From contig MGUD01000009.1 in the NCBI GenBank assembly GCA_001799795.1, forward strand, positions 1-48,152: a stretch of DNA of 48,152 bases. The letters run 5' to 3'. The translations under genes were made by a program, and so were the position numbers. Source of the DNA: Elusimicrobia bacterium GWC2_61_19. GTDB lineage: Bacteria; Elusimicrobiota; Elusimicrobia; Elusimicrobiales; UBA9959. Positions within the stretch are counted from its first letter, which is position 1. The number at the start of each line of letters is the position of its first letter. Shown here one piece after another: positions 1 through 48,152 of the stretch. The notes below the pieces were generated by a model, which did no database searches, was not told the origin of the DNA, and saw only the letters and a program-made list of their open reading frames with translations.

Positions 1-44
1 GACCAGGGGAAGGTCTTTACAAGGTTTCCGCTGGATGTGACGCG

Positions 45-130
45 AAGTAGTGTCGAACTTTGATAGTGAAGCTCCGAACTTTTTTGCTTTTAAAAAAATC
101 GGAATTAAAATTTAAAATTTCTGCGCGCGC
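45..130. repeat. 86-bp direct repeat, copy 1
   Basis: An 86-bp segment recurs without gaps at 2832-2917. I count 13 mismatches by eye, about 85% identity. The first 20 bases are identical, and both copies end in an alternating GC run (GCGCGCGC). An internal CCGA...TCGG pair bracketing a T-rich then A-rich stretch could fold into a hairpin in both copies. It lies 26 bp past the stop codon of the minus-strand membrane-protein gene, which matches the position of copy 2 relative to the phosphoesterase gene. Confidence 0.85.
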
Positions 131-156
131 AATAATTAATTTTGGAAGTCAGCCGG

Positions 157-708
157 CTAACCGAACCTCATTAAACTGTAGAACCAATGCCGACTGCCCA
201 CCAGATGCGAGACGAAGATGCTCAAGGATGGGAGGATAAAGAAAAACACTAGGTTGACCAAACTAAATATCAACAAGGCCTTACCGGGTTTGGGACATAT
301 GCGTCCCTCCTTAATGCCATGAATCAACTTGCTTCCACAAGCACCGATTATCATGCCGACTAGCACAGATATGACTGCCAATATAATCAGCACTTGAAAC
401 AACCACGCCTCCCACCAAACTTTAAACAACCCTTTCTCAATTTTGATCCATGCTAAGTTGATGGCAAAGCACAAGACATATCCGACGTAAGCCAGTATGG
501 ACGAGTATGTAATGGAATTCATCATCTTCCCGCCCTTCAAATCAGTGTTCCATATTTCCATTCTTGCCCAGGAATACCCAACAAGGAACCCAATAGCACC
601 TCCCACAAGTATAAAACGCGGATGGCCAAATAGAAAGAAAAAAGTTGACGCACCAAAAACCAGCGTCCAGATGTTAATTCCCCAGGCAGCAATAATTCGT
701 CTATTCAT
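157..708 (-). CDS. Predicted five-helix membrane protein, unknown function
   Basis: I do not recognise the family. The 183-residue product begins MNRRIIAAWGIN and has about five hydrophobic segments, near residues 10-27, 32-48, 68-88, 101-124 and 143-165, with short charged loops. The frame stays open upstream to 795, but I chose the ATG at 706-708. It lies 7 bp past the stop of the ATPase gene, and a GAGGG ribosome-binding sequence overlaps that stop, so the two are probably translationally coupled. Base composition is more AT-rich than in the core genes. By inference it is the membrane partner of the ATPase. No catalytic motif is visible. Confidence 0.6.
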   Translation of the reverse strand: MNRRIIAAWGINIWTLVFGASTFFFLFGHPRFILVGGAIGFLVGYSWARMEIWNTDLKGGKMMNSITYSSILAYVGYVLCFAINLAWIKIEKGLFKVWWEAWLFQVLIILAVISVLVGMIIGACGSKLIHGIKEGRICPKPGKALLIFSLVNLVFFFILPSLSIFVSHLVGSRHWFYSLMRFG

Positions 709-715
709 TTTACCC

Positions 716-1906
716 TCATGCTCGCGGCGAAAAATTGGGCATTGCACGTCGCATAAATTCATCGAAAAGCGGCACGGTAAACGCCATGTCACCATATTCC
801 GGGCTATATATCATCCCCTTATTGATTAGATTCCCGCGCGTAGGGCCAAGGCTATTCATTTTTACCCCTAATACTTCGGCAATATCGCCTGAGCGCTGCG
901 GACCGGAGCCCAGATGGGCCATCGCCCGGAGGTACTCCTTCTCTCTCGGAGTGAGTCTGTCAAATCGGACCCTAAAAAAGTTTTCATCTAATCGCTGCAT
1001 GACAACCTTGGTCGCCCGCTTCACGTCTGACAATGTAATAGGCGCAGCCTCCGCGTGATTCCATGATTGATACCCCCATTCCTGAATGAAATACGGGTAC
1101 CCCTGCGTTAATCTGTAAATTTCTTTAATCGCTTCTCCGGAAAAGTCTACTCCGGCGCGAATAACAGGATCGCGCAGCGCCTTAGTCGCATCGGTCTCAG
1201 ATAGGGGACCGATTGCCGGAAATTCAAACAGCCTTTCAGCGTATGATTTTGATTCTCCAGCCAGCCTTGTCAAAATCGGGAGACCGGCACCTATTAAAAC
1301 CAGCGGCAACTGCCGCTGCTGCATTTTGTGCATCCCCATTATTAGGGCGCTCAATTCTTTACTGGAAAAGTATTGGATTTCATCAATCAGTATGGCGAGA
1401 GCCGTGCCGCGATCCTGCGCGGCTTCTGCTACGGCGATAAACAAGTTAGAGAGGTCGACCTCCAAATCACCACTATCGGCCGTGCCGCGCTCAGGTTCTA
1501 TGTCTATGCCGAACTCAACTTCGGCGACTTTGACCTTAATGCTGCCAATAAAGCTTTTCAATACGCCAAGCCCGCGCTTGACCTTATTGCTTAATCCCTC
1601 CATCCTATCCAGCTCAAAGAGAACGCGCCTTAAGTGCGGCGCCAATAGCGCCGCCAAGGATTTATCCTCATGGGCTTCCAGTGTTATTGTGTGATATCCT
1701 GCCGCATTAGTCAGCCGCTCTATCTCATTCAATAAAACTGTTTTCCCGACACCACGTAAGCCGACAAGAAGCAAGCTTTTTTCTGATCGCCGCTGCTGAA
1801 CTCTCCCAAGAAGTACCTTTGATTTTTCAATAATTGCATCCCGGCCAACAAGTTCTGGGGGAGGCGAGCCAGCACCAGGTGAGAACGGGTTGTTTATTTG
1901 GTTCAT
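716..1906 (-). CDS. AAA-type ATPase with C-terminal winged-helix region
   Basis: This 396-residue P-loop ATPase resembles the ORC/STAND-like 'ATP-binding protein' group common on genomic islands. Visible motifs are an N-terminal NPFSPGAG...LVGRD entry segment (6-23), Walker A GLRGVGKT (49-56) and Walker B ILIDE near 172-176. A helical lid follows, and the region from about residue 315 resembles a winged-helix DNA-binding domain (LTPREKEYLRAMA, then SGDIAEVLGV). The ATG at 1904-1906 has AGGA about 6 bp upstream. It is coupled to the downstream membrane protein and diverges from a small membrane protein. Its substrate is unknown. DNA-linked regulation or defence is only inference from the domain type and mobile-looking context. 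Confidence 0.85.
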   Translation of the reverse strand: MNQINNPFSPGAGSPPPELVGRDAIIEKSKVLLGRVQQRRSEKSLLLVGLRGVGKTVLLNEIERLTNAAGYHTITLEAHEDKSLAALLAPHLRRVLFELDRMEGLSNKVKRGLGVLKSFIGSIKVKVAEVEFGIDIEPERGTADSGDLEVDLSNLFIAVAEAAQDRGTALAILIDEIQYFSSKELSALIMGMHKMQQRQLPLVLIGAGLPILTRLAGESKSYAERLFEFPAIGPLSETDATKALRDPVIRAGVDFSGEAIKEIYRLTQGYPYFIQEWGYQSWNHAEAAPITLSDVKRATKVVMQRLDENFFRVRFDRLTPREKEYLRAMAHLGSGPQRSGDIAEVLGVKMNSLGPTRGNLINKGMIYSPEYGDMAFTVPLFDEFMRRAMPNFSPRA

Positions 1907-1923
1907 TGTGTATCCTAATCAAC

Positions 1924-1977
1924 TTATACAAAGATATACATAGTTATATCACAAATCACATATAAGTGCATATAGGT
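1924..1977. repeat. 54-bp AT-rich upstream element, copy 1
   Basis: This AT-rich stretch begins 18 bp upstream of the ATPase start, in the gap between divergent genes. It aligns without gaps to 3853-3906, upstream of the phosphoesterase, with about 38 of 54 positions identical by eye. It contains the inverted repeat GATATA/TATATC around 1933-1950, an arm pair not preserved in copy 2. Its position suggests a promoter or operator, but I cannot assign confident -35/-10 boxes. Confidence 0.5.
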
Positions 1978-2044
1978 AAGTATAACCCCGAAAATATGGA
2001 GCAACATATTGCCCGAGGCCGCTGCAATCCGTACAATTCAAATA

Positions 2045-2488
2045 ATGAGGCTTGCAATTCAAATCCCGACTTGCATTATGCATTTGCCAGAGAAAAACTA
2101 TTTAAAGTTATTTATCACCATCCCCTGGATGATTGGTGTGGCATTGCTGCTGGGGATAATCGACGTGTACATTGTCAGCGTGTGCCCCGCCGATTCATTA
2201 TGGCTGATTTGGAGTATGTTGGCGCTGGTTGCACTTGCTATCGGAGCATGTGTAGGATGGTTCTGGGATAGATTGGGCCTATTGCTTCTTTTGTTCGTCC
2301 CGCCTATATTCATGTACATTGGCCATTTGCGCGTAAAACCCTTCTACAGCAATGATGTCGGCTGGGGGTTGCCGGTTTTTTTATATTTGGTCCCCACGTT
2401 GCCATTTTTATTACTAGGCATTGTCCTCAGTGGATTTCTTCACTCGCGACGCGATTCCCAGAAGTTAGCCAATATCGCACAAAAATAA
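2045..2488 (+). CDS. Small four-helix membrane protein, unknown function
   Basis: The 147-residue product (from the ATG at 2045) is strongly hydrophobic, with segments near residues 20-45, 52-72, 76-93 and 108-130 and a basic, polar C-terminus (HSRRDSQK). I recognise no family. The start is uncertain: the frame is open from a TTG at 2009, and another ATG lies at 2078, just before the first helix. None has a clear ribosome-binding site. It is divergent from the ATPase and shares its AT-rich composition. It is followed by a G-rich repeat and a possible terminator. A cargo or partner role for the adjacent ATPase pair is inference. Confidence 0.5.
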   Translation: MRLAIQIPTCIMHLPEKNYLKLFITIPWMIGVALLLGIIDVYIVSVCPADSLWLIWSMLALVALAIGACVGWFWDRLGLLLLLFVPPIFMYIGHLRVKPFYSNDVGWGLPVFLYLVPTLPFLLLGIVLSGFLHSRRDSQKLANIAQK

Positions 2489-2508
2489 GGCGGGCTAGGG
2501 CGGGGGCG
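2483..2508. repeat. 26-bp G-rich repeat, copy 1
   Basis: This 26-bp sequence starts AAATAAGGC and recurs at 3932-3957 with four mismatches. It overlaps the stop codon of the small membrane-protein gene. It is the third repeat type shared, in the same order, by the two modules in this region. Confidence 0.55.
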
Positions 2509-2522
2509 ACGGCCATTACGCG

Positions 2523-2547
2523 GCCAGGCGCTACCGCCCTGGCTTTT
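2523..2547 (+). terminator. Weak hairpin-T terminator candidate
   Basis: GCCAGG (2523-2528) pairs with CCTGGC (2538-2543) and is followed directly by TTTT. It lies 35 bp after the stop of the plus-strand membrane protein, where a terminator is expected. The stem is short and the T run has only four bases. Confidence 0.4.
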
Positions 2548-2568
2548 CCATATTTTCTTTGCTGTTAA

Positions 2569-2796
2569 CTCCCCGCCGGTGGCTACAAGTCATTCACAGA
2601 AAAGACCACCGCGGCGACCGCAGCAGCGGACGCCGGGGCGGTTTTTAATCAACTCGGTGCCACCGGCATAAATGCAGTTCAATATTATCAGGAACAAGCC
2701 CGCGCCGCGAGTGGCTTCAGCAGAAGCCACTGGCGAGCGCAGGCAGAATCTGTAACTATAACAGAATCAACTCTTTGCAGTGCGCGCGGGGAATAA
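2569..2796 (+). pseudogene. Open frame without a start codon, possible gene remnant
   Basis: The largest gene-free stretch (2489-2982) contains a 75-codon open frame from just after a TAA at 2566-2568 to a TAA at 2794-2796. It has no ATG near its beginning. Its composition looks protein-like and helix-forming (KSFTEKTTAAT, NQLGATGINAVQYYQEQ), unlike random GC-rich sequence. A perfect 9-bp hairpin, AGTGGCTTC/GAAGCCACT with a 4-nt loop, sits inside it at 2710-2731. I do not recognise the protein. It could be the tail of a lost gene or coincidental. The rest of the gap holds the 86-bp repeat copy 2. Confidence 0.35.
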
Positions 2797-2831
2797 TTTT
2801 CTGATTAGTTTAAGAGCGGGACACCTTATGA

Positions 2832-2917
2832 AAGTAGTGTCGAACTTTGATCCTGAGGCTCCGAAGTTTTTCGCTTTTAAAGAAATCGGCAGAAAAATTA
2901 TTAATTTCCGCGCGCGC
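2832..2917. repeat. 86-bp direct repeat, copy 2
   Basis: This is the second copy of the 45-130 repeat, in the same orientation. It lies 65 bp beyond the stop codon of the minus-strand metallophosphoesterase gene. The conserved CCGA/TCGG hairpin potential and terminal GC alternation are present here too. Confidence 0.85.
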
Positions 2918-2982
2918 CATTACCGGCCCGATTAAGAAGGCTTCGGACGGCGCTACAGCACCCCACTAGGACAGACCGGCTT

Positions 2983-3813
2983 CTACACCGGCTCCAAAAA
3001 TCTTTCAACAACCATACTCTTCAGGTCTATCGATACATAGGTCAGTACGGTCTTAGCCTGCCCGGGTTGGACGCAGACCGTATTCGCTATTCTTCCTTTC
3101 CATACCCCGCTAATTTCCGGCGACTCGTGAATATGCCCGTGTAGAGTCAAGAGCGGGGCGTTTTCTATTATAAACCGGCTTACGGCCGCGGAACCGACCT
3201 TCTCCCCGGAACGAATCACATCCAAACCAAACCCGGCAGGCGGCATATGTATTACATAAACCGTTTTCGCGGGATTTGCCGGCTTAGGAAGCGCCGCCAA
3301 TTCCTCTACCATGTCAGGCAGGCCCTCGGCATATGCGGGCCAGTCCGGCAACTCGCGAAAACCTTCCGGGGTTGAAAGCAGGCCGGTTCCGAACTGCGCC
3401 TGAAATATATACCCAGGGCCGTCACGCCGGCACCGGTCTTTAAGCCTGAACGGGTAGTCCGTCACCCAGTTCATGCCAATAAACTCAAAGCCGCCGAAAA
3501 TGACTCGCCGCTGCGCAAGGTTTAGAATATTTTTATGCTTCCGGCAAACCTTATCGAAAACCGCGTCATGGATTTTCAGGTCATCGTTACCGGGCAGCCC
3601 CAGCCAGGCGATCCCGGCCGCCGCACAATCAGATAAATGTCCGGACAGGAACCCCTCTATGAACTCTCTTTGGGAGCCATGCAGATCGCCGTCCAGCGGA
3701 AGCATATCGCCGCCGTTAATTACGGCGGCGGCCCCGTTCGTATGAGCGGCTTCCAAAATAAGCCTGTATTTACCCGCGTCTCCATGCAGGTCCGTCACAT
3801 AAAGTATTTTCAC
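2983..3813 (-). CDS. Calcineurin-like metallophosphoesterase
   Basis: The 276-residue product carries the metal-ligand blocks of the calcineurin-like superfamily: D8-x-H10 (TDLHG), GGD36, GND (75-77) and, near the C-terminus, VIHMPP and HGHIH. These ligands normally hold two metal ions for phosphoester hydrolysis. The substrate cannot be told from sequence. There is no signal peptide, so it is likely cytoplasmic. I use the GTG at 3811-3813 because it gives the usual MKILYVTDLHG beginning and follows a GAGGCGGG stretch. A GTG at 3829-3831 would add six residues. It is bracketed by the 86-bp and 54-bp repeats. Confidence 0.85.
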   Translation of the reverse strand: MKILYVTDLHGDAGKYRLILEAAHTNGAAAVINGGDMLPLDGDLHGSQREFIEGFLSGHLSDCAAAGIAWLGLPGNDDLKIHDAVFDKVCRKHKNILNLAQRRVIFGGFEFIGMNWVTDYPFRLKDRCRRDGPGYIFQAQFGTGLLSTPEGFRELPDWPAYAEGLPDMVEELAALPKPANPAKTVYVIHMPPAGFGLDVIRSGEKVGSAAVSRFIIENAPLLTLHGHIHESPEISGVWKGRIANTVCVQPGQAKTVLTYVSIDLKSMVVERFLEPV

Positions 3814-3852
3814 TTTATCCCGCCTCAACACAGACTAAACGCAGATCTTCTG

Positions 3853-3906
3853 TTATCCAGGGATATGCATAGTTACAGCGTAAAATACGTATAAATGTGT
3901 ACAAGT
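3853..3906. repeat. 54-bp AT-rich upstream element, copy 2
   Basis: This aligns without gaps to 1924-1977, about 70% identity by eye. The best-kept block is GATATRCATAGTTA at its left. It begins 39 bp upstream of the chosen phosphoesterase start, or 21 bp upstream of the longer alternative start. A shared promoter or operator is the simplest reading. Confidence 0.5.
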
Positions 3907-3931
3907 TCATATATGCTCCCTGCGTCGGGGC

Positions 3932-3957
3932 AAATAAGGCAGGCCAGGCCGGCGGCG
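3932..3957. repeat. 26-bp G-rich repeat, copy 2
   Basis: This matches 2483-2508 with four mismatches. In this module it follows the 54-bp element after only 25 bp, whereas in the first module a membrane-protein gene lies between them. It ends 5 bp before the stop codon of the minus-strand receiver gene. Confidence 0.55.
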
Positions 3958-3962
3958 GGCGG

Positions 3963-4334
3963 CTACCCATGCACCGTCAGAAGTTTGATTACTTCGGCAA
4001 GGAGTTCTTTAAGCGGCGTGGTTTTAGGGAGAAACCTATCAGCTCCGTGTTCCGTCCCAACGCACCCTTCCGCGGCCGGATCTGAGCTGAATATTATTAT
4101 GGGGATCCTCCGTTCCTCACACGCCCTTATTGCCGCGCATACGGGAACCGCATCGCCATCGGAAAGATTGAAATCCAAAACCACACAATCCGGCCTGTTT
4201 GATCTTACCGTCTCGATCGCACAGGCGCGGGACGGCGAGACCAGTACCTGGTACCCGCTACCCGTAAAAAGCCTATAGAGAAGCTTAAGCCATATCGGCT
4301 CATCGTCCACTATAAGGATAGTCAGCTGTTTCAT
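3963..4334 (-). CDS. Stand-alone response-regulator receiver protein
   Basis: This 123-residue single-domain CheY-like protein has the acidic pair D10-D11, phosphoacceptor D54 (VVLDF), the Ser position in IIFSSD and the conserved Lys in FLPKTTP. There is no output domain, so it would act by docking to a partner or in a phosphorelay. AGAGGT about 10 bp before the ATG is a good ribosome-binding site. It diverges from the XRE regulator across a 208-bp gap. No kinase is adjacent. The nearest is the hybrid kinase at 5.0 kb on the other strand. Confidence 0.85.
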   Translation of the reverse strand: MKQLTILIVDDEPIWLKLLYRLFTGSGYQVLVSPSRACAIETVRSNRPDCVVLDFNLSDGDAVPVCAAIRACEERRIPIIIFSSDPAAEGCVGTEHGADRFLPKTTPLKELLAEVIKLLTVHG

Positions 4335-4467
4335 AAACGCGGACCTCTACCATGTGGACTATTGTGCTGATAGGAAAGATACAGCCTCAGTTCCCGGGCC
4401 TGCTCCCCCGGTCTGAAAACCGAAACCCCCTCCGCCTTGCGAGCCCCCCACATCACAGGTATTCTAA

Positions 4468-4546
4468 TATAGGCCCATAAACCCTGTCAATAGTGCCTAT
4501 AATATCTTCCCGCCGCCGTGAAAATGTCTTTCAATAGTACTTATGG
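4468..4546 (+). promoter_or_regulatory. Operator/promoter region of the XRE gene
   Basis: TCAATAGTGCCTATAA (4487-4502) recurs as TCAATAGTACTTATGG (4531-4546), the second copy lying over the ATG at 4543. TATAGGC (4468-4474) is the inverted match of GCCTATA (4495-4501). A TATAAT hexamer at 4498-4503 fits a -10 box, although no good -35 is seen. A repeat within the -10 box and another over the start codon suggests autorepression by the XRE protein. This is inference from position. Confidence 0.5.
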
Positions 4547-4878
4547 ACAGTTTTTATTCTGAAATTGGCGGGCGGATAAAATCAGTGCGCAAGGCTTTGA
4601 GGCTAACCCAGGCGCAAGTGGCAGAGAAGGCCGGGATAGACACTTCTTTCTACGGGCAAATAGAGCGCGGGGCAAATATCCCCAGCTTAAAAACTTTCGC
4701 GGCCATAGCCGGAGCGCTTAAAGTAAACCCTTCTGACCTTTTCGGGCGGTCCGGGCGCGGGAAGGAACGGCTTTATGAAACCGCAATAGAAGTCCTGTTG
4801 GACGGGCTCGATTATAAACGCAAGGCGCTGGTGCTGGGCCTGTTAAAAGACATAGTCTCCCACTACAGAACAAAATAA
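4543..4878 (+). CDS. XRE-family HTH transcriptional regulator
   Basis: The 111-residue protein has a Cro/C1-type helix-turn-helix at about residues 9-63 (LTQAQVAEKAGID, then YGQIERGANIPSL) and a short helical tail (66-111) that may dimerise. The sequence shows a DNA-binding regulator without a sensor domain. No Shine-Dalgarno precedes the ATG, so translation may be weak or the mRNA nearly leaderless. The repeated sequence over the start codon points to self-regulation, and the divergent receiver gene may be co-regulated. Confidence 0.85.
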   Translation: MDSFYSEIGGRIKSVRKALRLTQAQVAEKAGIDTSFYGQIERGANIPSLKTFAAIAGALKVNPSDLFGRSGRGKERLYETAIEVLLDGLDYKRKALVLGLLKDIVSHYRTK

Positions 4879-4950
4879 CCGCACCCGTCGGAATATCCTT
4901 ATCCGGCCCCCCCTACGCGGTAAATCTCCCGGCTAAACGGTTTTGGCCGC

Positions 4951-4982
4951 AACCCCCCACGTCCCGTTTAAACGCTGGGGTT
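4951..4982 (+). terminator. Possible terminator after the XRE gene
   Basis: AACCCC (4951-4956) and GGGGTT (4977-4982) form an inverted repeat around a loop containing GTTTAAAC. The downstream sequence ATTTTATA is only partly T-rich. It could end the XRE transcript or shape the leader of the kinase gene. Confidence 0.3.
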
Positions 4983-5005
4983 ATTTTATACAATTGCTTT
5001 ACATT

Positions 5006-6559
5006 ATGACCGCAAAAGCGAATATCCTTATCGTGGACGACGAAGTGCAGATAGCGGAGATGATCTCCGCCTCGCTGCTGGCGCACGGCTATACCGTTTC
5101 GGTCGCCTACGACGGGGAGCAGGGTGTCGCCAAGGTCGGCGCCGAAAAGTTCGACCTCGCCATAACGGACATCCAGATGCCCGGCATGGACGGCATAACC
5201 GCCCTGGGCGAGATGAAGAAGCTGGACCCGGAAATAGAGGTCATCATCGCCACCGGCCACGGCACCATGGGCACCGCCATCCAGAGCATGCGCAAGGGCG
5301 CTTTCGACTACCTGCACAAACCCTTCGAGATCAAGGAACTGCTGAAGGTGGTGGAAAGAGCGCTTGAAAAACGCAAGTTCAACGACATCGCCAAGGCCAT
5401 TTTCTCCACCATCCGCCCAGAAGAACAGCTCCGCGTGATCATAGACTCCGTGGCGCGCATACTCAAGGCGGAAGAATCCCTGCTGGTGCTGCCGGACCGG
5501 GAAAACCGCCCTTATATAGCCGTCTCCGAAGGCCTGGACGACGACGCGCATAAGAATTCCCGGCTCGCTCTTTGCGCCAGGATCATTAGCCAGCTGGACG
5601 GCGCCGGCTCCAAGTCGGTAATACTGGTGGAAGACCCGGGGAAAGACAAGAAATTCTCGGATATACCCGGCATAGACCGGGTGAAGTTCTCTCTGTTCCT
5701 ACCGCTGATGGAGAACAACAAGCCGGCAGGGCTGATAAACATAAACCGGCTGGAGGACGAGGCGTATTTCAGCGAGGACGACATGCAGCGCGCCCGGATC
5801 TTCGGCTCGCTGGTGACCCTGGCGCTGCGCAACTCCAGCCTTTATCGCCAGCTGCAGGAGACGCAGTCCCAGCTCATCCAGGCCGAAAAGATGTCCGCCC
5901 TGGGCCAGTTGGCCGGCGGCCTCGCGCACGAGATCAATAACCCGCTGTCCGGCATCCTGGGCCTGACCCAGTTGGTGCTGGAGAACACCGACGCCGCCAG
6001 CCAGAATTACACCGACCTCAAGGACATAGAGAAAGCGGTCTTCCGCTGCAAGAAGATCATCGTCTCGCTGCTCTCCTTCGCCCGCCAGGAAAAGACCAGG
6101 ATGGAGCCGGTGAGCATCAACGAGGCCATAGAGGAAACCCTCACGCTCTGCGCCCGGCAGATGGAACTCAAGCACATCAGAATAACCCGCCGGCTGGCCC
6201 CGGAGCTGCCGATGGTGAGCGCCGACTTCCAGCAGCTCATGCAGGTGTTCCTGAACCTCTTCACCAACGCCCGGGACGCCATGGCCGAGGGCGGCGAGCT
6301 GACCATAGAGACCAGCCGCCTCAAGTCGCCAGCCGGCAAGGAAATGGTGATGACCGCCATCACCGACACCGGCTCCGGCATCAACCAGGAGATCCTCAGC
6401 CGGATCTTCGACCCTTTCTTCACCACCAAAGAAGTGGGCAAGGGCACGGGGCTCGGGCTGTCCGTCTGCCTGGGCCTGATCAACAAGCACAACGGCGCCA
6501 TCAAGGCGCAGAGCCAGGCCGGCAAAGGCTCCACCTTCACCATCAGCCTGCCCGTCTGA
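5006..6559 (+). CDS. Hybrid sensor kinase: receiver-GAF-histidine kinase
   Basis: The 517-residue cytoplasmic kinase has an unusual order. An N-terminal receiver (about 4-120, D11-D12, phosphoacceptor D55) comes first, then a GAF-like sensor region (about 135-280) and a short coiled linker. A HisKA domain with H308 in AHEINNPLSG follows, and last the ATPase domain with N-box NARDAM, G1 DTGSGI and GKGTGLGLSV. There are no membrane segments. The ATG at 5006 gives MTAKANILIVDDE. The frame is open back to 4943, but those residues lack family character. With the receiver that follows by 2 bp, it suggests input by phosphotransfer to D55 and output through the partner. Confidence 0.9.
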   Translation: MTAKANILIVDDEVQIAEMISASLLAHGYTVSVAYDGEQGVAKVGAEKFDLAITDIQMPGMDGITALGEMKKLDPEIEVIIATGHGTMGTAIQSMRKGAFDYLHKPFEIKELLKVVERALEKRKFNDIAKAIFSTIRPEEQLRVIIDSVARILKAEESLLVLPDRENRPYIAVSEGLDDDAHKNSRLALCARIISQLDGAGSKSVILVEDPGKDKKFSDIPGIDRVKFSLFLPLMENNKPAGLININRLEDEAYFSEDDMQRARIFGSLVTLALRNSSLYRQLQETQSQLIQAEKMSALGQLAGGLAHEINNPLSGILGLTQLVLENTDAASQNYTDLKDIEKAVFRCKKIIVSLLSFARQEKTRMEPVSINEAIEETLTLCARQMELKHIRITRRLAPELPMVSADFQQLMQVFLNLFTNARDAMAEGGELTIETSRLKSPAGKEMVMTAITDTGSGINQEILSRIFDPFFTTKEVGKGTGLGLSVCLGLINKHNGAIKAQSQAGKGSTFTISLPV

Positions 6560-6561
6560 AC

Positions 6562-6924
6562 ATGGAAAAGAAAATACTTATAGTGGACGACGAGGACCTG
6601 GTGCGCAATTACGTCCGGCGCGCCCTTTCCACCCGCGGCTGGGCCGTCTCCGAAAGGCCCGACGGCGCCGCCGCCCTGGCCCTGCTTGAAAAAGAAACTT
6701 TCGACGCCGTCATCTGCGACCTGAAAATGCCCGACATGCGCGGCGAAGAGGTCATAAAACGCATCCGCGCCGGCTACCCGGCGACAAAACTTATCGTCAT
6801 CACCGGCTCGGTCTCCAATATCACCAGCCCCCTGGTCCCGGGCGTGGAAGTGGACGGCTTTCTGATAAAGCCGTTCGGCATAGACGAGATACGGGAATTG
6901 ACGGAAAAGATATTTAAGGCCTGA
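6562..6924 (+). CDS. Single-domain receiver partner of the hybrid kinase
   Basis: This 120-residue CheY-like domain has D9-D10, phosphoacceptor D53 (ICDLKMPD), Thr in VITGS and Lys in FLIKPFG. It starts 2 bp after the kinase stop, so they are co-transcribed and probably cognate. It has no DNA-binding domain, so the final output must lie in another protein, perhaps a diguanylate cyclase or regulator elsewhere. Confidence 0.9.
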   Translation: MEKKILIVDDEDLVRNYVRRALSTRGWAVSERPDGAAALALLEKETFDAVICDLKMPDMRGEEVIKRIRAGYPATKLIVITGSVSNITSPLVPGVEVDGFLIKPFGIDEIRELTEKIFKA

Positions 6925-6975
6925 CTGTCGTCACCGGCTGTAACCGCTTTCGCTCCCGGCCCCGAACCTTCGCCC

Positions 6976-7884
6976 TTAATGCAGGCCGCACTCGTCCGAG
7001 ATCTTCGCTTCTTCGTTCATTATCGAGATCACGGTATTCATCTCCCCTACGCTCAGCTGCGCCGCCTCCGGGTTCTTGTGGTAGGCGTCCAGCAGCTGGT
7101 AGAACTTTTTCCTGCCCTCCTGGTCCACTATTTCACCGCCGGGGTTGCGGGTCAGGCTGGAGTTGGCGAACCCGGGCGAAAGCATCTGGTGCGCCCAGTA
7201 TTTGGCCTTGGCATCCAGGGCGGCGCTCTGCATAACGGACAGGCGGGCCCTGCGGGCATTGCAGGTATCGGTGTTCAGGCTGGCGGGCGCGTCGCGGAAA
7301 TCCACGAACGCCGGCTTAATATCCTCTTCCCCGAACATCGCGGCTATTTCCTTCAGGTCCGGCACGTCAAAGGAGAACTCGGGCCGGTCCGGCTGTATAT
7401 CCCACTGCCTGTCGGTCTGGGCCTCCACGGTGTGCAGCACGGCGCCGGTAAGAGGGTCTATCATCTTGGCTATTATCTTTAACTTGTCCTTGGTGCCGAA
7501 TATGGTGCCCACTATTATGGCGTCGCTGGGGTCTATTCTGGCCTGGGACCCGTCCTGCTCCTCCGTCACCCCGGAGGCCGCCAGGCGGCGCTCCTCAAGC
7601 ACCTTATCCAGCTGGCCGCGCTCCAGCAGGTTCATCTTACCGGAGGCCACTAGGCAGGACATGAGTTTTTCGGAGAAGTATTCGCTCTCTTCGCGCGAGG
7701 TACGGGCCTTGCGGGAGAAACCGATGACGGAGACGTTCTTTACTTTCTTGTCGGTGGAGTATTTGGCGAAGTCGTTCGCCATCTTCTTGTAGACATCCTC
7801 GGCGGAGAAGGCCGGGGCGGCGCCCAGGGAGAGCGCGAAGGCAGCTGTTAAAGCCAGTGTTAAAACCGAATTGGTCCTGGTCAT
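6976..7884 (-). CDS. Exported CsgG/FlgO-like protein
   Basis: The 302-residue product has a signal peptide (about 1-28, cleavage near AFSA). A region that follows (about 48-160) resembles the CsgG/FlgO fold: VSVIGFSRK, then LLERGQLDKVLEERRLAASGV, then DAIIVGTIFG and KMIDPLTGAVL. Such domains occur in outer-membrane curli secretion and flagellar-assembly lipoproteins, but no lipobox Cys is present here. The C-terminal 120 residues are unfamiliar, with two Cys. GAGGAGGGG precedes the ATG as a strong ribosome-binding site. It converges with the receiver gene and stands alone, so its role is unassigned. Confidence 0.65.
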   Translation of the reverse strand: MTRTNSVLTLALTAAFALSLGAAPAFSAEDVYKKMANDFAKYSTDKKVKNVSVIGFSRKARTSREESEYFSEKLMSCLVASGKMNLLERGQLDKVLEERRLAASGVTEEQDGSQARIDPSDAIIVGTIFGTKDKLKIIAKMIDPLTGAVLHTVEAQTDRQWDIQPDRPEFSFDVPDLKEIAAMFGEEDIKPAFVDFRDAPASLNTDTCNARRARLSVMQSAALDAKAKYWAHQMLSPGFANSSLTRNPGGEIVDQEGRKKFYQLLDAYHKNPEAAQLSVGEMNTVISIMNEEAKISDECGLH

Positions 7885-7965
7885 AACCCCTCCTCTACCG
7901 CCCGGGTTTCCACATCAATACTATAGTAGAGGGAGTTACTGGAAAGACCAAAGAATCGTCAAATT

Positions 7966-8655
7966 TCAGTCAAATTTATAGCCGTGGCCGGTTACGCTGG
8001 TTATATGGGCGCCTATTTCCGGGCCCAATTTTTTGCGCAGGGAGGAAACGTGGACGCCCACGGTGTGCGGGTCGTTATAGCTGGCCGGGTCGTAGCCCCA
8101 GACGGTTTCCAGCAGGTAGGGGATGCCAAGCAGGCGGCCCTCTTCGGTTATCAGCACCATCAGCAGGTCGAATTCTTTGCGGGTCAGGTTGACCACGGCG
8201 TTCTTTATGGTCACGGTGCGGCCGGCCGGGTCTATCACCATGCCCAGCTTCCTGATGTTCTCGGTCTTGGCGGCCACGCCCTCGTAGCGCTTCATGACGG
8301 CCTTCAGTTTGGCCAGGAGCACCGGGAAGGAAAAGGGTTTAAGGATATAATCGTCGGCGCCCTTGTTGTAGCCGGCCAGGATATCCTCTTCGCTTATCTT
8401 GCGGCCGGAGATTATAATAACCGGCATCTGGGTGAACCCGTCGGTTTCCTTAAGCACCTTGCACAGCGTGAAACCGTCCAGGCCTTTCATTTCGGCGTCG
8501 GTGATCACCAGGTCCGGCTTGGAGTCGCGGGCCATGACCACGGCCTCGGCGCCGTTATCGGCGGCCGCCACGCTGAACCCGTGCCCCTCGAGGTATCTCC
8601 GGGTTGAATTCAGCACCAGTTTGTCGTCATCTACAAGAAGGATCTTTTTAAACAT
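7966..8655 (-). CDS. OmpR/PhoB-family response regulator
   Basis: The 229-residue protein has an N-terminal receiver (D9-D11, phosphoacceptor D53, Lys in YILKPF) and a C-terminal winged-helix Trans_reg_C domain (about 130-229, ending SVTGHGYKF). LTRKEFDLLMVL and VGVHVSSLRKKLG are typical of the DNA-recognition half. It should bind DNA when phosphorylated. The ATG at 8655 gives the standard MFKKILLVDDD beginning. A start nine codons earlier is possible but has no better ribosome site. No histidine kinase is adjacent, so it is an orphan in this window. Confidence 0.9.
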   Translation of the reverse strand: MFKKILLVDDDKLVLNSTRRYLEGHGFSVAAADNGAEAVVMARDSKPDLVITDAEMKGLDGFTLCKVLKETDGFTQMPVIIISGRKISEEDILAGYNKGADDYILKPFSFPVLLAKLKAVMKRYEGVAAKTENIRKLGMVIDPAGRTVTIKNAVVNLTRKEFDLLMVLITEEGRLLGIPYLLETVWGYDPASYNDPHTVGVHVSSLRKKLGPEIGAHITSVTGHGYKFD

Positions 8656-8799
8656 AGTTTTAGCCCGCAGGCCGCCGAACATATTTCAAAGCCGTCTCCG
8701 CGCGCGGACGGATATCCCGCCGCTATTAAAGATTTTATTATATTTAAGCGGCAACGCGCCCGACTTCCCGCCCGGGATATTTTTGATATACTTTATCCA

Positions 8800-10230
8800 A
8801 TGAGCACGGCCCGCGCCATAGCCAAGAACTTCCTGTCGCTGACGGCCGCCAACGTCGTGGTGAAGATGCTGGGGCTGGCCGTGGTCCTGCACCTGGCGCG
8901 CGCGCTCGGGCCCGGGGATTTCGGGCTGGCCAACTCGGCCTTCGCCACCGTCGGCTATTTCGCCATGCTCGCACACCTCGGCATAAACAGTATCGCCATG
9001 AGCGAACTGGCCAGGGGCAAGGCGGACCGCTCCCTCTACATCAGCAATATCCTTTCCATCAAAACCGTTCTCGGCGCGGCTGCTTTTCTGCTGCTGGTGC
9101 TGCTTTCTTTCCTCTCGCCCTCGGACAGGCCGGACTTCCGCCCCCTCCTGCTTATCTACGGCCTGACCATCTTCACCACCAACGTTCTGCCCCCGGACTG
9201 GGTCTTCCTCTCGGAGGAAAAAACAAAATACCCGGCTATCGCCACGGCCGGCCAGGCGGTCCTGTACGCCGCCCTGATATTGTGCCTGATCTCCGGTCCG
9301 CGCGACCTGGTCCTTATTCCCTGCGCGCTGCTGCTCGCCCAAACGGCCGCCACCGCCTACCTCTTCCTGATTTTCCGCAGGCGCTTTCCGTCGGTAACGC
9401 TCCGCTTCGACCTCACGCTGGCGCGCGGCATATTAAAAGAAACCGCGCCCCTGGGGCTGTCCGGAATAATGGCGATAATAGTCTCCAACACCGGCCTTTC
9501 CATGCTGGGCTTCGTCACAAATCCCGAAGAAGCCGGCTATTTCTCCGCGGCGGGAAAGATCTCCGGCCTCTTCACCGAAGCCCTCATGGCGTACGGCATA
9601 ATCATACTGCCCCCTATGGCCAGGCATTACGGGGAACAACGCCACAAGGTGGAGAAACTCATCAATTACACGCTGAAGGGGCTCGCCGTTTTCGGTATTC
9701 CCGCCGCCGCCGGCATCTCGGTGCTGGCCTGGAAAATAACCCCCCTTATCTACGGTGAGCGGTTCATGGCGGCGGCGCCGGTGCTGAGCCTGCTGATCTG
9801 GAGTTTTATCCTGATCTTCGGGTCGAGCGTCCTCTACCTTGTGATAGTGGCGGCGGGACGGCAGAACAACCTGATAAAGCTCACGGTCATACAGGCGGCC
9901 GCGGCCCTGGCCCTTAACGCCCTGCTCATAAGGGCCTACGGGGCCTACGGCGCGGCCCTGGCCACGGTCCTCACCGGAACCCTCACGTTGTGGATGTTCC
10001 TGCGCGAGACAGGAAAGTTTCTGGACGTTAAGGTCATGGACGCTTTTTTGAAACCGGGCGCCGCGGCGGCGGCGATGGCGCTGGCCCTGTTCCCGCTGCG
10101 CGGGGCCAGCCTGGCGTTGACCATCCCTTTGGGCGCCGCCGTATACGCGGCCGCGATCCTTGTTTCCGGCGCCATCACGCGGGAAGACGCTGAAACCTTC
10201 AAAAGGATATTAAAAAGAAACGACGCATGA
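8800..10230 (+). CDS. Polysaccharide flippase (Wzx/MVF-like)
   Basis: This 476-residue integral membrane protein is hydrophobic throughout, with about 12-14 helices. It has the arrangement of the polysaccharide-biosynthesis/MATE-like exporter group, with an N-terminal block FLSLTAANVVVKMLG and LGPGDFG in the first loop. Members flip undecaprenyl-linked glycans across the inner membrane. It is first in a five-gene plus-strand operon with glycosyltransferases and a methyltransferase, which supports a surface glycan role. The promoter should lie in the 144-bp gap upstream, where TATACT is visible about 14 bp before the ATG. Confidence 0.9.
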   Translation: MSTARAIAKNFLSLTAANVVVKMLGLAVVLHLARALGPGDFGLANSAFATVGYFAMLAHLGINSIAMSELARGKADRSLYISNILSIKTVLGAAAFLLLVLLSFLSPSDRPDFRPLLLIYGLTIFTTNVLPPDWVFLSEEKTKYPAIATAGQAVLYAALILCLISGPRDLVLIPCALLLAQTAATAYLFLIFRRRFPSVTLRFDLTLARGILKETAPLGLSGIMAIIVSNTGLSMLGFVTNPEEAGYFSAAGKISGLFTEALMAYGIIILPPMARHYGEQRHKVEKLINYTLKGLAVFGIPAAAGISVLAWKITPLIYGERFMAAAPVLSLLIWSFILIFGSSVLYLVIVAAGRQNNLIKLTVIQAAAALALNALLIRAYGAYGAALATVLTGTLTLWMFLRETGKFLDVKVMDAFLKPGAAAAAMALALFPLRGASLALTIPLGAAVYAAAILVSGAITREDAETFKRILKRNDA

Positions 10231-10255
10231 CGGGCAAAGAACCAAAGGCGGATAA

Positions 10256-11263
10256 GTGAAGATCTCCGCGATCATAGACACCTATAACTACGGGCGCTAC
10301 CTGCCCGCGGCCGTAGAGAGCGTTCTGGCGCAGGAAGTCCCCGGCCACGAACTGGAGGTCATCATAGTGGATGACGGTTCCACGGACGCCACGGCGGCTA
10401 TCGCCGCCGCCTACGCCGGCAGGGCCCGCTACATCCGCAAAGAGAACGGCGGCCAGGGTTCGGCCTTCAACGCGGGGTTCGCGGCGGCGTCAGGGGATAT
10501 CTTCTGCATGCTGGACGCGGACGACTCGTGGGAACCGGGAAAACTCGCGAAGGTAGCGGCGGCTTTTGTTTCGGACCCCGGCCTCGGCCTTGTCCGCCAT
10601 TACATGGCCGACATGGACGCGCAGGGAAACCCTCTGCCGCCGCCCGCGTCAGTTTCGCTGCCGGCGGACGGCGACGCACCCGGCCTGTTACGCTCAAGGC
10701 TTTTTACCATCGGCACAAGCGCTTTGTCCTTCCGGGCCTCGGCGCTGCGCCCGCTGCTGCCGGTGCCTGACAAAGTGCGCATCTGCCCCGATGAATATCT
10801 TTTTTCCCTGCTAGTACTGCGTTCCAAGGTCCTGACGATCCCGGAATTCCTTTCACGCAGGCGCCTTCATCCCGCGAATTCCGGGCTTTACGGCCACAAC
10901 CTGCTGAACCCCGCCAACCTCCGCGCTTTCATCAGCACCCGTGAAACGCTTGACGCCAGCCTGCTGGAAGCCATAAAAGCGAACGGCAGCGAGCCTGAAA
11001 AAGATTTTTTCTCCCTGTCACAGGCGCATGTGGCGCGGGCCAGGGTCCTGCTGAGTTCCATAGAAGGGAACAAAGCCGCGGCTTTCTCCGCCGCCGCCTC
11101 CTGGTTGTCACGCTCCGGCTGCGGCGCTTACGCCATCTTTAAATTTTCCACTATGCTGCTGGCCGCCGCGTCACCGCGTCTTTACGCCGCGGTCTTTTCC
11201 TTTTACGACCGCAGTTCCCGGCCCGCCGCGCTGCGCCGCTCCCTGTCGGGCGGCACCCGATGA
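10256..11263 (+). CDS. Family 2 glycosyltransferase
   Basis: This 335-residue GT-A enzyme shows TYNYGRYLPAAVESVLAQ (nucleotide-sugar entry), VDDGSTD and the metal-binding LDADDSW, all typical of GT2. It begins at a GTG preceded by AAAGGCGG. The C-terminal third is helical with a hydrophobic patch near the end that may touch the membrane. It is closely similar in plan to the enzyme at 12276. The donor sugar and acceptor cannot be deduced. The stop overlaps the next start as ATGA. Confidence 0.9.
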   Translation: MKISAIIDTYNYGRYLPAAVESVLAQEVPGHELEVIIVDDGSTDATAAIAAAYAGRARYIRKENGGQGSAFNAGFAAASGDIFCMLDADDSWEPGKLAKVAAAFVSDPGLGLVRHYMADMDAQGNPLPPPASVSLPADGDAPGLLRSRLFTIGTSALSFRASALRPLLPVPDKVRICPDEYLFSLLVLRSKVLTIPEFLSRRRLHPANSGLYGHNLLNPANLRAFISTRETLDASLLEAIKANGSEPEKDFFSLSQAHVARARVLLSSIEGNKAAAFSAAASWLSRSGCGAYAIFKFSTMLLAAASPRLYAAVFSFYDRSSRPAALRRSLSGGTR

Positions 11264-12264
11264 CCCCGGTCTGCCCCGCCTGCGGCGCTTCCGCGCCGGC
11301 GCCGCGCCTGACGGAGGATTATTACCAGCCGGCGCAAAAACGATACTACAAGCTCTACCGCTGCGCCGCCTGCGGCGTCGACTTTTCCGACCCGATGCTC
11401 AACCCCCCGCCGGGAACTTACGCGCTGCTTTATCCCGGGGTCGAAGGCTTCCCAGGCCTTAAGGCCGATTGGCGCGCCGAAACTTTTTTTAAAAAAGTCC
11501 CGGCGCCGCTCAAGGTGCTGGACATAGGCTGCGGCTGGGGCGTGTTCGTGCATCTGGCCCTGTTAAAGGGGTACGACGCCTCCGGCACGGATTATTCCCC
11601 TGAAAAGATCCGGGTGGCCGAAACGCTGGCCCCGGGCAGGATACGCGCCGCGTCCATCTCCGACTTCCTGAAAGAGGGACTTTCCGGCTCCTGGGGGGCG
11701 GTGACAATGTTCGACGTGCTCGAACACCTGGACAACCCGCTGGAAACCGCGCGGGAAGCCTTAAGGCTGCTCAAGCCCGGGGGGCTGCTGGCCGTAACCG
11801 TCCCCGACCGCCGCGGATGCAAAGCCCTGACTAACCGTCATTATGATTCCCCGCCCCACCACCTGACCCGATGGGACCCGGGCGCCCTGAAAGGTTTTCT
11901 TGAAAGGGCCGGGTTCAGGGTATTACTGATAGAGAACCAGGCGCTTTCGTTACTGGAACTGCTTTCCCGTTTTACAGCCCCCCTCATGACCGCGGCCTCT
12001 GGCGCGGCGGCGGTTTTCAACGGCCCGGTGAGCTCCGGGCCGGCGCCGGCGGCCGGCACCGGCGCGGCGCGCAAGCCCGCCGGCGGGCGGAAGGCCGTCG
12101 CCGCGCTGCTGAAGGTTTTATTCTCGGCCCTGTGCCTGATCCCGGCCGCCGCCCTCTACGCCTGGTGCCTTTTATTCAAGCCGCACGGACCCGCACTTTT
12201 CGCCCTGGCCGCCCGCACGGACCAAATTGCTAGAATATCCGCGCCGGCGACACAAGATCGTTAG
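11260..12264 (+). CDS. SAM-dependent methyltransferase with N-terminal zinc ribbon
   Basis: The 334-residue protein starts with a CPACG...CAACG zinc-ribbon-like pair (residues 4-7 and about 38-41). A class I methyltransferase domain follows, with motif I LDIGCGWG and MFDVLEHLDNP. A linker rich in Ala, Gly and Pro comes next, then a hydrophobic C-terminal helix (about 285-310) that may anchor it to the membrane. This layout resembles methyltransferases in O-antigen and exopolysaccharide clusters that modify sugars. The 4-bp overlap with the preceding glycosyltransferase supports translational coupling. The acceptor is unknown. Confidence 0.85.
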   Translation: MTPVCPACGASAPAPRLTEDYYQPAQKRYYKLYRCAACGVDFSDPMLNPPPGTYALLYPGVEGFPGLKADWRAETFFKKVPAPLKVLDIGCGWGVFVHLALLKGYDASGTDYSPEKIRVAETLAPGRIRAASISDFLKEGLSGSWGAVTMFDVLEHLDNPLETAREALRLLKPGGLLAVTVPDRRGCKALTNRHYDSPPHHLTRWDPGALKGFLERAGFRVLLIENQALSLLELLSRFTAPLMTAASGAAAVFNGPVSSGPAPAAGTGAARKPAGGRKAVAALLKVLFSALCLIPAAALYAWCLLFKPHGPALFALAARTDQIARISAPATQDR

Positions 12265-12275
12265 CCCTATAAAAG

Positions 12276-13268
12276 ATGACCATGCCCCCAAAGATCTCGG
12301 TGATAATAATCAATTACAATTACGGGCGTTTCCTGGGCGACGCCATAGAAAGCGTCCTCGCCCAGGATTTCGCCGGGGAAATGGAAGTGCTGGTCGTTGA
12401 CGATGGCTCGACGGACAATTCCGCCGAACTGGTAAAACCTTACCTGGACCGCGTGAAATGGCTGCCCAAGACCAACGGCGGCCAGGTCAGCGCTTTCAAC
12501 CATGCCATGCGGCACGCCACTGGGGAATGGGTGGGCCTGCTCGAGGCCGACGACACGTGGGATAAAAATAAACTGGCCAAGACGTTCAAAAGACTGGAGC
12601 GCGAACAGGACGCCTCGCTTATCCAACACTGGCTTCTTCAATCGGATTCAAAACTGCGCCCCTTGGACGGGTACATCTACCCCAAAGGGCCTGAACATTT
12701 TAATTTCGACGACACCCTCATTGGCCTCCCCTACGGCGGGACAAGCTGTATAGTCTTCAACCGGGCCCGCCTGGCCGCCATGCCGCCGATGCCCGAGGAT
12801 ATGCTTTACGGCGCCGACATCTGCCTGCGCTGGGCCGCCGCCGCCGTAAAACCCATAGCCAATATCCCGGAAGTGCTCGGGAAAAGGCGGCTGCACGGGG
12901 CCAACCTTTTCGGCCGGACGCTCTACGACGATCCGGCCAAGATAACGGCCGCGATAGCCTTCCATACGGCTCTTTTAAACTACCTGGCTAGCGTCGTGCG
13001 GACCACCGGCACGGCGCCGTCGCCGGCCTCCCTCGCCCATATTGCCAGGGAACGCGCCCAGATGGATATTTTCCACCACCGCTATTCCGGCCGCTCCAGG
13101 CAGGCCTTCTCCGCCTGGCTGAAACTGGCCCGGCTGCTGCCGGCCGCCCCGGGTTCCCTTTTTAAGATCTTCAGCACGCTGCTCATAGTCGTGAGCCCGC
13201 GCGCGTATATCAAGCTGCAGGGCCTTTACTCAAAGCTGCTTTTAATCAAGGCGAAAAAGAATGGCTGA
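12276..13268 (+). CDS. Family 2 glycosyltransferase
   Basis: This 330-residue GT-A enzyme has INYNYGRFLGDAIESVLAQ, VDDGSTD and LEADDTW in place of the usual DADD. The first Asp is Glu, which may change metal binding or be a tolerated variant. Its N-terminus, the spacing of its motifs and a C-terminal SPRAY segment resemble the enzyme at 10256 (SPRLY), so the two are likely paralogs flanking the methyltransferase. It starts 11 bp after that gene and overlaps the next gene by 8 bp. Confidence 0.9.
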   Translation: MTMPPKISVIIINYNYGRFLGDAIESVLAQDFAGEMEVLVVDDGSTDNSAELVKPYLDRVKWLPKTNGGQVSAFNHAMRHATGEWVGLLEADDTWDKNKLAKTFKRLEREQDASLIQHWLLQSDSKLRPLDGYIYPKGPEHFNFDDTLIGLPYGGTSCIVFNRARLAAMPPMPEDMLYGADICLRWAAAAVKPIANIPEVLGKRRLHGANLFGRTLYDDPAKITAAIAFHTALLNYLASVVRTTGTAPSPASLAHIARERAQMDIFHHRYSGRSRQAFSAWLKLARLLPAAPGSLFKIFSTLLIVVSPRAYIKLQGLYSKLLLIKAKKNG

Positions 13269-14250
13269 ACTCTTCACCGTGATCGTCCCGTCATATAACC
13301 GCGCCGGCTTGCTGCGCCGGACGCTTAAAAGCCTGGCCGCCCAGACGTTCCCGGACTACGAGGCCTTCATAATCGACGACGGCTCCACCGACGCCACCCC
13401 GGAAGTTTTCAGGGAATTCTCCGGCCGGCGCGGCTGGCATTTTGTCCGCTTCGACGCCAACCGCCGCCAGGGCGGCTGCCGCAACTACGCCATGGAGCGC
13501 GCCTCCGGCGACTATATCACCTTCCTCGACGCCGACGACCTCTGGCTGCCGGGCCGGCTGGCTAAATTCGCCGGGCTGATAAAAAATAACCCGCGCGCGG
13601 GCTTCCTCTTCTCCAACGGCTACATCCTGCGCGACGGCCGCCTGGCCGGCAAATTCTTCGACGAGAAGCGGGCGGTGCCGCGCGGCAAGCTTCCGCCCTA
13701 TATGGCCATCTCCGACAAGTGGCTGCCCTATGTCACCACCAACGTGGCCTTTAAGAAGGAAGTGCTTAAACAGACGGGCCCTTTCAGGACCGACATGAGC
13801 CACCTGGAGGACATGGAACTTTACGTGAAGATCCTGCGCGACTGGGAGGCGGACTACATCGCCGAGCCGCTGTCCGTCTACCGCATACATTCGCTGACCG
13901 CCAACCCCGCCAGCCTGACGCTAAAATGGGACGACGGCATAGCGGACTTCCACACGGCGCTGGCCACGGCCGCCCCCGACGCCGCGGCTGAGCGCGAGCT
14001 TAAGGACTACGTCTACCTGAAACAGGCGGAAGTCTACCTGAAGAATCTCCAGCCCGCCAAGGCCCGCGAGTATCTGTTCAAGACCTCGTCCCGCGGCCCC
14101 GCCTTTCTTAAGCTGCTGGCCGGCACTTTCCTGCCGCGCCCGGCGCTGGCCCTCCTCCGTTCCCTCTACGGGCTAAAAAGAAAAGCGGCGCCCGCGCTGG
14201 ACGCCGCCATGACCGAGGCCGAAGCCTGGGTTAAAGAACTGGAAAGCTGA
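13261..14250 (+). CDS. Family 2 glycosyltransferase
   Basis: This 329-residue GT-A enzyme has VPSYNRAGLLRRTLKSLAAQ, IDDGSTD and LDADDLW, with an ED motif near DMSHLEDMELY acting as the likely catalytic base region. It is more distant from the two neighbouring GT2 proteins, resembling the general 'glycosyltransferase family 2' N-acetylhexosamine group. It is last in the operon. Its stop lies 2 bp from the stop of the convergent deacetylase, and I see no terminator between them. Confidence 0.9.
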   Translation: MAELFTVIVPSYNRAGLLRRTLKSLAAQTFPDYEAFIIDDGSTDATPEVFREFSGRRGWHFVRFDANRRQGGCRNYAMERASGDYITFLDADDLWLPGRLAKFAGLIKNNPRAGFLFSNGYILRDGRLAGKFFDEKRAVPRGKLPPYMAISDKWLPYVTTNVAFKKEVLKQTGPFRTDMSHLEDMELYVKILRDWEADYIAEPLSVYRIHSLTANPASLTLKWDDGIADFHTALATAAPDAAAERELKDYVYLKQAEVYLKNLQPAKAREYLFKTSSRGPAFLKLLAGTFLPRPALALLRSLYGLKRKAAPALDAAMTEAEAWVKELES

Positions 14251-14252
14251 AC

Positions 14253-15386
14253 TTATTCCCCCCTGTAGGCCTTAGTCATCCTTTCGGGTGACACCACCTT
14301 GTAGCCGTTCTCGGCCAGCCACTTAACAAGGCGCTTCGCCGCGGTGCGGCTCTGCGCGTGGATATCGTGCATCAGCACTATGCCGCGGCCGCGCTGCTGT
14401 ATCATGGCGACGGTCTTCTCGAAAAGCTCTTCGGGGTCCTTGGTGGACCAGTCCAGCGTGTCTATGGTCCAACCCACCGGCACCAGGCCCAGCTCGGAAT
14501 CCACGGCCTTCAGCTGCTCCACGGTGATTATGCCGTAAGGCGGCCTGAAGAACTTCGGCGCCGCGCCGGTCGTGCCCTTTATGGTTTCCTTCACGCCGCC
14601 TATCTGCCTCAGCGCCTCGGCGGTGGACATCGCGGTAAAGGGTTTGTCGCCGGCAGCCGCGTGATTATAGCCGTGCACCGCCACCGCGTGGCCGTCGGCC
14701 GCTTCGGCCTTTATGCGGGCCTTGCCGTCCTCACCGGCTATGCTGCGGCCCAGCACGAAGAACACGGACGGGGCATTGCCGGCCTTCATAGCCGCGGAGA
14801 CCTCCTCGGTCAGCGGCCCCGGGCCGTCGTCGAAAGTGAGGATGATCTCGCCCTTCTTCAGGAAGCCGTCGAACTGCACCAGGAAAGGCACATTGTTCTT
14901 TACGTAATTGATCTGGCAGTAACCCTGCCTTATCGGTACGCCGCGCGAAACGGCGCCCGCTTCGGCAGCGGACTTGGACATTGAACTGTAAAAACCGAAA
15001 ACGTCATTGAGCTCACTGAGCACACCGAATGATACCTGCCCGCGCTGTCTTGCGGGGGCCGCGCCCGTATAAACGGCGCCGGTTAGGCCGTGTATGCCGC
15101 GGGAAAGTTCTTCAAGTTTGGCGCGCAGGTACTGGCCGGAAGCCGCCGCCTCAAGGTACTCGGGGCTGCCCTGGGGGGCGACATAAGCCACATTGGAATA
15201 CACCTTCAGGGCCGAATAAATTTCTTCATACTGCGCCTTCAGCGAGGCCGCGTCGGCCGAAGCCGCAGCCACGGCCGGCACCTCTACCGAGGCGGGCTCA
15301 GCGGGCAGCCGCAGTTCCTGGGCGGAAAGGGAAGGCAAGGAAAAAAGGGAAAAAACCGAGGCGAGGATAAAAGATTTTTTGGCCAT
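14253..15386 (-). CDS. Secreted polysaccharide deacetylase (NodB domain)
   Basis: The 377-residue exported protein has a signal peptide (about 1-22, SLSA) and an N-terminal helical region. A C-terminal NodB homology domain shows all main motifs: TFDDGPG (catalytic and metal Asp), HGYNH (metal His pair), RPPYG, WTIDTLDW and VLMHDIH. It should remove N-acetyl groups from a GlcNAc-containing polymer such as peptidoglycan or exopolysaccharide. Its position against the glycan operon fits modification of the exported polymer. It has AGGAG before the ATG and converges with the GT gene. Confidence 0.9.
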   Translation of the reverse strand: MAKKSFILASVFSLFSLPSLSAQELRLPAEPASVEVPAVAAASADAASLKAQYEEIYSALKVYSNVAYVAPQGSPEYLEAAASGQYLRAKLEELSRGIHGLTGAVYTGAAPARQRGQVSFGVLSELNDVFGFYSSMSKSAAEAGAVSRGVPIRQGYCQINYVKNNVPFLVQFDGFLKKGEIILTFDDGPGPLTEEVSAAMKAGNAPSVFFVLGRSIAGEDGKARIKAEAADGHAVAVHGYNHAAAGDKPFTAMSTAEALRQIGGVKETIKGTTGAAPKFFRPPYGIITVEQLKAVDSELGLVPVGWTIDTLDWSTKDPEELFEKTVAMIQQRGRGIVLMHDIHAQSRTAAKRLVKWLAENGYKVVSPERMTKAYRGE

Positions 15387-15451
15387 TTATTTCTCCTGAT
15401 TATCTGACATCTATATTATGCCCGTAATCCCGGGGATAATTAAGAGTCTAA

Positions 15452-15479
15452 AGGCCCAAAAACGCTTGTTTTTGGACCT
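15452..15479 (-). terminator. Hairpin downstream of the cdaA operon
   Basis: AGGCCCAAAAAC (15452-15463) and GTTTTTGGACCT (15468-15479) pair at 11 of 12 positions around a GCTT loop. Reading the minus strand, only TTTAG follows, so it is a weak terminator or an RNA stabiliser. It separates the cdaA operon from the deacetylase gene downstream. Confidence 0.5.
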
Positions 15480-15505
15480 AGGAGATGTGGGCCAAGTGGG
15501 CAGGT

Positions 15506-15604
15506 TTAAATGCCGCTGGTTATGAAATACCAGATAAGCAGCGCTATTATAAGGGACAGCACTTTTATCTGCCAGTTGCGGGTGAAGAGTTCCTGGATAT
15601 TCAT
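15506..15604 (-). CDS. 32-residue CdaR/YbbR-like membrane-anchor micro-ORF
   Basis: An ATG at 15602-15604 overlaps the cdaA stop as ATGA and opens a 32-codon frame, MNIQELFTRNWQIKV then LSLIIALLIWYFITSGI and TAA. Its pattern (short amphipathic start, N-W-x-I-K-x-L-S-L, then one helix ending in LIWYF) is that of the N-terminus of CdaR/YbbR proteins, which are normally encoded just after cdaA and regulate it. The YbbR domains are missing, and no continuation is visible in the 120 bp before the deacetylase gene. Either it is a genuine mini-protein holding the membrane contact with CdaA or it is a truncated remnant. The exact overlap favours translation. Confidence 0.7.
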   Translation of the reverse strand: MNIQELFTRNWQIKVLSLIIALLIWYFITSGI

Positions 15605-16431
15605 GCTTTATCCTGGGCCGCGGGCGGGGTCTGGGGCGCGGCCGGAGGCGGCGCCTGGGGCCTGGGGGCTCTGCGCAGCAGAGTTTTTTCCGCCTTGGAG
15701 CGGTACAGCTGATAAAGCATCGCCTCAAGGTCTTTCGGGTCCACGTGCTGCTGCAGCTTGCCGTTGCGCGCCAGCGAGAGGGTGCCGGTCTCCTCGGAGA
15801 CGATGACGATGATGGCGTCGGCCGCCTCGCTCAGGCCGAGCGCGGCGCGGTGGCGCATGCCGAGGATCTTGGAAAGTTCCTGCTGCTCGGTCAGCGGCAG
15901 AATGCAGCCGGCGGCGACGAGCCTGTTGTTGGCTATGACGGCCGCGCCGTCATGCAGAAGGGTGTTGATGTGAAAGACGGTCAGCAGCAGTTCTTTGGAG
16001 ACCGCGCCGTTTATACTGACGCCGGTCTCCACGATGTCGCGCAGGGCCATGTCCTGCTCGAGCACAATCAGCATGCCCATCTTCTCGGCCATGGCCGAGC
16101 GCACGGCCTCCATCATCTCGCCGATAAAGCGGTATTCGGCCGACACCATAACGCGCCCCAGCGGGTTGGAGCCGATGTTGGCCAGGGCGAAGCGGATCTC
16201 CGGCTGAAAAACGACTATCAGCAGCACAATGCCGGCCACCCAGAACTGCCCCACAAGCCAGACGGTGGCTTCGAGATGCAGGAGCTTGGCCAGCGAGGTG
16301 ATCACGGCCAGGATGAACACGCCCCAGATAACCTGCATCGCCCGCGTGCCCTTGAGCAGCAGGATGAGCCGGTACACTATGTAATAGACGACGAATATGT
16401 CGGCCAGCGTTTTTAAGTAGTTCAGGTACAA
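15601..16431 (-). CDS. cdaA: Diadenylate cyclase CdaA
   Basis: This 276-residue membrane enzyme makes c-di-AMP from two ATP. Three transmembrane helices (about 10-28, 33-50, 56-75) precede the DAC domain. The domain carries DGA at 161-163 (LLHDGAAV) and RHR at 193-195 (GMRHRAALG), the two catalytic motifs. The C-terminal 20 residues are a Pro/Ala-rich tail beyond the usual end. It lies 24 bp after ftsH. Its stop overlaps a CdaR-like micro-ORF. Full-length CdaR and glmM, frequent partners, are absent from the window. Confidence 0.95.
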   Translation of the reverse strand: MYLNYLKTLADIFVVYYIVYRLILLLKGTRAMQVIWGVFILAVITSLAKLLHLEATVWLVGQFWVAGIVLLIVVFQPEIRFALANIGSNPLGRVMVSAEYRFIGEMMEAVRSAMAEKMGMLIVLEQDMALRDIVETGVSINGAVSKELLLTVFHINTLLHDGAAVIANNRLVAAGCILPLTEQQELSKILGMRHRAALGLSEAADAIIVIVSEETGTLSLARNGKLQQHVDPKDLEAMLYQLYRSKAEKTLLRRAPRPQAPPPAAPQTPPAAQDKA

Positions 16432-16455
16432 AGTGCCTTCCCTTGTCGGCGGTTT

Positions 16456-18254
<1,799 letters not shown>

Positions 18255-18264
<10 letters not shown>

Positions 18265-18806
18265 GTTTTTATTCCTTCGATGGCTTCTTTAGTAAGGACG
18301 CCGATATAGGGCAGGTTGCGGTAGCGCTCGTTGTAGTCCAGTCCGTAACCGACCACGAATTTATCCGGGATAGTGAAGCCCGTGTATCTGATGGGCACGT
18401 TGGCCTTGCGGCAGCTGGGCTTGTCGAGCAGGGTGCAGATCTCCAGCGACTTGGGCCCGCGGGTCTTCAGGTTCTGCAGCATGTAGTTCATCGTCAGCCC
18501 GGAATCCACGATGTCCTCTATTATCAGTACGTCGCGCCCCTCGATATTTTCCTTGAGGTCCAGGATGGTGCGCACCACGCCGGTGGACTGCGCGCCGGAA
18601 TAGGACGACAGCATCATGAAATCCAGGCGGGCGTCTATGGAGATGTTCTTGGCGAGGTCCGCCATAAAGAACACGCAGCCTTTGAGCACGCCCACCAGGG
18701 TGAGGGCGCGGCCGGCGTAATCTTCGGAGATCCGCGCGCCCAGCTTTTTAATGCCGGCGTTCAGTTCGGAGCCCGATATAAGTATCTCCTGCAGATCTTT
18801 ATGCAT
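18255..18806 (-). CDS. hpt: Hypoxanthine phosphoribosyltransferase
   Basis: This 183-residue purine salvage enzyme converts hypoxanthine or guanine plus PRPP to IMP or GMP. The PRPP-binding motif VLIIEDIVDSGLT lies at 93-105, LKGCVFF at 41-47 and YGLDYNERYRNLPYIG near the end, as in bacterial HPRTs. It is first in an hpt-ftsH-cdaA operon. hpt-ftsH is a widespread pair, often with tilS upstream, which is not here. The promoter should be in the AT-rich gap 18807-18860, but I see no clear boxes. Confidence 0.95.
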
Positions 18807-18860
18807 CAGATGTATATTTTAGGTTTTTTGGAGGTTTTTTGCTATAAGAACCGGGCAAAA

Positions 18861-18890
18861 AGAAGCCCGGGGCTTTTGCCCCGGGCTTTT
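18861..18890 (-). terminator. Strong rho-independent terminator (PLD gene)
   Basis: AGCCCGGGGC (18864-18873) and GCCCCGGGCT (18878-18887) pair perfectly around TTTT. In minus-strand sense the stem is followed by TTCTTTTT. It lies 22 bp past the stop of the phospholipase D-like gene and ends that transcript. It also shields the hpt promoter from read-through. Confidence 0.85.
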
Positions 18891-18912
18891 CAGTTTTGCT
18901 CCCGCAGCCGTG

Positions 18913-20487
18913 TTATTTCTGCAGCTCGGGTTTGGCCGAGAGCTGCGCGTAGAAGAACTGGGACATTATCTGCGACACCAGGCCGGGCTTGGTCTCGAGT
19001 TCCTTGGGGTTGTTGATCTTCTTGGCCGCCGCGAGGTCGTTGGCGAAAGCCGCGTCCAGCTGGGCCACGGAGGCGCGGTCCAGGATGTTCACGTTGACCT
19101 CGGTGTCGATGCGCTCGCCGCGGGGGTGCAGGTTGTAGGACCCGATGTCGGCGAACTCGCCGTCCACGGTCATGAACTTGGAGTGCAGCGTCTGCATGAC
19201 GCCCTGCTTAAGATAGATGTTGACGCCGGACTGCTGCAGGGGGATCAGGCACTTCGCCATCGCGTCCACTATCGGCTTGCCTTCGGCGTCGATGCTCTCT
19301 TTGGAGTTGGTCAGGATGTTGACCTCCACGCCGCGGGCGCGGGCTTCCAGCACGGCCTGGGTCACGGCGGGGATCGCCACGAAGTAGGCGTTCTCGATAT
19401 TGATGTTGCGGGTGGCGCCGTACATCGCTTTCACGATGCTGGTCAGGATAGGGGAGGTCTGGGGCGGGTTCTGCAGGACCACCGCCGCGCGGGCGCTGCC
19501 GCCCTCGTAATCGGCGTCCTGGGGGCCGCGCACGTCTACCGCTTTGTAGCCCAGCTTTCTGGCGTTCACCTGTTTGTTCCAGACGCTGCCGAGCAGGGCC
19601 TTGGCCTGCGCGACCGCGGGGCCGGAGAGGAGGACGTCGGTGTCCCGCCACAGGATGGTGCCGGCCTTATGGGAGTAAACGTCGCCGAAATTCATGCCGC
19701 CGGCGATCGCGTAATTATCGTCGGCTATCATCACCTTCACGTGCCAGATGTCGCCGGAGCGGTCCAGGTCGGTATGGCGCAGCACCTCCAGCCCGGCGTC
19801 CTGCATCATTTTCACGACTTTCTTGCCGTGGCTGGAGGCCACCGTGTCGTCTATCATGATCTGCACCTGCACGCCTTCTTTGTGCTTGGCTATCAGCATC
19901 CGGGCGGCTTCGTAACCGGTGGTGTCGTCATAGAAAGCCCAGCTGGAGATCAGCAGGCTCTTCTTGGCGCCCTTTATCATGGCATCCTTCGCCCTGAAGG
20001 AGTTCTCGCCGTCTATAAGGAAGCGGGTATAGTTGCCGGAAGAGAACTTGGAGCCGGTGGCGGCCTCGAACTCGGCGATGAAGCCCGAGTCGGTGAAAAG
20101 GGAGGGCTGGCCGGCCTGGCGGGCGGGGTAGGCGGCCGACTTGGAAGCCCTTATAACGCGCTCGGAAACGGCCTCGAAGGAAGGGGCGCCCGTGCCTGGG
20201 AACCAGCCGAGGTCGGAGATCTGCGTGCCGAGAGCGTGCCAGATCGTGACGGCGGTGCCGGAGTAGTAAATAGGTTCGGGGCCGCTAAAATTCTGGGAAG
20301 CGGGCTCGGCTACGGGCGCCGCTTCATAGCCTTCCAGGCCAAGAGCGCCGGCCGACTGGCCCAGGTTGCCGCCCAACTCTTCCAGTCTGGTGGCCGGGGC
20401 AGCGCCGCCGTTGGCGGTCTGCGCGACGGAGAACTGGGGGATCATGACACATGAGACCAGGAGTGAGAGGGCGAGTTTCTTGTTTGT
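18913..20487 (-). CDS. Exported phospholipase D-like protein (two HKD motifs)
   Basis: The 524-residue product has a signal sequence: MTNKKLALSLLVSC, which may be a lipobox (LVSC), or a signal peptidase I site near SVAQ. It then has two phospholipase D catalytic motifs, H249-x-K251...D256 followed by GGMN, and H435-x-K437...D442 followed by GSYN. This is the plan of cardiolipin synthase-like and secreted PLD enzymes, which transfer or hydrolyse phosphatidyl groups. It is probably periplasmic or outer-surface. I use the start at 20487. An upstream start at 20517 only adds residues before the signal sequence. It is monocistronic. Confidence 0.9.
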   Translation of the reverse strand, partial: TNKKLALSLLVSCVMIPQFSVAQTANGGAAPATRLEELGGNLGQSAGALGLEGYEAAPVAEPASQNFSGPEPIYYSGTAVTIWHALGTQISDLGWFPGTGAPSFEAVSERVIRASKSAAYPARQAGQPSLFTDSGFIAEFEAATGSKFSSGNYTRFLIDGENSFRAKDAMIKGAKKSLLISSWAFYDDTTGYEAARMLIAKHKEGVQVQIMIDDTVASSHGKKVVKMMQDAGLEVLRHTDLDRSGDIWHVKVMIADDNYAIAGGMNFGDVYSHKAGTILWRDTDVLLSGPAVAQAKALLGSVWNKQVNARKLGYKAVDVRGPQDADYEGGSARAAVVLQNPPQTSPILTSIVKAMYGATRNINIENAYFVAIPAVTQAVLEARARGVEVNILTNSKESIDAEGKPIVDAMAKCLIPLQQSGVNIYLKQGVMQTLHSKFMTVDGEFADIGSYNLHPRGERIDTEVNVNILDRASVAQLDAAFANDLAAAKKINNPKELETKPGLVSQIMSQFFYAQLSAKPELQK

Positions 20488-20549
20488 CATGCTTATAGTA
20501 TACGGCGCAGCCGGCATTTCTTAAAGGGCCATAAAGGCCCGAAGGGCCC

Positions 20550-20578
20550 AAAAAAGGGCCCATCAAAATATGGGCCCT
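20550..20578 (-). terminator. Terminator at the end of the 27-kb minus-strand run
   Basis: AGGGCCCAT (20555-20563) and ATGGGCCCT (20570-20578) form a perfect 9-bp stem. In minus-strand sense it is followed by six T residues (20550-20555). More GGGCCC/GGCC units at 20526-20549 could form further or alternative stems. It lies 138 bp beyond the last gene of the run. Confidence 0.75.
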
Positions 20579-20688
20579 AAGGGCAAACTGAATAATATCA
20601 GCTAATGTCCCCGCGCGCGGGCGGACTTATAAATCCGATTTCACCTATATCTAATCATACCCGTATATCTTGAAAGGGATTTATTCTT

Positions 20689-20712
20689 TATAATATAGAT
20701 ATCTATATTATA
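20689..20712. repeat. Perfect 24-bp AT palindrome
   Basis: The 12 bases on each side of 20700/20701 are exact inverse complements, TATAATATAGAT/ATCTATATTATA. It starts 3 bp past the stop of the CPCC-motif gene and carries a TATAAT hexamer on each strand, but no properly spaced -35 box was found on either side. It may be a protein-binding site, an RNA stem or a cryptic divergent promoter. Confidence 0.7.
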
Positions 20713-20715
20713 GAA

Positions 20716-21021
20716 TTAGTCCAAATCCATGGGATTTATAGGCTTGGAGGTATCCCCGGAGTCCTCTATACGCTTCTTTTCCTGCTTGAACTTCTCCTCC
20801 AGCTCTTTTTTCTTGTCTTCCATGGACTTGCCGGCATTGGTGAAATAATCGTCCAGGCGGCTCTTGTCGGCCTGCATTTTCTTAAAAGCTTCCTTCATGG
20901 GGTCGCCCCCCTCTTTAACCACCGGCTTGTCCCAGTGGCGCAGCACCTTGCCGTTCTTCCTGTCCACCTCTATCCGCGCCTTGCAGCACGGGCAGTCTAT
21001 TAAAAATGTGCCTTCGCTCAT
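20716..21021 (-). CDS. Small CPCC-motif coiled-coil protein
   Basis: I recognise no named family. The 101-residue protein begins with a half zinc-ribbon-like DCPCCKARIEVD (C10, C12, C13). A highly charged helical region follows (about 40-90, KKKELEEKFKQEKKRIE), likely a coiled coil. With only three Cys, metal binding would need dimerisation. It starts 14 bp after queE and ends the minus-strand run. A role in nucleotide modification is possible only by position. Confidence 0.7.
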   Translation of the reverse strand: MSEGTFLIDCPCCKARIEVDRKNGKVLRHWDKPVVKEGGDPMKEAFKKMQADKSRLDDYFTNAGKSMEDKKKELEEKFKQEKKRIEDSGDTSKPINPMDLD

Positions 21022-21035
21022 AACCCCTCCGGTAA

Positions 21036-21740
21036 TTATTTAACGCCCCACAGCGGATGCTGCTGCGGCAGCACTTTCACCCGGCTCAGGACCGACGCCG
21101 CGTAACAGCAGGCCTCTTCCACGAATTTAGCGCCGGGCGGCCTGGCGCCCCCGCGGCGCGCCGTGGCCGGCTGTATAAAAAAAGGAACGCCCGGCCGCGC
21201 GGCAGCCGCCAGGGCCACCGCTTTCTTAAAGTCGGACATTTTAGTTTTCGACGTCACTACGACCTTTATAAAAGTTTTTTGCGGCGCGCGGGCGAGGAAT
21301 TTTTCATGCTCGCGCCAGAAGGCGCCCTGCCCGGTGGAGGACGGAAGTTTTATATCCATGGCTATCACGTCGGCCAGTTTTTCCACCCGGCCCAGCTCCC
21401 GGTGCAGCACCCCGTTGGTCTCCAGGTGCAACTGGAGGCCCGCCTTTTTAAGCGCGGGCGCCACGGCCGTTATGAACCGCCAATGCAGCAGGGGCTCCCC
21501 CCCGGTAAAGGAGACGGCTTTGGCCTTGCCGGCCCGGGCCAGTTTGACGACCAGCGCCGCCGCCTCGGCGGGGAGCAGCCCGTAGGCCGAGGCGCTGTCC
21601 AGCGCGGCGGGTTCGTCGCAATAGGAGCAGGCCAGGTTGCAGCCGGCGAAGCGCAGGAATACCTGCCGCTGCCCGGCATAAAGGCCCTCCCCCTGAACGG
21701 AGCAGAAGATGTCGGCTATCGGCGTCTTTATTTTTTTCAT
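21036..21740 (-). CDS. queE: 7-carboxy-7-deazaguanine synthase QueE
   Basis: This 234-residue radical-SAM enzyme contracts 6-carboxytetrahydropterin to 7-carboxy-7-deazaguanine in queuosine and archaeosine-type base synthesis. The cluster ligands are C34, C38 and C41 (CX3CX2C, GCNLACSYC). VQGEGLYAG and the SAM-site GGEPLL are also characteristic of QueE. Its start overlaps the queC stop by 4 bp. queD and queF are not in the window. Confidence 0.95.
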   Translation of the reverse strand: MKKIKTPIADIFCSVQGEGLYAGQRQVFLRFAGCNLACSYCDEPAALDSASAYGLLPAEAAALVVKLARAGKAKAVSFTGGEPLLHWRFITAVAPALKKAGLQLHLETNGVLHRELGRVEKLADVIAMDIKLPSSTGQGAFWREHEKFLARAPQKTFIKVVVTSKTKMSDFKKAVALAAAARPGVPFFIQPATARRGGARPPGAKFVEEACCYAASVLSRVKVLPQQHPLWGVK

Positions 21741-22417
21741 TTCCCGGCCGCGGGGTCGGCGAAGCCGGCTTCCGCGAAACCTTTCGCCCGCAGTTTGCAG
21801 GAGTCGCAGCGGCCGCAGGGCCGCCGGCCGCCCCGGTAGCAGGACCAGGTCAGCTCCAGCGGGGCGCCCAGTTTAACGCCGAGCCTGGCGATGCCGGCCT
21901 TGCTGAGTTTTATCAGCGGGGTAAGGAGTTTTATTTTTTTGCCGCCGGCGCCGCTGCGCGTGCCGTAAGCGGCCGCCCGCTCCAGGGCGCGGTAGAATTC
22001 GGGGCGGCAGTCCGGGTAGCCGGAATAATCCAGCACGTTGGGGCCCAGCACCACGGCCTCGGCCCCTTCGGCGTCCGCCAGCGAAAAACCCACCGAGGCG
22101 AAGACCAGGTTGCGCCCCGGCACATAGGTGGACGGGATCTCGCCGGAGCCGCCTATCTTTGAGATCTTTACGTCGGGCAGTTTCAGTTCTTTATTGACCA
22201 GGGAACAGCCGCCGAACCAGGGGAAAGCCAGTTTTATCTCGTAGAGCTTTACGCCCAGGCGGCGGGCTATGGCGCGGGCGGCCGCGTTCTCGCGCGCGTG
22301 GCGCTGGCCGTAATCGAAGGAGACCGCCAGGCAGTCGTAACCTTTTGAGACGGCCCAGCACAGCGCGGTGGTGGAATCCAGTCCGCCCGAGAACAGAACT
22401 ACGGCTTTCTTCTTCAT
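21737..22417 (-). CDS. queC: 7-cyano-7-deazaguanine synthase QueC
   Basis: This 226-residue PP-loop ATP pyrophosphatase turns the QueE product and ammonia into preQ0. SGGLDS (10-15) is the ATP loop. The C-terminus has four Cys (CYRGG, then CGRCDSC), the structural zinc site. It overlaps the start of queE and the stop of the ComB-like gene by 4 bp each, so the three are tightly coupled. Confidence 0.95.
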   Translation of the reverse strand: MKKKAVVLFSGGLDSTTALCWAVSKGYDCLAVSFDYGQRHARENAAARAIARRLGVKLYEIKLAFPWFGGCSLVNKELKLPDVKISKIGGSGEIPSTYVPGRNLVFASVGFSLADAEGAEAVVLGPNVLDYSGYPDCRPEFYRALERAAAYGTRSGAGGKKIKLLTPLIKLSKAGIARLGVKLGAPLELTWSCYRGGRRPCGRCDSCKLRAKGFAEAGFADPAAGK

Positions 22418-23118
22418 ACGGCGTTCTCCACTATGCCCGAGCCTGCCTTGAATTTTATCCTGGGAACGGCTTTCATATAGCCCTTCCTGAGCACCAGTTC
22501 CATGTCGCGCTTGCCCGTCTCCGGCCTGAAGGCCATGAAGTCCAGAACGCGGCCGCTGGCGTGTATCTCCTCGAGCGCCGCGGGGAAGGCGTCGCGCCCT
22601 TCCAGTTCCTCTTCCAGGGCGCGGGCGCAGATCATGTCCTCCACGTGCCGGTTGTCGTAGAACAGGCAGGCGGGCACGATCAGCGTCGGCTTGGGGTCTT
22701 TCAGACAGTAGGCCGCCAGCGCCGGGAAATTGGCGAAACAGGCCACCAGGATCTCGTCGGCCAGCAGCAGCGAGGCCGCGGCCGGGGAACCGGAATTGGT
22801 GACGCTGAGCGCGGGCCGGGCCGGGTCGGACCCGTAAAGAGCGGTATACGGGGAATTATCGTAATGCTCAACGCCCGGCCCCAGGTCCATCTCGGAGAAC
22901 AGGTCGGCGTCCTTGACGGCGCGGCGCGCCGCCAGGGCCAGGGACGGCACGGCGTAAACCCGCACGTCGCGGCGGCCGCTTTCCAGCAGGGCGCAGATGG
23001 TATTGGAGAACCTGAACAGGTCTATCACTATGCCGCGGCCGCGCCAGACGCTGGCCTGCGCGGCGTCGAGCGCGATGGTGATCTTATTTTGCCGTTGGGG
23101 TGGAAGCTGCTGTGACAT
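22414..23118 (-). CDS. ComB-like phosphatase (2-phosphosulfolactate phosphatase family)
   Basis: The 234-residue protein matches the ComB pattern: IVIDLFRFSNTICALLESG (family: VIDVLRATTT...ENG), TNSGSPAA and the acidic DNRHVEDMICA near 159-169. ComB enzymes are Mg-dependent and remove phosphate from 2-phospho-3-sulfolactate in coenzyme M-type pathways, but bacterial relatives are mostly uncharacterised. It overlaps queC by 4 bp at its end and a lipoprotein gene by 35 bp at its start. A role near queuosine precursors is suggested by context only. The first 12 residues may not be part of the native protein if a later start is used. Confidence 0.75.
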   Translation of the reverse strand: MSQQLPPQRQNKITIALDAAQASVWRGRGIVIDLFRFSNTICALLESGRRDVRVYAVPSLALAARRAVKDADLFSEMDLGPGVEHYDNSPYTALYGSDPARPALSVTNSGSPAAASLLLADEILVACFANFPALAAYCLKDPKPTLIVPACLFYDNRHVEDMICARALEEELEGRDAFPAALEEIHASGRVLDFMAFRPETGKRDMELVLRKGYMKAVPRIKFKAGSGIVENAV

Positions 23119-23515
23119 ATTTTATGGCCAGGGCGCTTATGTAGACCTCCGGCTCCTGGTAAACGCCCATCTGGGGGCCGGACTCTACGGAATCCAGAGT
23201 TATTATAACACCGTCCGCGCCCATGGCGGCGGCCGCCTTGCGGGCCTCGGACTTCAGCTTCTCCGTCTTTGCCCCGCCCGCCCCGGCGCCTACGCGGGGG
23301 CTGTGGATTATACCTATGCCGCCCCAGGGGGCGCGGGTCGACTCGCGCGAGGCGAACACCTCCACCTCGCGCCAGTCACGCGCGGGAAACCAGGGGCCTA
23401 CCTGTATTATGTCCAATTTTGTGGAAGCGCAGGCGGCTAGCGCCAGCAGGGCCGCGGCAAGAAAGGCGGCCTTGTATGCCTGCGCGCGCGCGGTACCGGG
23501 AACGGGGCCCATCAC
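23084..23515 (-). CDS. Small predicted lipoprotein
   Basis: The 143-residue product has a signal sequence with lipobox LAAC (C29), so lipidation and membrane anchoring are likely. The mature part shows VEVFASRES and, near 95-108, AAAAMGADGVIITL. This pattern resembles small envelope lipoproteins that begin a strand-helix-strand fold (the YbjQ/RcsF/DUF4156 type). Similarity is impressionistic. The second Met (23512) is an equally good start. It lies 7 bp after hicA, and its end overlaps the ComB-like gene. Confidence 0.7.
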   Translation of the reverse strand: MMGPVPGTARAQAYKAAFLAAALLALAACASTKLDIIQVGPWFPARDWREVEVFASRESTRAPWGGIGIIHSPRVGAGAGGAKTEKLKSEARKAAAAMGADGVIITLDSVESGPQMGVYQEPEVYISALAIKYVTAASTPTAK

Positions 23516-23522
23516 ACTGCCG

Positions 23523-23708
23523 TCAGGGCTGGTCTACGCCGAGGTCGCGGCAGATCTTCCTGACGGTAAAATCGGCGATCTCGGTATGCCTGGTAACGGG
23601 AACTTCCTTATTGGTCACCGGGTTCACGAAGACGGAATACTTGCCGCCCTCCCGGGAAAGCTCACAGCCCTTGCTGACAAGATGTCTAACCAGATCCTTG
23701 CGTTTCAT
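23523..23708 (-). CDS. hicA: Orphan HicA-family protein with Tyr at catalytic position
   Basis: The 61-residue protein has the HicA/YcfA mRNA-interferase layout: MKRKDLVRHLVSKGC, REGGKYSVFVNP and TRHTEIADFTVRKICRDLG. In this family the residue after GG[KNR] is usually the catalytic His. Here codon TAT gives Y24, one transition from CAT, so RNase activity may be lost. No HicB antitoxin is visible in the 90 bp upstream or in the downstream gene. It could be an inactive relic, a domesticated RNA-binding protein or a toxin tolerated without antitoxin. Confidence 0.8.
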   Translation of the reverse strand: MKRKDLVRHLVSKGCELSREGGKYSVFVNPVTNKEVPVTRHTEIADFTVRKICRDLGVDQP

Positions 23709-23798
23709 AGATACCTCTTACGGGGCGGGTGAACTAGCGCGCCCCGTACGTATATTTTAGCAATTCTGAGAGGCGGGAAAGCGGGCGGAGCCGCCGGT

Positions 23799-24287
23799 TC
23801 AATCCTGGCTGCGCGGTATGCGGCCGACCAGTTTCCAGGCCACGCCGGTCTTGCCGGCGGTCACCTGAACGAAAGCTATGCTGCCGTCATCCGGGCTTTC
23901 GAAGACCAGCAGCGTGCGGCCGGCTTCGTTCATGACGCCCTTCAGCTGGCCGTAGGAGGACGGCATGCCGCCCGGCACGGCGGGGTCTTCCTGCTCGCCG
24001 TCGCGGGCGGCGGCGGAGAAGCGCCCGTTTTCTTCCTGCTCGGATCTGGAATCTATCATCACCACCGATTCTTCGGCGTCCTGTTCGGCCGGTTTGGCCT
24101 CGGCGGGTTTGGGCGTTTCGGCGCGGACGGACTTCTTGGCCGGGGCCGCGGCGGCGGCGGCCGGTTTGGCCCGCGCGGCCGTCTTTTTCGCGTCGGCCGG
24201 CTTGGCCGCGGCCGCCGGGTCCGTGCCTTGCGCGTAAACGGCCTGAGCGCCAGCCAGCAGCAACAGCGTAAATATGGTTTTTTTCAT
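23799..24287 (-). CDS. Exported Ala/Pro-rich protein of unknown function
   Basis: The 162-residue product has a signal peptide (about 1-19, AVYA). A low-complexity Ala/Lys/Pro region (about 22-70) and an acidic stretch follow, then a compact C-terminal part (about 105-158, LLVFESPDDGSIAFVQV and GVAWKLVGRI) predicted to be beta-rich. It resembles many small periplasmic proteins with disordered linkers. No family is recognised. It lies 27 bp after murI in the same run. The low-complexity part is typical of GC-rich genomes and gives no function. Confidence 0.65.
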   Translation of the reverse strand: MKKTIFTLLLLAGAQAVYAQGTDPAAAAKPADAKKTAARAKPAAAAAAPAKKSVRAETPKPAEAKPAEQDAEESVVMIDSRSEQEENGRFSAAARDGEQEDPAVPGGMPSSYGQLKGVMNEAGRTLLVFESPDDGSIAFVQVTAGKTGVAWKLVGRIPRSQD

Positions 24288-24314
24288 GATCCTGCCTCCG
24301 TAACGTTCCGCGTC

Positions 24315-25118
24315 TTAGAACCGCTTCACGGCCACTTTCCCGGTCTTTATCCCCAGCAATTTAAGCGCGAGGCCTGAAAATCTTTCCGGGGCGTCGCTCA
24401 CTATGAATTCGGAGCGTCCTTTTCCGCCGCCTTTGAGCAGCCCGCCGCGTTCAAGTTCGCGTCTGGCGCTGGCGGCGGCGACGCGCGCCGAATCCACTAT
24501 GCGCGTATGCGGGCCCATCACCCCGGCTATGATCTTCTTCAGCAGCGGGTAATGGGTGCAGCCCAGTATCAGCGCGTCTATCTTCTTCCCGCGGAAAGGG
24601 GCCAGGTATTCGCGGGCGACCAGCGCGGCCACCGGCTTGGCGCACCAGCCCTCTTCCACCAGCGGAACGAACAGCGGACAGGCTTTTTCAGTGACCCTCA
24701 CGCGCGCGCCGGCCGCGGCGAGGGCCTTGGAATACGCCCGGCTGTTCACCGTGGCCGACGTGCCCGTCACCAGCACCCGGCCGCCGGGCGGCACGGCTTT
24801 CAGCGCGGCCTCCACTCCGGGGACGATGACGCCCAGCACCGGCACGGGAGAAATTTTACGGATCTCTTCCAGGGCCAGCGAAGAGGCCGTGTTGCAGGCC
24901 ACCACCAGCAGCTTGATCTTTTTTTCCAGCAGGAACGCGGTGATCTCTTTCGAAAAAGCTATGACGGCCTCGGCCGACTTGGTCCCGTAGGGGACGCGCG
25001 CCGTGTCGCCGAAATAGACCAGGTTCTCGGCGGGCAGCAGGGCGCGCAGGGCCTTGAAGACGGTAAGCCCGCCCAGCCCCGAGTCGAAGATCCCTATCGG
25101 CCTTTCTTTGTTCTTCAT
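24315..25118 (-). CDS. murI: Glutamate racemase
   Basis: The 267-residue cytoplasmic enzyme makes D-glutamate for peptidoglycan. IGIFDSGLGG begins the protein (D12). VVACNTAS holds the first catalytic Cys (C75) and LGCTHYP the second (C187), with YFGDTARVPYG between D12 and C75. All are diagnostic for MurI. It follows the amidase gene by 22 bp, so wall precursor and wall turnover genes are neighbours. Confidence 0.95.
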   Translation of the reverse strand: MKNKERPIGIFDSGLGGLTVFKALRALLPAENLVYFGDTARVPYGTKSAEAVIAFSKEITAFLLEKKIKLLVVACNTASSLALEEIRKISPVPVLGVIVPGVEAALKAVPPGGRVLVTGTSATVNSRAYSKALAAAGARVRVTEKACPLFVPLVEEGWCAKPVAALVAREYLAPFRGKKIDALILGCTHYPLLKKIIAGVMGPHTRIVDSARVAAASARRELERGGLLKGGGKGRSEFIVSDAPERFSGLALKLLGIKTGKVAVKRF

Positions 25119-25140
25119 CGTCTGGCCGCGCTCCGCCGGC

Positions 25141-26715
25141 CTACTTCCACTGCCTGCTTTCGGCGTACTTCATAACGCCCCTGTAAATGGCCGAGGCTAT
25201 TTTCACGCGGGTTTTCTTGTCGTTCATGTTCTTCTGGTCGGAAGAATTGGTCATAAAACCCATCTCCACCAGGATGCCGGGGGAGTAAGTGCCGCGCAGC
25301 ACATAGAAAGCCGCCTGCTTCACGCCGCGGTTGGCGAAAGGCGTGCGTTTTTCCATCTCCGCCGTCACCATGCCCGCCAGGCGGCTGCCTTCGTTAAGAT
25401 ATTCGTTGCGCGCCATCGAGTGCAGGAGCATGGCCGCCGGGTCGCCCTGCCCGGCGCCGTCCTCCAGGCCCACCACGGAGTTTTCGTAGTCGGCGACTTC
25501 CGCGGCCCAGGGGTCGGAGGCTTTTTCCGACATGAAATAGATCTCGAACCCCTTCTCGCGCCGGTCGCGGGAGGCGTTGGCGTGGATGGAGATGAAGATG
25601 TCCGCCTTGAAATTATTGGCGACGATGGAGCGGTCGGCCAGCGGCACGAAGGTGTCGTCGTTGCGGGTCAGCAGCACGTCGAACAGTTCCTCGCCCTTGA
25701 GCTGGTCGTAGAGCTCCTTGGCCACCGCGAGGTTCAGGTCCTTCTCTTTCAGGCCGAACAGCTTGCGCCCGCCCGGGTCCTTGCCGCCGTGCCCGGCGTC
25801 GATGACGATCTTCTTGCGGCCGGAGCGTTCCACGGTCATTTTATCCGGGATGTTCATGCCGCCCGCCGCGGTGACCGCCGCGGCGCTGGCCGCCGCCACG
25901 CCGAACCCGCCGCCGTTCGGCGGGATCACGGCCGCGGCGTCCGTTTCCGGGGCCGTGATGGACTGCGGGATGGAGCTGCGCTGCTTCATAACGTCTATTA
26001 CCAGCCGGTCCGGGTCCGTGAGCTTGAAGACATTGACGCTGCCGAAATTATCGTCGGGATTGACCACGACGCGGGCCATTTTATTCTCCTGTATCAGGTC
26101 CACCCCGCGCACCGTCCCGTCGCCGATATTGAGTTTTTCTTCGCCGCCTATCACCCCGCCCATGACCGTCACGTTGAAAAGATTGTTCTCTTTCTGGGAG
26201 GTCTGCCACTCCAGCGGCTCCTCCATGTAGACGACGATGCGCGTCTTGTCCTGGTAGGAGAAGAAGTTCACGGAGGTGATGTTCACCTCGCGCTGCGCGC
26301 CCAGCGCGCCGGTAGCTTTGTTGTAATCCAGCCTGAAGCCGAAAGCGTCCGCGAAGTGCTTCGAAACGAAGAAGTCCAGCGCCAGGAAGGCCTTGCCGCC
26401 GCGCACTATCAGCGGGTTGGGGAACTCCTGTTTCTCGTCGTTAATAAGCACCGAGTCGGACTTCATGAAGAAGACCACCTTGTTGCCCTTGATCTGCAGC
26501 AGCAGCTTGCCGGACACCGGGTACCAGTAGATCTTGCCGCCGATGAGCCTGGCGGCCTCGGAGGCGTTCAGATAGAGGGTCCCGCTCAGGCTGTAAGTGC
26601 CGATCTTGCCGGCGTAGACCCCGTTCCTGAGATAAGTCACCTCGTCGACCCTGGCCTGGGCCGTTGCGGCCCACAGCATGGCAGTAAAAACACACAACGC
26701 GATCTTTTTCAGCAT
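25141..26715 (-). CDS. N-acetylmuramoyl-L-alanine amidase (Amidase_3) with AMIN-like region
   Basis: The 524-residue exported zinc amidase cleaves the lactyl-peptide bond of peptidoglycan. Signal peptide is about 1-21. The middle (about 150-240, RIVVYMEEPLEWQ, VRGVDLIQENKMARVVV) resembles AMIN targeting domains. An N-terminal copper-amine-oxidase-like repeat may be present (about 30-115). The catalytic part (about 300-524) has DAGHGG with ligand H309, SIHANAS and EMGFMTN. The plan is that of AmiC-type cell-separation enzymes. It starts 42 bp after rng. Confidence 0.9.
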   Translation of the reverse strand: MLKKIALCVFTAMLWAATAQARVDEVTYLRNGVYAGKIGTYSLSGTLYLNASEAARLIGGKIYWYPVSGKLLLQIKGNKVVFFMKSDSVLINDEKQEFPNPLIVRGGKAFLALDFFVSKHFADAFGFRLDYNKATGALGAQREVNITSVNFFSYQDKTRIVVYMEEPLEWQTSQKENNLFNVTVMGGVIGGEEKLNIGDGTVRGVDLIQENKMARVVVNPDDNFGSVNVFKLTDPDRLVIDVMKQRSSIPQSITAPETDAAAVIPPNGGGFGVAAASAAAVTAAGGMNIPDKMTVERSGRKKIVIDAGHGGKDPGGRKLFGLKEKDLNLAVAKELYDQLKGEELFDVLLTRNDDTFVPLADRSIVANNFKADIFISIHANASRDRREKGFEIYFMSEKASDPWAAEVADYENSVVGLEDGAGQGDPAAMLLHSMARNEYLNEGSRLAGMVTAEMEKRTPFANRGVKQAAFYVLRGTYSPGILVEMGFMTNSSDQKNMNDKKTRVKIASAIYRGVMKYAESRQWK

Positions 26716-26757
26716 AATTTTCGCTCCGTCGGCTTCTTCCTTCCGCCCGCCCCAGCG

Positions 26758-28206
<1,449 letters not shown>

Positions 28207-28242
28207 ATTAAAACTCTCCTTAAACTTTAAATAAACTTGTCC

Positions 28243-28920
28243 TTAAAACACTTCCAGCTTGCCGCTGGAGTCGAACCAGTACAATTCCTTCCTTACGATG
28301 CGTTTAAAAACCGGCTTCCCGCCGGCCATCAGTTCGGCCACCGTCTCCGGCTTCACGTTGCGCCCGGGCGCCAGCCGCAGCGTCGTCTTCAGCAGCGCCG
28401 AGGCCGGGTCGAAAGAGGCCGCCAGCACCGGCTCCCTCGCGTCCAGGGTCTTGCGCTCGCCGGAGGGCTTCACCTTTTCGAACGGCAGGGTCTTCAGCGC
28501 CAGGAAAGCGTCTACCGCCGCCTGCGCGAAACCCGCTGGGAAGTCCCCCTCCATGAAATACTCGGCCGCGTTGACGGCCGCCTCTATGGACGGGAAAAAA
28601 ACCGGGATGCGCCGCGCCGAGAGCAACCGGAAGCGTTCGTCGTCGAGCGGCCTGAGCTTCTCCAGCACTTCGGCCTCCCGGGCGAACTCCTCCAGATAAA
28701 GATCGGCGTATTCGCACAGGCTTTCATGCCCCACCGACACCGCCGGCCCGAAGGCCATGCGCGGCGTGACCGTCCCGCCGGCCTTGGCCGGCCAGCACTT
28801 CAGGCCGCAGGCCGCGGCGCGGCCGCGCAGCGTCTTTATCTGCTCGAGGTGGCTCAGATCCTTCGCCGGGGCCAGCCTGGCGAATTTCAGCCTTATCCGC
28901 GATTTGGGTCCTTCGTTCAT
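28243..28920 (-). CDS. DUF2344 / TIGR03936-type protein
   Basis: The 225-residue protein begins MNEGPKSRIRLKFARLAPAK and matches the radical-SAM-linked DUF2344 pattern: KFARLAPAKDLSHLEQ, then PRMAFGPAVSVGHESLCEYAD. Family members are typically adjacent to, or fused with, a radical-SAM protein and rng. Here no radical-SAM partner is next to it. Function is unknown, with a proposed tie to RNA modification. The open frame runs further upstream through rodA (to 29529), but the ATG at 28920, 2 bp after rodA, is the natural start. Confidence 0.85.
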   Translation of the reverse strand: MNEGPKSRIRLKFARLAPAKDLSHLEQIKTLRGRAAACGLKCWPAKAGGTVTPRMAFGPAVSVGHESLCEYADLYLEEFAREAEVLEKLRPLDDERFRLLSARRIPVFFPSIEAAVNAAEYFMEGDFPAGFAQAAVDAFLALKTLPFEKVKPSGERKTLDAREPVLAASFDPASALLKTTLRLAPGRNVKPETVAELMAGGKPVFKRIVRKELYWFDSSGKLEVF

Positions 28921-28922
28921 AA

Positions 28923-30263
28923 TTAAACCAAAGCGTAGCGCCGGGCATAGACGGATTCCGCTATCCCCAGGGCGGCCATCGTCGCCACCAGGTTCGAGCC
29001 GCCGTAAGAAAGCAGCGGCAGCGGCACCCCGGCCACCGGGGCCAGCCCCAGCAGCATCCCGAAATTTATGCAGAAATAGACCAGGAACATGGCGAAGATG
29101 CCGCAGTTGGTCAGGTAACCGAACCGGTCCCGCGCCAGGCGCGCGCCCTGCATTATCCTGCGCATCATCAGCACGTAAAGCCCCATGACCAGGAGCATCC
29201 CCCAGAAGCCCATTTCCTCGCCCACTACGGCCAGGATGAAGTCGGTGTGCCGCTCCGGCACGAAACCCAGGCGCGACTGCGTGCCGGAGAATATCCCCCG
29301 CCCGAGTATCCCGCCGGACCCTATGGCGATGCGCGCCTGCAGCAGGTTGTAGCCGGCGCCGCGCGGGTCGCTTTCCGGCGACAGGAAAACTTCCAGCCGC
29401 TTCTGCTGGTAGTCCTTCATCTGGTTCTTGACCAGCATGCCTGAGAAAAAACCGAGGATAAGCACCAGCGCGGCCCCGGCGAAATAGACGCCGGTGACGT
29501 TGGCGTAAAGCTTCACGGAAAGGCGCCACAGCGCCCAGGCGGCGGCGGCGACGCCGGCCACGAAGGAAAGCGCGCTCAGCCAGGAATCGGACAGGTGGAA
29601 GAAATACCCCACCAGGGCGTTATCCAGCAGCTCCGGGTTCAGCGTTATGATGGTCCACAACACCGGGAACAGCGCGGAGATGAAGGCGTAGCCCAGTATG
29701 ATGGACAGGTGGAAAACGCTGGCGCCCGAGGCGAACAGCATGACCAGCGCCACGGGGAAAGTGAGGAGGATGGCTGAGAAATCCGGCTGTTTTATAAGGA
29801 GGAAGAAGACGGGCAGGCACAGCGCGAAAGCGCCCATGACCGTCGGCAGTTCGCGGATCTTGCCTATGCGCTTGTCCAGGAAATTCGCCAGCACCAGGAT
29901 CAGGCCCACCCTGGCGAATTCGGACGGCTGCACGGAGAAGAAAGGCAGGCGGTACCAGGAACGGGCGCCCTTGTCCACCACGCCGAAGATCAGCACGCCG
30001 GCCAGAAGCACCAGCAGGAGACCGTAAACGTACTTCCACTGGTCCTGGTAGACCTGGTAGTTCAGGCTCCAGGCGATGGAGAAAGCGATAAGGCCGAAGG
30101 GGATGGCCATAAGCTGGGTGCGTATGATCCTGGCCTGCTGGGGCAGCACGGCCACGGAGGAAAAAACCGCCACCGTGCCTATAGCGAGCAGCACCAGCAC
30201 GGACAGGAACAGAACCCAGTCCATACGGCTTTTCTTAAGGCCCGCCTGCGGGGTAAAGATCAC
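28923..30263 (-). CDS. rodA: Peptidoglycan polymerase RodA (SEDS family)
   Basis: The 446-residue SEDS protein polymerises glycan strands for cell elongation together with PBP2. About ten hydrophobic helices are visible, with the conserved QPSEFARVG block (loop with the catalytic region), QPDFSAILL, and the C-terminal GVPLPLLSYGGSN. The GTG start overlaps the mrdA stop as GTGA. RodA is normally near 370-400 residues. The extra length lies around residues 200-270. Confidence 0.93.
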   Translation of the reverse strand: MIFTPQAGLKKSRMDWVLFLSVLVLLAIGTVAVFSSVAVLPQQARIIRTQLMAIPFGLIAFSIAWSLNYQVYQDQWKYVYGLLLVLLAGVLIFGVVDKGARSWYRLPFFSVQPSEFARVGLILVLANFLDKRIGKIRELPTVMGAFALCLPVFFLLIKQPDFSAILLTFPVALVMLFASGASVFHLSIILGYAFISALFPVLWTIITLNPELLDNALVGYFFHLSDSWLSALSFVAGVAAAAWALWRLSVKLYANVTGVYFAGAALVLILGFFSGMLVKNQMKDYQQKRLEVFLSPESDPRGAGYNLLQARIAIGSGGILGRGIFSGTQSRLGFVPERHTDFILAVVGEEMGFWGMLLVMGLYVLMMRRIMQGARLARDRFGYLTNCGIFAMFLVYFCINFGMLLGLAPVAGVPLPLLSYGGSNLVATMAALGIAESVYARRYALV

Positions 30264-32113
30264 AATTCCACCTCCGCCTGTTCTGGCTGGGCGGGCTGCG
30301 GGGGCCCGGGCACGTCGGCCGGCGCCTCCGGGCGTTTGTTCTGCGCTTTAAGATCTTCGCTGAGCGCCGCTTCTATGACGGCCTTGGCTATGGGGGCGGC
30401 GGCCGAGGCGCCGTGCAGCCCGTGCTCTACCAGCACGGCCACGGCTATTTTGGAGGGCGCGTCCCCGACGGTGGCGTAGGCCACGAACCACGCGTGGTCC
30501 TTGCCCTGCGGATTCTGGGCCGTGCCCGTTTTACCGTACATTTCGGCGCCTGTTATCCTGGCCATCTGGCCGGTACCCTCGAGGACCACGCTGTGGAGGC
30601 CTTCGCGTATCAGCGCCCAGGTGGACGGCTTCAGGTCCACGCGGCCGAGCGTTTCCGGCTCGCCCTTGTAGAACAGCTGCCCGTCGCTCTTAACTATCCG
30701 GTCCACGTAGTAGGGCCGGTGGAAAGCGCCGCCGTTGGCCACGGCCGCTATCATGCCGGCCGCCTGCATCGGCGTCATCAGGGTTTCTCCCTGGCCTATC
30801 GCCAGGTTAAGCGTGTCGCCTATGAACCAGTAGCTTTTCTTCGCGGCGCGCGCGCTGGGCCCGAAAACGTTGCCGCTCCTCTCGTCCGGCAGCGCGATAC
30901 CGGAGGGTTTGCCCAGGCGGAACGCTCTGGCGTATTTTTCTATGGTCAGCGCGCCGGCCCTCTGCCCCGTATAATAAAAATACACGTCGCAGGAGTTGGC
31001 CAGCCCGTCGATAAAGGACACCGCGCCGTGGCCTTTCTTGTTCCAGCACTTGAAAACGCGGCTGCCGGCGTCGTAGTAGCCGGGGCAGAGGAATTTCTCG
31101 TCCACGCCCACGCGCCCCGACTCGAGCACGGCGGCGGCGGTGATTATCTTGAAGATCGAACCGGGCGGGTAGCTGCCCTGCAGCGCCACGTTGAACTCGG
31201 GCAGGATCTTGCCGGCGGGCAGGCCTTCTTTCTCGGAGCCGGACAGGACGAACATGTTGGGATCGTAGTCCGGCGCCGAGGCGAAGGCGATGACCGCCCC
31301 GCTGCGCGGGTCGAGCGCCAGCACGGCGCCTTTGCCGCTTATGGACTTGACGAGCCCTTCTTCCGCGGCGGCCTGCGCCTTGGAGTTGATCGTGAGGAAA
31401 ATATCCGCGCCGGGCACCCACTTACGGCTCTCCAGCACGCGGTTCAGTTTGCCGCGCGAATCCACCTCGAGGTAAATGCCGCCGTCCTTGCCCCGCAGTT
31501 CCTTCTCGTACATCTTCTCGAGCCCGGCCTTGCCCAGGCGCGAGTCCATGGAATAGTTCTTATCCCTGGAGCGGGACGCCCAGTCCTTCGCGTCCATCTT
31601 GCCGATGTAGCCCATGAGATGGCTGAGATAGGGGCCGAAAGGGTAATAGCGCCGCGCTTCGACGATTATGTCTATGCCGGGGTAGACCGCCTTCAGTTCG
31701 GAGAGCGCCAGCATGATCCGCTGCGGCAGATTTTCCGCCAGGCGCACGGGTTTTTCGCGGGAGGCCGCGCGGAAGATCCTGTTGCGCAGTTCCTCGTATT
31801 CCACGCCGAGCGGGCGCGCCAGGGCCCGCGCCAGGCGTTCTATCTCGGCGTTGGTCTTCGCCCCGCCGGGGAAATAAATGAGACTGAAAGAAGGTCTGCT
31901 GGTGGCCAGCGCCACCTCGTCCGAGGAGAAAATACGGCCGCGCGGAGCGGCCTGGGCTATGACCTGCGTGCGGTTCCTCTCCGCTATCTCGCGGTAATGG
32001 GCGGCTCCGAGCACCTGCAGGTTGACCAGCCGGAACAGGAACAGCAGTGCCGCGCAGTAGCCCAGCACCCAGACCAGTTCAAGCCGTTCCTGCGGTATCT
32101 GCCGGTCTATCAT
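30260..32113 (-). CDS. mrdA: Penicillin-binding protein 2 (elongation transpeptidase)
   Basis: The 617-residue class B PBP cross-links peptidoglycan during elongation with RodA and MreBCD. One N-terminal transmembrane segment (about 15-34) is followed by a dimerisation/pedestal region. The transpeptidase has the SxxK site S319-K322 (PGSIFK), an NSCD motif in the SxN position and KTG at 528-530 (YGKTGTA). Its stop overlaps the rodA start, and its start overlaps the mreD stop as ATGA. The C-terminal 35 residues are Pro/Ala/Gln-rich. Confidence 0.95.
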   Translation of the reverse strand: MIDRQIPQERLELVWVLGYCAALLFLFRLVNLQVLGAAHYREIAERNRTQVIAQAAPRGRIFSSDEVALATSRPSFSLIYFPGGAKTNAEIERLARALARPLGVEYEELRNRIFRAASREKPVRLAENLPQRIMLALSELKAVYPGIDIIVEARRYYPFGPYLSHLMGYIGKMDAKDWASRSRDKNYSMDSRLGKAGLEKMYEKELRGKDGGIYLEVDSRGKLNRVLESRKWVPGADIFLTINSKAQAAAEEGLVKSISGKGAVLALDPRSGAVIAFASAPDYDPNMFVLSGSEKEGLPAGKILPEFNVALQGSYPPGSIFKIITAAAVLESGRVGVDEKFLCPGYYDAGSRVFKCWNKKGHGAVSFIDGLANSCDVYFYYTGQRAGALTIEKYARAFRLGKPSGIALPDERSGNVFGPSARAAKKSYWFIGDTLNLAIGQGETLMTPMQAAGMIAAVANGGAFHRPYYVDRIVKSDGQLFYKGEPETLGRVDLKPSTWALIREGLHSVVLEGTGQMARITGAEMYGKTGTAQNPQGKDHAWFVAYATVGDAPSKIAVAVLVEHGLHGASAAAPIAKAVIEAALSEDLKAQNKRPEAPADVPGPPQPAQPEQAEVEL

Positions 32114-32589
32114 ATTACGCCGGACCGCCGTTTCAGCAGGTAGAACACCTGGAACACCACCGGCACCGCCAGGGCGTTGAGGAAAGGTTCCGCCAGGAAG
32201 ATCTTAAGCCCGAGCGGGTTGATCCGGGCGAAGGCCAGGCTGAGGCCCTGGTAAAAGAACATGCACACCCACGACAGCGCCAGCGCCGCCACCAGCTGGG
32301 AGAAGGGACTGGCCATGTCGAAGTGCCGCTTCATCACGTACACCGCGTAAGCCAGCAGCGAATACGTGAGCGCGTAGCCGCCGAACAGGCTCGAGCCCAG
32401 CATGTCGGCGTAAAGTCCGAGGAAGAAGCCCCAGGCGATGCCTTTTACGGGGCCCGCCAGGATGGCCGCGCAGAGCGCCGCCGCGAATAGGAGGTTCGGG
32501 GCCAGCCCGAAGAAGGTCAGGTTCTGCGTCCACCACCAGTAGAGGCTGCCGGTCGCCAGGTAGACGAGGACTTCCATTATGATCGTCAT
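32110..32589 (-). CDS. mreD: Rod shape-determining protein MreD
   Basis: The 159-residue inner-membrane protein links MreC to the elongasome. Hydrophobic helices fill most of it, with the MreD-like segment ILAGPVKGIAWGFFLGLYAD in the second loop. The ATG at 32587-32589 overlaps the mreC stop as ATGA. The open frame continues upstream to 32895, inside mreC, and I reject that longer start. The end overlaps mrdA. Confidence 0.9.
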   Translation of the reverse strand: MTIIMEVLVYLATGSLYWWWTQNLTFFGLAPNLLFAAALCAAILAGPVKGIAWGFFLGLYADMLGSSLFGGYALTYSLLAYAVYVMKRHFDMASPFSQLVAALALSWVCMFFYQGLSLAFARINPLGLKIFLAEPFLNALAVPVVFQVFYLLKRRSGVI

Positions 32590-33440
32590 TTCCTCTCCGC
32601 CTGGCCGGTCAGGTCCGTCTGGATATTGCGCTTCACCACGAAGACTTCCTTGAGGGTATTGACGTTGACCGCCGGGGTCACGTCGGCCGTTATGAAATTC
32701 ATGAAGGACTCCCGCGGGTAGACCTTGGCCACCTTGCCTACGGCTATGCCGGGCGGGAACAGCAGGCCGCCGGGCGAGGTGACGAGCTCTACGCCCTCGG
32801 CCAGCGCGGATTCCTCGGGCACGTAGTTCATCCGCAGCAGCCATGTCCCTTTGCCCTCCACCAGGGCCTCGAGCCCGGCGGGAGCTATCGAGCACACGGC
32901 GGACGCGGCGCTGTTGGTCAGCAGCAGCACCTTGGAAAATTTGGGGTAGACCTCGAACACGCGGCCGGCGAGGCCCGCGCGCCCTTCCTCCATGCCGAGC
33001 ACGGTGTCGTTGACGGAGATGCCGGCTTCGGCGCCTTTGTCGATAAAGAAGGAGCCGTACCAGTCGGCCGGGGTCTTGTTGACTATCCTGGCCCAGGAAC
33101 CGGCCCAGGGCAGGCCGCGGGACAGCCGCATCTCGCGGGTGAGGCGCTCGTTCTCGGAGACCAGGGGGGAGGCGTTCTGCAGCTTCACTTCGAGCCCGCG
33201 GAGCTTGTCCTTGAGGGCGCGGTTCTCCTGGTCTGTTTCCAGGAGCGCCACGAAGTTAGCCGGGACGTTGCGGATAAAATAGCCGTACTTGGCCCCGTAA
33301 TGCATGGAGGGGTAAAGGCTGTAGCTCGCGGCTATCCGCGCGGTGTTGGCAAGTTTGGATGCGGGAAAAATAAGAAGGAGTACCGAAACGGCTATAAAAA
33401 AAACTATAGCGTAATTAGCTGCGTCCTTTTCTCTGCTCAT
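32586..33440 (-). CDS. mreC: Rod shape-determining protein MreC
   Basis: The 284-residue periplasmic scaffold has an N-terminal transmembrane segment (about 9-26) and a coiled coil (about 70-100, ENRALKDKLRGLEVKLQ). The C-terminal beta domains show GSFFIDKGAEAGI, then LLTNSAASAVCSI and LLFPPGIAVGKVAKVYP. It joins MreB/MreD to PBP2. A GGGGG/CCCCC hairpin lies in the 55-bp gap between mreB and this gene and may modulate expression. Confidence 0.92.
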   Translation of the reverse strand: MSREKDAANYAIVFFIAVSVLLLIFPASKLANTARIAASYSLYPSMHYGAKYGYFIRNVPANFVALLETDQENRALKDKLRGLEVKLQNASPLVSENERLTREMRLSRGLPWAGSWARIVNKTPADWYGSFFIDKGAEAGISVNDTVLGMEEGRAGLAGRVFEVYPKFSKVLLLTNSAASAVCSIAPAGLEALVEGKGTWLLRMNYVPEESALAEGVELVTSPGGLLFPPGIAVGKVAKVYPRESFMNFITADVTPAVNVNTLKEVFVVKRNIQTDLTGQAERK

Positions 33441-33495
33441 CGCAATCCCCGGTAAGGGACCCGCCTGAAACCCAGCTCCCCCTCTAAACGGGGGC

Positions 33496-34542
33496 TCAGC
33501 TGCGGTACGACTTCAGGAATTCGGGCCTCTGCTGGATCTTGTCCAGCTCTTCAAGATACTTACCGCAGCCCAAGGCGACACAGCTAAGAGGATCGGCAGC
33601 CCTGTGGACGGGCAATTCTGTTTCCTGCCGGATGAGCTCGGGGAAACCGCGCAACAGCGATCCCCCGCCCGCCAGCACCATCCCGCGGTCCACAAGGTCC
33701 GAGGAAAGTTCAGGGGGCGTCTCTTCCAGCACCTGCTTTATCACGTCCACTATCAGCTGGACAGGCTCCATCAGGGCCTGTCTTATCTCTTCAGAAGTCA
33801 CAAGAATCGTCTTGGGCAGCCCCTTGGCCTGGTCTCTGCCCTTAACCTCTATCGTCTTTTCTTCTTTTAAAGGGAAAACCGATCCGATCTGTATCTTTAC
33901 CTCTTCAGCGGTAGTTTCGCCGATAACTAAATTGTGCTTGCGCCGGAAATACTGCACTATGCAGTCGTCCATCTCGTCGCCGGCCACGTCGAGGGACTTC
34001 GCCACGACCATGCCGCCCAGGGAGATGACCGCCACCTCGGTGGTGCCGCCGCCTATGTCGCAGATCATGCTGGCATGCGGTTCCGAAACCGGCAGGTCCG
34101 AACCGATGGCGGCCGCCATCGGCTCCTCTATGAGCGCCACTTCGCGCGCGCCGGCCTGTTCGGCCGATTCCTGCACCGCGCGCTTCTCGACTTCGGTTAT
34201 GCCTGACGGGATGCCTATAACTATGCGGGGGTGCAGCAGGCTGCGCCTGTTATGCACTTTGCGGATAAAGTACTTTATCATTTCCTGCGTAACTTCGAAA
34301 TCCGCTATCACGCCGTTCCTGAGCGGGCGCACGGCCACGATGTTCGACGGGGTGCGACCCAGCATCAGCTTGGCTTCCGCGCCCACCGCCAGTACCTTAC
34401 GCCTGTTCTTGTCGATAGCCACCACCGAAGGCTCGCGCAGCACGATACCCTTGCCCTTAACGTAGACAAGAGTATTCGCGGTGCCGAGGTCTATACCGAT
34501 ATCGTTTGAGAACAGGCTGAAAAAGTAGTCGAACATTCCCAT
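33496..34542 (-). CDS. mreB: Actin-like cell-shape protein MreB
   Basis: The 348-residue bacterial actin polymerises under the inner membrane to steer elongation. Nucleotide-binding loops are [18 protein letters not shown] near the start (phosphate 1), [17 protein letters not shown] in the middle and [11 protein letters not shown] near the C-terminus. AGGA precedes the ATG, and an alternative Met lies two codons in. It starts only 9 bp after rplQ, so it reads from the alpha operon. Confidence 0.97.
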
Positions 34543-34551
34543 GGAGTCCTA

Positions 34552-34893
34552 TTAAACCAGTTTTACCAGCGCCGTTTCCGTGGCGTCGCCCCTGCGGGCG
34601 CCCAGCTTGAGGATACGCGTAAAGCCGCCGGGGCGCTCTTTATAGCGCGGGGCTATCACGTCGAAAACCTTGTGATACACGACCTTGTCCTTGATGACGC
34701 GGCGCACTTCTATGTGCCGGCCGTTCTTGGCGTCGGCTATCACGCGCTCCACCACGCGCTTGAGTTCCTTGGCCTTAGGCAGAGTCGTCTCCACCTTCTC
34801 GTGCATCAGGAGGCTCGTGGCCATATTGGAGAACATGGCCCGGCGGTGAGACCCGGTCCTTGAAAGTTTCCTTGCGCCCAGATTATTTATCAT
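34552..34893 (-). CDS. rplQ: 50S ribosomal protein L17
   Basis: The 113-residue L17 sits near the polypeptide exit tunnel. The diagnostic GARKLSRTGSHRRAMFSNMA lies at the start, with LLMHEKVETTLPKAKELK and a C-terminal GGFTRILKLG. It is last of the alpha-operon genes, 19 bp after rpoA, and runs into mreB without a visible terminator. Confidence 0.97.
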   Translation of the reverse strand: MINNLGARKLSRTGSHRRAMFSNMATSLLMHEKVETTLPKAKELKRVVERVIADAKNGRHIEVRRVIKDKVVYHKVFDVIAPRYKERPGGFTRILKLGARRGDATETALVKLV

Positions 34894-34912
34894 ATAGGTC
34901 CTTAAACGGGGA

Positions 34913-35887
34913 TCAGTCTATCTTCATGCCGAGGTCAAGGCCCATCTCTTTAAGCTTTTCCTTGATCTCGTCGAGAGATTTCTGCCCGAAATTCTTCACG
35001 GCCAGCAGGTCGTCTTCGGACTTGCGGACCAGTTCGCCTATCGTGCGGATACCGGCCACCTTGAGGCAGTTGGAAGCGCGCGAGGACAGCTCTATCATTT
35101 CCACGCCCTGCTCCAGCTTACCGGTCATTTCGCCGCCGGCTTCTTTCTTGGCGACTTCGGCCTTGGCGGGCTCTTTGGCGGCTTCCTCGGCCGGCAGGAA
35201 GGGCATGATCGAGCGGCGCAGGAGCGCGGCGGTGCTGCTCACGGCGTCGGAGGGGGTCACGGTCCCGTCGGTCCAGACCTCGAGCACGAGTTTATCGTAG
35301 TCGGTGCGCTGGCCCACGCGGGCGTTCTCCACGGTGTAGTGCACTTTCTGGATAGGGGAGAAGATCGCGTCCATCGGGATGAAATCCATCGGCAGGTTCA
35401 TGCGGGAGCGGATCTCTTCGGAGGTAAGATAACCCGAACCGCGGGCGATCTCGAGCTCCACTTCGAACTCGGCGCCGGACTCGACGTGGGCGAGCACCAG
35501 GTCCTTATTGATTATTTCGACGTTGGCGTTCTCCTGGATGTCGGAGGCCTTGACCTCTTTCTTGCCCTTCAGGGAGATCATCACGGTCTCGGGGCCTTCG
35601 CCCTTGAGGCGCACGCGCAGCTTCTTCAGGTTCAGGACGATGTTGACCACGTCTTCCTGCACGCCGTTGATGGCGGCGTATTCATGCCTGGCGCCCTTGA
35701 TGCGCACGGCCACCACGGCCGCGCCCTCGAGGCTCGACAGCAGTATGCGCCGCAGCGAGTTGCCTATCGTGTGGCCGTAGCCCTTTTCATAGGGCTCGGC
35801 GGTGAACTTCGCGTAATTTTCCGTCTTCGACTTGTCTTCTACGTTAAGCGCTTCGGGAATAACCAGCTGTTTTGAGAAAGTTGCCAT
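34913..35887 (-). CDS. rpoA: RNA polymerase alpha subunit
   Basis: The 324-residue subunit forms the assembly dimer of RNA polymerase. The N-terminal domain includes YGHTIGNSLRRILLSS and EGAAVVAVRI. After a linker rich in Ala, Glu and Lys (about 230-255) comes the C-terminal DNA/activator domain with IELSSRASNCLK and AVKNFGQKSLDEIKEKL. Length and domain order are normal. It follows rpsD by 12 bp. Confidence 0.98.
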   Translation of the reverse strand: MATFSKQLVIPEALNVEDKSKTENYAKFTAEPYEKGYGHTIGNSLRRILLSSLEGAAVVAVRIKGARHEYAAINGVQEDVVNIVLNLKKLRVRLKGEGPETVMISLKGKKEVKASDIQENANVEIINKDLVLAHVESGAEFEVELEIARGSGYLTSEEIRSRMNLPMDFIPMDAIFSPIQKVHYTVENARVGQRTDYDKLVLEVWTDGTVTPSDAVSSTAALLRRSIMPFLPAEEAAKEPAKAEVAKKEAGGEMTGKLEQGVEMIELSSRASNCLKVAGIRTIGELVRKSEDDLLAVKNFGQKSLDEIKEKLKEMGLDLGMKID

Positions 35888-35899
35888 TAAGAACCTCTT

Positions 35900-36538
35900 T
35901 TATTTGGAATAGAATTCGACGATGAGCTGCTCGTCGGCGGAAATACTCGACTCCGCGCGGTCGGGCCAGCGCACGAGCTTGCCCTTCTTGGCGCCGGCGT
36001 CCCACGACAGGAAGCTGGGGCGGTAGGAGGCCTTCTCGGCGTGCTCGAGCCCCTGCTTCACCAGCGCGGTCTCGGCGGTCCCCGCGTTGATCGAAACTTC
36101 GTCGCCGGGCTTGAGCATGGCGGACGGGATCGAGAGGCAGCGGCCGTTCACGTTGATGTGCCCGTGGTTGACCAGCTGGCGGGCGGCCTTCAGCGACACG
36201 GCGAAACCCAGGCGGCGCACGATGTTATCGAGGCGCACTTCCAGGAAGCGCAGCAGCGCGACGCCGGTCTGCCCCTTGTCCTTGGAGGCCTTCACGAAGA
36301 AACGCTTGAACTGGGCCTCGGTCACCTGGGCGCTGAGGCGGGCTATCTGCTTCTCGCGCAGATGTTTGCCGTAGTCGGACATCTTGTTCGGCCGCTTGCC
36401 GCCGCCGAAGCGCTTTTCTTTTTCGGCTTTCTGCGCGCGGTCCACGAGGCAGTTCGTGTGGCACTTGGTTCCCTTAAGGAACAGCTTCTGGCTGACTTTT
36501 TTGCATTTCTTGCAGCTGGGTCCGGTATATCTCGACAT
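35900..36538 (-). CDS. rpsD: 30S ribosomal protein S4 (zinc-type)
   Basis: This 212-residue 16S rRNA assembly protein has a Cys pattern near the N-terminus, CKKCK, then CHTNC, so it is the zinc-binding C+ paralog type. The S4 RNA-binding domain contains RLDNIVRRLGFA and ARQLVNHGHINVNG. In many bacteria S4 represses its own operon, and the alpha-operon setting is standard. It follows rpsK by 29 bp. Confidence 0.97.
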   Translation of the reverse strand: MSRYTGPSCKKCKKVSQKLFLKGTKCHTNCLVDRAQKAEKEKRFGGGKRPNKMSDYGKHLREKQIARLSAQVTEAQFKRFFVKASKDKGQTGVALLRFLEVRLDNIVRRLGFAVSLKAARQLVNHGHINVNGRCLSIPSAMLKPGDEVSINAGTAETALVKQGLEHAEKASYRPSFLSWDAGAKKGKLVRWPDRAESSISADEQLIVEFYSK

Positions 36539-36567
36539 TGGTAAAGTCTCCTTGGGTTTTCTCGCTG

Positions 36568-36999
36568 TTACACGCGGCGGGCTTTAGGGGGCCTGCAGCC
36601 GTTGTGGGGGATCGGGGTGATGTCCTTAATGGACACCACGTGTATGCCGCTCTGCGCCACCGCGCGGATGGCGGTCTCGCGGCCGGGCCCGGGCCCGCTC
36701 ACCAGCACCATGGCCTGCTTCACGCCGTAATCGGCGGCTTTAGCCGCGGCCTTGGCCGCGGTTATCTGCGCCGCGAAGGGGGTGCCCTTCTTGGTGCCGC
36801 GGAAGCCGTTGCCGCCGGAAGTGGACCAGGCGATAACGCCGCCCTTCTCGTCGGTAAAGGTGACTATCGTGTTGTTGAACGAGCAGTTCACGTACACGCG
36901 GGCGAACGCCACTGTGCGGAAGCGGCGCCGGGGCGCGGCTTTCTGGTCGGGCTTCTTCGCCCCGTCCTGGGGCTGCTGGTTTTTATTTTCGTCTGCCAT
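36568..36999 (-). CDS. rpsK: 30S ribosomal protein S11
   Basis: This 143-residue platform protein contacts mRNA near the E site. The core is [21 protein letters not shown], closely followed by [14 protein letters not shown] and, at the end, [19 protein letters not shown] 20-25-residue N-terminal tail rich in Gln, Lys and Pro precedes the core, longer than usual. It lies between rpsM (53 bp upstream) and rpsD. Confidence 0.97.
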
Positions 37000-37052
37000 A
37001 GTTTTAAATCATCCTCCGTAGTTTTTCCCCCGCTTTCGCGGGAGGTTCGCCG

Positions 37053-37448
37053 CTAGGCCTTAGCCGGCGCCGCCGCCGCCTTGGATGCACCCACCGTCCG
37101 TCTGCGGCCTCTGCGGGTCCGGCCGTTGGTGCGGGTGCGCTGACCGCGCACGGGCAGGTTCCTGCGGTGCCTGTAACCGCGGTAGCTGTTGATCTCGACG
37201 TAGCGCTTCAGGTTGGCGGTGATCTCGCGGCGGAGCTCGCCCTCAACCTTGTATTCCTTGGTTATGAAAGTGTTCAGCAGACCCACCTGGTCCTCGGTCA
37301 GGTCTTTCACCCTGGTATCGGGGTCCACCTGGGCCTTGAGGCTTTCAAGGATCTTCTTGGCCATCGGGCGCCCTATGCCGAAAACATAGGAAAGCGCTAT
37401 GCTTATCTTTTTATCTCTGGGTAAATCCACACCTGCTATACGTGCCAT
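37053..37448 (-). CDS. rpsM: 30S ribosomal protein S13
   Basis: The 131-residue head protein contacts L5 and t[23 protein letters not shown] begins it and [20 protein letters not shown] is the rRNA-binding tail. A short Ala/Lys-rich end follows. A TCCGG/CCGGA hairpin (37482-37495) lies between rpmJ and this gene. Confidence 0.97.
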
Positions 37449-37497
37449 ACATTCTCCTCTTAACGTCCTATAATCGGTAGCTCCGGCGTGCCGGACC

Positions 37498-37611
37498 TTA
37501 TCCCTGCCGCTGCTTGTGGCGGGGGTCTGTGCAGATAACGCGGACCACGCCCTTGCGCTTGACTATCACGCACTTCACGCAAATTTTTTTAACGCTCGCT
37601 CTTACTTTCAT
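37498..37611 (-). CDS. rpmJ: 50S ribosomal protein L36
   Basis: This 37-residue zinc ribbon protein reads [20 protein letters not shown] and then [17 protein letters not shown]. Three Cys and one His are the zinc ligands (CxxC, C and H), the C+ type. The ATG at 37609-37611 has AGAGGTG upstream. It lies between infA and rpsM, its standard place, and is short enough to be missed by length cut-offs. Confidence 0.96.
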
Positions 37612-37621
37612 TGAAGCACCT

Positions 37622-37641
37622 CTAAACTATGGTTATGCCGT
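37622..37641 (-). promoter_or_regulatory. 20-bp leader element upstream of rpmJ
   Basis: This is the second copy of the element at 44961-44980, 18 of 20 bases identical, ending 10 bp before the rpmJ start and just before AGAGGTG. The matching position in front of two ribosomal protein genes suggests a shared leader function. Confidence 0.45.
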
Positions 37642-37664
37642 CGCAGCGCCGCCGCCGAGCGGCC

Positions 37665-37886
37665 TTATTTTTCCCTGTACACTATGCGGCCCTTGCTGAG
37701 ATCGTAAGGCGAAAGTTCCATCTTCACCTTGTCGCCCGGGAGGATCTTTATGTGGTGTATGCGCATCTTGCCGGAAATGATGCCGAGTATCGTTTTGCCC
37801 GGGGCTATTTCAACCTTAAAAGTGGCGTTGGGGAGGGACTCTTTCACTATGCCCTCTATCTCTATTTTTTCACTGTTTTCTGACAT
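37665..37886 (-). CDS. infA: Translation initiation factor IF-1
   Basis: This 73-residue OB-fold protein binds the ribosomal A site during initiation. The blocks [39 protein letters not shown] and [13 protein letters not shown] are all typical of IF-1. It follows map by 26 bp and is followed by rpmJ. Confidence 0.97.
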
Positions 37887-37912
37887 ATTTATATATTATA
37901 CAAAATTCGGCC

Positions 37913-38671
37913 TCAACCGTTACCGACAATGCTTAAGATCTCGCAACCGCCCTCGGTAACGGCCACCGTATGTTCGTAGTGGGCCGCCAGGCTGCCGTCC
38001 GCGGAAACCGCCGTCCACCCGTCGTTCTTTACGATTACTTCGGCGCGGCCCAGGCACAGCATCGGCTCTATGGCCAGCGTCATGCCGGCCTTCAGGACCG
38101 GGCCCGAACCGGGCCTTCCGAAATTAGGGATCGAAGGCTCCTCGTGCAGCCGCCGCCCTATGCCGTGGCCGGTAAACTCGCGCACCACCGACATGCCGTT
38201 CTCCTCCGCGTAGCTCTCAACGGCGTGGGACACTTCGCCGAGCCTGGCCCCGGCCCTGACTTTTAAAAGAGCTTCTTCCAGCGAGCGGCGCGTCACGTCC
38301 ATCAGGCGCTTTGCCCCGCCGGAGATCTCGCCCGCGGCCACCGTCAGCGCCGCGTCTCCGTAAAAACCGTCGCAGACCGCGCCCAGGTCTAGGCTGACGA
38401 TGTCGCCTTCCTTCACAAAACGTTTAGGGCTGGGAATGCCGTGCACGATCTCTTCGTTTATGGAAACGCAGAGCGTGGCCGGGTAACCGCGGTACCCGAG
38501 GAAAGCCGGCACGGCCCCGAGGTCACGCACGCTTTTTTCGGCGAACCGGTCAAGGTCCAATGTGGACACGCCGGGCTTCACTCGCGACTTCAGTTGTAAA
38601 AGAACTTCTGCCACCACGCGGGACGCTTTGCGGATGCTGACGATCTCCGCCGGGGTCTTTATCTCTATCAC
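37913..38671 (-). CDS. map: Methionine aminopeptidase type I
   Basis: This 252-residue pita-bread metalloenzyme removes initiator Met. The substrate loop VSINEEIVHGIPS, metal ligands in SLDLGAVCDGFYGDAA, FTGHGIGRRLHEEPSIPN and TLAIEPML are all present. There is no N-terminal zinc extension. It lies 3 bp after adk in the secY-adk-map-infA arrangement. Confidence 0.97.
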   Translation of the reverse strand: MIEIKTPAEIVSIRKASRVVAEVLLQLKSRVKPGVSTLDLDRFAEKSVRDLGAVPAFLGYRGYPATLCVSINEEIVHGIPSPKRFVKEGDIVSLDLGAVCDGFYGDAALTVAAGEISGGAKRLMDVTRRSLEEALLKVRAGARLGEVSHAVESYAEENGMSVVREFTGHGIGRRLHEEPSIPNFGRPGSGPVLKAGMTLAIEPMLCLGRAEVIVKNDGWTAVSADGSLAAHYEHTVAVTEGGCEILSIVGNG

Positions 38672-38674
38672 GGC

Positions 38675-39319
38675 TCAGGCTTTCCCGGCGAACATCGCGG
38701 CGATCTTCGCGGCCACGGCCTCCGGCGCCAGGGAGCCGTCCGCCTCGTGGAATATGCCCGAAGACCGGTAGTAGGACAGCAGCGGTTCCGTCTGGTCCTT
38801 GTAAACCTGTATGCGCCGCGCAATGACCTCGGCCTTGTCGTCCTCGCGCGTCAGCAGAGGCTTGGCGCAGACGTCGCAGACGCCTTCTTTGGCGGGCGGG
38901 CTGGTCACCACGTTGTAGATCTTGCCGCAGCCGGAACAGGTGCGCCGCGCGCCCAGGCGCCTGGCCACTTCCGCTTCGGGCACGTTAATAAAGATCACGG
39001 CGTCTATGGCCTGGCCGCGCGACTCGAACCAGTTGTCGAGTCCTTCGGCCTGTTCCACGGTCCTGGGGAACCCGTCGAACAGGAGCCCGCGGGTCTCGAC
39101 GCTGAGCCGGGCCTTGAGCACTTCCAGCACCAGTTTATCCGGCACCAGCCGGCCGGCCGTCATGTAGGAAGCCACTTCAGCCCCGAGAGGCGATTTTTTC
39201 GCCAGCTCTTCCCGGAAGATGTCCCCGGTGGAGACGTGGAACATCCCCAGTTTTTGAGAAAGAACCTTTGCCTGGGTCCCTTTTCCGGAACCAGGATACC
39301 CCAGTAAAATTATATTCAT
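38675..39319 (-). CDS. adk: Adenylate kinase with zinc lid
   Basis: The 214-residue enzyme converts ATP and AMP to two ADP. P-loop GYPGSGKGTQ lies at 7-16, AMP-binding STGD and FDGFPRTVEQAEGLD follow, and the LID holds two Cys pairs, CSGCGKIYN and CDVC, so it carries structural zinc. It starts 7 bp after secY. Confidence 0.97.
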   Translation of the reverse strand: MNIILLGYPGSGKGTQAKVLSQKLGMFHVSTGDIFREELAKKSPLGAEVASYMTAGRLVPDKLVLEVLKARLSVETRGLLFDGFPRTVEQAEGLDNWFESRGQAIDAVIFINVPEAEVARRLGARRTCSGCGKIYNVVTSPPAKEGVCDVCAKPLLTREDDKAEVIARRIQVYKDQTEPLLSYYRSSGIFHEADGSLAPEAVAAKIAAMFAGKA

Positions 39320-39326
39320 GATCCGC

Positions 39327-40655
39327 TTAACTCCCGACGTTGAACCAGCGGCCCTTGATTCTTGAGTTCTTGTAGAAGCCCTCGTAGTTGCGCATCACCA
39401 GGTGGGCCTCGGTCTGCGCGATGGTATCAAGAGCGACACCTACGACGATCAGCAGCGACGTGCCGCCGAAGTAGAAAGGGACGTTGAATTTGGCGCGCAG
39501 GTAGTCCGGCAGCACCGCTATCAGCGACACGAACAGCGCGCCGCCGAGCGTTATCCTGTTCAAGACCCACTCGATATGGGAGGCCGTTGGCTCGCCCGGG
39601 CGTATGCCGGGGATGAACCCGCCCCACTTCTTCATGTTCTCGGCCAGGTCCTTCGGGTTGATGCTGACCGAATTGTAGAAATAGCAGAAGAAGATGATAA
39701 GCGCCACGTAGAACAGCTGGTACATAACGCTCGAATGGTTCATCAGGCTCATCAGCTTCTGGGCCCAGGGGGCGCCGGGATTGAACGACCCTATGGTGTA
39801 GGGCACGCTCATCAGGGAGACCGCGAAGATAACGGCGATAACGCCGGACTGGTCCACCTTCAGCGGCAGGAACGTGGAAGCGCCGCCGTACATCTTACGG
39901 CCCACCATGCGCTGCGCGTACTGCACCGGGATCTTGCGCTGGGCGGTCTCCACCCAGATCACAAAGGCGACGATGGCGACGACCATGGCAAGTATCAGCA
40001 TGCCGGAGATCAGGCTTACTTCGTCTATCTGTATCAGCCGCGTCATGTTCAATACTGCGGCGGGCAGACCTGAAACTATACCGGCGAATATGATAAGTGA
40101 GATGCCGTTGCCGATGCCGCGTTCGGTTATCTGTTCGCCCAGCCACATCACAAAGATGGTGCCGGTGACCAGCGTGACCACGGTCACGAAGTAGAACCCG
40201 AAGGTCGGGTTGGTGACGATGGAGGGTCCGCCGCCCGCGTTCATCTTGGTCATCGCGATGGTGAGCCCCAGCGACTGGAAAGCCGCCAGGAACAGCGTGA
40301 AGAAGCGGGTAAACTGCGTGATCTTCTTGCGGCCGGATTCACCTTCTTTCTGCAGGCGGTCCAGCATGGGGAACACGTGGGCGCCCTGCACCAGGCTCAT
40401 GATGATGGAAGCGTTGATATAGGGCATCACACCCATCGAGAAGATGGAGAAGTTGCTAAGCGCGCCTCCGGAGAAGATATCCAGGAAGCCCAGCAGCGAG
40501 CCTTTCTGGGCCTCGAAGATGGCCTGCAGCGCCGCGGTGTTGATGCCCGGTATCGGGATAGTGGCGCCCAGGCGGTAGACCGCCAGCGCCCCGAGGACGA
40601 AGAATATCCGTCTCTTAAGATCCTGGATCTTGAAGATATCGGTAATCTGTTGCAT
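39327..40655 (-). CDS. secY: Preprotein translocase subunit SecY
   Basis: The 442-residue channel exports proteins across the inner membrane, with ten predicted helices. SecY hallmarks are RIFFVLGALAVYRLGATIPI at the start, MGVMPYINASIIMSL, and the cytosolic ERGIGNGISLIIFAGI and ENMKKWGGFIPGIRPGEPT. Length is usual. Its start overlaps the rplO stop by one base. Confidence 0.98.
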   Translation of the reverse strand: MQQITDIFKIQDLKRRIFFVLGALAVYRLGATIPIPGINTAALQAIFEAQKGSLLGFLDIFSGGALSNFSIFSMGVMPYINASIIMSLVQGAHVFPMLDRLQKEGESGRKKITQFTRFFTLFLAAFQSLGLTIAMTKMNAGGGPSIVTNPTFGFYFVTVVTLVTGTIFVMWLGEQITERGIGNGISLIIFAGIVSGLPAAVLNMTRLIQIDEVSLISGMLILAMVVAIVAFVIWVETAQRKIPVQYAQRMVGRKMYGGASTFLPLKVDQSGVIAVIFAVSLMSVPYTIGSFNPGAPWAQKLMSLMNHSSVMYQLFYVALIIFFCYFYNSVSINPKDLAENMKKWGGFIPGIRPGEPTASHIEWVLNRITLGGALFVSLIAVLPDYLRAKFNVPFYFGGTSLLIVVGVALDTIAQTEAHLVMRNYEGFYKNSRIKGRWFNVGS

Positions 40656-41179
40656 TATTTTTTATCCGTTTTGGCTTTTTTCTTGGCCGCGTTCTCGGCG
40701 TCTACCAGGGCCTGTTTGGCGGCCTTGGCCCCGACCAGCAGGGTGGTCTTGCCGCCGGCCTTGGTTATTTTTTCGGCCGCGCCTTTGGAGAAGGAGTGGG
40801 CGGTGACGTTGAGCGCCTTGGTGACTTCCCCGTTGCCGAGGACCTTCACCAGCGTGTCGTGCTTGATCAGCCTGCGCTTGAGCATGTCCGCCGGGGTAAC
40901 GCTGGCGCCGGCGGCAAAATTCTTTTCGAGGGAGGAGAGGTTGACCCACTCGTAGTTCTGCCGGAACTGGGTATTGCTGAAACCGCTCTTGGGGATGCGG
41001 CGCAGCAGCGGGGTCTGACCGCCTTCGAAACCGTTGCGTTTGGTACCGCCGGAAGTGGAGTTCTGGCCTTTCTGGCCGCGGGTGGAAGTCTGGCCGTGAC
41101 CCGATCCCTGGCCGGTGCCGAGGCGCTTGCGCTTGTGCACAGAACCGTACTTGGGTTTAAGATTGTTCATTCCGACCAT
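40655..41179 (-). CDS. rplO: 50S ribosomal protein L15
   Basis: The 174-residue protein bridges 23S rRNA domains. NLKPKYGSVHKRKRLGTGQG and KRNGFEGGQTPLLRRIPKSG are the conserved N-terminal rRNA-binding part. The last 20 residues are a Lys/Ala tail, longer than usual. The first ATG has AGGAG upstream. A Met three codons in is possible. No rpmD lies between rpsE and this gene, which is the usual place for L30. Confidence 0.97.
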   Translation of the reverse strand: MVGMNNLKPKYGSVHKRKRLGTGQGSGHGQTSTRGQKGQNSTSGGTKRNGFEGGQTPLLRRIPKSGFSNTQFRQNYEWVNLSSLEKNFAAGASVTPADMLKRRLIKHDTLVKVLGNGEVTKALNVTAHSFSKGAAEKITKAGGKTTLLVGAKAAKQALVDAENAAKKKAKTDKK

Positions 41180-41226
41180 AGTGTTTCTCTCCTGTTAGCT
41201 TGGATCGTTATACTCCGGGCCGCGCC

Positions 41227-41787
41227 CTATTCGTGGCCGCGGATCCTCATTACTTCTTCTTTGCTCTTGAGACGCTTGAGCGCGTCGAGCGTGGCGTAAA
41301 CCGTATTAAAGGCGTTGCGGGTGCCGAGGTTTTTGGTCAGGATGTTCTTGACGCCGCTGGCTTCCAGCACGGCGCGCACGCCGCCGCCGGCTATCAGGCC
41401 GGTACCGTCCACCGCGGGCTTCATCCACACCTTGCCGGCGCCGAAATGGCCTTCTATTTCGTGCGGGATCGTGTGGTTCTCGAGCGGAAACTGGAACATT
41501 TCCTTGCGGGCGCCGGCGGTACCCTTCTGGATGGCCGACTGCACCTCGTTGGATTTACCGAGGCCCACGCCGACCTTGCCGTTGTTGTCGCCTACCACTA
41601 CGAGCGCGTTGAAGGAGAAGCGCTTGCCGCCCTTGACCACCTTGGTAACGCGGTTGACCACGACGGTGACTACTTTTTCTTCCTTGGCGTCGGTCAGGTC
41701 GAGTTCCATGGCTTCGCCGCGGGGCTTCAGGCCGCCCTGGGCGTTGAGTTCCTTGCTGGTCTTAAGTTGTTTCTGGTTTCTGAGCAT
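41227..41787 (-). CDS. rpsE: 30S ribosomal protein S5
   Basis: The 186-residue protein supports decoding accuracy at the mRNA entry. [40 protein letters not shown] and the C-terminal [20 protein letters not shown] are diagnostic. The N-terminal 45 residues are a polar lead longer than in E. coli. It is followed by rplO after 47 bp. Confidence 0.97.
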
Positions 41788-41801
41788 GTTTGGCTTCTCC
41801 C

Positions 41802-42164
41802 TTAGAATTTGAGGCCGGCTTCGCGAGCCGCGTCCGCCAGGGCCTTTATGCGGCCGTGGTATATCCTGCCGCCGCGGTCGAAACAGACCGCTTTCACGCC
41901 CTTGGCGACGGCGCGCTTGGCCAACAGCGTTCCGACGGCCTTGGAGGACTCAAGGTTCTTGCCGGACTTCAGTTTGCCCTTCAGTTCCTTGTCGAGGCTG
42001 GAAGCCGCGGCCAGGGTGACGCCCTTCAGGTCGTCGACGACCTGGGCGTAGATGTGCTTGGCGCCGCGGTACACGCTCAGGCGCGGCATCTTGATGCCGT
42101 GCTCGAAGAGGCTGTTCCTGGTGCGGATCTTGCGGAATTCGTAGCGTTCCTGTTTGCTTATCAT
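41802..42164 (-). CDS. rplR: 50S ribosomal protein L18
   Basis: The 120-residue protein binds 5S rRNA with L5. RPrevalent blocks are [18 protein letters not shown] and, near the C-terminus, [20 protein letters not shown] and REAGLKF. It lies between rplF (45 bp upstream) and rpsE. Confidence 0.97.
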
Positions 42165-42209
42165 AATGGTCCTGTTTTCCTGTTTCCCTTGTTATTGTGC
42201 TTCGCAGCG

Positions 42210-42788
42210 TTATTTCTTGGCTGCGCCGCCGCCCGCGCTGGCGCCCGCACCCGCCGCGGTCTTGCCGGCCTTGCGGATGATATGCTCGCCCTGGTACTTT
42301 ATGCCGGTGCCTTTGTAGGGCTCGGGCTTCTTGATCCTCTTTATCTGGGCCGCCAGGTTGCCTACGGCTTCCCGGTCTATACCCTTGATGGTGAGAACGA
42401 CCTGCTTGGGGTCGAAAGACATCTTAATGCCGGCCGGGATATCGACTATCACGGGGTGAGAGAAGCCCAGCTGCATGGTAACGCGGTTGCCTTCCACGGC
42501 GCCCTTAAAACCTACGCCGCTGATCTCGAGCACTTTCTCAAATTCCTTGGTGACGCCGCTTACCATGTTGTTGATGCGGGCCCGGGCGGTGCCGAACAGC
42601 GCGCCCTTGTCCATGGCGCCCTGCGCCACGCTGACGTTCACGTTCGTGCCGGCCACTTCGGCGTTGATGCCGTCGGGAAGGGAGTAGGAGAGTTTGCCCA
42701 GGGGGCCTTCCACCAGTACTTTCCTGCCGTCGATCCTGGCTTTCACCTTGTCCGGAAGCGCAACCGGTTTTTTTCCAATTCTGCTCAT
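42210..42788 (-). CDS. rplF: 50S ribosomal protein L6
   Basis: The 192-residue protein sits at the factor-binding site. MSRIGKKPVALPDKVKARID, LGFSHPVIVDIP and EPYKGTGIKYQGEHIIRKAG are typical. The normal end is followed by a 17-residue Gly/Ala/Lys tail (TAAGAGASAGGGAAKK), a lineage-style extension. It follows rpsH by 50 bp. Confidence 0.97.
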   Translation of the reverse strand: MSRIGKKPVALPDKVKARIDGRKVLVEGPLGKLSYSLPDGINAEVAGTNVNVSVAQGAMDKGALFGTARARINNMVSGVTKEFEKVLEISGVGFKGAVEGNRVTMQLGFSHPVIVDIPAGIKMSFDPKQVVLTIKGIDREAVGNLAAQIKRIKKPEPYKGTGIKYQGEHIIRKAGKTAAGAGASAGGGAAKK

Positions 42789-42838
42789 AGTTTTACCTCT
42801 TAAAAGTTTCTAGTCTAGCCTTCGGGATTCCGCCGCTC

Positions 42839-43246
42839 TTACCACACCTGGCAGAGCACTTCGCCGCCGAGTTTCTGCTTCTTGGCCTCGGCGTCGGTCA
42901 GCAGCCCCTTGGAAGTGGAGATAATGCTCACGCCGAAAGCGGCGCGGACGCGGGGCATCTCGTCGTGGGGTCTGTAAATACGCAGGCCCGGCTTTGAGAC
43001 GCGGCGTATGCCGTTTATCACGGGCTGTTTGTCCAGCGTGTACTTCAGCGTAATCCGGATCACGCCCCTGCGGTCAATGGTCTTGTCCAGCTTGGGATCA
43101 AGCACCTTGAAATTGGAAACGAAGCCCTCTTCCTTGAGGAGTTTCACCAGCCCGGCCTTTATTCCGGAGAAGGGCACGTCCACGCGTTCTTTTTTCTTGG
43201 TCGTGGCGTTCTTTATCGCGCACAGCATGTTAGCTATAGGGTCCAT
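42839..43246 (-). CDS. rpsH: 30S ribosomal protein S8
   Basis: The 135-residue protein nucleates assembly of the 30S central domain. DPIANMLCAIKNATTKKKER begins it and the end is GVSIISTSKGLLTDAEAKKQ then LGGEVLCQVW. In E. coli S8 represses the spc operon by binding near rplE. I did not find a convincing mimic there. Confidence 0.97.
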   Translation of the reverse strand: MDPIANMLCAIKNATTKKKERVDVPFSGIKAGLVKLLKEEGFVSNFKVLDPKLDKTIDRRGVIRITLKYTLDKQPVINGIRRVSKPGLRIYRPHDEMPRVRAAFGVSIISTSKGLLTDAEAKKQKLGGEVLCQVW

Positions 43247-43274
43247 TCTATTCTCCTTAAAAACTTTCTAAGCG

Positions 43275-43460
43275 TTACCAGCTGGACTTCTTGAGTCCGG
43301 GGATCAGGCCCTCGTGAGCCATCTTGCGCAGGCAGATCCTGCAGAGTCCGAAGTCGCGGTAGTAACCGCGCGGCCTGCCGCAGATCTGACAGCGGTTGCG
43401 GAAGCGCGTAGAGAACTTCTGGGGTTTGCGCATCTTCGCCATCCAAGCATATGTAGCCAT
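43275..43460 (-). CDS. rpsN: 30S ribosomal protein S14, zinc type (S14Z)
   Basis: The 61-residue short form has CQICG and CRIC, two Cys pairs for one zinc, with GYYRDFGL between them and [10 protein letters not shown] at the end. This is the zinc-type S14, unlike the 101-residue form of E. coli. It lies between rplE (44 bp upstream) and rpsH. Confidence 0.97.
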
Positions 43461-43504
43461 GTCTTTCTCCTAGTTTATGTAAATCGCTTTCTCGGCCGGG
43501 CCGC

Positions 43505-44239
43505 TTACGGCTTGGCCTGTACTTTCTTCACTTCGGGCTTCTTAAAGGGCATGCCCATGTGCTCGAGCAGGGCTTTGCCTTCCGCGTCGTTGGCGGCCGT
43601 GGTCACGAACGTAATGTTCATGCCGCGCGCCTTGGGTGACTTTTCCATGTTGACTTCGGGGAAGATGTGGTGCTCTTTCAGGCCGATGTTGAGGTTACCC
43701 CTCCCGTCGAAGTACCTGGGGTCTACGCCCTGGAAGTCGCGGATGCGGGGCACGGACAGGGTAACGAAGCGGTCGAAGAACTCGTACATGCGGATGCCGC
43801 GCAGCGTGACGCGCACGGCTATGGGCATGCCTTCGCGCAGCTTGAAGTTGGAAATGGACTTCTTGGCGCGGCGGACCTGCGGGGTCTGCCCGGCTATCAT
43901 GGTCAGGTCTTCTTTCGCCAGGTCCAGCGCCTGGATATTTTCCTTGGCCTCGCTGACGCCTATATTGATAACGATCTTGGTTATCTTGGGGGCGGCCATC
44001 GGGGAAGAAAGATCGAAGTCCTTCATGAGCGCGGGGCGCACCGTGTTGGTGTACAGTTCGCGCATGCGCGGCGTATAGCCTTTCGGCAGGGGAGCGACCG
44101 CGCCTTTGGGCGCCTCGGTCGCGTGGAACTTCTGGTTGGCCTCTTTATTCTTGGCCTTCTGCTGTTCCTTGGAAGCGTGCTCCTTGTGTTCTTTAGGAGC
44201 GCGCTCTTTTTTCTGATCTTTGGGGGTTTCCTTCGCCAT
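43505..44239 (-). CDS. rplE: 50S ribosomal protein L5 with long charged N-terminal extension
   Basis: The 244-residue protein is longer than the usual 180 residues. The L5 core starts near residue 57 (YTPRMRELYTNTVRPALMKD) and includes ITKIVINIGVSEAKEN, TPQVRRAKKSISNFKLREG and RIRDFQGVDPRYFDGRGN. The first 56 residues are highly charged (AKETPKDQKKERAPKEHKEH and similar), low-complexity and likely disordered. I see no evidence for a later start, since the rplX stop is 13 bp upstream of this ATG. Confidence 0.95.
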   Translation of the reverse strand: MAKETPKDQKKERAPKEHKEHASKEQQKAKNKEANQKFHATEAPKGAVAPLPKGYTPRMRELYTNTVRPALMKDFDLSSPMAAPKITKIVINIGVSEAKENIQALDLAKEDLTMIAGQTPQVRRAKKSISNFKLREGMPIAVRVTLRGIRMYEFFDRFVTLSVPRIRDFQGVDPRYFDGRGNLNIGLKEHHIFPEVNMEKSPKARGMNITFVTTAANDAEGKALLEHMGMPFKKPEVKKVQAKP

Positions 44240-44252
44240 TTAAATTACCTCT

Positions 44253-44561
44253 TTAGACTATCGCTTCGCCGCATTTCTTGCAGGCGCGCAGCTTTTCGCC
44301 GCCCTGTATGGAAATCTTCACGCGGGCCGGCTTGTTGCACTTGGGGCAGACCAGCTGCACGTTGGAAATGCTCATGGGGGCTTCCACTTTGTGGATGCCG
44401 CCGGGCTTTTCCTTGGTGGTCTTCTTGTGCTTGGAGACGATGTTGATCCCCATCACTACCACCTTGCGCTCTACGGGCATGATCTCTTTAATTTCACCTT
44501 TCTTGCCCTTGTCCTTGCCGGTCAGCACTATTACGGTATCTTTTTTCTTAAGTTTCAGCAT
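44253..44561 (-). CDS. rplX: 50S ribosomal protein L24
   Basis: The 102-residue assembly initiator has a KOW motif (KKKDTVIVLTGKDKGKKGEI) at its start. The C-terminal part contains two Cys pairs (CPKC, CKKC), giving a zinc-ribbon-like end seen in many bacterial L24 proteins. It lies 14 bp after rplN. Confidence 0.97.
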   Translation of the reverse strand: MLKLKKKDTVIVLTGKDKGKKGEIKEIMPVERKVVVMGINIVSKHKKTTKEKPGGIHKVEAPMSISNVQLVCPKCNKPARVKISIQGGEKLRACKKCGEAIV

Positions 44562-44575
44562 ATTGTTCCGCCTTA

Positions 44576-44944
44576 TTAAATTACTTCCGGGGCCAGCGAG
44601 ACCAGCTTAAGGTAGTTCTTGCCGCGCAGCTCGCGGGCAACCGGGCCGAACACACGGGTCCCTTTGGGATCGCCGTTCTCGTCTATCACGCAGACGGCGT
44701 TGTCGTCGAAGCGCACATAGGAACCGTCCGGGCGGCGCACTTCCTTCCTGACGCGCACGACCACGGCTTTTACCACTTCGCCCTTCTTAATGGCGCCGTG
44801 CGGGATGGCGTCCTTTACGGAGCACACCACTATGTCCCCCAGGAACGCGTAGCGGCGGTAGCTGCCGCCCATCACGTGGAAGCACATGAGCTTGCGGGCG
44901 CCTGAATTGTCGGCCACATTAAGCATTGTTCTCAACTGTATCAT
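44576..44944 (-). CDS. rplN: 50S ribosomal protein L14
   Basis: The 122-residue subunit-interface protein starts [20 protein letters not shown] and contains [20 protein letters not shown] and [11 protein letters not shown]. Length is normal. The preceding 75-bp gap holds the repeated leader element and structured region described separately. Confidence 0.97.
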
Positions 44945-44960
44945 TATCGTTTCTCCGTTA

Positions 44961-44980
44961 CTAAACTATGTTTGTGCCGT
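44961..44980 (-). promoter_or_regulatory. 20-bp leader element upstream of rplN
   Basis: This 20-bp sequence recurs at 37622-37641 upstream of rpmJ with two mismatches. In minus-strand sense it reads ACGGCACAAACATAGTTTAG and ends 16 bp before the rplN start, just ahead of its ribosome-binding site. Role unknown. Confidence 0.45.
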
Positions 44981-45023
44981 AACAGGCGCTATGCGCCTCC
45001 GACGGCCTGTCGGGCCTGGTTAC
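44979..45023 (-). other. Predicted three-stem RNA structure in the rpsQ-rplN gap
   Basis: An outer stem pairs GTAAC+AGGC (44979-44987) with GCCT+GTTAC (45014-45023) with one bulged G. Inside it is a CGAC/GTCG stem (45000-45012). A perfect AGGCGC/GCGCCT hairpin (44984-44998) competes with part of the outer stem. It overlaps the rpsQ stop. It lacks a T tract, so it is more likely a regulatory or processing element than a terminator. Confidence 0.45.
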
Positions 45024-45292
45024 CTGGCGGCCTTCTCTACTATGCGGCTGATCCGCCAGCGCTTCAGCGCTGACAGGGGGCGGGTGCTGACTATTTCCAC
45101 CAGGTCGCCGCTCTTGGATTCATTGGCCTCGTCGTGCGCGTAGAACTTGCGATTGCGCCGGAGGGTCTTCGAGTAGACAGCGTGGCTGATAACGTGGTCC
45201 ACGCTGATCACGCGGGTCTTGGACATCTTGTCCGAGACGACGACGCCGCGTAAAACTTTCCGGTTAGTTCTGCTTTCGGTATTTTCGGTCAT
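45020..45292 (-). CDS. rpsQ: 30S ribosomal protein S17
   Basis: The 90-residue OB-fold protein binds 16S rRNA. NRKVLRGVVVSDKMSKTRVI, RRNRKFYAHDEANESKSGDL and VEIVSTRPLSALKRWRI are typical. Its start overlaps the rpmC stop by one base (TAATG). Confidence 0.97.
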   Translation of the reverse strand: MTENTESRTNRKVLRGVVVSDKMSKTRVISVDHVISHAVYSKTLRRNRKFYAHDEANESKSGDLVEIVSTRPLSALKRWRISRIVEKAAR

Positions 45293-45519
45293 TATTTTTT
45301 AACCTCGGCGGTCTTGGATTTCGCCAGCTCGCGCTGCCTGAGCCAGGTGTTGATCATGGCTATTTTGCGGCGGGCGGTGCGCAGCACGAGCGGGTTCTCT
45401 ACCGGCGCGGTGGTGCGTTTGAACTTAAGCTGGAAAATGTGTTTCTTGAGGTCCGCGGCCTGCGCCTTCAGTTCGGCGTCGCCCATGTGCATCAAGGTTT
45501 CCTTGTCTTTTCTTTTCAT
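45292..45519 (-). CDS. rpmC: 50S ribosomal protein L29
   Basis: The 75-residue helical hairpin sits at the tunnel exit. It has MHMGDAELKAQAADLKKHIF and VLRTARRKIAMINTWLRQRE, the L29 pattern. It overlaps rpsQ by one base and follows rplP by 18 bp. Confidence 0.95.
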   Translation of the reverse strand: MKRKDKETLMHMGDAELKAQAADLKKHIFQLKFKRTTAPVENPLVLRTARRKIAMINTWLRQRELAKSKTAEVKK

Positions 45520-45537
45520 AAGGGGCTGCTCTCCTTG

Positions 45538-45954
45538 TTAATTCTCTTCGCGGCTGATGAACCGGGTCTTTATCGGCAGTTTGTGGCCGGCGCGGATAAA
45601 AGCTTCTTTCGCGGTGGCGACGTCGAGGCCTTCGACCTCGAACAGGATGCGGCCGGGCCGCACGACGGCTACCCAATGGTCCGGCGCGCCTTTACCCTTA
45701 CCCATGCGGGTTTCGGCGGGGTGCTTGGTAACGGCCTTGTCCGGGAATATGCGGATCCAGATCTTGCCTTTCTTGCGCAGGTAGCGCACGATGCACACGC
45801 GGCAGGCTTCTATCTGGCGCGCGGTTATCCAGCGGGGCTCCATGGCCTTCAGGCCGAACTCTCCGAAAGCCAGCGTAAAGCCGCGCTTCGCGACACCCTT
45901 AATACGGGGGGCGGAATGCGTTTTGCGGTATTTTACTCTCTTAGGCATCAACAT
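45538..45954 (-). CDS. rplP: 50S ribosomal protein L16
   Basis: The 138-residue protein helps form the A site. It starts [20 protein letters not shown] and contains [20 protein letters not shown] and [20 protein letters not shown], all highly conserved. It lies between rpsC (23 bp upstream) and rpmC. Confidence 0.97.
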
Positions 45955-45977
45955 AGTTATTGCTCCTTAAAAAGGTC

Positions 45978-46718
45978 TTAAGCGGATGGGTTCGTGTTCC
46001 TGCGGGCGGCCGCGGATTCGTCCATCACCGGTATTTCAGTGGGGTTCTCGGCTTCCATCTTCAGCAGCTGCTCGCGCAGCTCGCGGGGAGTCTTCGCGAA
46101 GAAGAGTTTCTTGAAGATCCACACCTTTATGCCGATCTTGCCCATGCTGGTATTGGCTTCGGTTAAGCCGTAATCGATGTCGGCCGATATCGTCTGCAGG
46201 GGCACGCGGCCTTTGCGGTACCACTCGCGGCGGGCGATCTCGGCGCCGCCGAGGCGGCCGGAGGCCATGACCTTAATGCCCAGGGCGCCGGAGCCCATGG
46301 TGCGCTCCATGGCGCGCTTGATGGCGCGCTTAAAGGAGATGCGCTTCTCGAGCTGCTGCGCCACCGACTGGCCGACCAGCCGGGGATCGAGCTCGGGGAT
46401 CTTGATCTCGGAAACGTTAATGAAAACCTTGCGCTTGGTGAGGCGCTCCACGTCTTTCTTGAGGTTCTCGATGTCGGCGCCTTTGCGGCCGATCACCACG
46501 CCGGGGCGGGCGGTGTGAATGGTTACTTTAAGGTAGGCGCCGGCGCGCTCGATGTCCACCCAGCTCACGGATGCGAGCTGGAACCTGTCGGAGACCATGT
46601 TCCTGATCTCGAAATCTTCCCGGATGAGTTCCGGCATCTTCTTGGGGGAGAACCAGCGGGACTGCCAGTCCTGAATGTAGCCAAGCCTTAAACCGCGGGG
46701 ATGTATTTTCTGACCCAT
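45978..46718 (-). CDS. rpsC: 30S ribosomal protein S3
   Basis: The 246-residue protein binds mRNA at the entry tunnel. [20 protein letters not shown] is the conserved N-terminus, and the KH domain has [20 protein letters not shown]. The C-terminal domain includes [21 protein letters not shown] 25-residue polar tail ends it. I chose the ATG at 46718, 1 bp after the rplV stop. A start 12 codons earlier would overlap rplV. Confidence 0.97.
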
Positions 46719-46719
46719 A

Positions 46720-47076
46720 TTATTTCCGCTCCTTGGTATCCGACACGACCACATTGATGTGGCACATCTTGCGCTTGAACGGCATGGCGCGGCCCTGGGG
46801 GCCGGGCTGCACGCGCTTAAGCATCTTCATCGGGCCCTGATCGGCGCTGGCCTGGGTGACCCAGATGGTCTTCAGGTCGAGCTTGCGGCCGAGCTTCACC
46901 GAGAGATTGGCGCCGGCGGACTTAATGGCTTTGTCCACGATGTCGGTGGCAATCCTGGGAAGGCTCTCCAGTATGTAATGCGCCTCGTAAAGGGATTTTC
47001 CCCTTACCGCGTCGAGCAGCTGGGCCACCTTGCGGCGGCCGAAGCGCTGGTATCTGAGATGACATTTAGCTTCCAT
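46720..47076 (-). CDS. rplV: 50S ribosomal protein L22
   Basis: The 118-residue protein lines the exit tunnel, with a beta hairpin that macrolide resistance mutations can affect. [20 protein letters not shown] and the C-terminal [20 protein letters not shown] are typical. A 74-bp gap with a hairpin separates it from rpsS. Confidence 0.97.
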
Positions 47077-47108
47077 AAATTTCTCCGTTTCGTTTTATCT
47101 GTGAGAAC

Positions 47109-47134
47109 CCGGGTTCCCTTAACGGGAACCCCGG
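47109..47134 (-). other. Perfect hairpin in the rpsS-rplV gap
   Basis: GGGTTCCC (47111-47118) and GGGAACCC (47124-47131) pair perfectly around TTAAC, extended by CC/GG across a bulged C. There is no T tract on the minus side. It may stabilise or process the mRNA, or regulate rplV translation. Confidence 0.55.
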
Positions 47135-47150
47135 CTCCCGGAATTTACTT

Positions 47151-47438
47151 CTAGGTCAGCGCTGTCGCTTCCTTGGTATGCGACTGGCCGTGGCCCTTGA
47201 ACAGCCGGGGGAAAGAGAACTCGCCCAGCTTGTGGCCGACCATGCGCTCCGTCACGTACACCGGCAGGAACTTGCGGCCGTTGTGGACCATAAGCGTCTG
47301 ACCGACGAATTCGGGGGTGATGGTGCAGGCGCGCGCCCAGGTCTTTATCTGGCGCTTGTCGCCGGACTGCACGGCAGCCTGTACTTTGGCCAGAAGTTTC
47401 TGGTCTACGAAAGGGCCTTTTTTAGATGATCTGCTCAT
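47151..47438 (-). CDS. rpsS: 30S ribosomal protein S19
   Basis: The 95-residue head protein begins [20 protein letters not shown] and contains [20 protein letters not shown] and [20 protein letters not shown]. Length is normal. It follows rplB by 14 bp. Confidence 0.97.
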
Positions 47439-47452
47439 TTATATTCCTCCGA

Positions 47453-48152
47453 TTAAGCGTTCGTCGACTTGCGTCTGTCCGCCACTATCATCCAGCCCCA
47501 GATCTTGGATTTGGTCCTGGTCTTGTAGCCCTTCGAGGGCTGGTTCCACGGAGAGCGGGGCACATTATTGCCCTTGGAACGGCCGCGGCCGCCGCCGAGC
47601 GGATGGTCGCAGGCGTTCATGGCTCCGCCGCGCACGGTGGGCTTCACGCCGATGTGGCGCTGGCGGCCCGCCTTGCCGAGGGTGATGGTATTGTGTTCGA
47701 TGTTGCCGACCTGGCCGATGGTGGCCAGGCAGCCCTTAAGCACTTTGCGGATCTCGCCGGAAGGCATCTTGATGGTGGCGTAATCGCCCTCTTTGGCCAT
47801 CAGCTGCGCCTGGGTGCCGGCGGCGCGCACGAACTGGGCGCCCTTGCCCGGGATCATTTCGATGGCGTGGATAAAGGTACCGTCGGGGATATTGGTCATC
47901 GGCAGCGCGTTGCCCAGGCGTATCTCGGCCTTGGGGCCGCTCATGACCGTGGCGCCTACGCCCAGGCCCAGAGGGGCGGGGATGTAGCGCTTGTCGCCGT
48001 CCGCGTAGAACAGCAGGGCGATGCGGGCGTTCCTGTTGGGATCGTATTCAATAGCGGCGACGCGCGCGGGCACGCCGTACTTTTCGCGCTTGAAATCGAT
48101 GTCGCGGTAGCGCCGGCGGTGGCCGCCGCCGTGGTGGCGGACCATGACCATG
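47453..48152 (-). CDS. rplB: 50S ribosomal protein L2 (N-terminus outside window)
   Basis: About 232 codons are visible, lacking roughly 45 N-terminal residues because the gene runs off the right edge. The apparent ATG at 48151 is internal. [20 protein letters not shown] and the C-terminal PHLG-type region [20 protein letters not shown] identify L2, a core protein at the peptidyl-transferase centre. It opens the ribosomal block in this window. Confidence 0.96.

Follow-up and report, generated by a model that had tools for sequence, protein, structure and literature searches.

The 3' ends of RNA genes are classical targets of tyrosine integrases. Several described systems resemble the locus analyzed here. 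Genomic islands, ICEs and IMEs at tRNA ends share with it a site at an RNA-gene 3' end, an end sequence that is restored by the element, and an adjacent integrase gene; tandem accretion has been described for them, as have CIMEs, which, like the units reported below, are tandem units without an integrase that retain att sites and carry variable cargo (PMC5704250, available portion). The enzymes of those islands are tyrosine integrases, whereas a large serine recombinase (LSR) gene lies beside the RNA end here, in addition to inverted U3 ends and a putatively structured U5 (see below). Large serine integrases of the phiC31/Bxb1 class, including those of streptococcal ICEs, have the Resolvase, Recombinase and zinc-ribbon architecture of the LSR found here and likewise leave a short sequence shared by the joints, and in streptococci they target rumA or sit inside other genes, the tRNA ends being used by tyrosine integrases (PMC4701971, available portion). 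For M. abscessus, an overlap with tRNA or tmRNA genes is given for 16 of 23 attB sites of the tyrosine type, and a PICI with a serine integrase is described as not located at a tRNA (PMC10654092, available portion). Unlike these streptococcal and mycobacterial serine integrases, the LSR family described here is found at tRNA-Ser, -Glu, -Asp and -His genes and at tmRNA genes. Neither a tRNA-targeting LSR family nor Elusimicrobiota islands were found in the available portions of the literature, which included PMC12884075, PMC5704250, PMC4701971, PMC8637289 and PMC10654092 and had subscription journals and preprints outside its scope; the available portion of PMC10083194 lists no tRNA occurrence. 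Integron gene cassettes are similar in that gene cargo lies between repeated, foldable non-coding sites and is exchanged among genomes, but they differ in that the recombinase here is of the serine type, the sites lie beside RNA genes, and the units comprise multiple genes over up to ~24 kb.

The window, i.e., the whole 48,152-nt stretch of DNA that was analyzed, is the entire contig MGUD01000009.1 of Elusimicrobia bacterium GWC2_61_19 from its base 1, and its first repeat lies 44 bases in. Its first ~5 kb probably represent a decayed tandem array of island units in a hotspot that lies, in one genus of the Elusimicrobiota, between tRNA-Ser(CGA) and a sensor kinase gene, and the sequence features are those expected of LSR-less remnants of several units:

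1-76, plus strand: right-end tail of a putative upstream unit whose body would lie beyond the contig start; ends in CTCCG (72-76), and 5-76 match the U3 tail at 79.7% (blastn)
72-133, plus strand: left-end terminal repeat that corresponds to the outer half of the 134-bp inverted repeats in LSR elements; truncated at the central TGCGCGCG (122-129)
157-795, minus strand: ORF with hydrophobic stretches, likely a membrane protein, cargo; overlaps the 3' end of the ATPase gene
716-1906, minus strand: AAA_16-type ATPase gene, unit 1 cargo (Pfam AAA_16, E 1.9e-15)
1924-1984, minus strand: 54-bp element, copy 1, upstream of the ATPase start (sequence alignment)
2009-2488, plus strand: hydrophobic ORF of 159 aa, divergent from the ATPase gene
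2486-2788, plus strand: U5, the putatively structured left part of U, containing the 26-bp repeat; 83.9% to the reference U5, with a TGCGCGCG core (2781-2788) at its end
2789-2863, plus strand: remnant of U3, mostly missing, with the unit 1 right-end tail (2831-2863, 91%) and CTCCG (2859-2863)
2859-2920, plus strand: terminal repeat at the left end of unit 2, truncated at the centre (sequence alignment)
2983-3831, minus strand: metallophosphoesterase (MPE) gene, unit 2 cargo (Pfam Metallophos, E 1.9e-4, narrowly above the cut-off)
3853-3913, minus strand: 54-bp element, copy 2, upstream of the MPE gene (sequence alignment)
3930-3957, plus strand: initial ~28 bp of another U5, otherwise missing (second 26-bp repeat; sequence alignment)
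3963-4334, minus strand: single-domain response regulator gene (Pfam Response_reg, E 1.9e-16)
4543-4878, plus strand: XRE-type regulator gene, which forms a divergent pair with the response regulator gene at the left ends of islands (82% in L168 and L208, 34% in L205)
4943-6559, plus strand: sensor kinase gene, host-side border of the integration hotspot (conserved part 5009-6556; in 25 of 32 genomes of the genus)

A preliminary description of this DNA had reported three repeat types, each occurring twice in the same order and orientation in two modules, and had read them as a frame with exchanged cargo or, alternatively, as an old tandem duplication whose content was replaced. Alignments and shuffle controls bear out that the three repeats are real and each present twice, and their order and orientation across both modules are as described. 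The 86-bp repeat (45-133 and 2832-2920) is 84% identical over 89 nt, and its local score of 108 compares with a maximum of 32 in 500 dinucleotide shuffles. The copies of the 26-bp repeat (2483-2508 and 3932-3957) are 85% identical, i.e., have 4 mismatches, and those of the 54-bp element are 69% identical over 61 nt; their scores were reached in 0 of 500 and, varying with the scoring, in 1 or 0 of 500 shuffles, figures that are optimistic because both stretches were preselected, having been named beforehand. In its own assembly (1.36 Mb, 66% complete), the 86-bp repeat is found only as the two window copies; a third match (14 nt, E 1.27) was dismissed as chance. At E <= 1e-5, it was detected in 18 of the 31 other genomes of the genus, in 3 of 27 genomes from the family's other genera, and in 0 of 91 more distant ones. 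Searches of the window with Rfam gave no match at gathering scores; in nine loci searched with a limit of E 1, the gathering score was reached by two tRNAs only, and the weak matches, one of them over U5 (E 0.28), were taken as chance.

The LSR gene is present in 25 of the 32 genomes of the genus, and the protein at L043 contains the domains Resolvase (PF00239, 5e-20), Recombinase (PF07508, 1.8e-12) and Zn_ribbon_recom (PF13408, 3.6e-8). It ends 28-70 bp from the 3' end of a tRNA (Ser, Glu, Asp or His) or tmRNA gene in 40 of 43 LSR loci, the adjacency test having left out nine of 50 LSR places. The misfits are a frameshifted copy at 251 bp (L232), a 37%-identical LSR without an RNA gene (L239), and L211, which also has no RNA gene and in which the LSR faces an island tail at ~73 bp, vs. 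~70 bp to the tRNA in others. Intact islands consist, in order, of the RNA gene 3' end, a terminal repeat, the LSR gene converging on the RNA gene, the inverted terminal repeat, an inverted tail with U3, cargo, U5, U3, the tail and host DNA. Complete islands were found at tRNA-Asp in G019 (~24 kb), at tRNA-His in G015 (~12 kb), and between tRNA-Ser(CGA) and the kinase gene in G030 (~17 kb, without LSR), and the cargo of the relatives' islands varies (Gabija, restriction-modification, Fic, metal efflux). The 134-bp inverted repeats on either side of the LSR gene are 98.5% identical. Copies of U3 are 93.6-100% identical within six of seven islands compared (75.4% in G030) and at most 84% identical between islands, except for 98.8% between G006 and one G013 island. 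Within an island, the two U3 copies have opposite orientations, a feature for which a simple attL/attR island has no use, and U3 contains a short frame behind a Shine-Dalgarno-like AAGGAGGT.

The ends of the islands mostly match their targets. Both flanks were available for 20 loci; in 15 of these, the inverted repeat begins 5-10 nt within the RNA gene, and the joint starts outside it in the other five (L208, L218, L224, L236, L174). At this inner inverted joint, the island tail carries a copy of the final nucleotides of the gene it targets in 15 of the 20 testable loci. The two flanks of a locus match each other better than any of 19 swapped pairs in 14 of 20 loci; in the remaining six, at least one swapped pair has an equal or higher score. 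Occupied and empty versions of one site are present among related genomes. In four of the 25 genomes with the kinase gene, tRNA-Ser(CGA) lies 80-189 bp directly before it, which represents the empty site, and in 12 the interval holds island parts; four have tRNA-Ser plus another insert without U, which counts against the island reading, and five are uninformative on occupancy. In tRNA-Ser islands, the outer host joint ..CTCCG| precedes the kinase gene. No tRNA gene was found in the window, and neither the LSR gene nor tRNA-Ser(CGA) was found in its own assembly (66% complete). Since this is so and the contig begins at base 1, the link of the array to a tRNA is taken from the relatives, and tRNA-Ser(CGA) would have its place to the left of the array.

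On alignment, the 86-bp repeat is best read as the joint of two parts that are found apart in relatives. Its bases 1-32 correspond to the tail of U, the ~640-bp right-end sequence ending in CTCCG, and bases 28-86 to the left end, which elsewhere starts at the tRNA-Ser 3' end and leads to the LSR gene; in relatives, the tail is followed by different sequence, and bases 28-86 immediately adjoin tRNA-Ser 3' ends. The LSR would recombine the element's site, composed of tail and terminal repeat (attP), with the RNA gene 3' end (attB), yielding the RNA gene with terminal repeat (attL) and the tail with host DNA (attR), and circles may form. Tandem islands, in which a second unit comes after a first, would be expected to show just such a joint of tail and left end. 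Joints of this kind are also present in G002, G003, G026, G027 and G038, some well inside contigs, and the window has two in direct orientation without an LSR gene, as in a CIME tandem. The 26-bp repeat, in turn, is the start of U: in module 1 it continues into a ~300-bp sequence (2486-2788) with copies throughout the genus, of which module 2 retains the first ~28 bases and no more. The array would then be composed of a tail (1-76) left by an unseen upstream unit; unit 1 with the ATPase gene (72-2863), lacking the LSR gene and most of U3; unit 2 with the phosphoesterase gene (2859-3957), truncated at its right end and lacking the LSR gene; and the left-end genes of a further island before the kinase gene (3963-4878). 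In L168, L205, L208 and L183, the response regulator gene lies just inside the tRNA-side end of the island. Successive integration (accretion) would account for such an arrangement.

Two other assignments of these sequences were rejected. The tail was considered as the coding end of a protein gene, as one frame reads through part of it, but alignments of U show indels not divisible by three; the 86-bp repeat was considered as an insertion-sequence 3' end joined to a terminal repeat, but its second half follows tRNA-Ser 3' ends and the enclosed gene is the LSR gene. The alignment of U5 suggests that it is structured, as RNA or as DNA. Under a fold that was itself obtained from the tested alignment, cells changed on both sides numbered 40 vs. 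15.4 in shuffles and covariation was 0.103 vs. 0.070 (both 0 of 500), whereas there was no excess of pairs changed on both sides (5 vs. 4.7, 297 of 500) or of pair types (26 vs. 27.7, 495 of 500).

These results change the reading of the repeats as one frame. The notion of exchanged cargo holds to the extent that the repeats border units of differing genes and that relatives have the same borders around other genes. The three repeats do not form a single frame: the borders are ends and joints of islands beside RNA genes, and the 54-bp element is absent from island ends and is no island end itself. With its TATA motifs ~10 bp apart and imperfect dyad symmetry, it is probably a promoter/operator. 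Single, unordered repeats had been named as evidence against a frame; the halves of the 86-bp repeat do occur singly, yet at defined places, i.e., tRNA-Ser 3' ends and island right ends.

Cargo genes do not track their hosts: identity to G054 is 92% for the ATPase and 68% for the kinase, but identity to the congener G027 is 51% for the ATPase and 80% for the kinase (ATPase 93-94% in G042, 51-52% in G027 and G021). A defence function of the ATPase is not supported (best PADLOC E 0.0039). The MPE, with relatives in five further genomes among 59 searched, matches the PADLOC candidate-system model PDC-S10 (E 4e-9). The 157-795 and 159-aa ORFs have no Pfam or PADLOC match, hence no PADLOC support for a defence role, and no relative in the relatives' loci compared (E 1e-8 for the former).

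In G021, the genes for the ATPase and the phosphoesterase lie next to each other on the same strand with ~40 bp between them, and an island tail adjoins, so the two modules may be two copies of one unit with different losses. A tandem duplication through homologous recombination between copies of U or of the terminal repeat, from an ancestor with both genes of which each module kept one, is a serious alternative, though its chance is somewhat below even. The same 54-bp element kept upstream in both modules agrees with it, as does contig C226 of G027, in which 28 bp behind the ATPase gene match the region that flanks the phosphoesterase gene at its 3' end. However, the modules have no coding sequence in common, the membrane-protein ORF, the 159-aa ORF and the long U5 are limited to unit 1, and in G031 the phosphoesterase gene occurs alone beside tRNA-Glu(CTC).

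It is possible, but rather doubtful, that cargo is exchanged by the LSR or another enzyme crossing over at the palindromic TGCGCGCG cores of U and the terminal repeat and swapping the DNA between them, in analogy to an integron with a serine recombinase. Fragments of U start or stop at the core, and the window cargo begins right behind the terminal-repeat core; two differing conserved flanks adjoin the same core, as 62 core matches sorted by eye comprise 22 U5 flanks, 30 of a second kind, nine unrelated and one contig end. Both flank types could, however, be two subterminal ends of one element with inverted U3 ends. The arrangement in G004 (tRNA-Ser, half repeat, core, a different half repeat and tail, without LSR) resembles an excision scar, and the LSR orientation in L211 a flipped module, but each is a single case and a palindromic core may also be prone to deletions. 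It is improbable that the repeats are the terminal inverted ends of an insertion sequence, or of a MITE-like family that carries passenger genes: long inverted repeats around the LSR gene and near-identical U3 copies within islands would suit this, but the position is fixed at tRNA/tmRNA 3' ends, the end sequence depends on the target RNA gene, and the left-end enzyme is a serine recombinase and not a DDE transposase. An assembly artefact or chance similarity is very improbable, given that the tail and terminal-repeat joint recurs in genomes of other groups that were assembled separately and that the repeats exceed the shuffle controls, even though only MAGs are available and many contigs, including that of the window, end in or near these repeats.

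The probable tandem array of decayed islands is of interest because its intact relatives carry an insertion enzyme whose type would not be anticipated at tRNA sites, and repeated target switching by an LSR family at tRNA ends looks unusual. Tentatively, this LSR family may be specialized on RNA-gene 3' ends and have changed its target repeatedly between tmRNA and four or more tRNA identities, with ends repeating the last nucleotides of each new target; its islands, with inverted structured caps, may swap multi-gene, often antiphage cargo at the palindromic TGCGCGCG core, and tandem arrays may serve as exchangeable shelves for defence and stress genes. If LSRs do integrate at RNA-gene ends, they would provide a natural series of related serine recombinases with differing RNA-gene targets. 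How serine integrases change their att specificity would then become directly testable, because element end and target change together in sequence and the LSR tree requires 8 changes among the five target classes, where the least possible number is 4. The islands would also account for one origin of the variable defence and stress genes of Elusimicrobiota and for the frequent breaks at such joints in the assemblies of these bacteria.

The three repeat types reported in the preliminary description (86, 54 and 26 bp, each occurring twice in the same order and orientation) were confirmed in the window, and their similarity lies above chance level. The window is the entire 48,152-base contig of an assembly of 1.36 Mb that is 66% complete, and the genomes compared (G codes; L codes denote extracted loci) are all fragmented MAGs or drafts whose contigs frequently end within these repeats; locus counts are not to be read as independent events. 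With tail and U coordinates taken from alignment against one reference copy (U being the right-end sequence of the islands described below), the left part of the window reads as follows.

1-76: tail of an upstream unit whose body precedes the contig start; only the tail is present
72-76: first joint, where tail abuts terminal repeat
72-2863: unit 1, in order half terminal repeat, membrane ORF, ATPase, 54-bp element, 159-aa ORF, U5, core, U3 rudiment, tail
2486-2788: U5 and its core in unit 1, after which most of U3 is missing
2831-2863: tail of unit 1
2859-2863: second joint
2859-3957: unit 2, in order half terminal repeat, phosphoesterase, 54-bp element, first U5 bases
3930-3957: start of another U5, first bases only
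between 3957 and the kinase: response regulator and XRE genes
5009-6556: sensor kinase, right of the modules

The 86-bp repeat is composite. In a search of 150 genomes, own included (E <= 1e-5), it was found in 18 of the 31 other genomes of the genus and 3 of the 27 from the family's other genera, but in none of the 91 beyond the family, and the matches were complete, restricted to bases 28-86, or restricted to about bases 1-40. Alignment with flanks revealed that lone bases 28-86 start at CTCCG, the last five bases of tRNA-Ser genes, and that bases 1-32 are the end of a longer repeated sequence. The second part of the repeat is the outer half of a 134-bp inverted repeat, copies of which flank a 1.82-kb one-gene element (arms 98.5% identical in L042 and L043). 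If one unit followed another, a tail would run directly into a terminal repeat, as it does here. In two genomes of different genera, one shared sequence comes after the terminal repeat: in G038 where a tail is joined to it (L048 12323-12436), in G010 where tRNA-Ser(GCT) ends (L051 3982-4068). No LSR lies beyond this sequence.

The gene inside the inverted repeats encodes a large serine recombinase (LSR) with Resolvase, Recombinase and Zn_ribbon_recom domains. It was detected in 25 of 32 genus genomes and, at 40% identity, in one of four sampled genomes from other genera of the family; none was found in 23 genomes of the order or in the own assembly. Of 43 loci surveyed (41 of the 50 LSR places found, the remnant L174 and L042), 40 have a tRNA or tmRNA gene whose 3' end is 28-70 bp away from the LSR end, the targets being Ser (GCT, GGA, CGA, TGA), Glu (CTC, TTC), Asp (GTC), His (GTG) and tmRNA. 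The other three are L211 (no RNA gene), L239 (none, LSR 37% identical) and L232 (251 bp, frameshifted copy). L211 (G003:C72, 98-1510 and 1583-1911) holds the sole LSR seen with its 3' end facing an inverted tail rather than an RNA gene; the distance is about that usual to the RNA gene, and the locus resembles a flipped LSR module.

In 20 loci with sufficient sequence on both sides, the RNA end and downstream flank were aligned to the joint across the LSR. The repeat begins 5-10 nt within the RNA gene in 15 loci, the shared end being CTCCG for Ser, GGCGCCA for Glu(TTC), GGGCCGCCA for Glu(CTC), CCCGCCA for Asp, CACCCCA for His and GCCTCCACCA for tmRNA. The joints not starting inside the RNA gene are L208, L218 (running to the contig end), L224 (containing Ns), L236 and L174 (a remnant). 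The own flank pair outscored all 19 swapped pairs in 14 of 20 loci; a swapped pair scored at least as high in L208, L220, L224, L180, L236 and L174, where L220 and L180 were beaten by 1 and 5 points, by other Asp-type joints. On a quick tree of 33 LSRs, whose outgroup includes one very long branch and for which SH-aLRT is the only support measure, 8 changes are needed in target class (Ser, Glu, Asp, His, tmRNA; minimum 4) and 12 in anticodon (minimum 8). Targets are nevertheless clustered, with 14 changes over all 10 groups against a shuffled mean of 23.3, a value as low being reached in 0 of 200 shufflings.

The 26-bp repeat is the beginning of U, a sequence of about 640 bp. Of the 32 genus genomes 31 have it, as do 3 of 4 genomes sampled from the family's other genera; it was detected in none of 23 genomes of the order. 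U consists of U5 (about 300 bp, left), a TGCGCGCG core, U3 (right) and a tail, which ends in CTCCG in Ser-type islands. U3 copies at both ends of one island share 93.6-100% identity in six of seven islands (75.4% in G030); matches to other islands reach 72.6-83.6% at best, apart from the pair of G006 and one G013 island (98.8%). The high identity within islands fits inversion or conversion between copies, or a role as terminal inverted repeats. In U3 copies (e.g., L053 4375-4720, minus strand), AAGGAGGT often precedes an ATG with a short open frame (..LGAGA..); this frame is not preserved across all copies.

Empty and occupied sites could be compared at the sensor kinase, which was detected in 25 of the 32 genomes of the genus, the own one among them. 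Four have tRNA-Ser(CGA) alone 80-189 bp before the kinase (G024, G019, G017, G018). Island parts precede it in 12 (G000, G001, G006, G007, G012, G013, G022, G025, G026, G027, G029, G030); as such were counted the cargo types of the window itself as well as U, tail, terminal repeat and LSR remnant. In G029 the sole part is a piece of U3 at 2.6 kb, and in G027 it is the phosphoesterase. In four, tRNA-Ser(CGA) is accompanied by other, U-free DNA of 1.2-5.8 kb (G005, G009, G015, G028), and five are uninformative (G003, G004, G008, G014, G020). Where the site is empty, a hairpin and then the kinase come after the tRNA end ..CTCCG; at several occupied sites, sequence of this kind comes after the ..CTCCG of the island tail. 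One G030 contig holds tRNA-Ser(CGA), inverted tail and U3, core, response regulator and XRE genes, about 16 kb, U5, core, tail and kinase, with no LSR in this island. Response regulator and XRE genes also lie just inside the tRNA-side island end in G013, as part of a tRNA-Glu island, and in G007. Repeats of about 70 bp (CCGAACTTTTT..AAAAAGTTCTTTGTGTCC..CGCAGGATAGCG..CCACCCC) intervene between the kinase and the end of the tRNA or tail (L049 7494-7633, with two copies in tandem; L167 and L169, behind tRNA-Ser(CGA)), also at island-free sites.

The window's ATPase and phosphoesterase follow the pattern of island cargo, as judged from their surroundings in relatives. Each of the five places where the ATPase matches at 50% identity or more has U and/or a tail no further than about 3 kb away. 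The phosphoesterase was located at seven places, next to a tail, next to tRNA-Glu(CTC) in G031 or ahead of the kinase in G027. Host kinship is not mirrored in ATPase identity, which is 92% in G054 (kinase 68%) versus 51% in the congener G027 (kinase 80%). In G031 (L237 2696-4289), phosphoesterase and response regulator directly follow tRNA-Glu(CTC), an order also seen in the window, with no LSR or U in the sequence covered there. The 54-bp element, with TATA motifs about 10 bp apart and imperfect dyad symmetry, is a putative promoter/operator of the cargo. ATPase genes have it upstream in the window, G042 and G054, and phosphoesterase genes in the window, G002 and G027. Among nine other ATPase/phosphoesterase loci it was found in L055, L056, L061 and L153 and not in L057, L058, L059, L237 and L238, of which L057 and L238 offer little or no upstream DNA. 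Cargo was further surveyed in five spans between cores with their neighbours, two LSR islands (G015, G019) and G030, the G019 cargo being read on either side of a 4-kb middle stretch.

Cargo of relatives' islands
L060: metal efflux with NikR
L112: XRE and HEAT-repeat protein
L095: HEAT, Fic
L049: GIY-YIG and others
L144: Sel1 repeats and others
G015 tRNA-His island, LSR present (L176 2896-11394): XhoI-type restriction enzyme and methylase, Mrr-type, ThsB-like TIR, 8xMP, PD-Lambda-3_B
G019 tRNA-Asp island, LSR present (L183 15311-18973 and L184 1117-3240): GajA, GajB (Gabija), PbeA matches
G030: large Ig-like and M23 proteins

Judging from these sequences, the LSR would recombine the tail/terminal-repeat site with the RNA gene end, with crossover at the common 5-10 nt; exchange within this stretch would therefore preserve the RNA gene sequence. 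There may be a second process at the TGCGCGCG core, because U pieces break there, two different flanks adjoin it, two different half repeats are fused at it in the tRNA-side joint of G004 (no LSR), and the LSR of L211 is reversed relative to its tail. Units 1 and 2 contain no LSR, and therefore any movement would need one supplied from elsewhere. Since the window array has neither the tRNA nor the integrase of tRNA islands, it is classed only as probable remnants of tRNA-gene islands.

PMC5704250 describes tRNA-gene islands with tandem accretion and CIMEs, and these share the arrangement found here. The recombinase class at the RNA-gene ends differs: tRNA ends are presented as sites of tyrosine integrases in the accessible parts of PMC4701971 and PMC10654092, whereas here an LSR is found.
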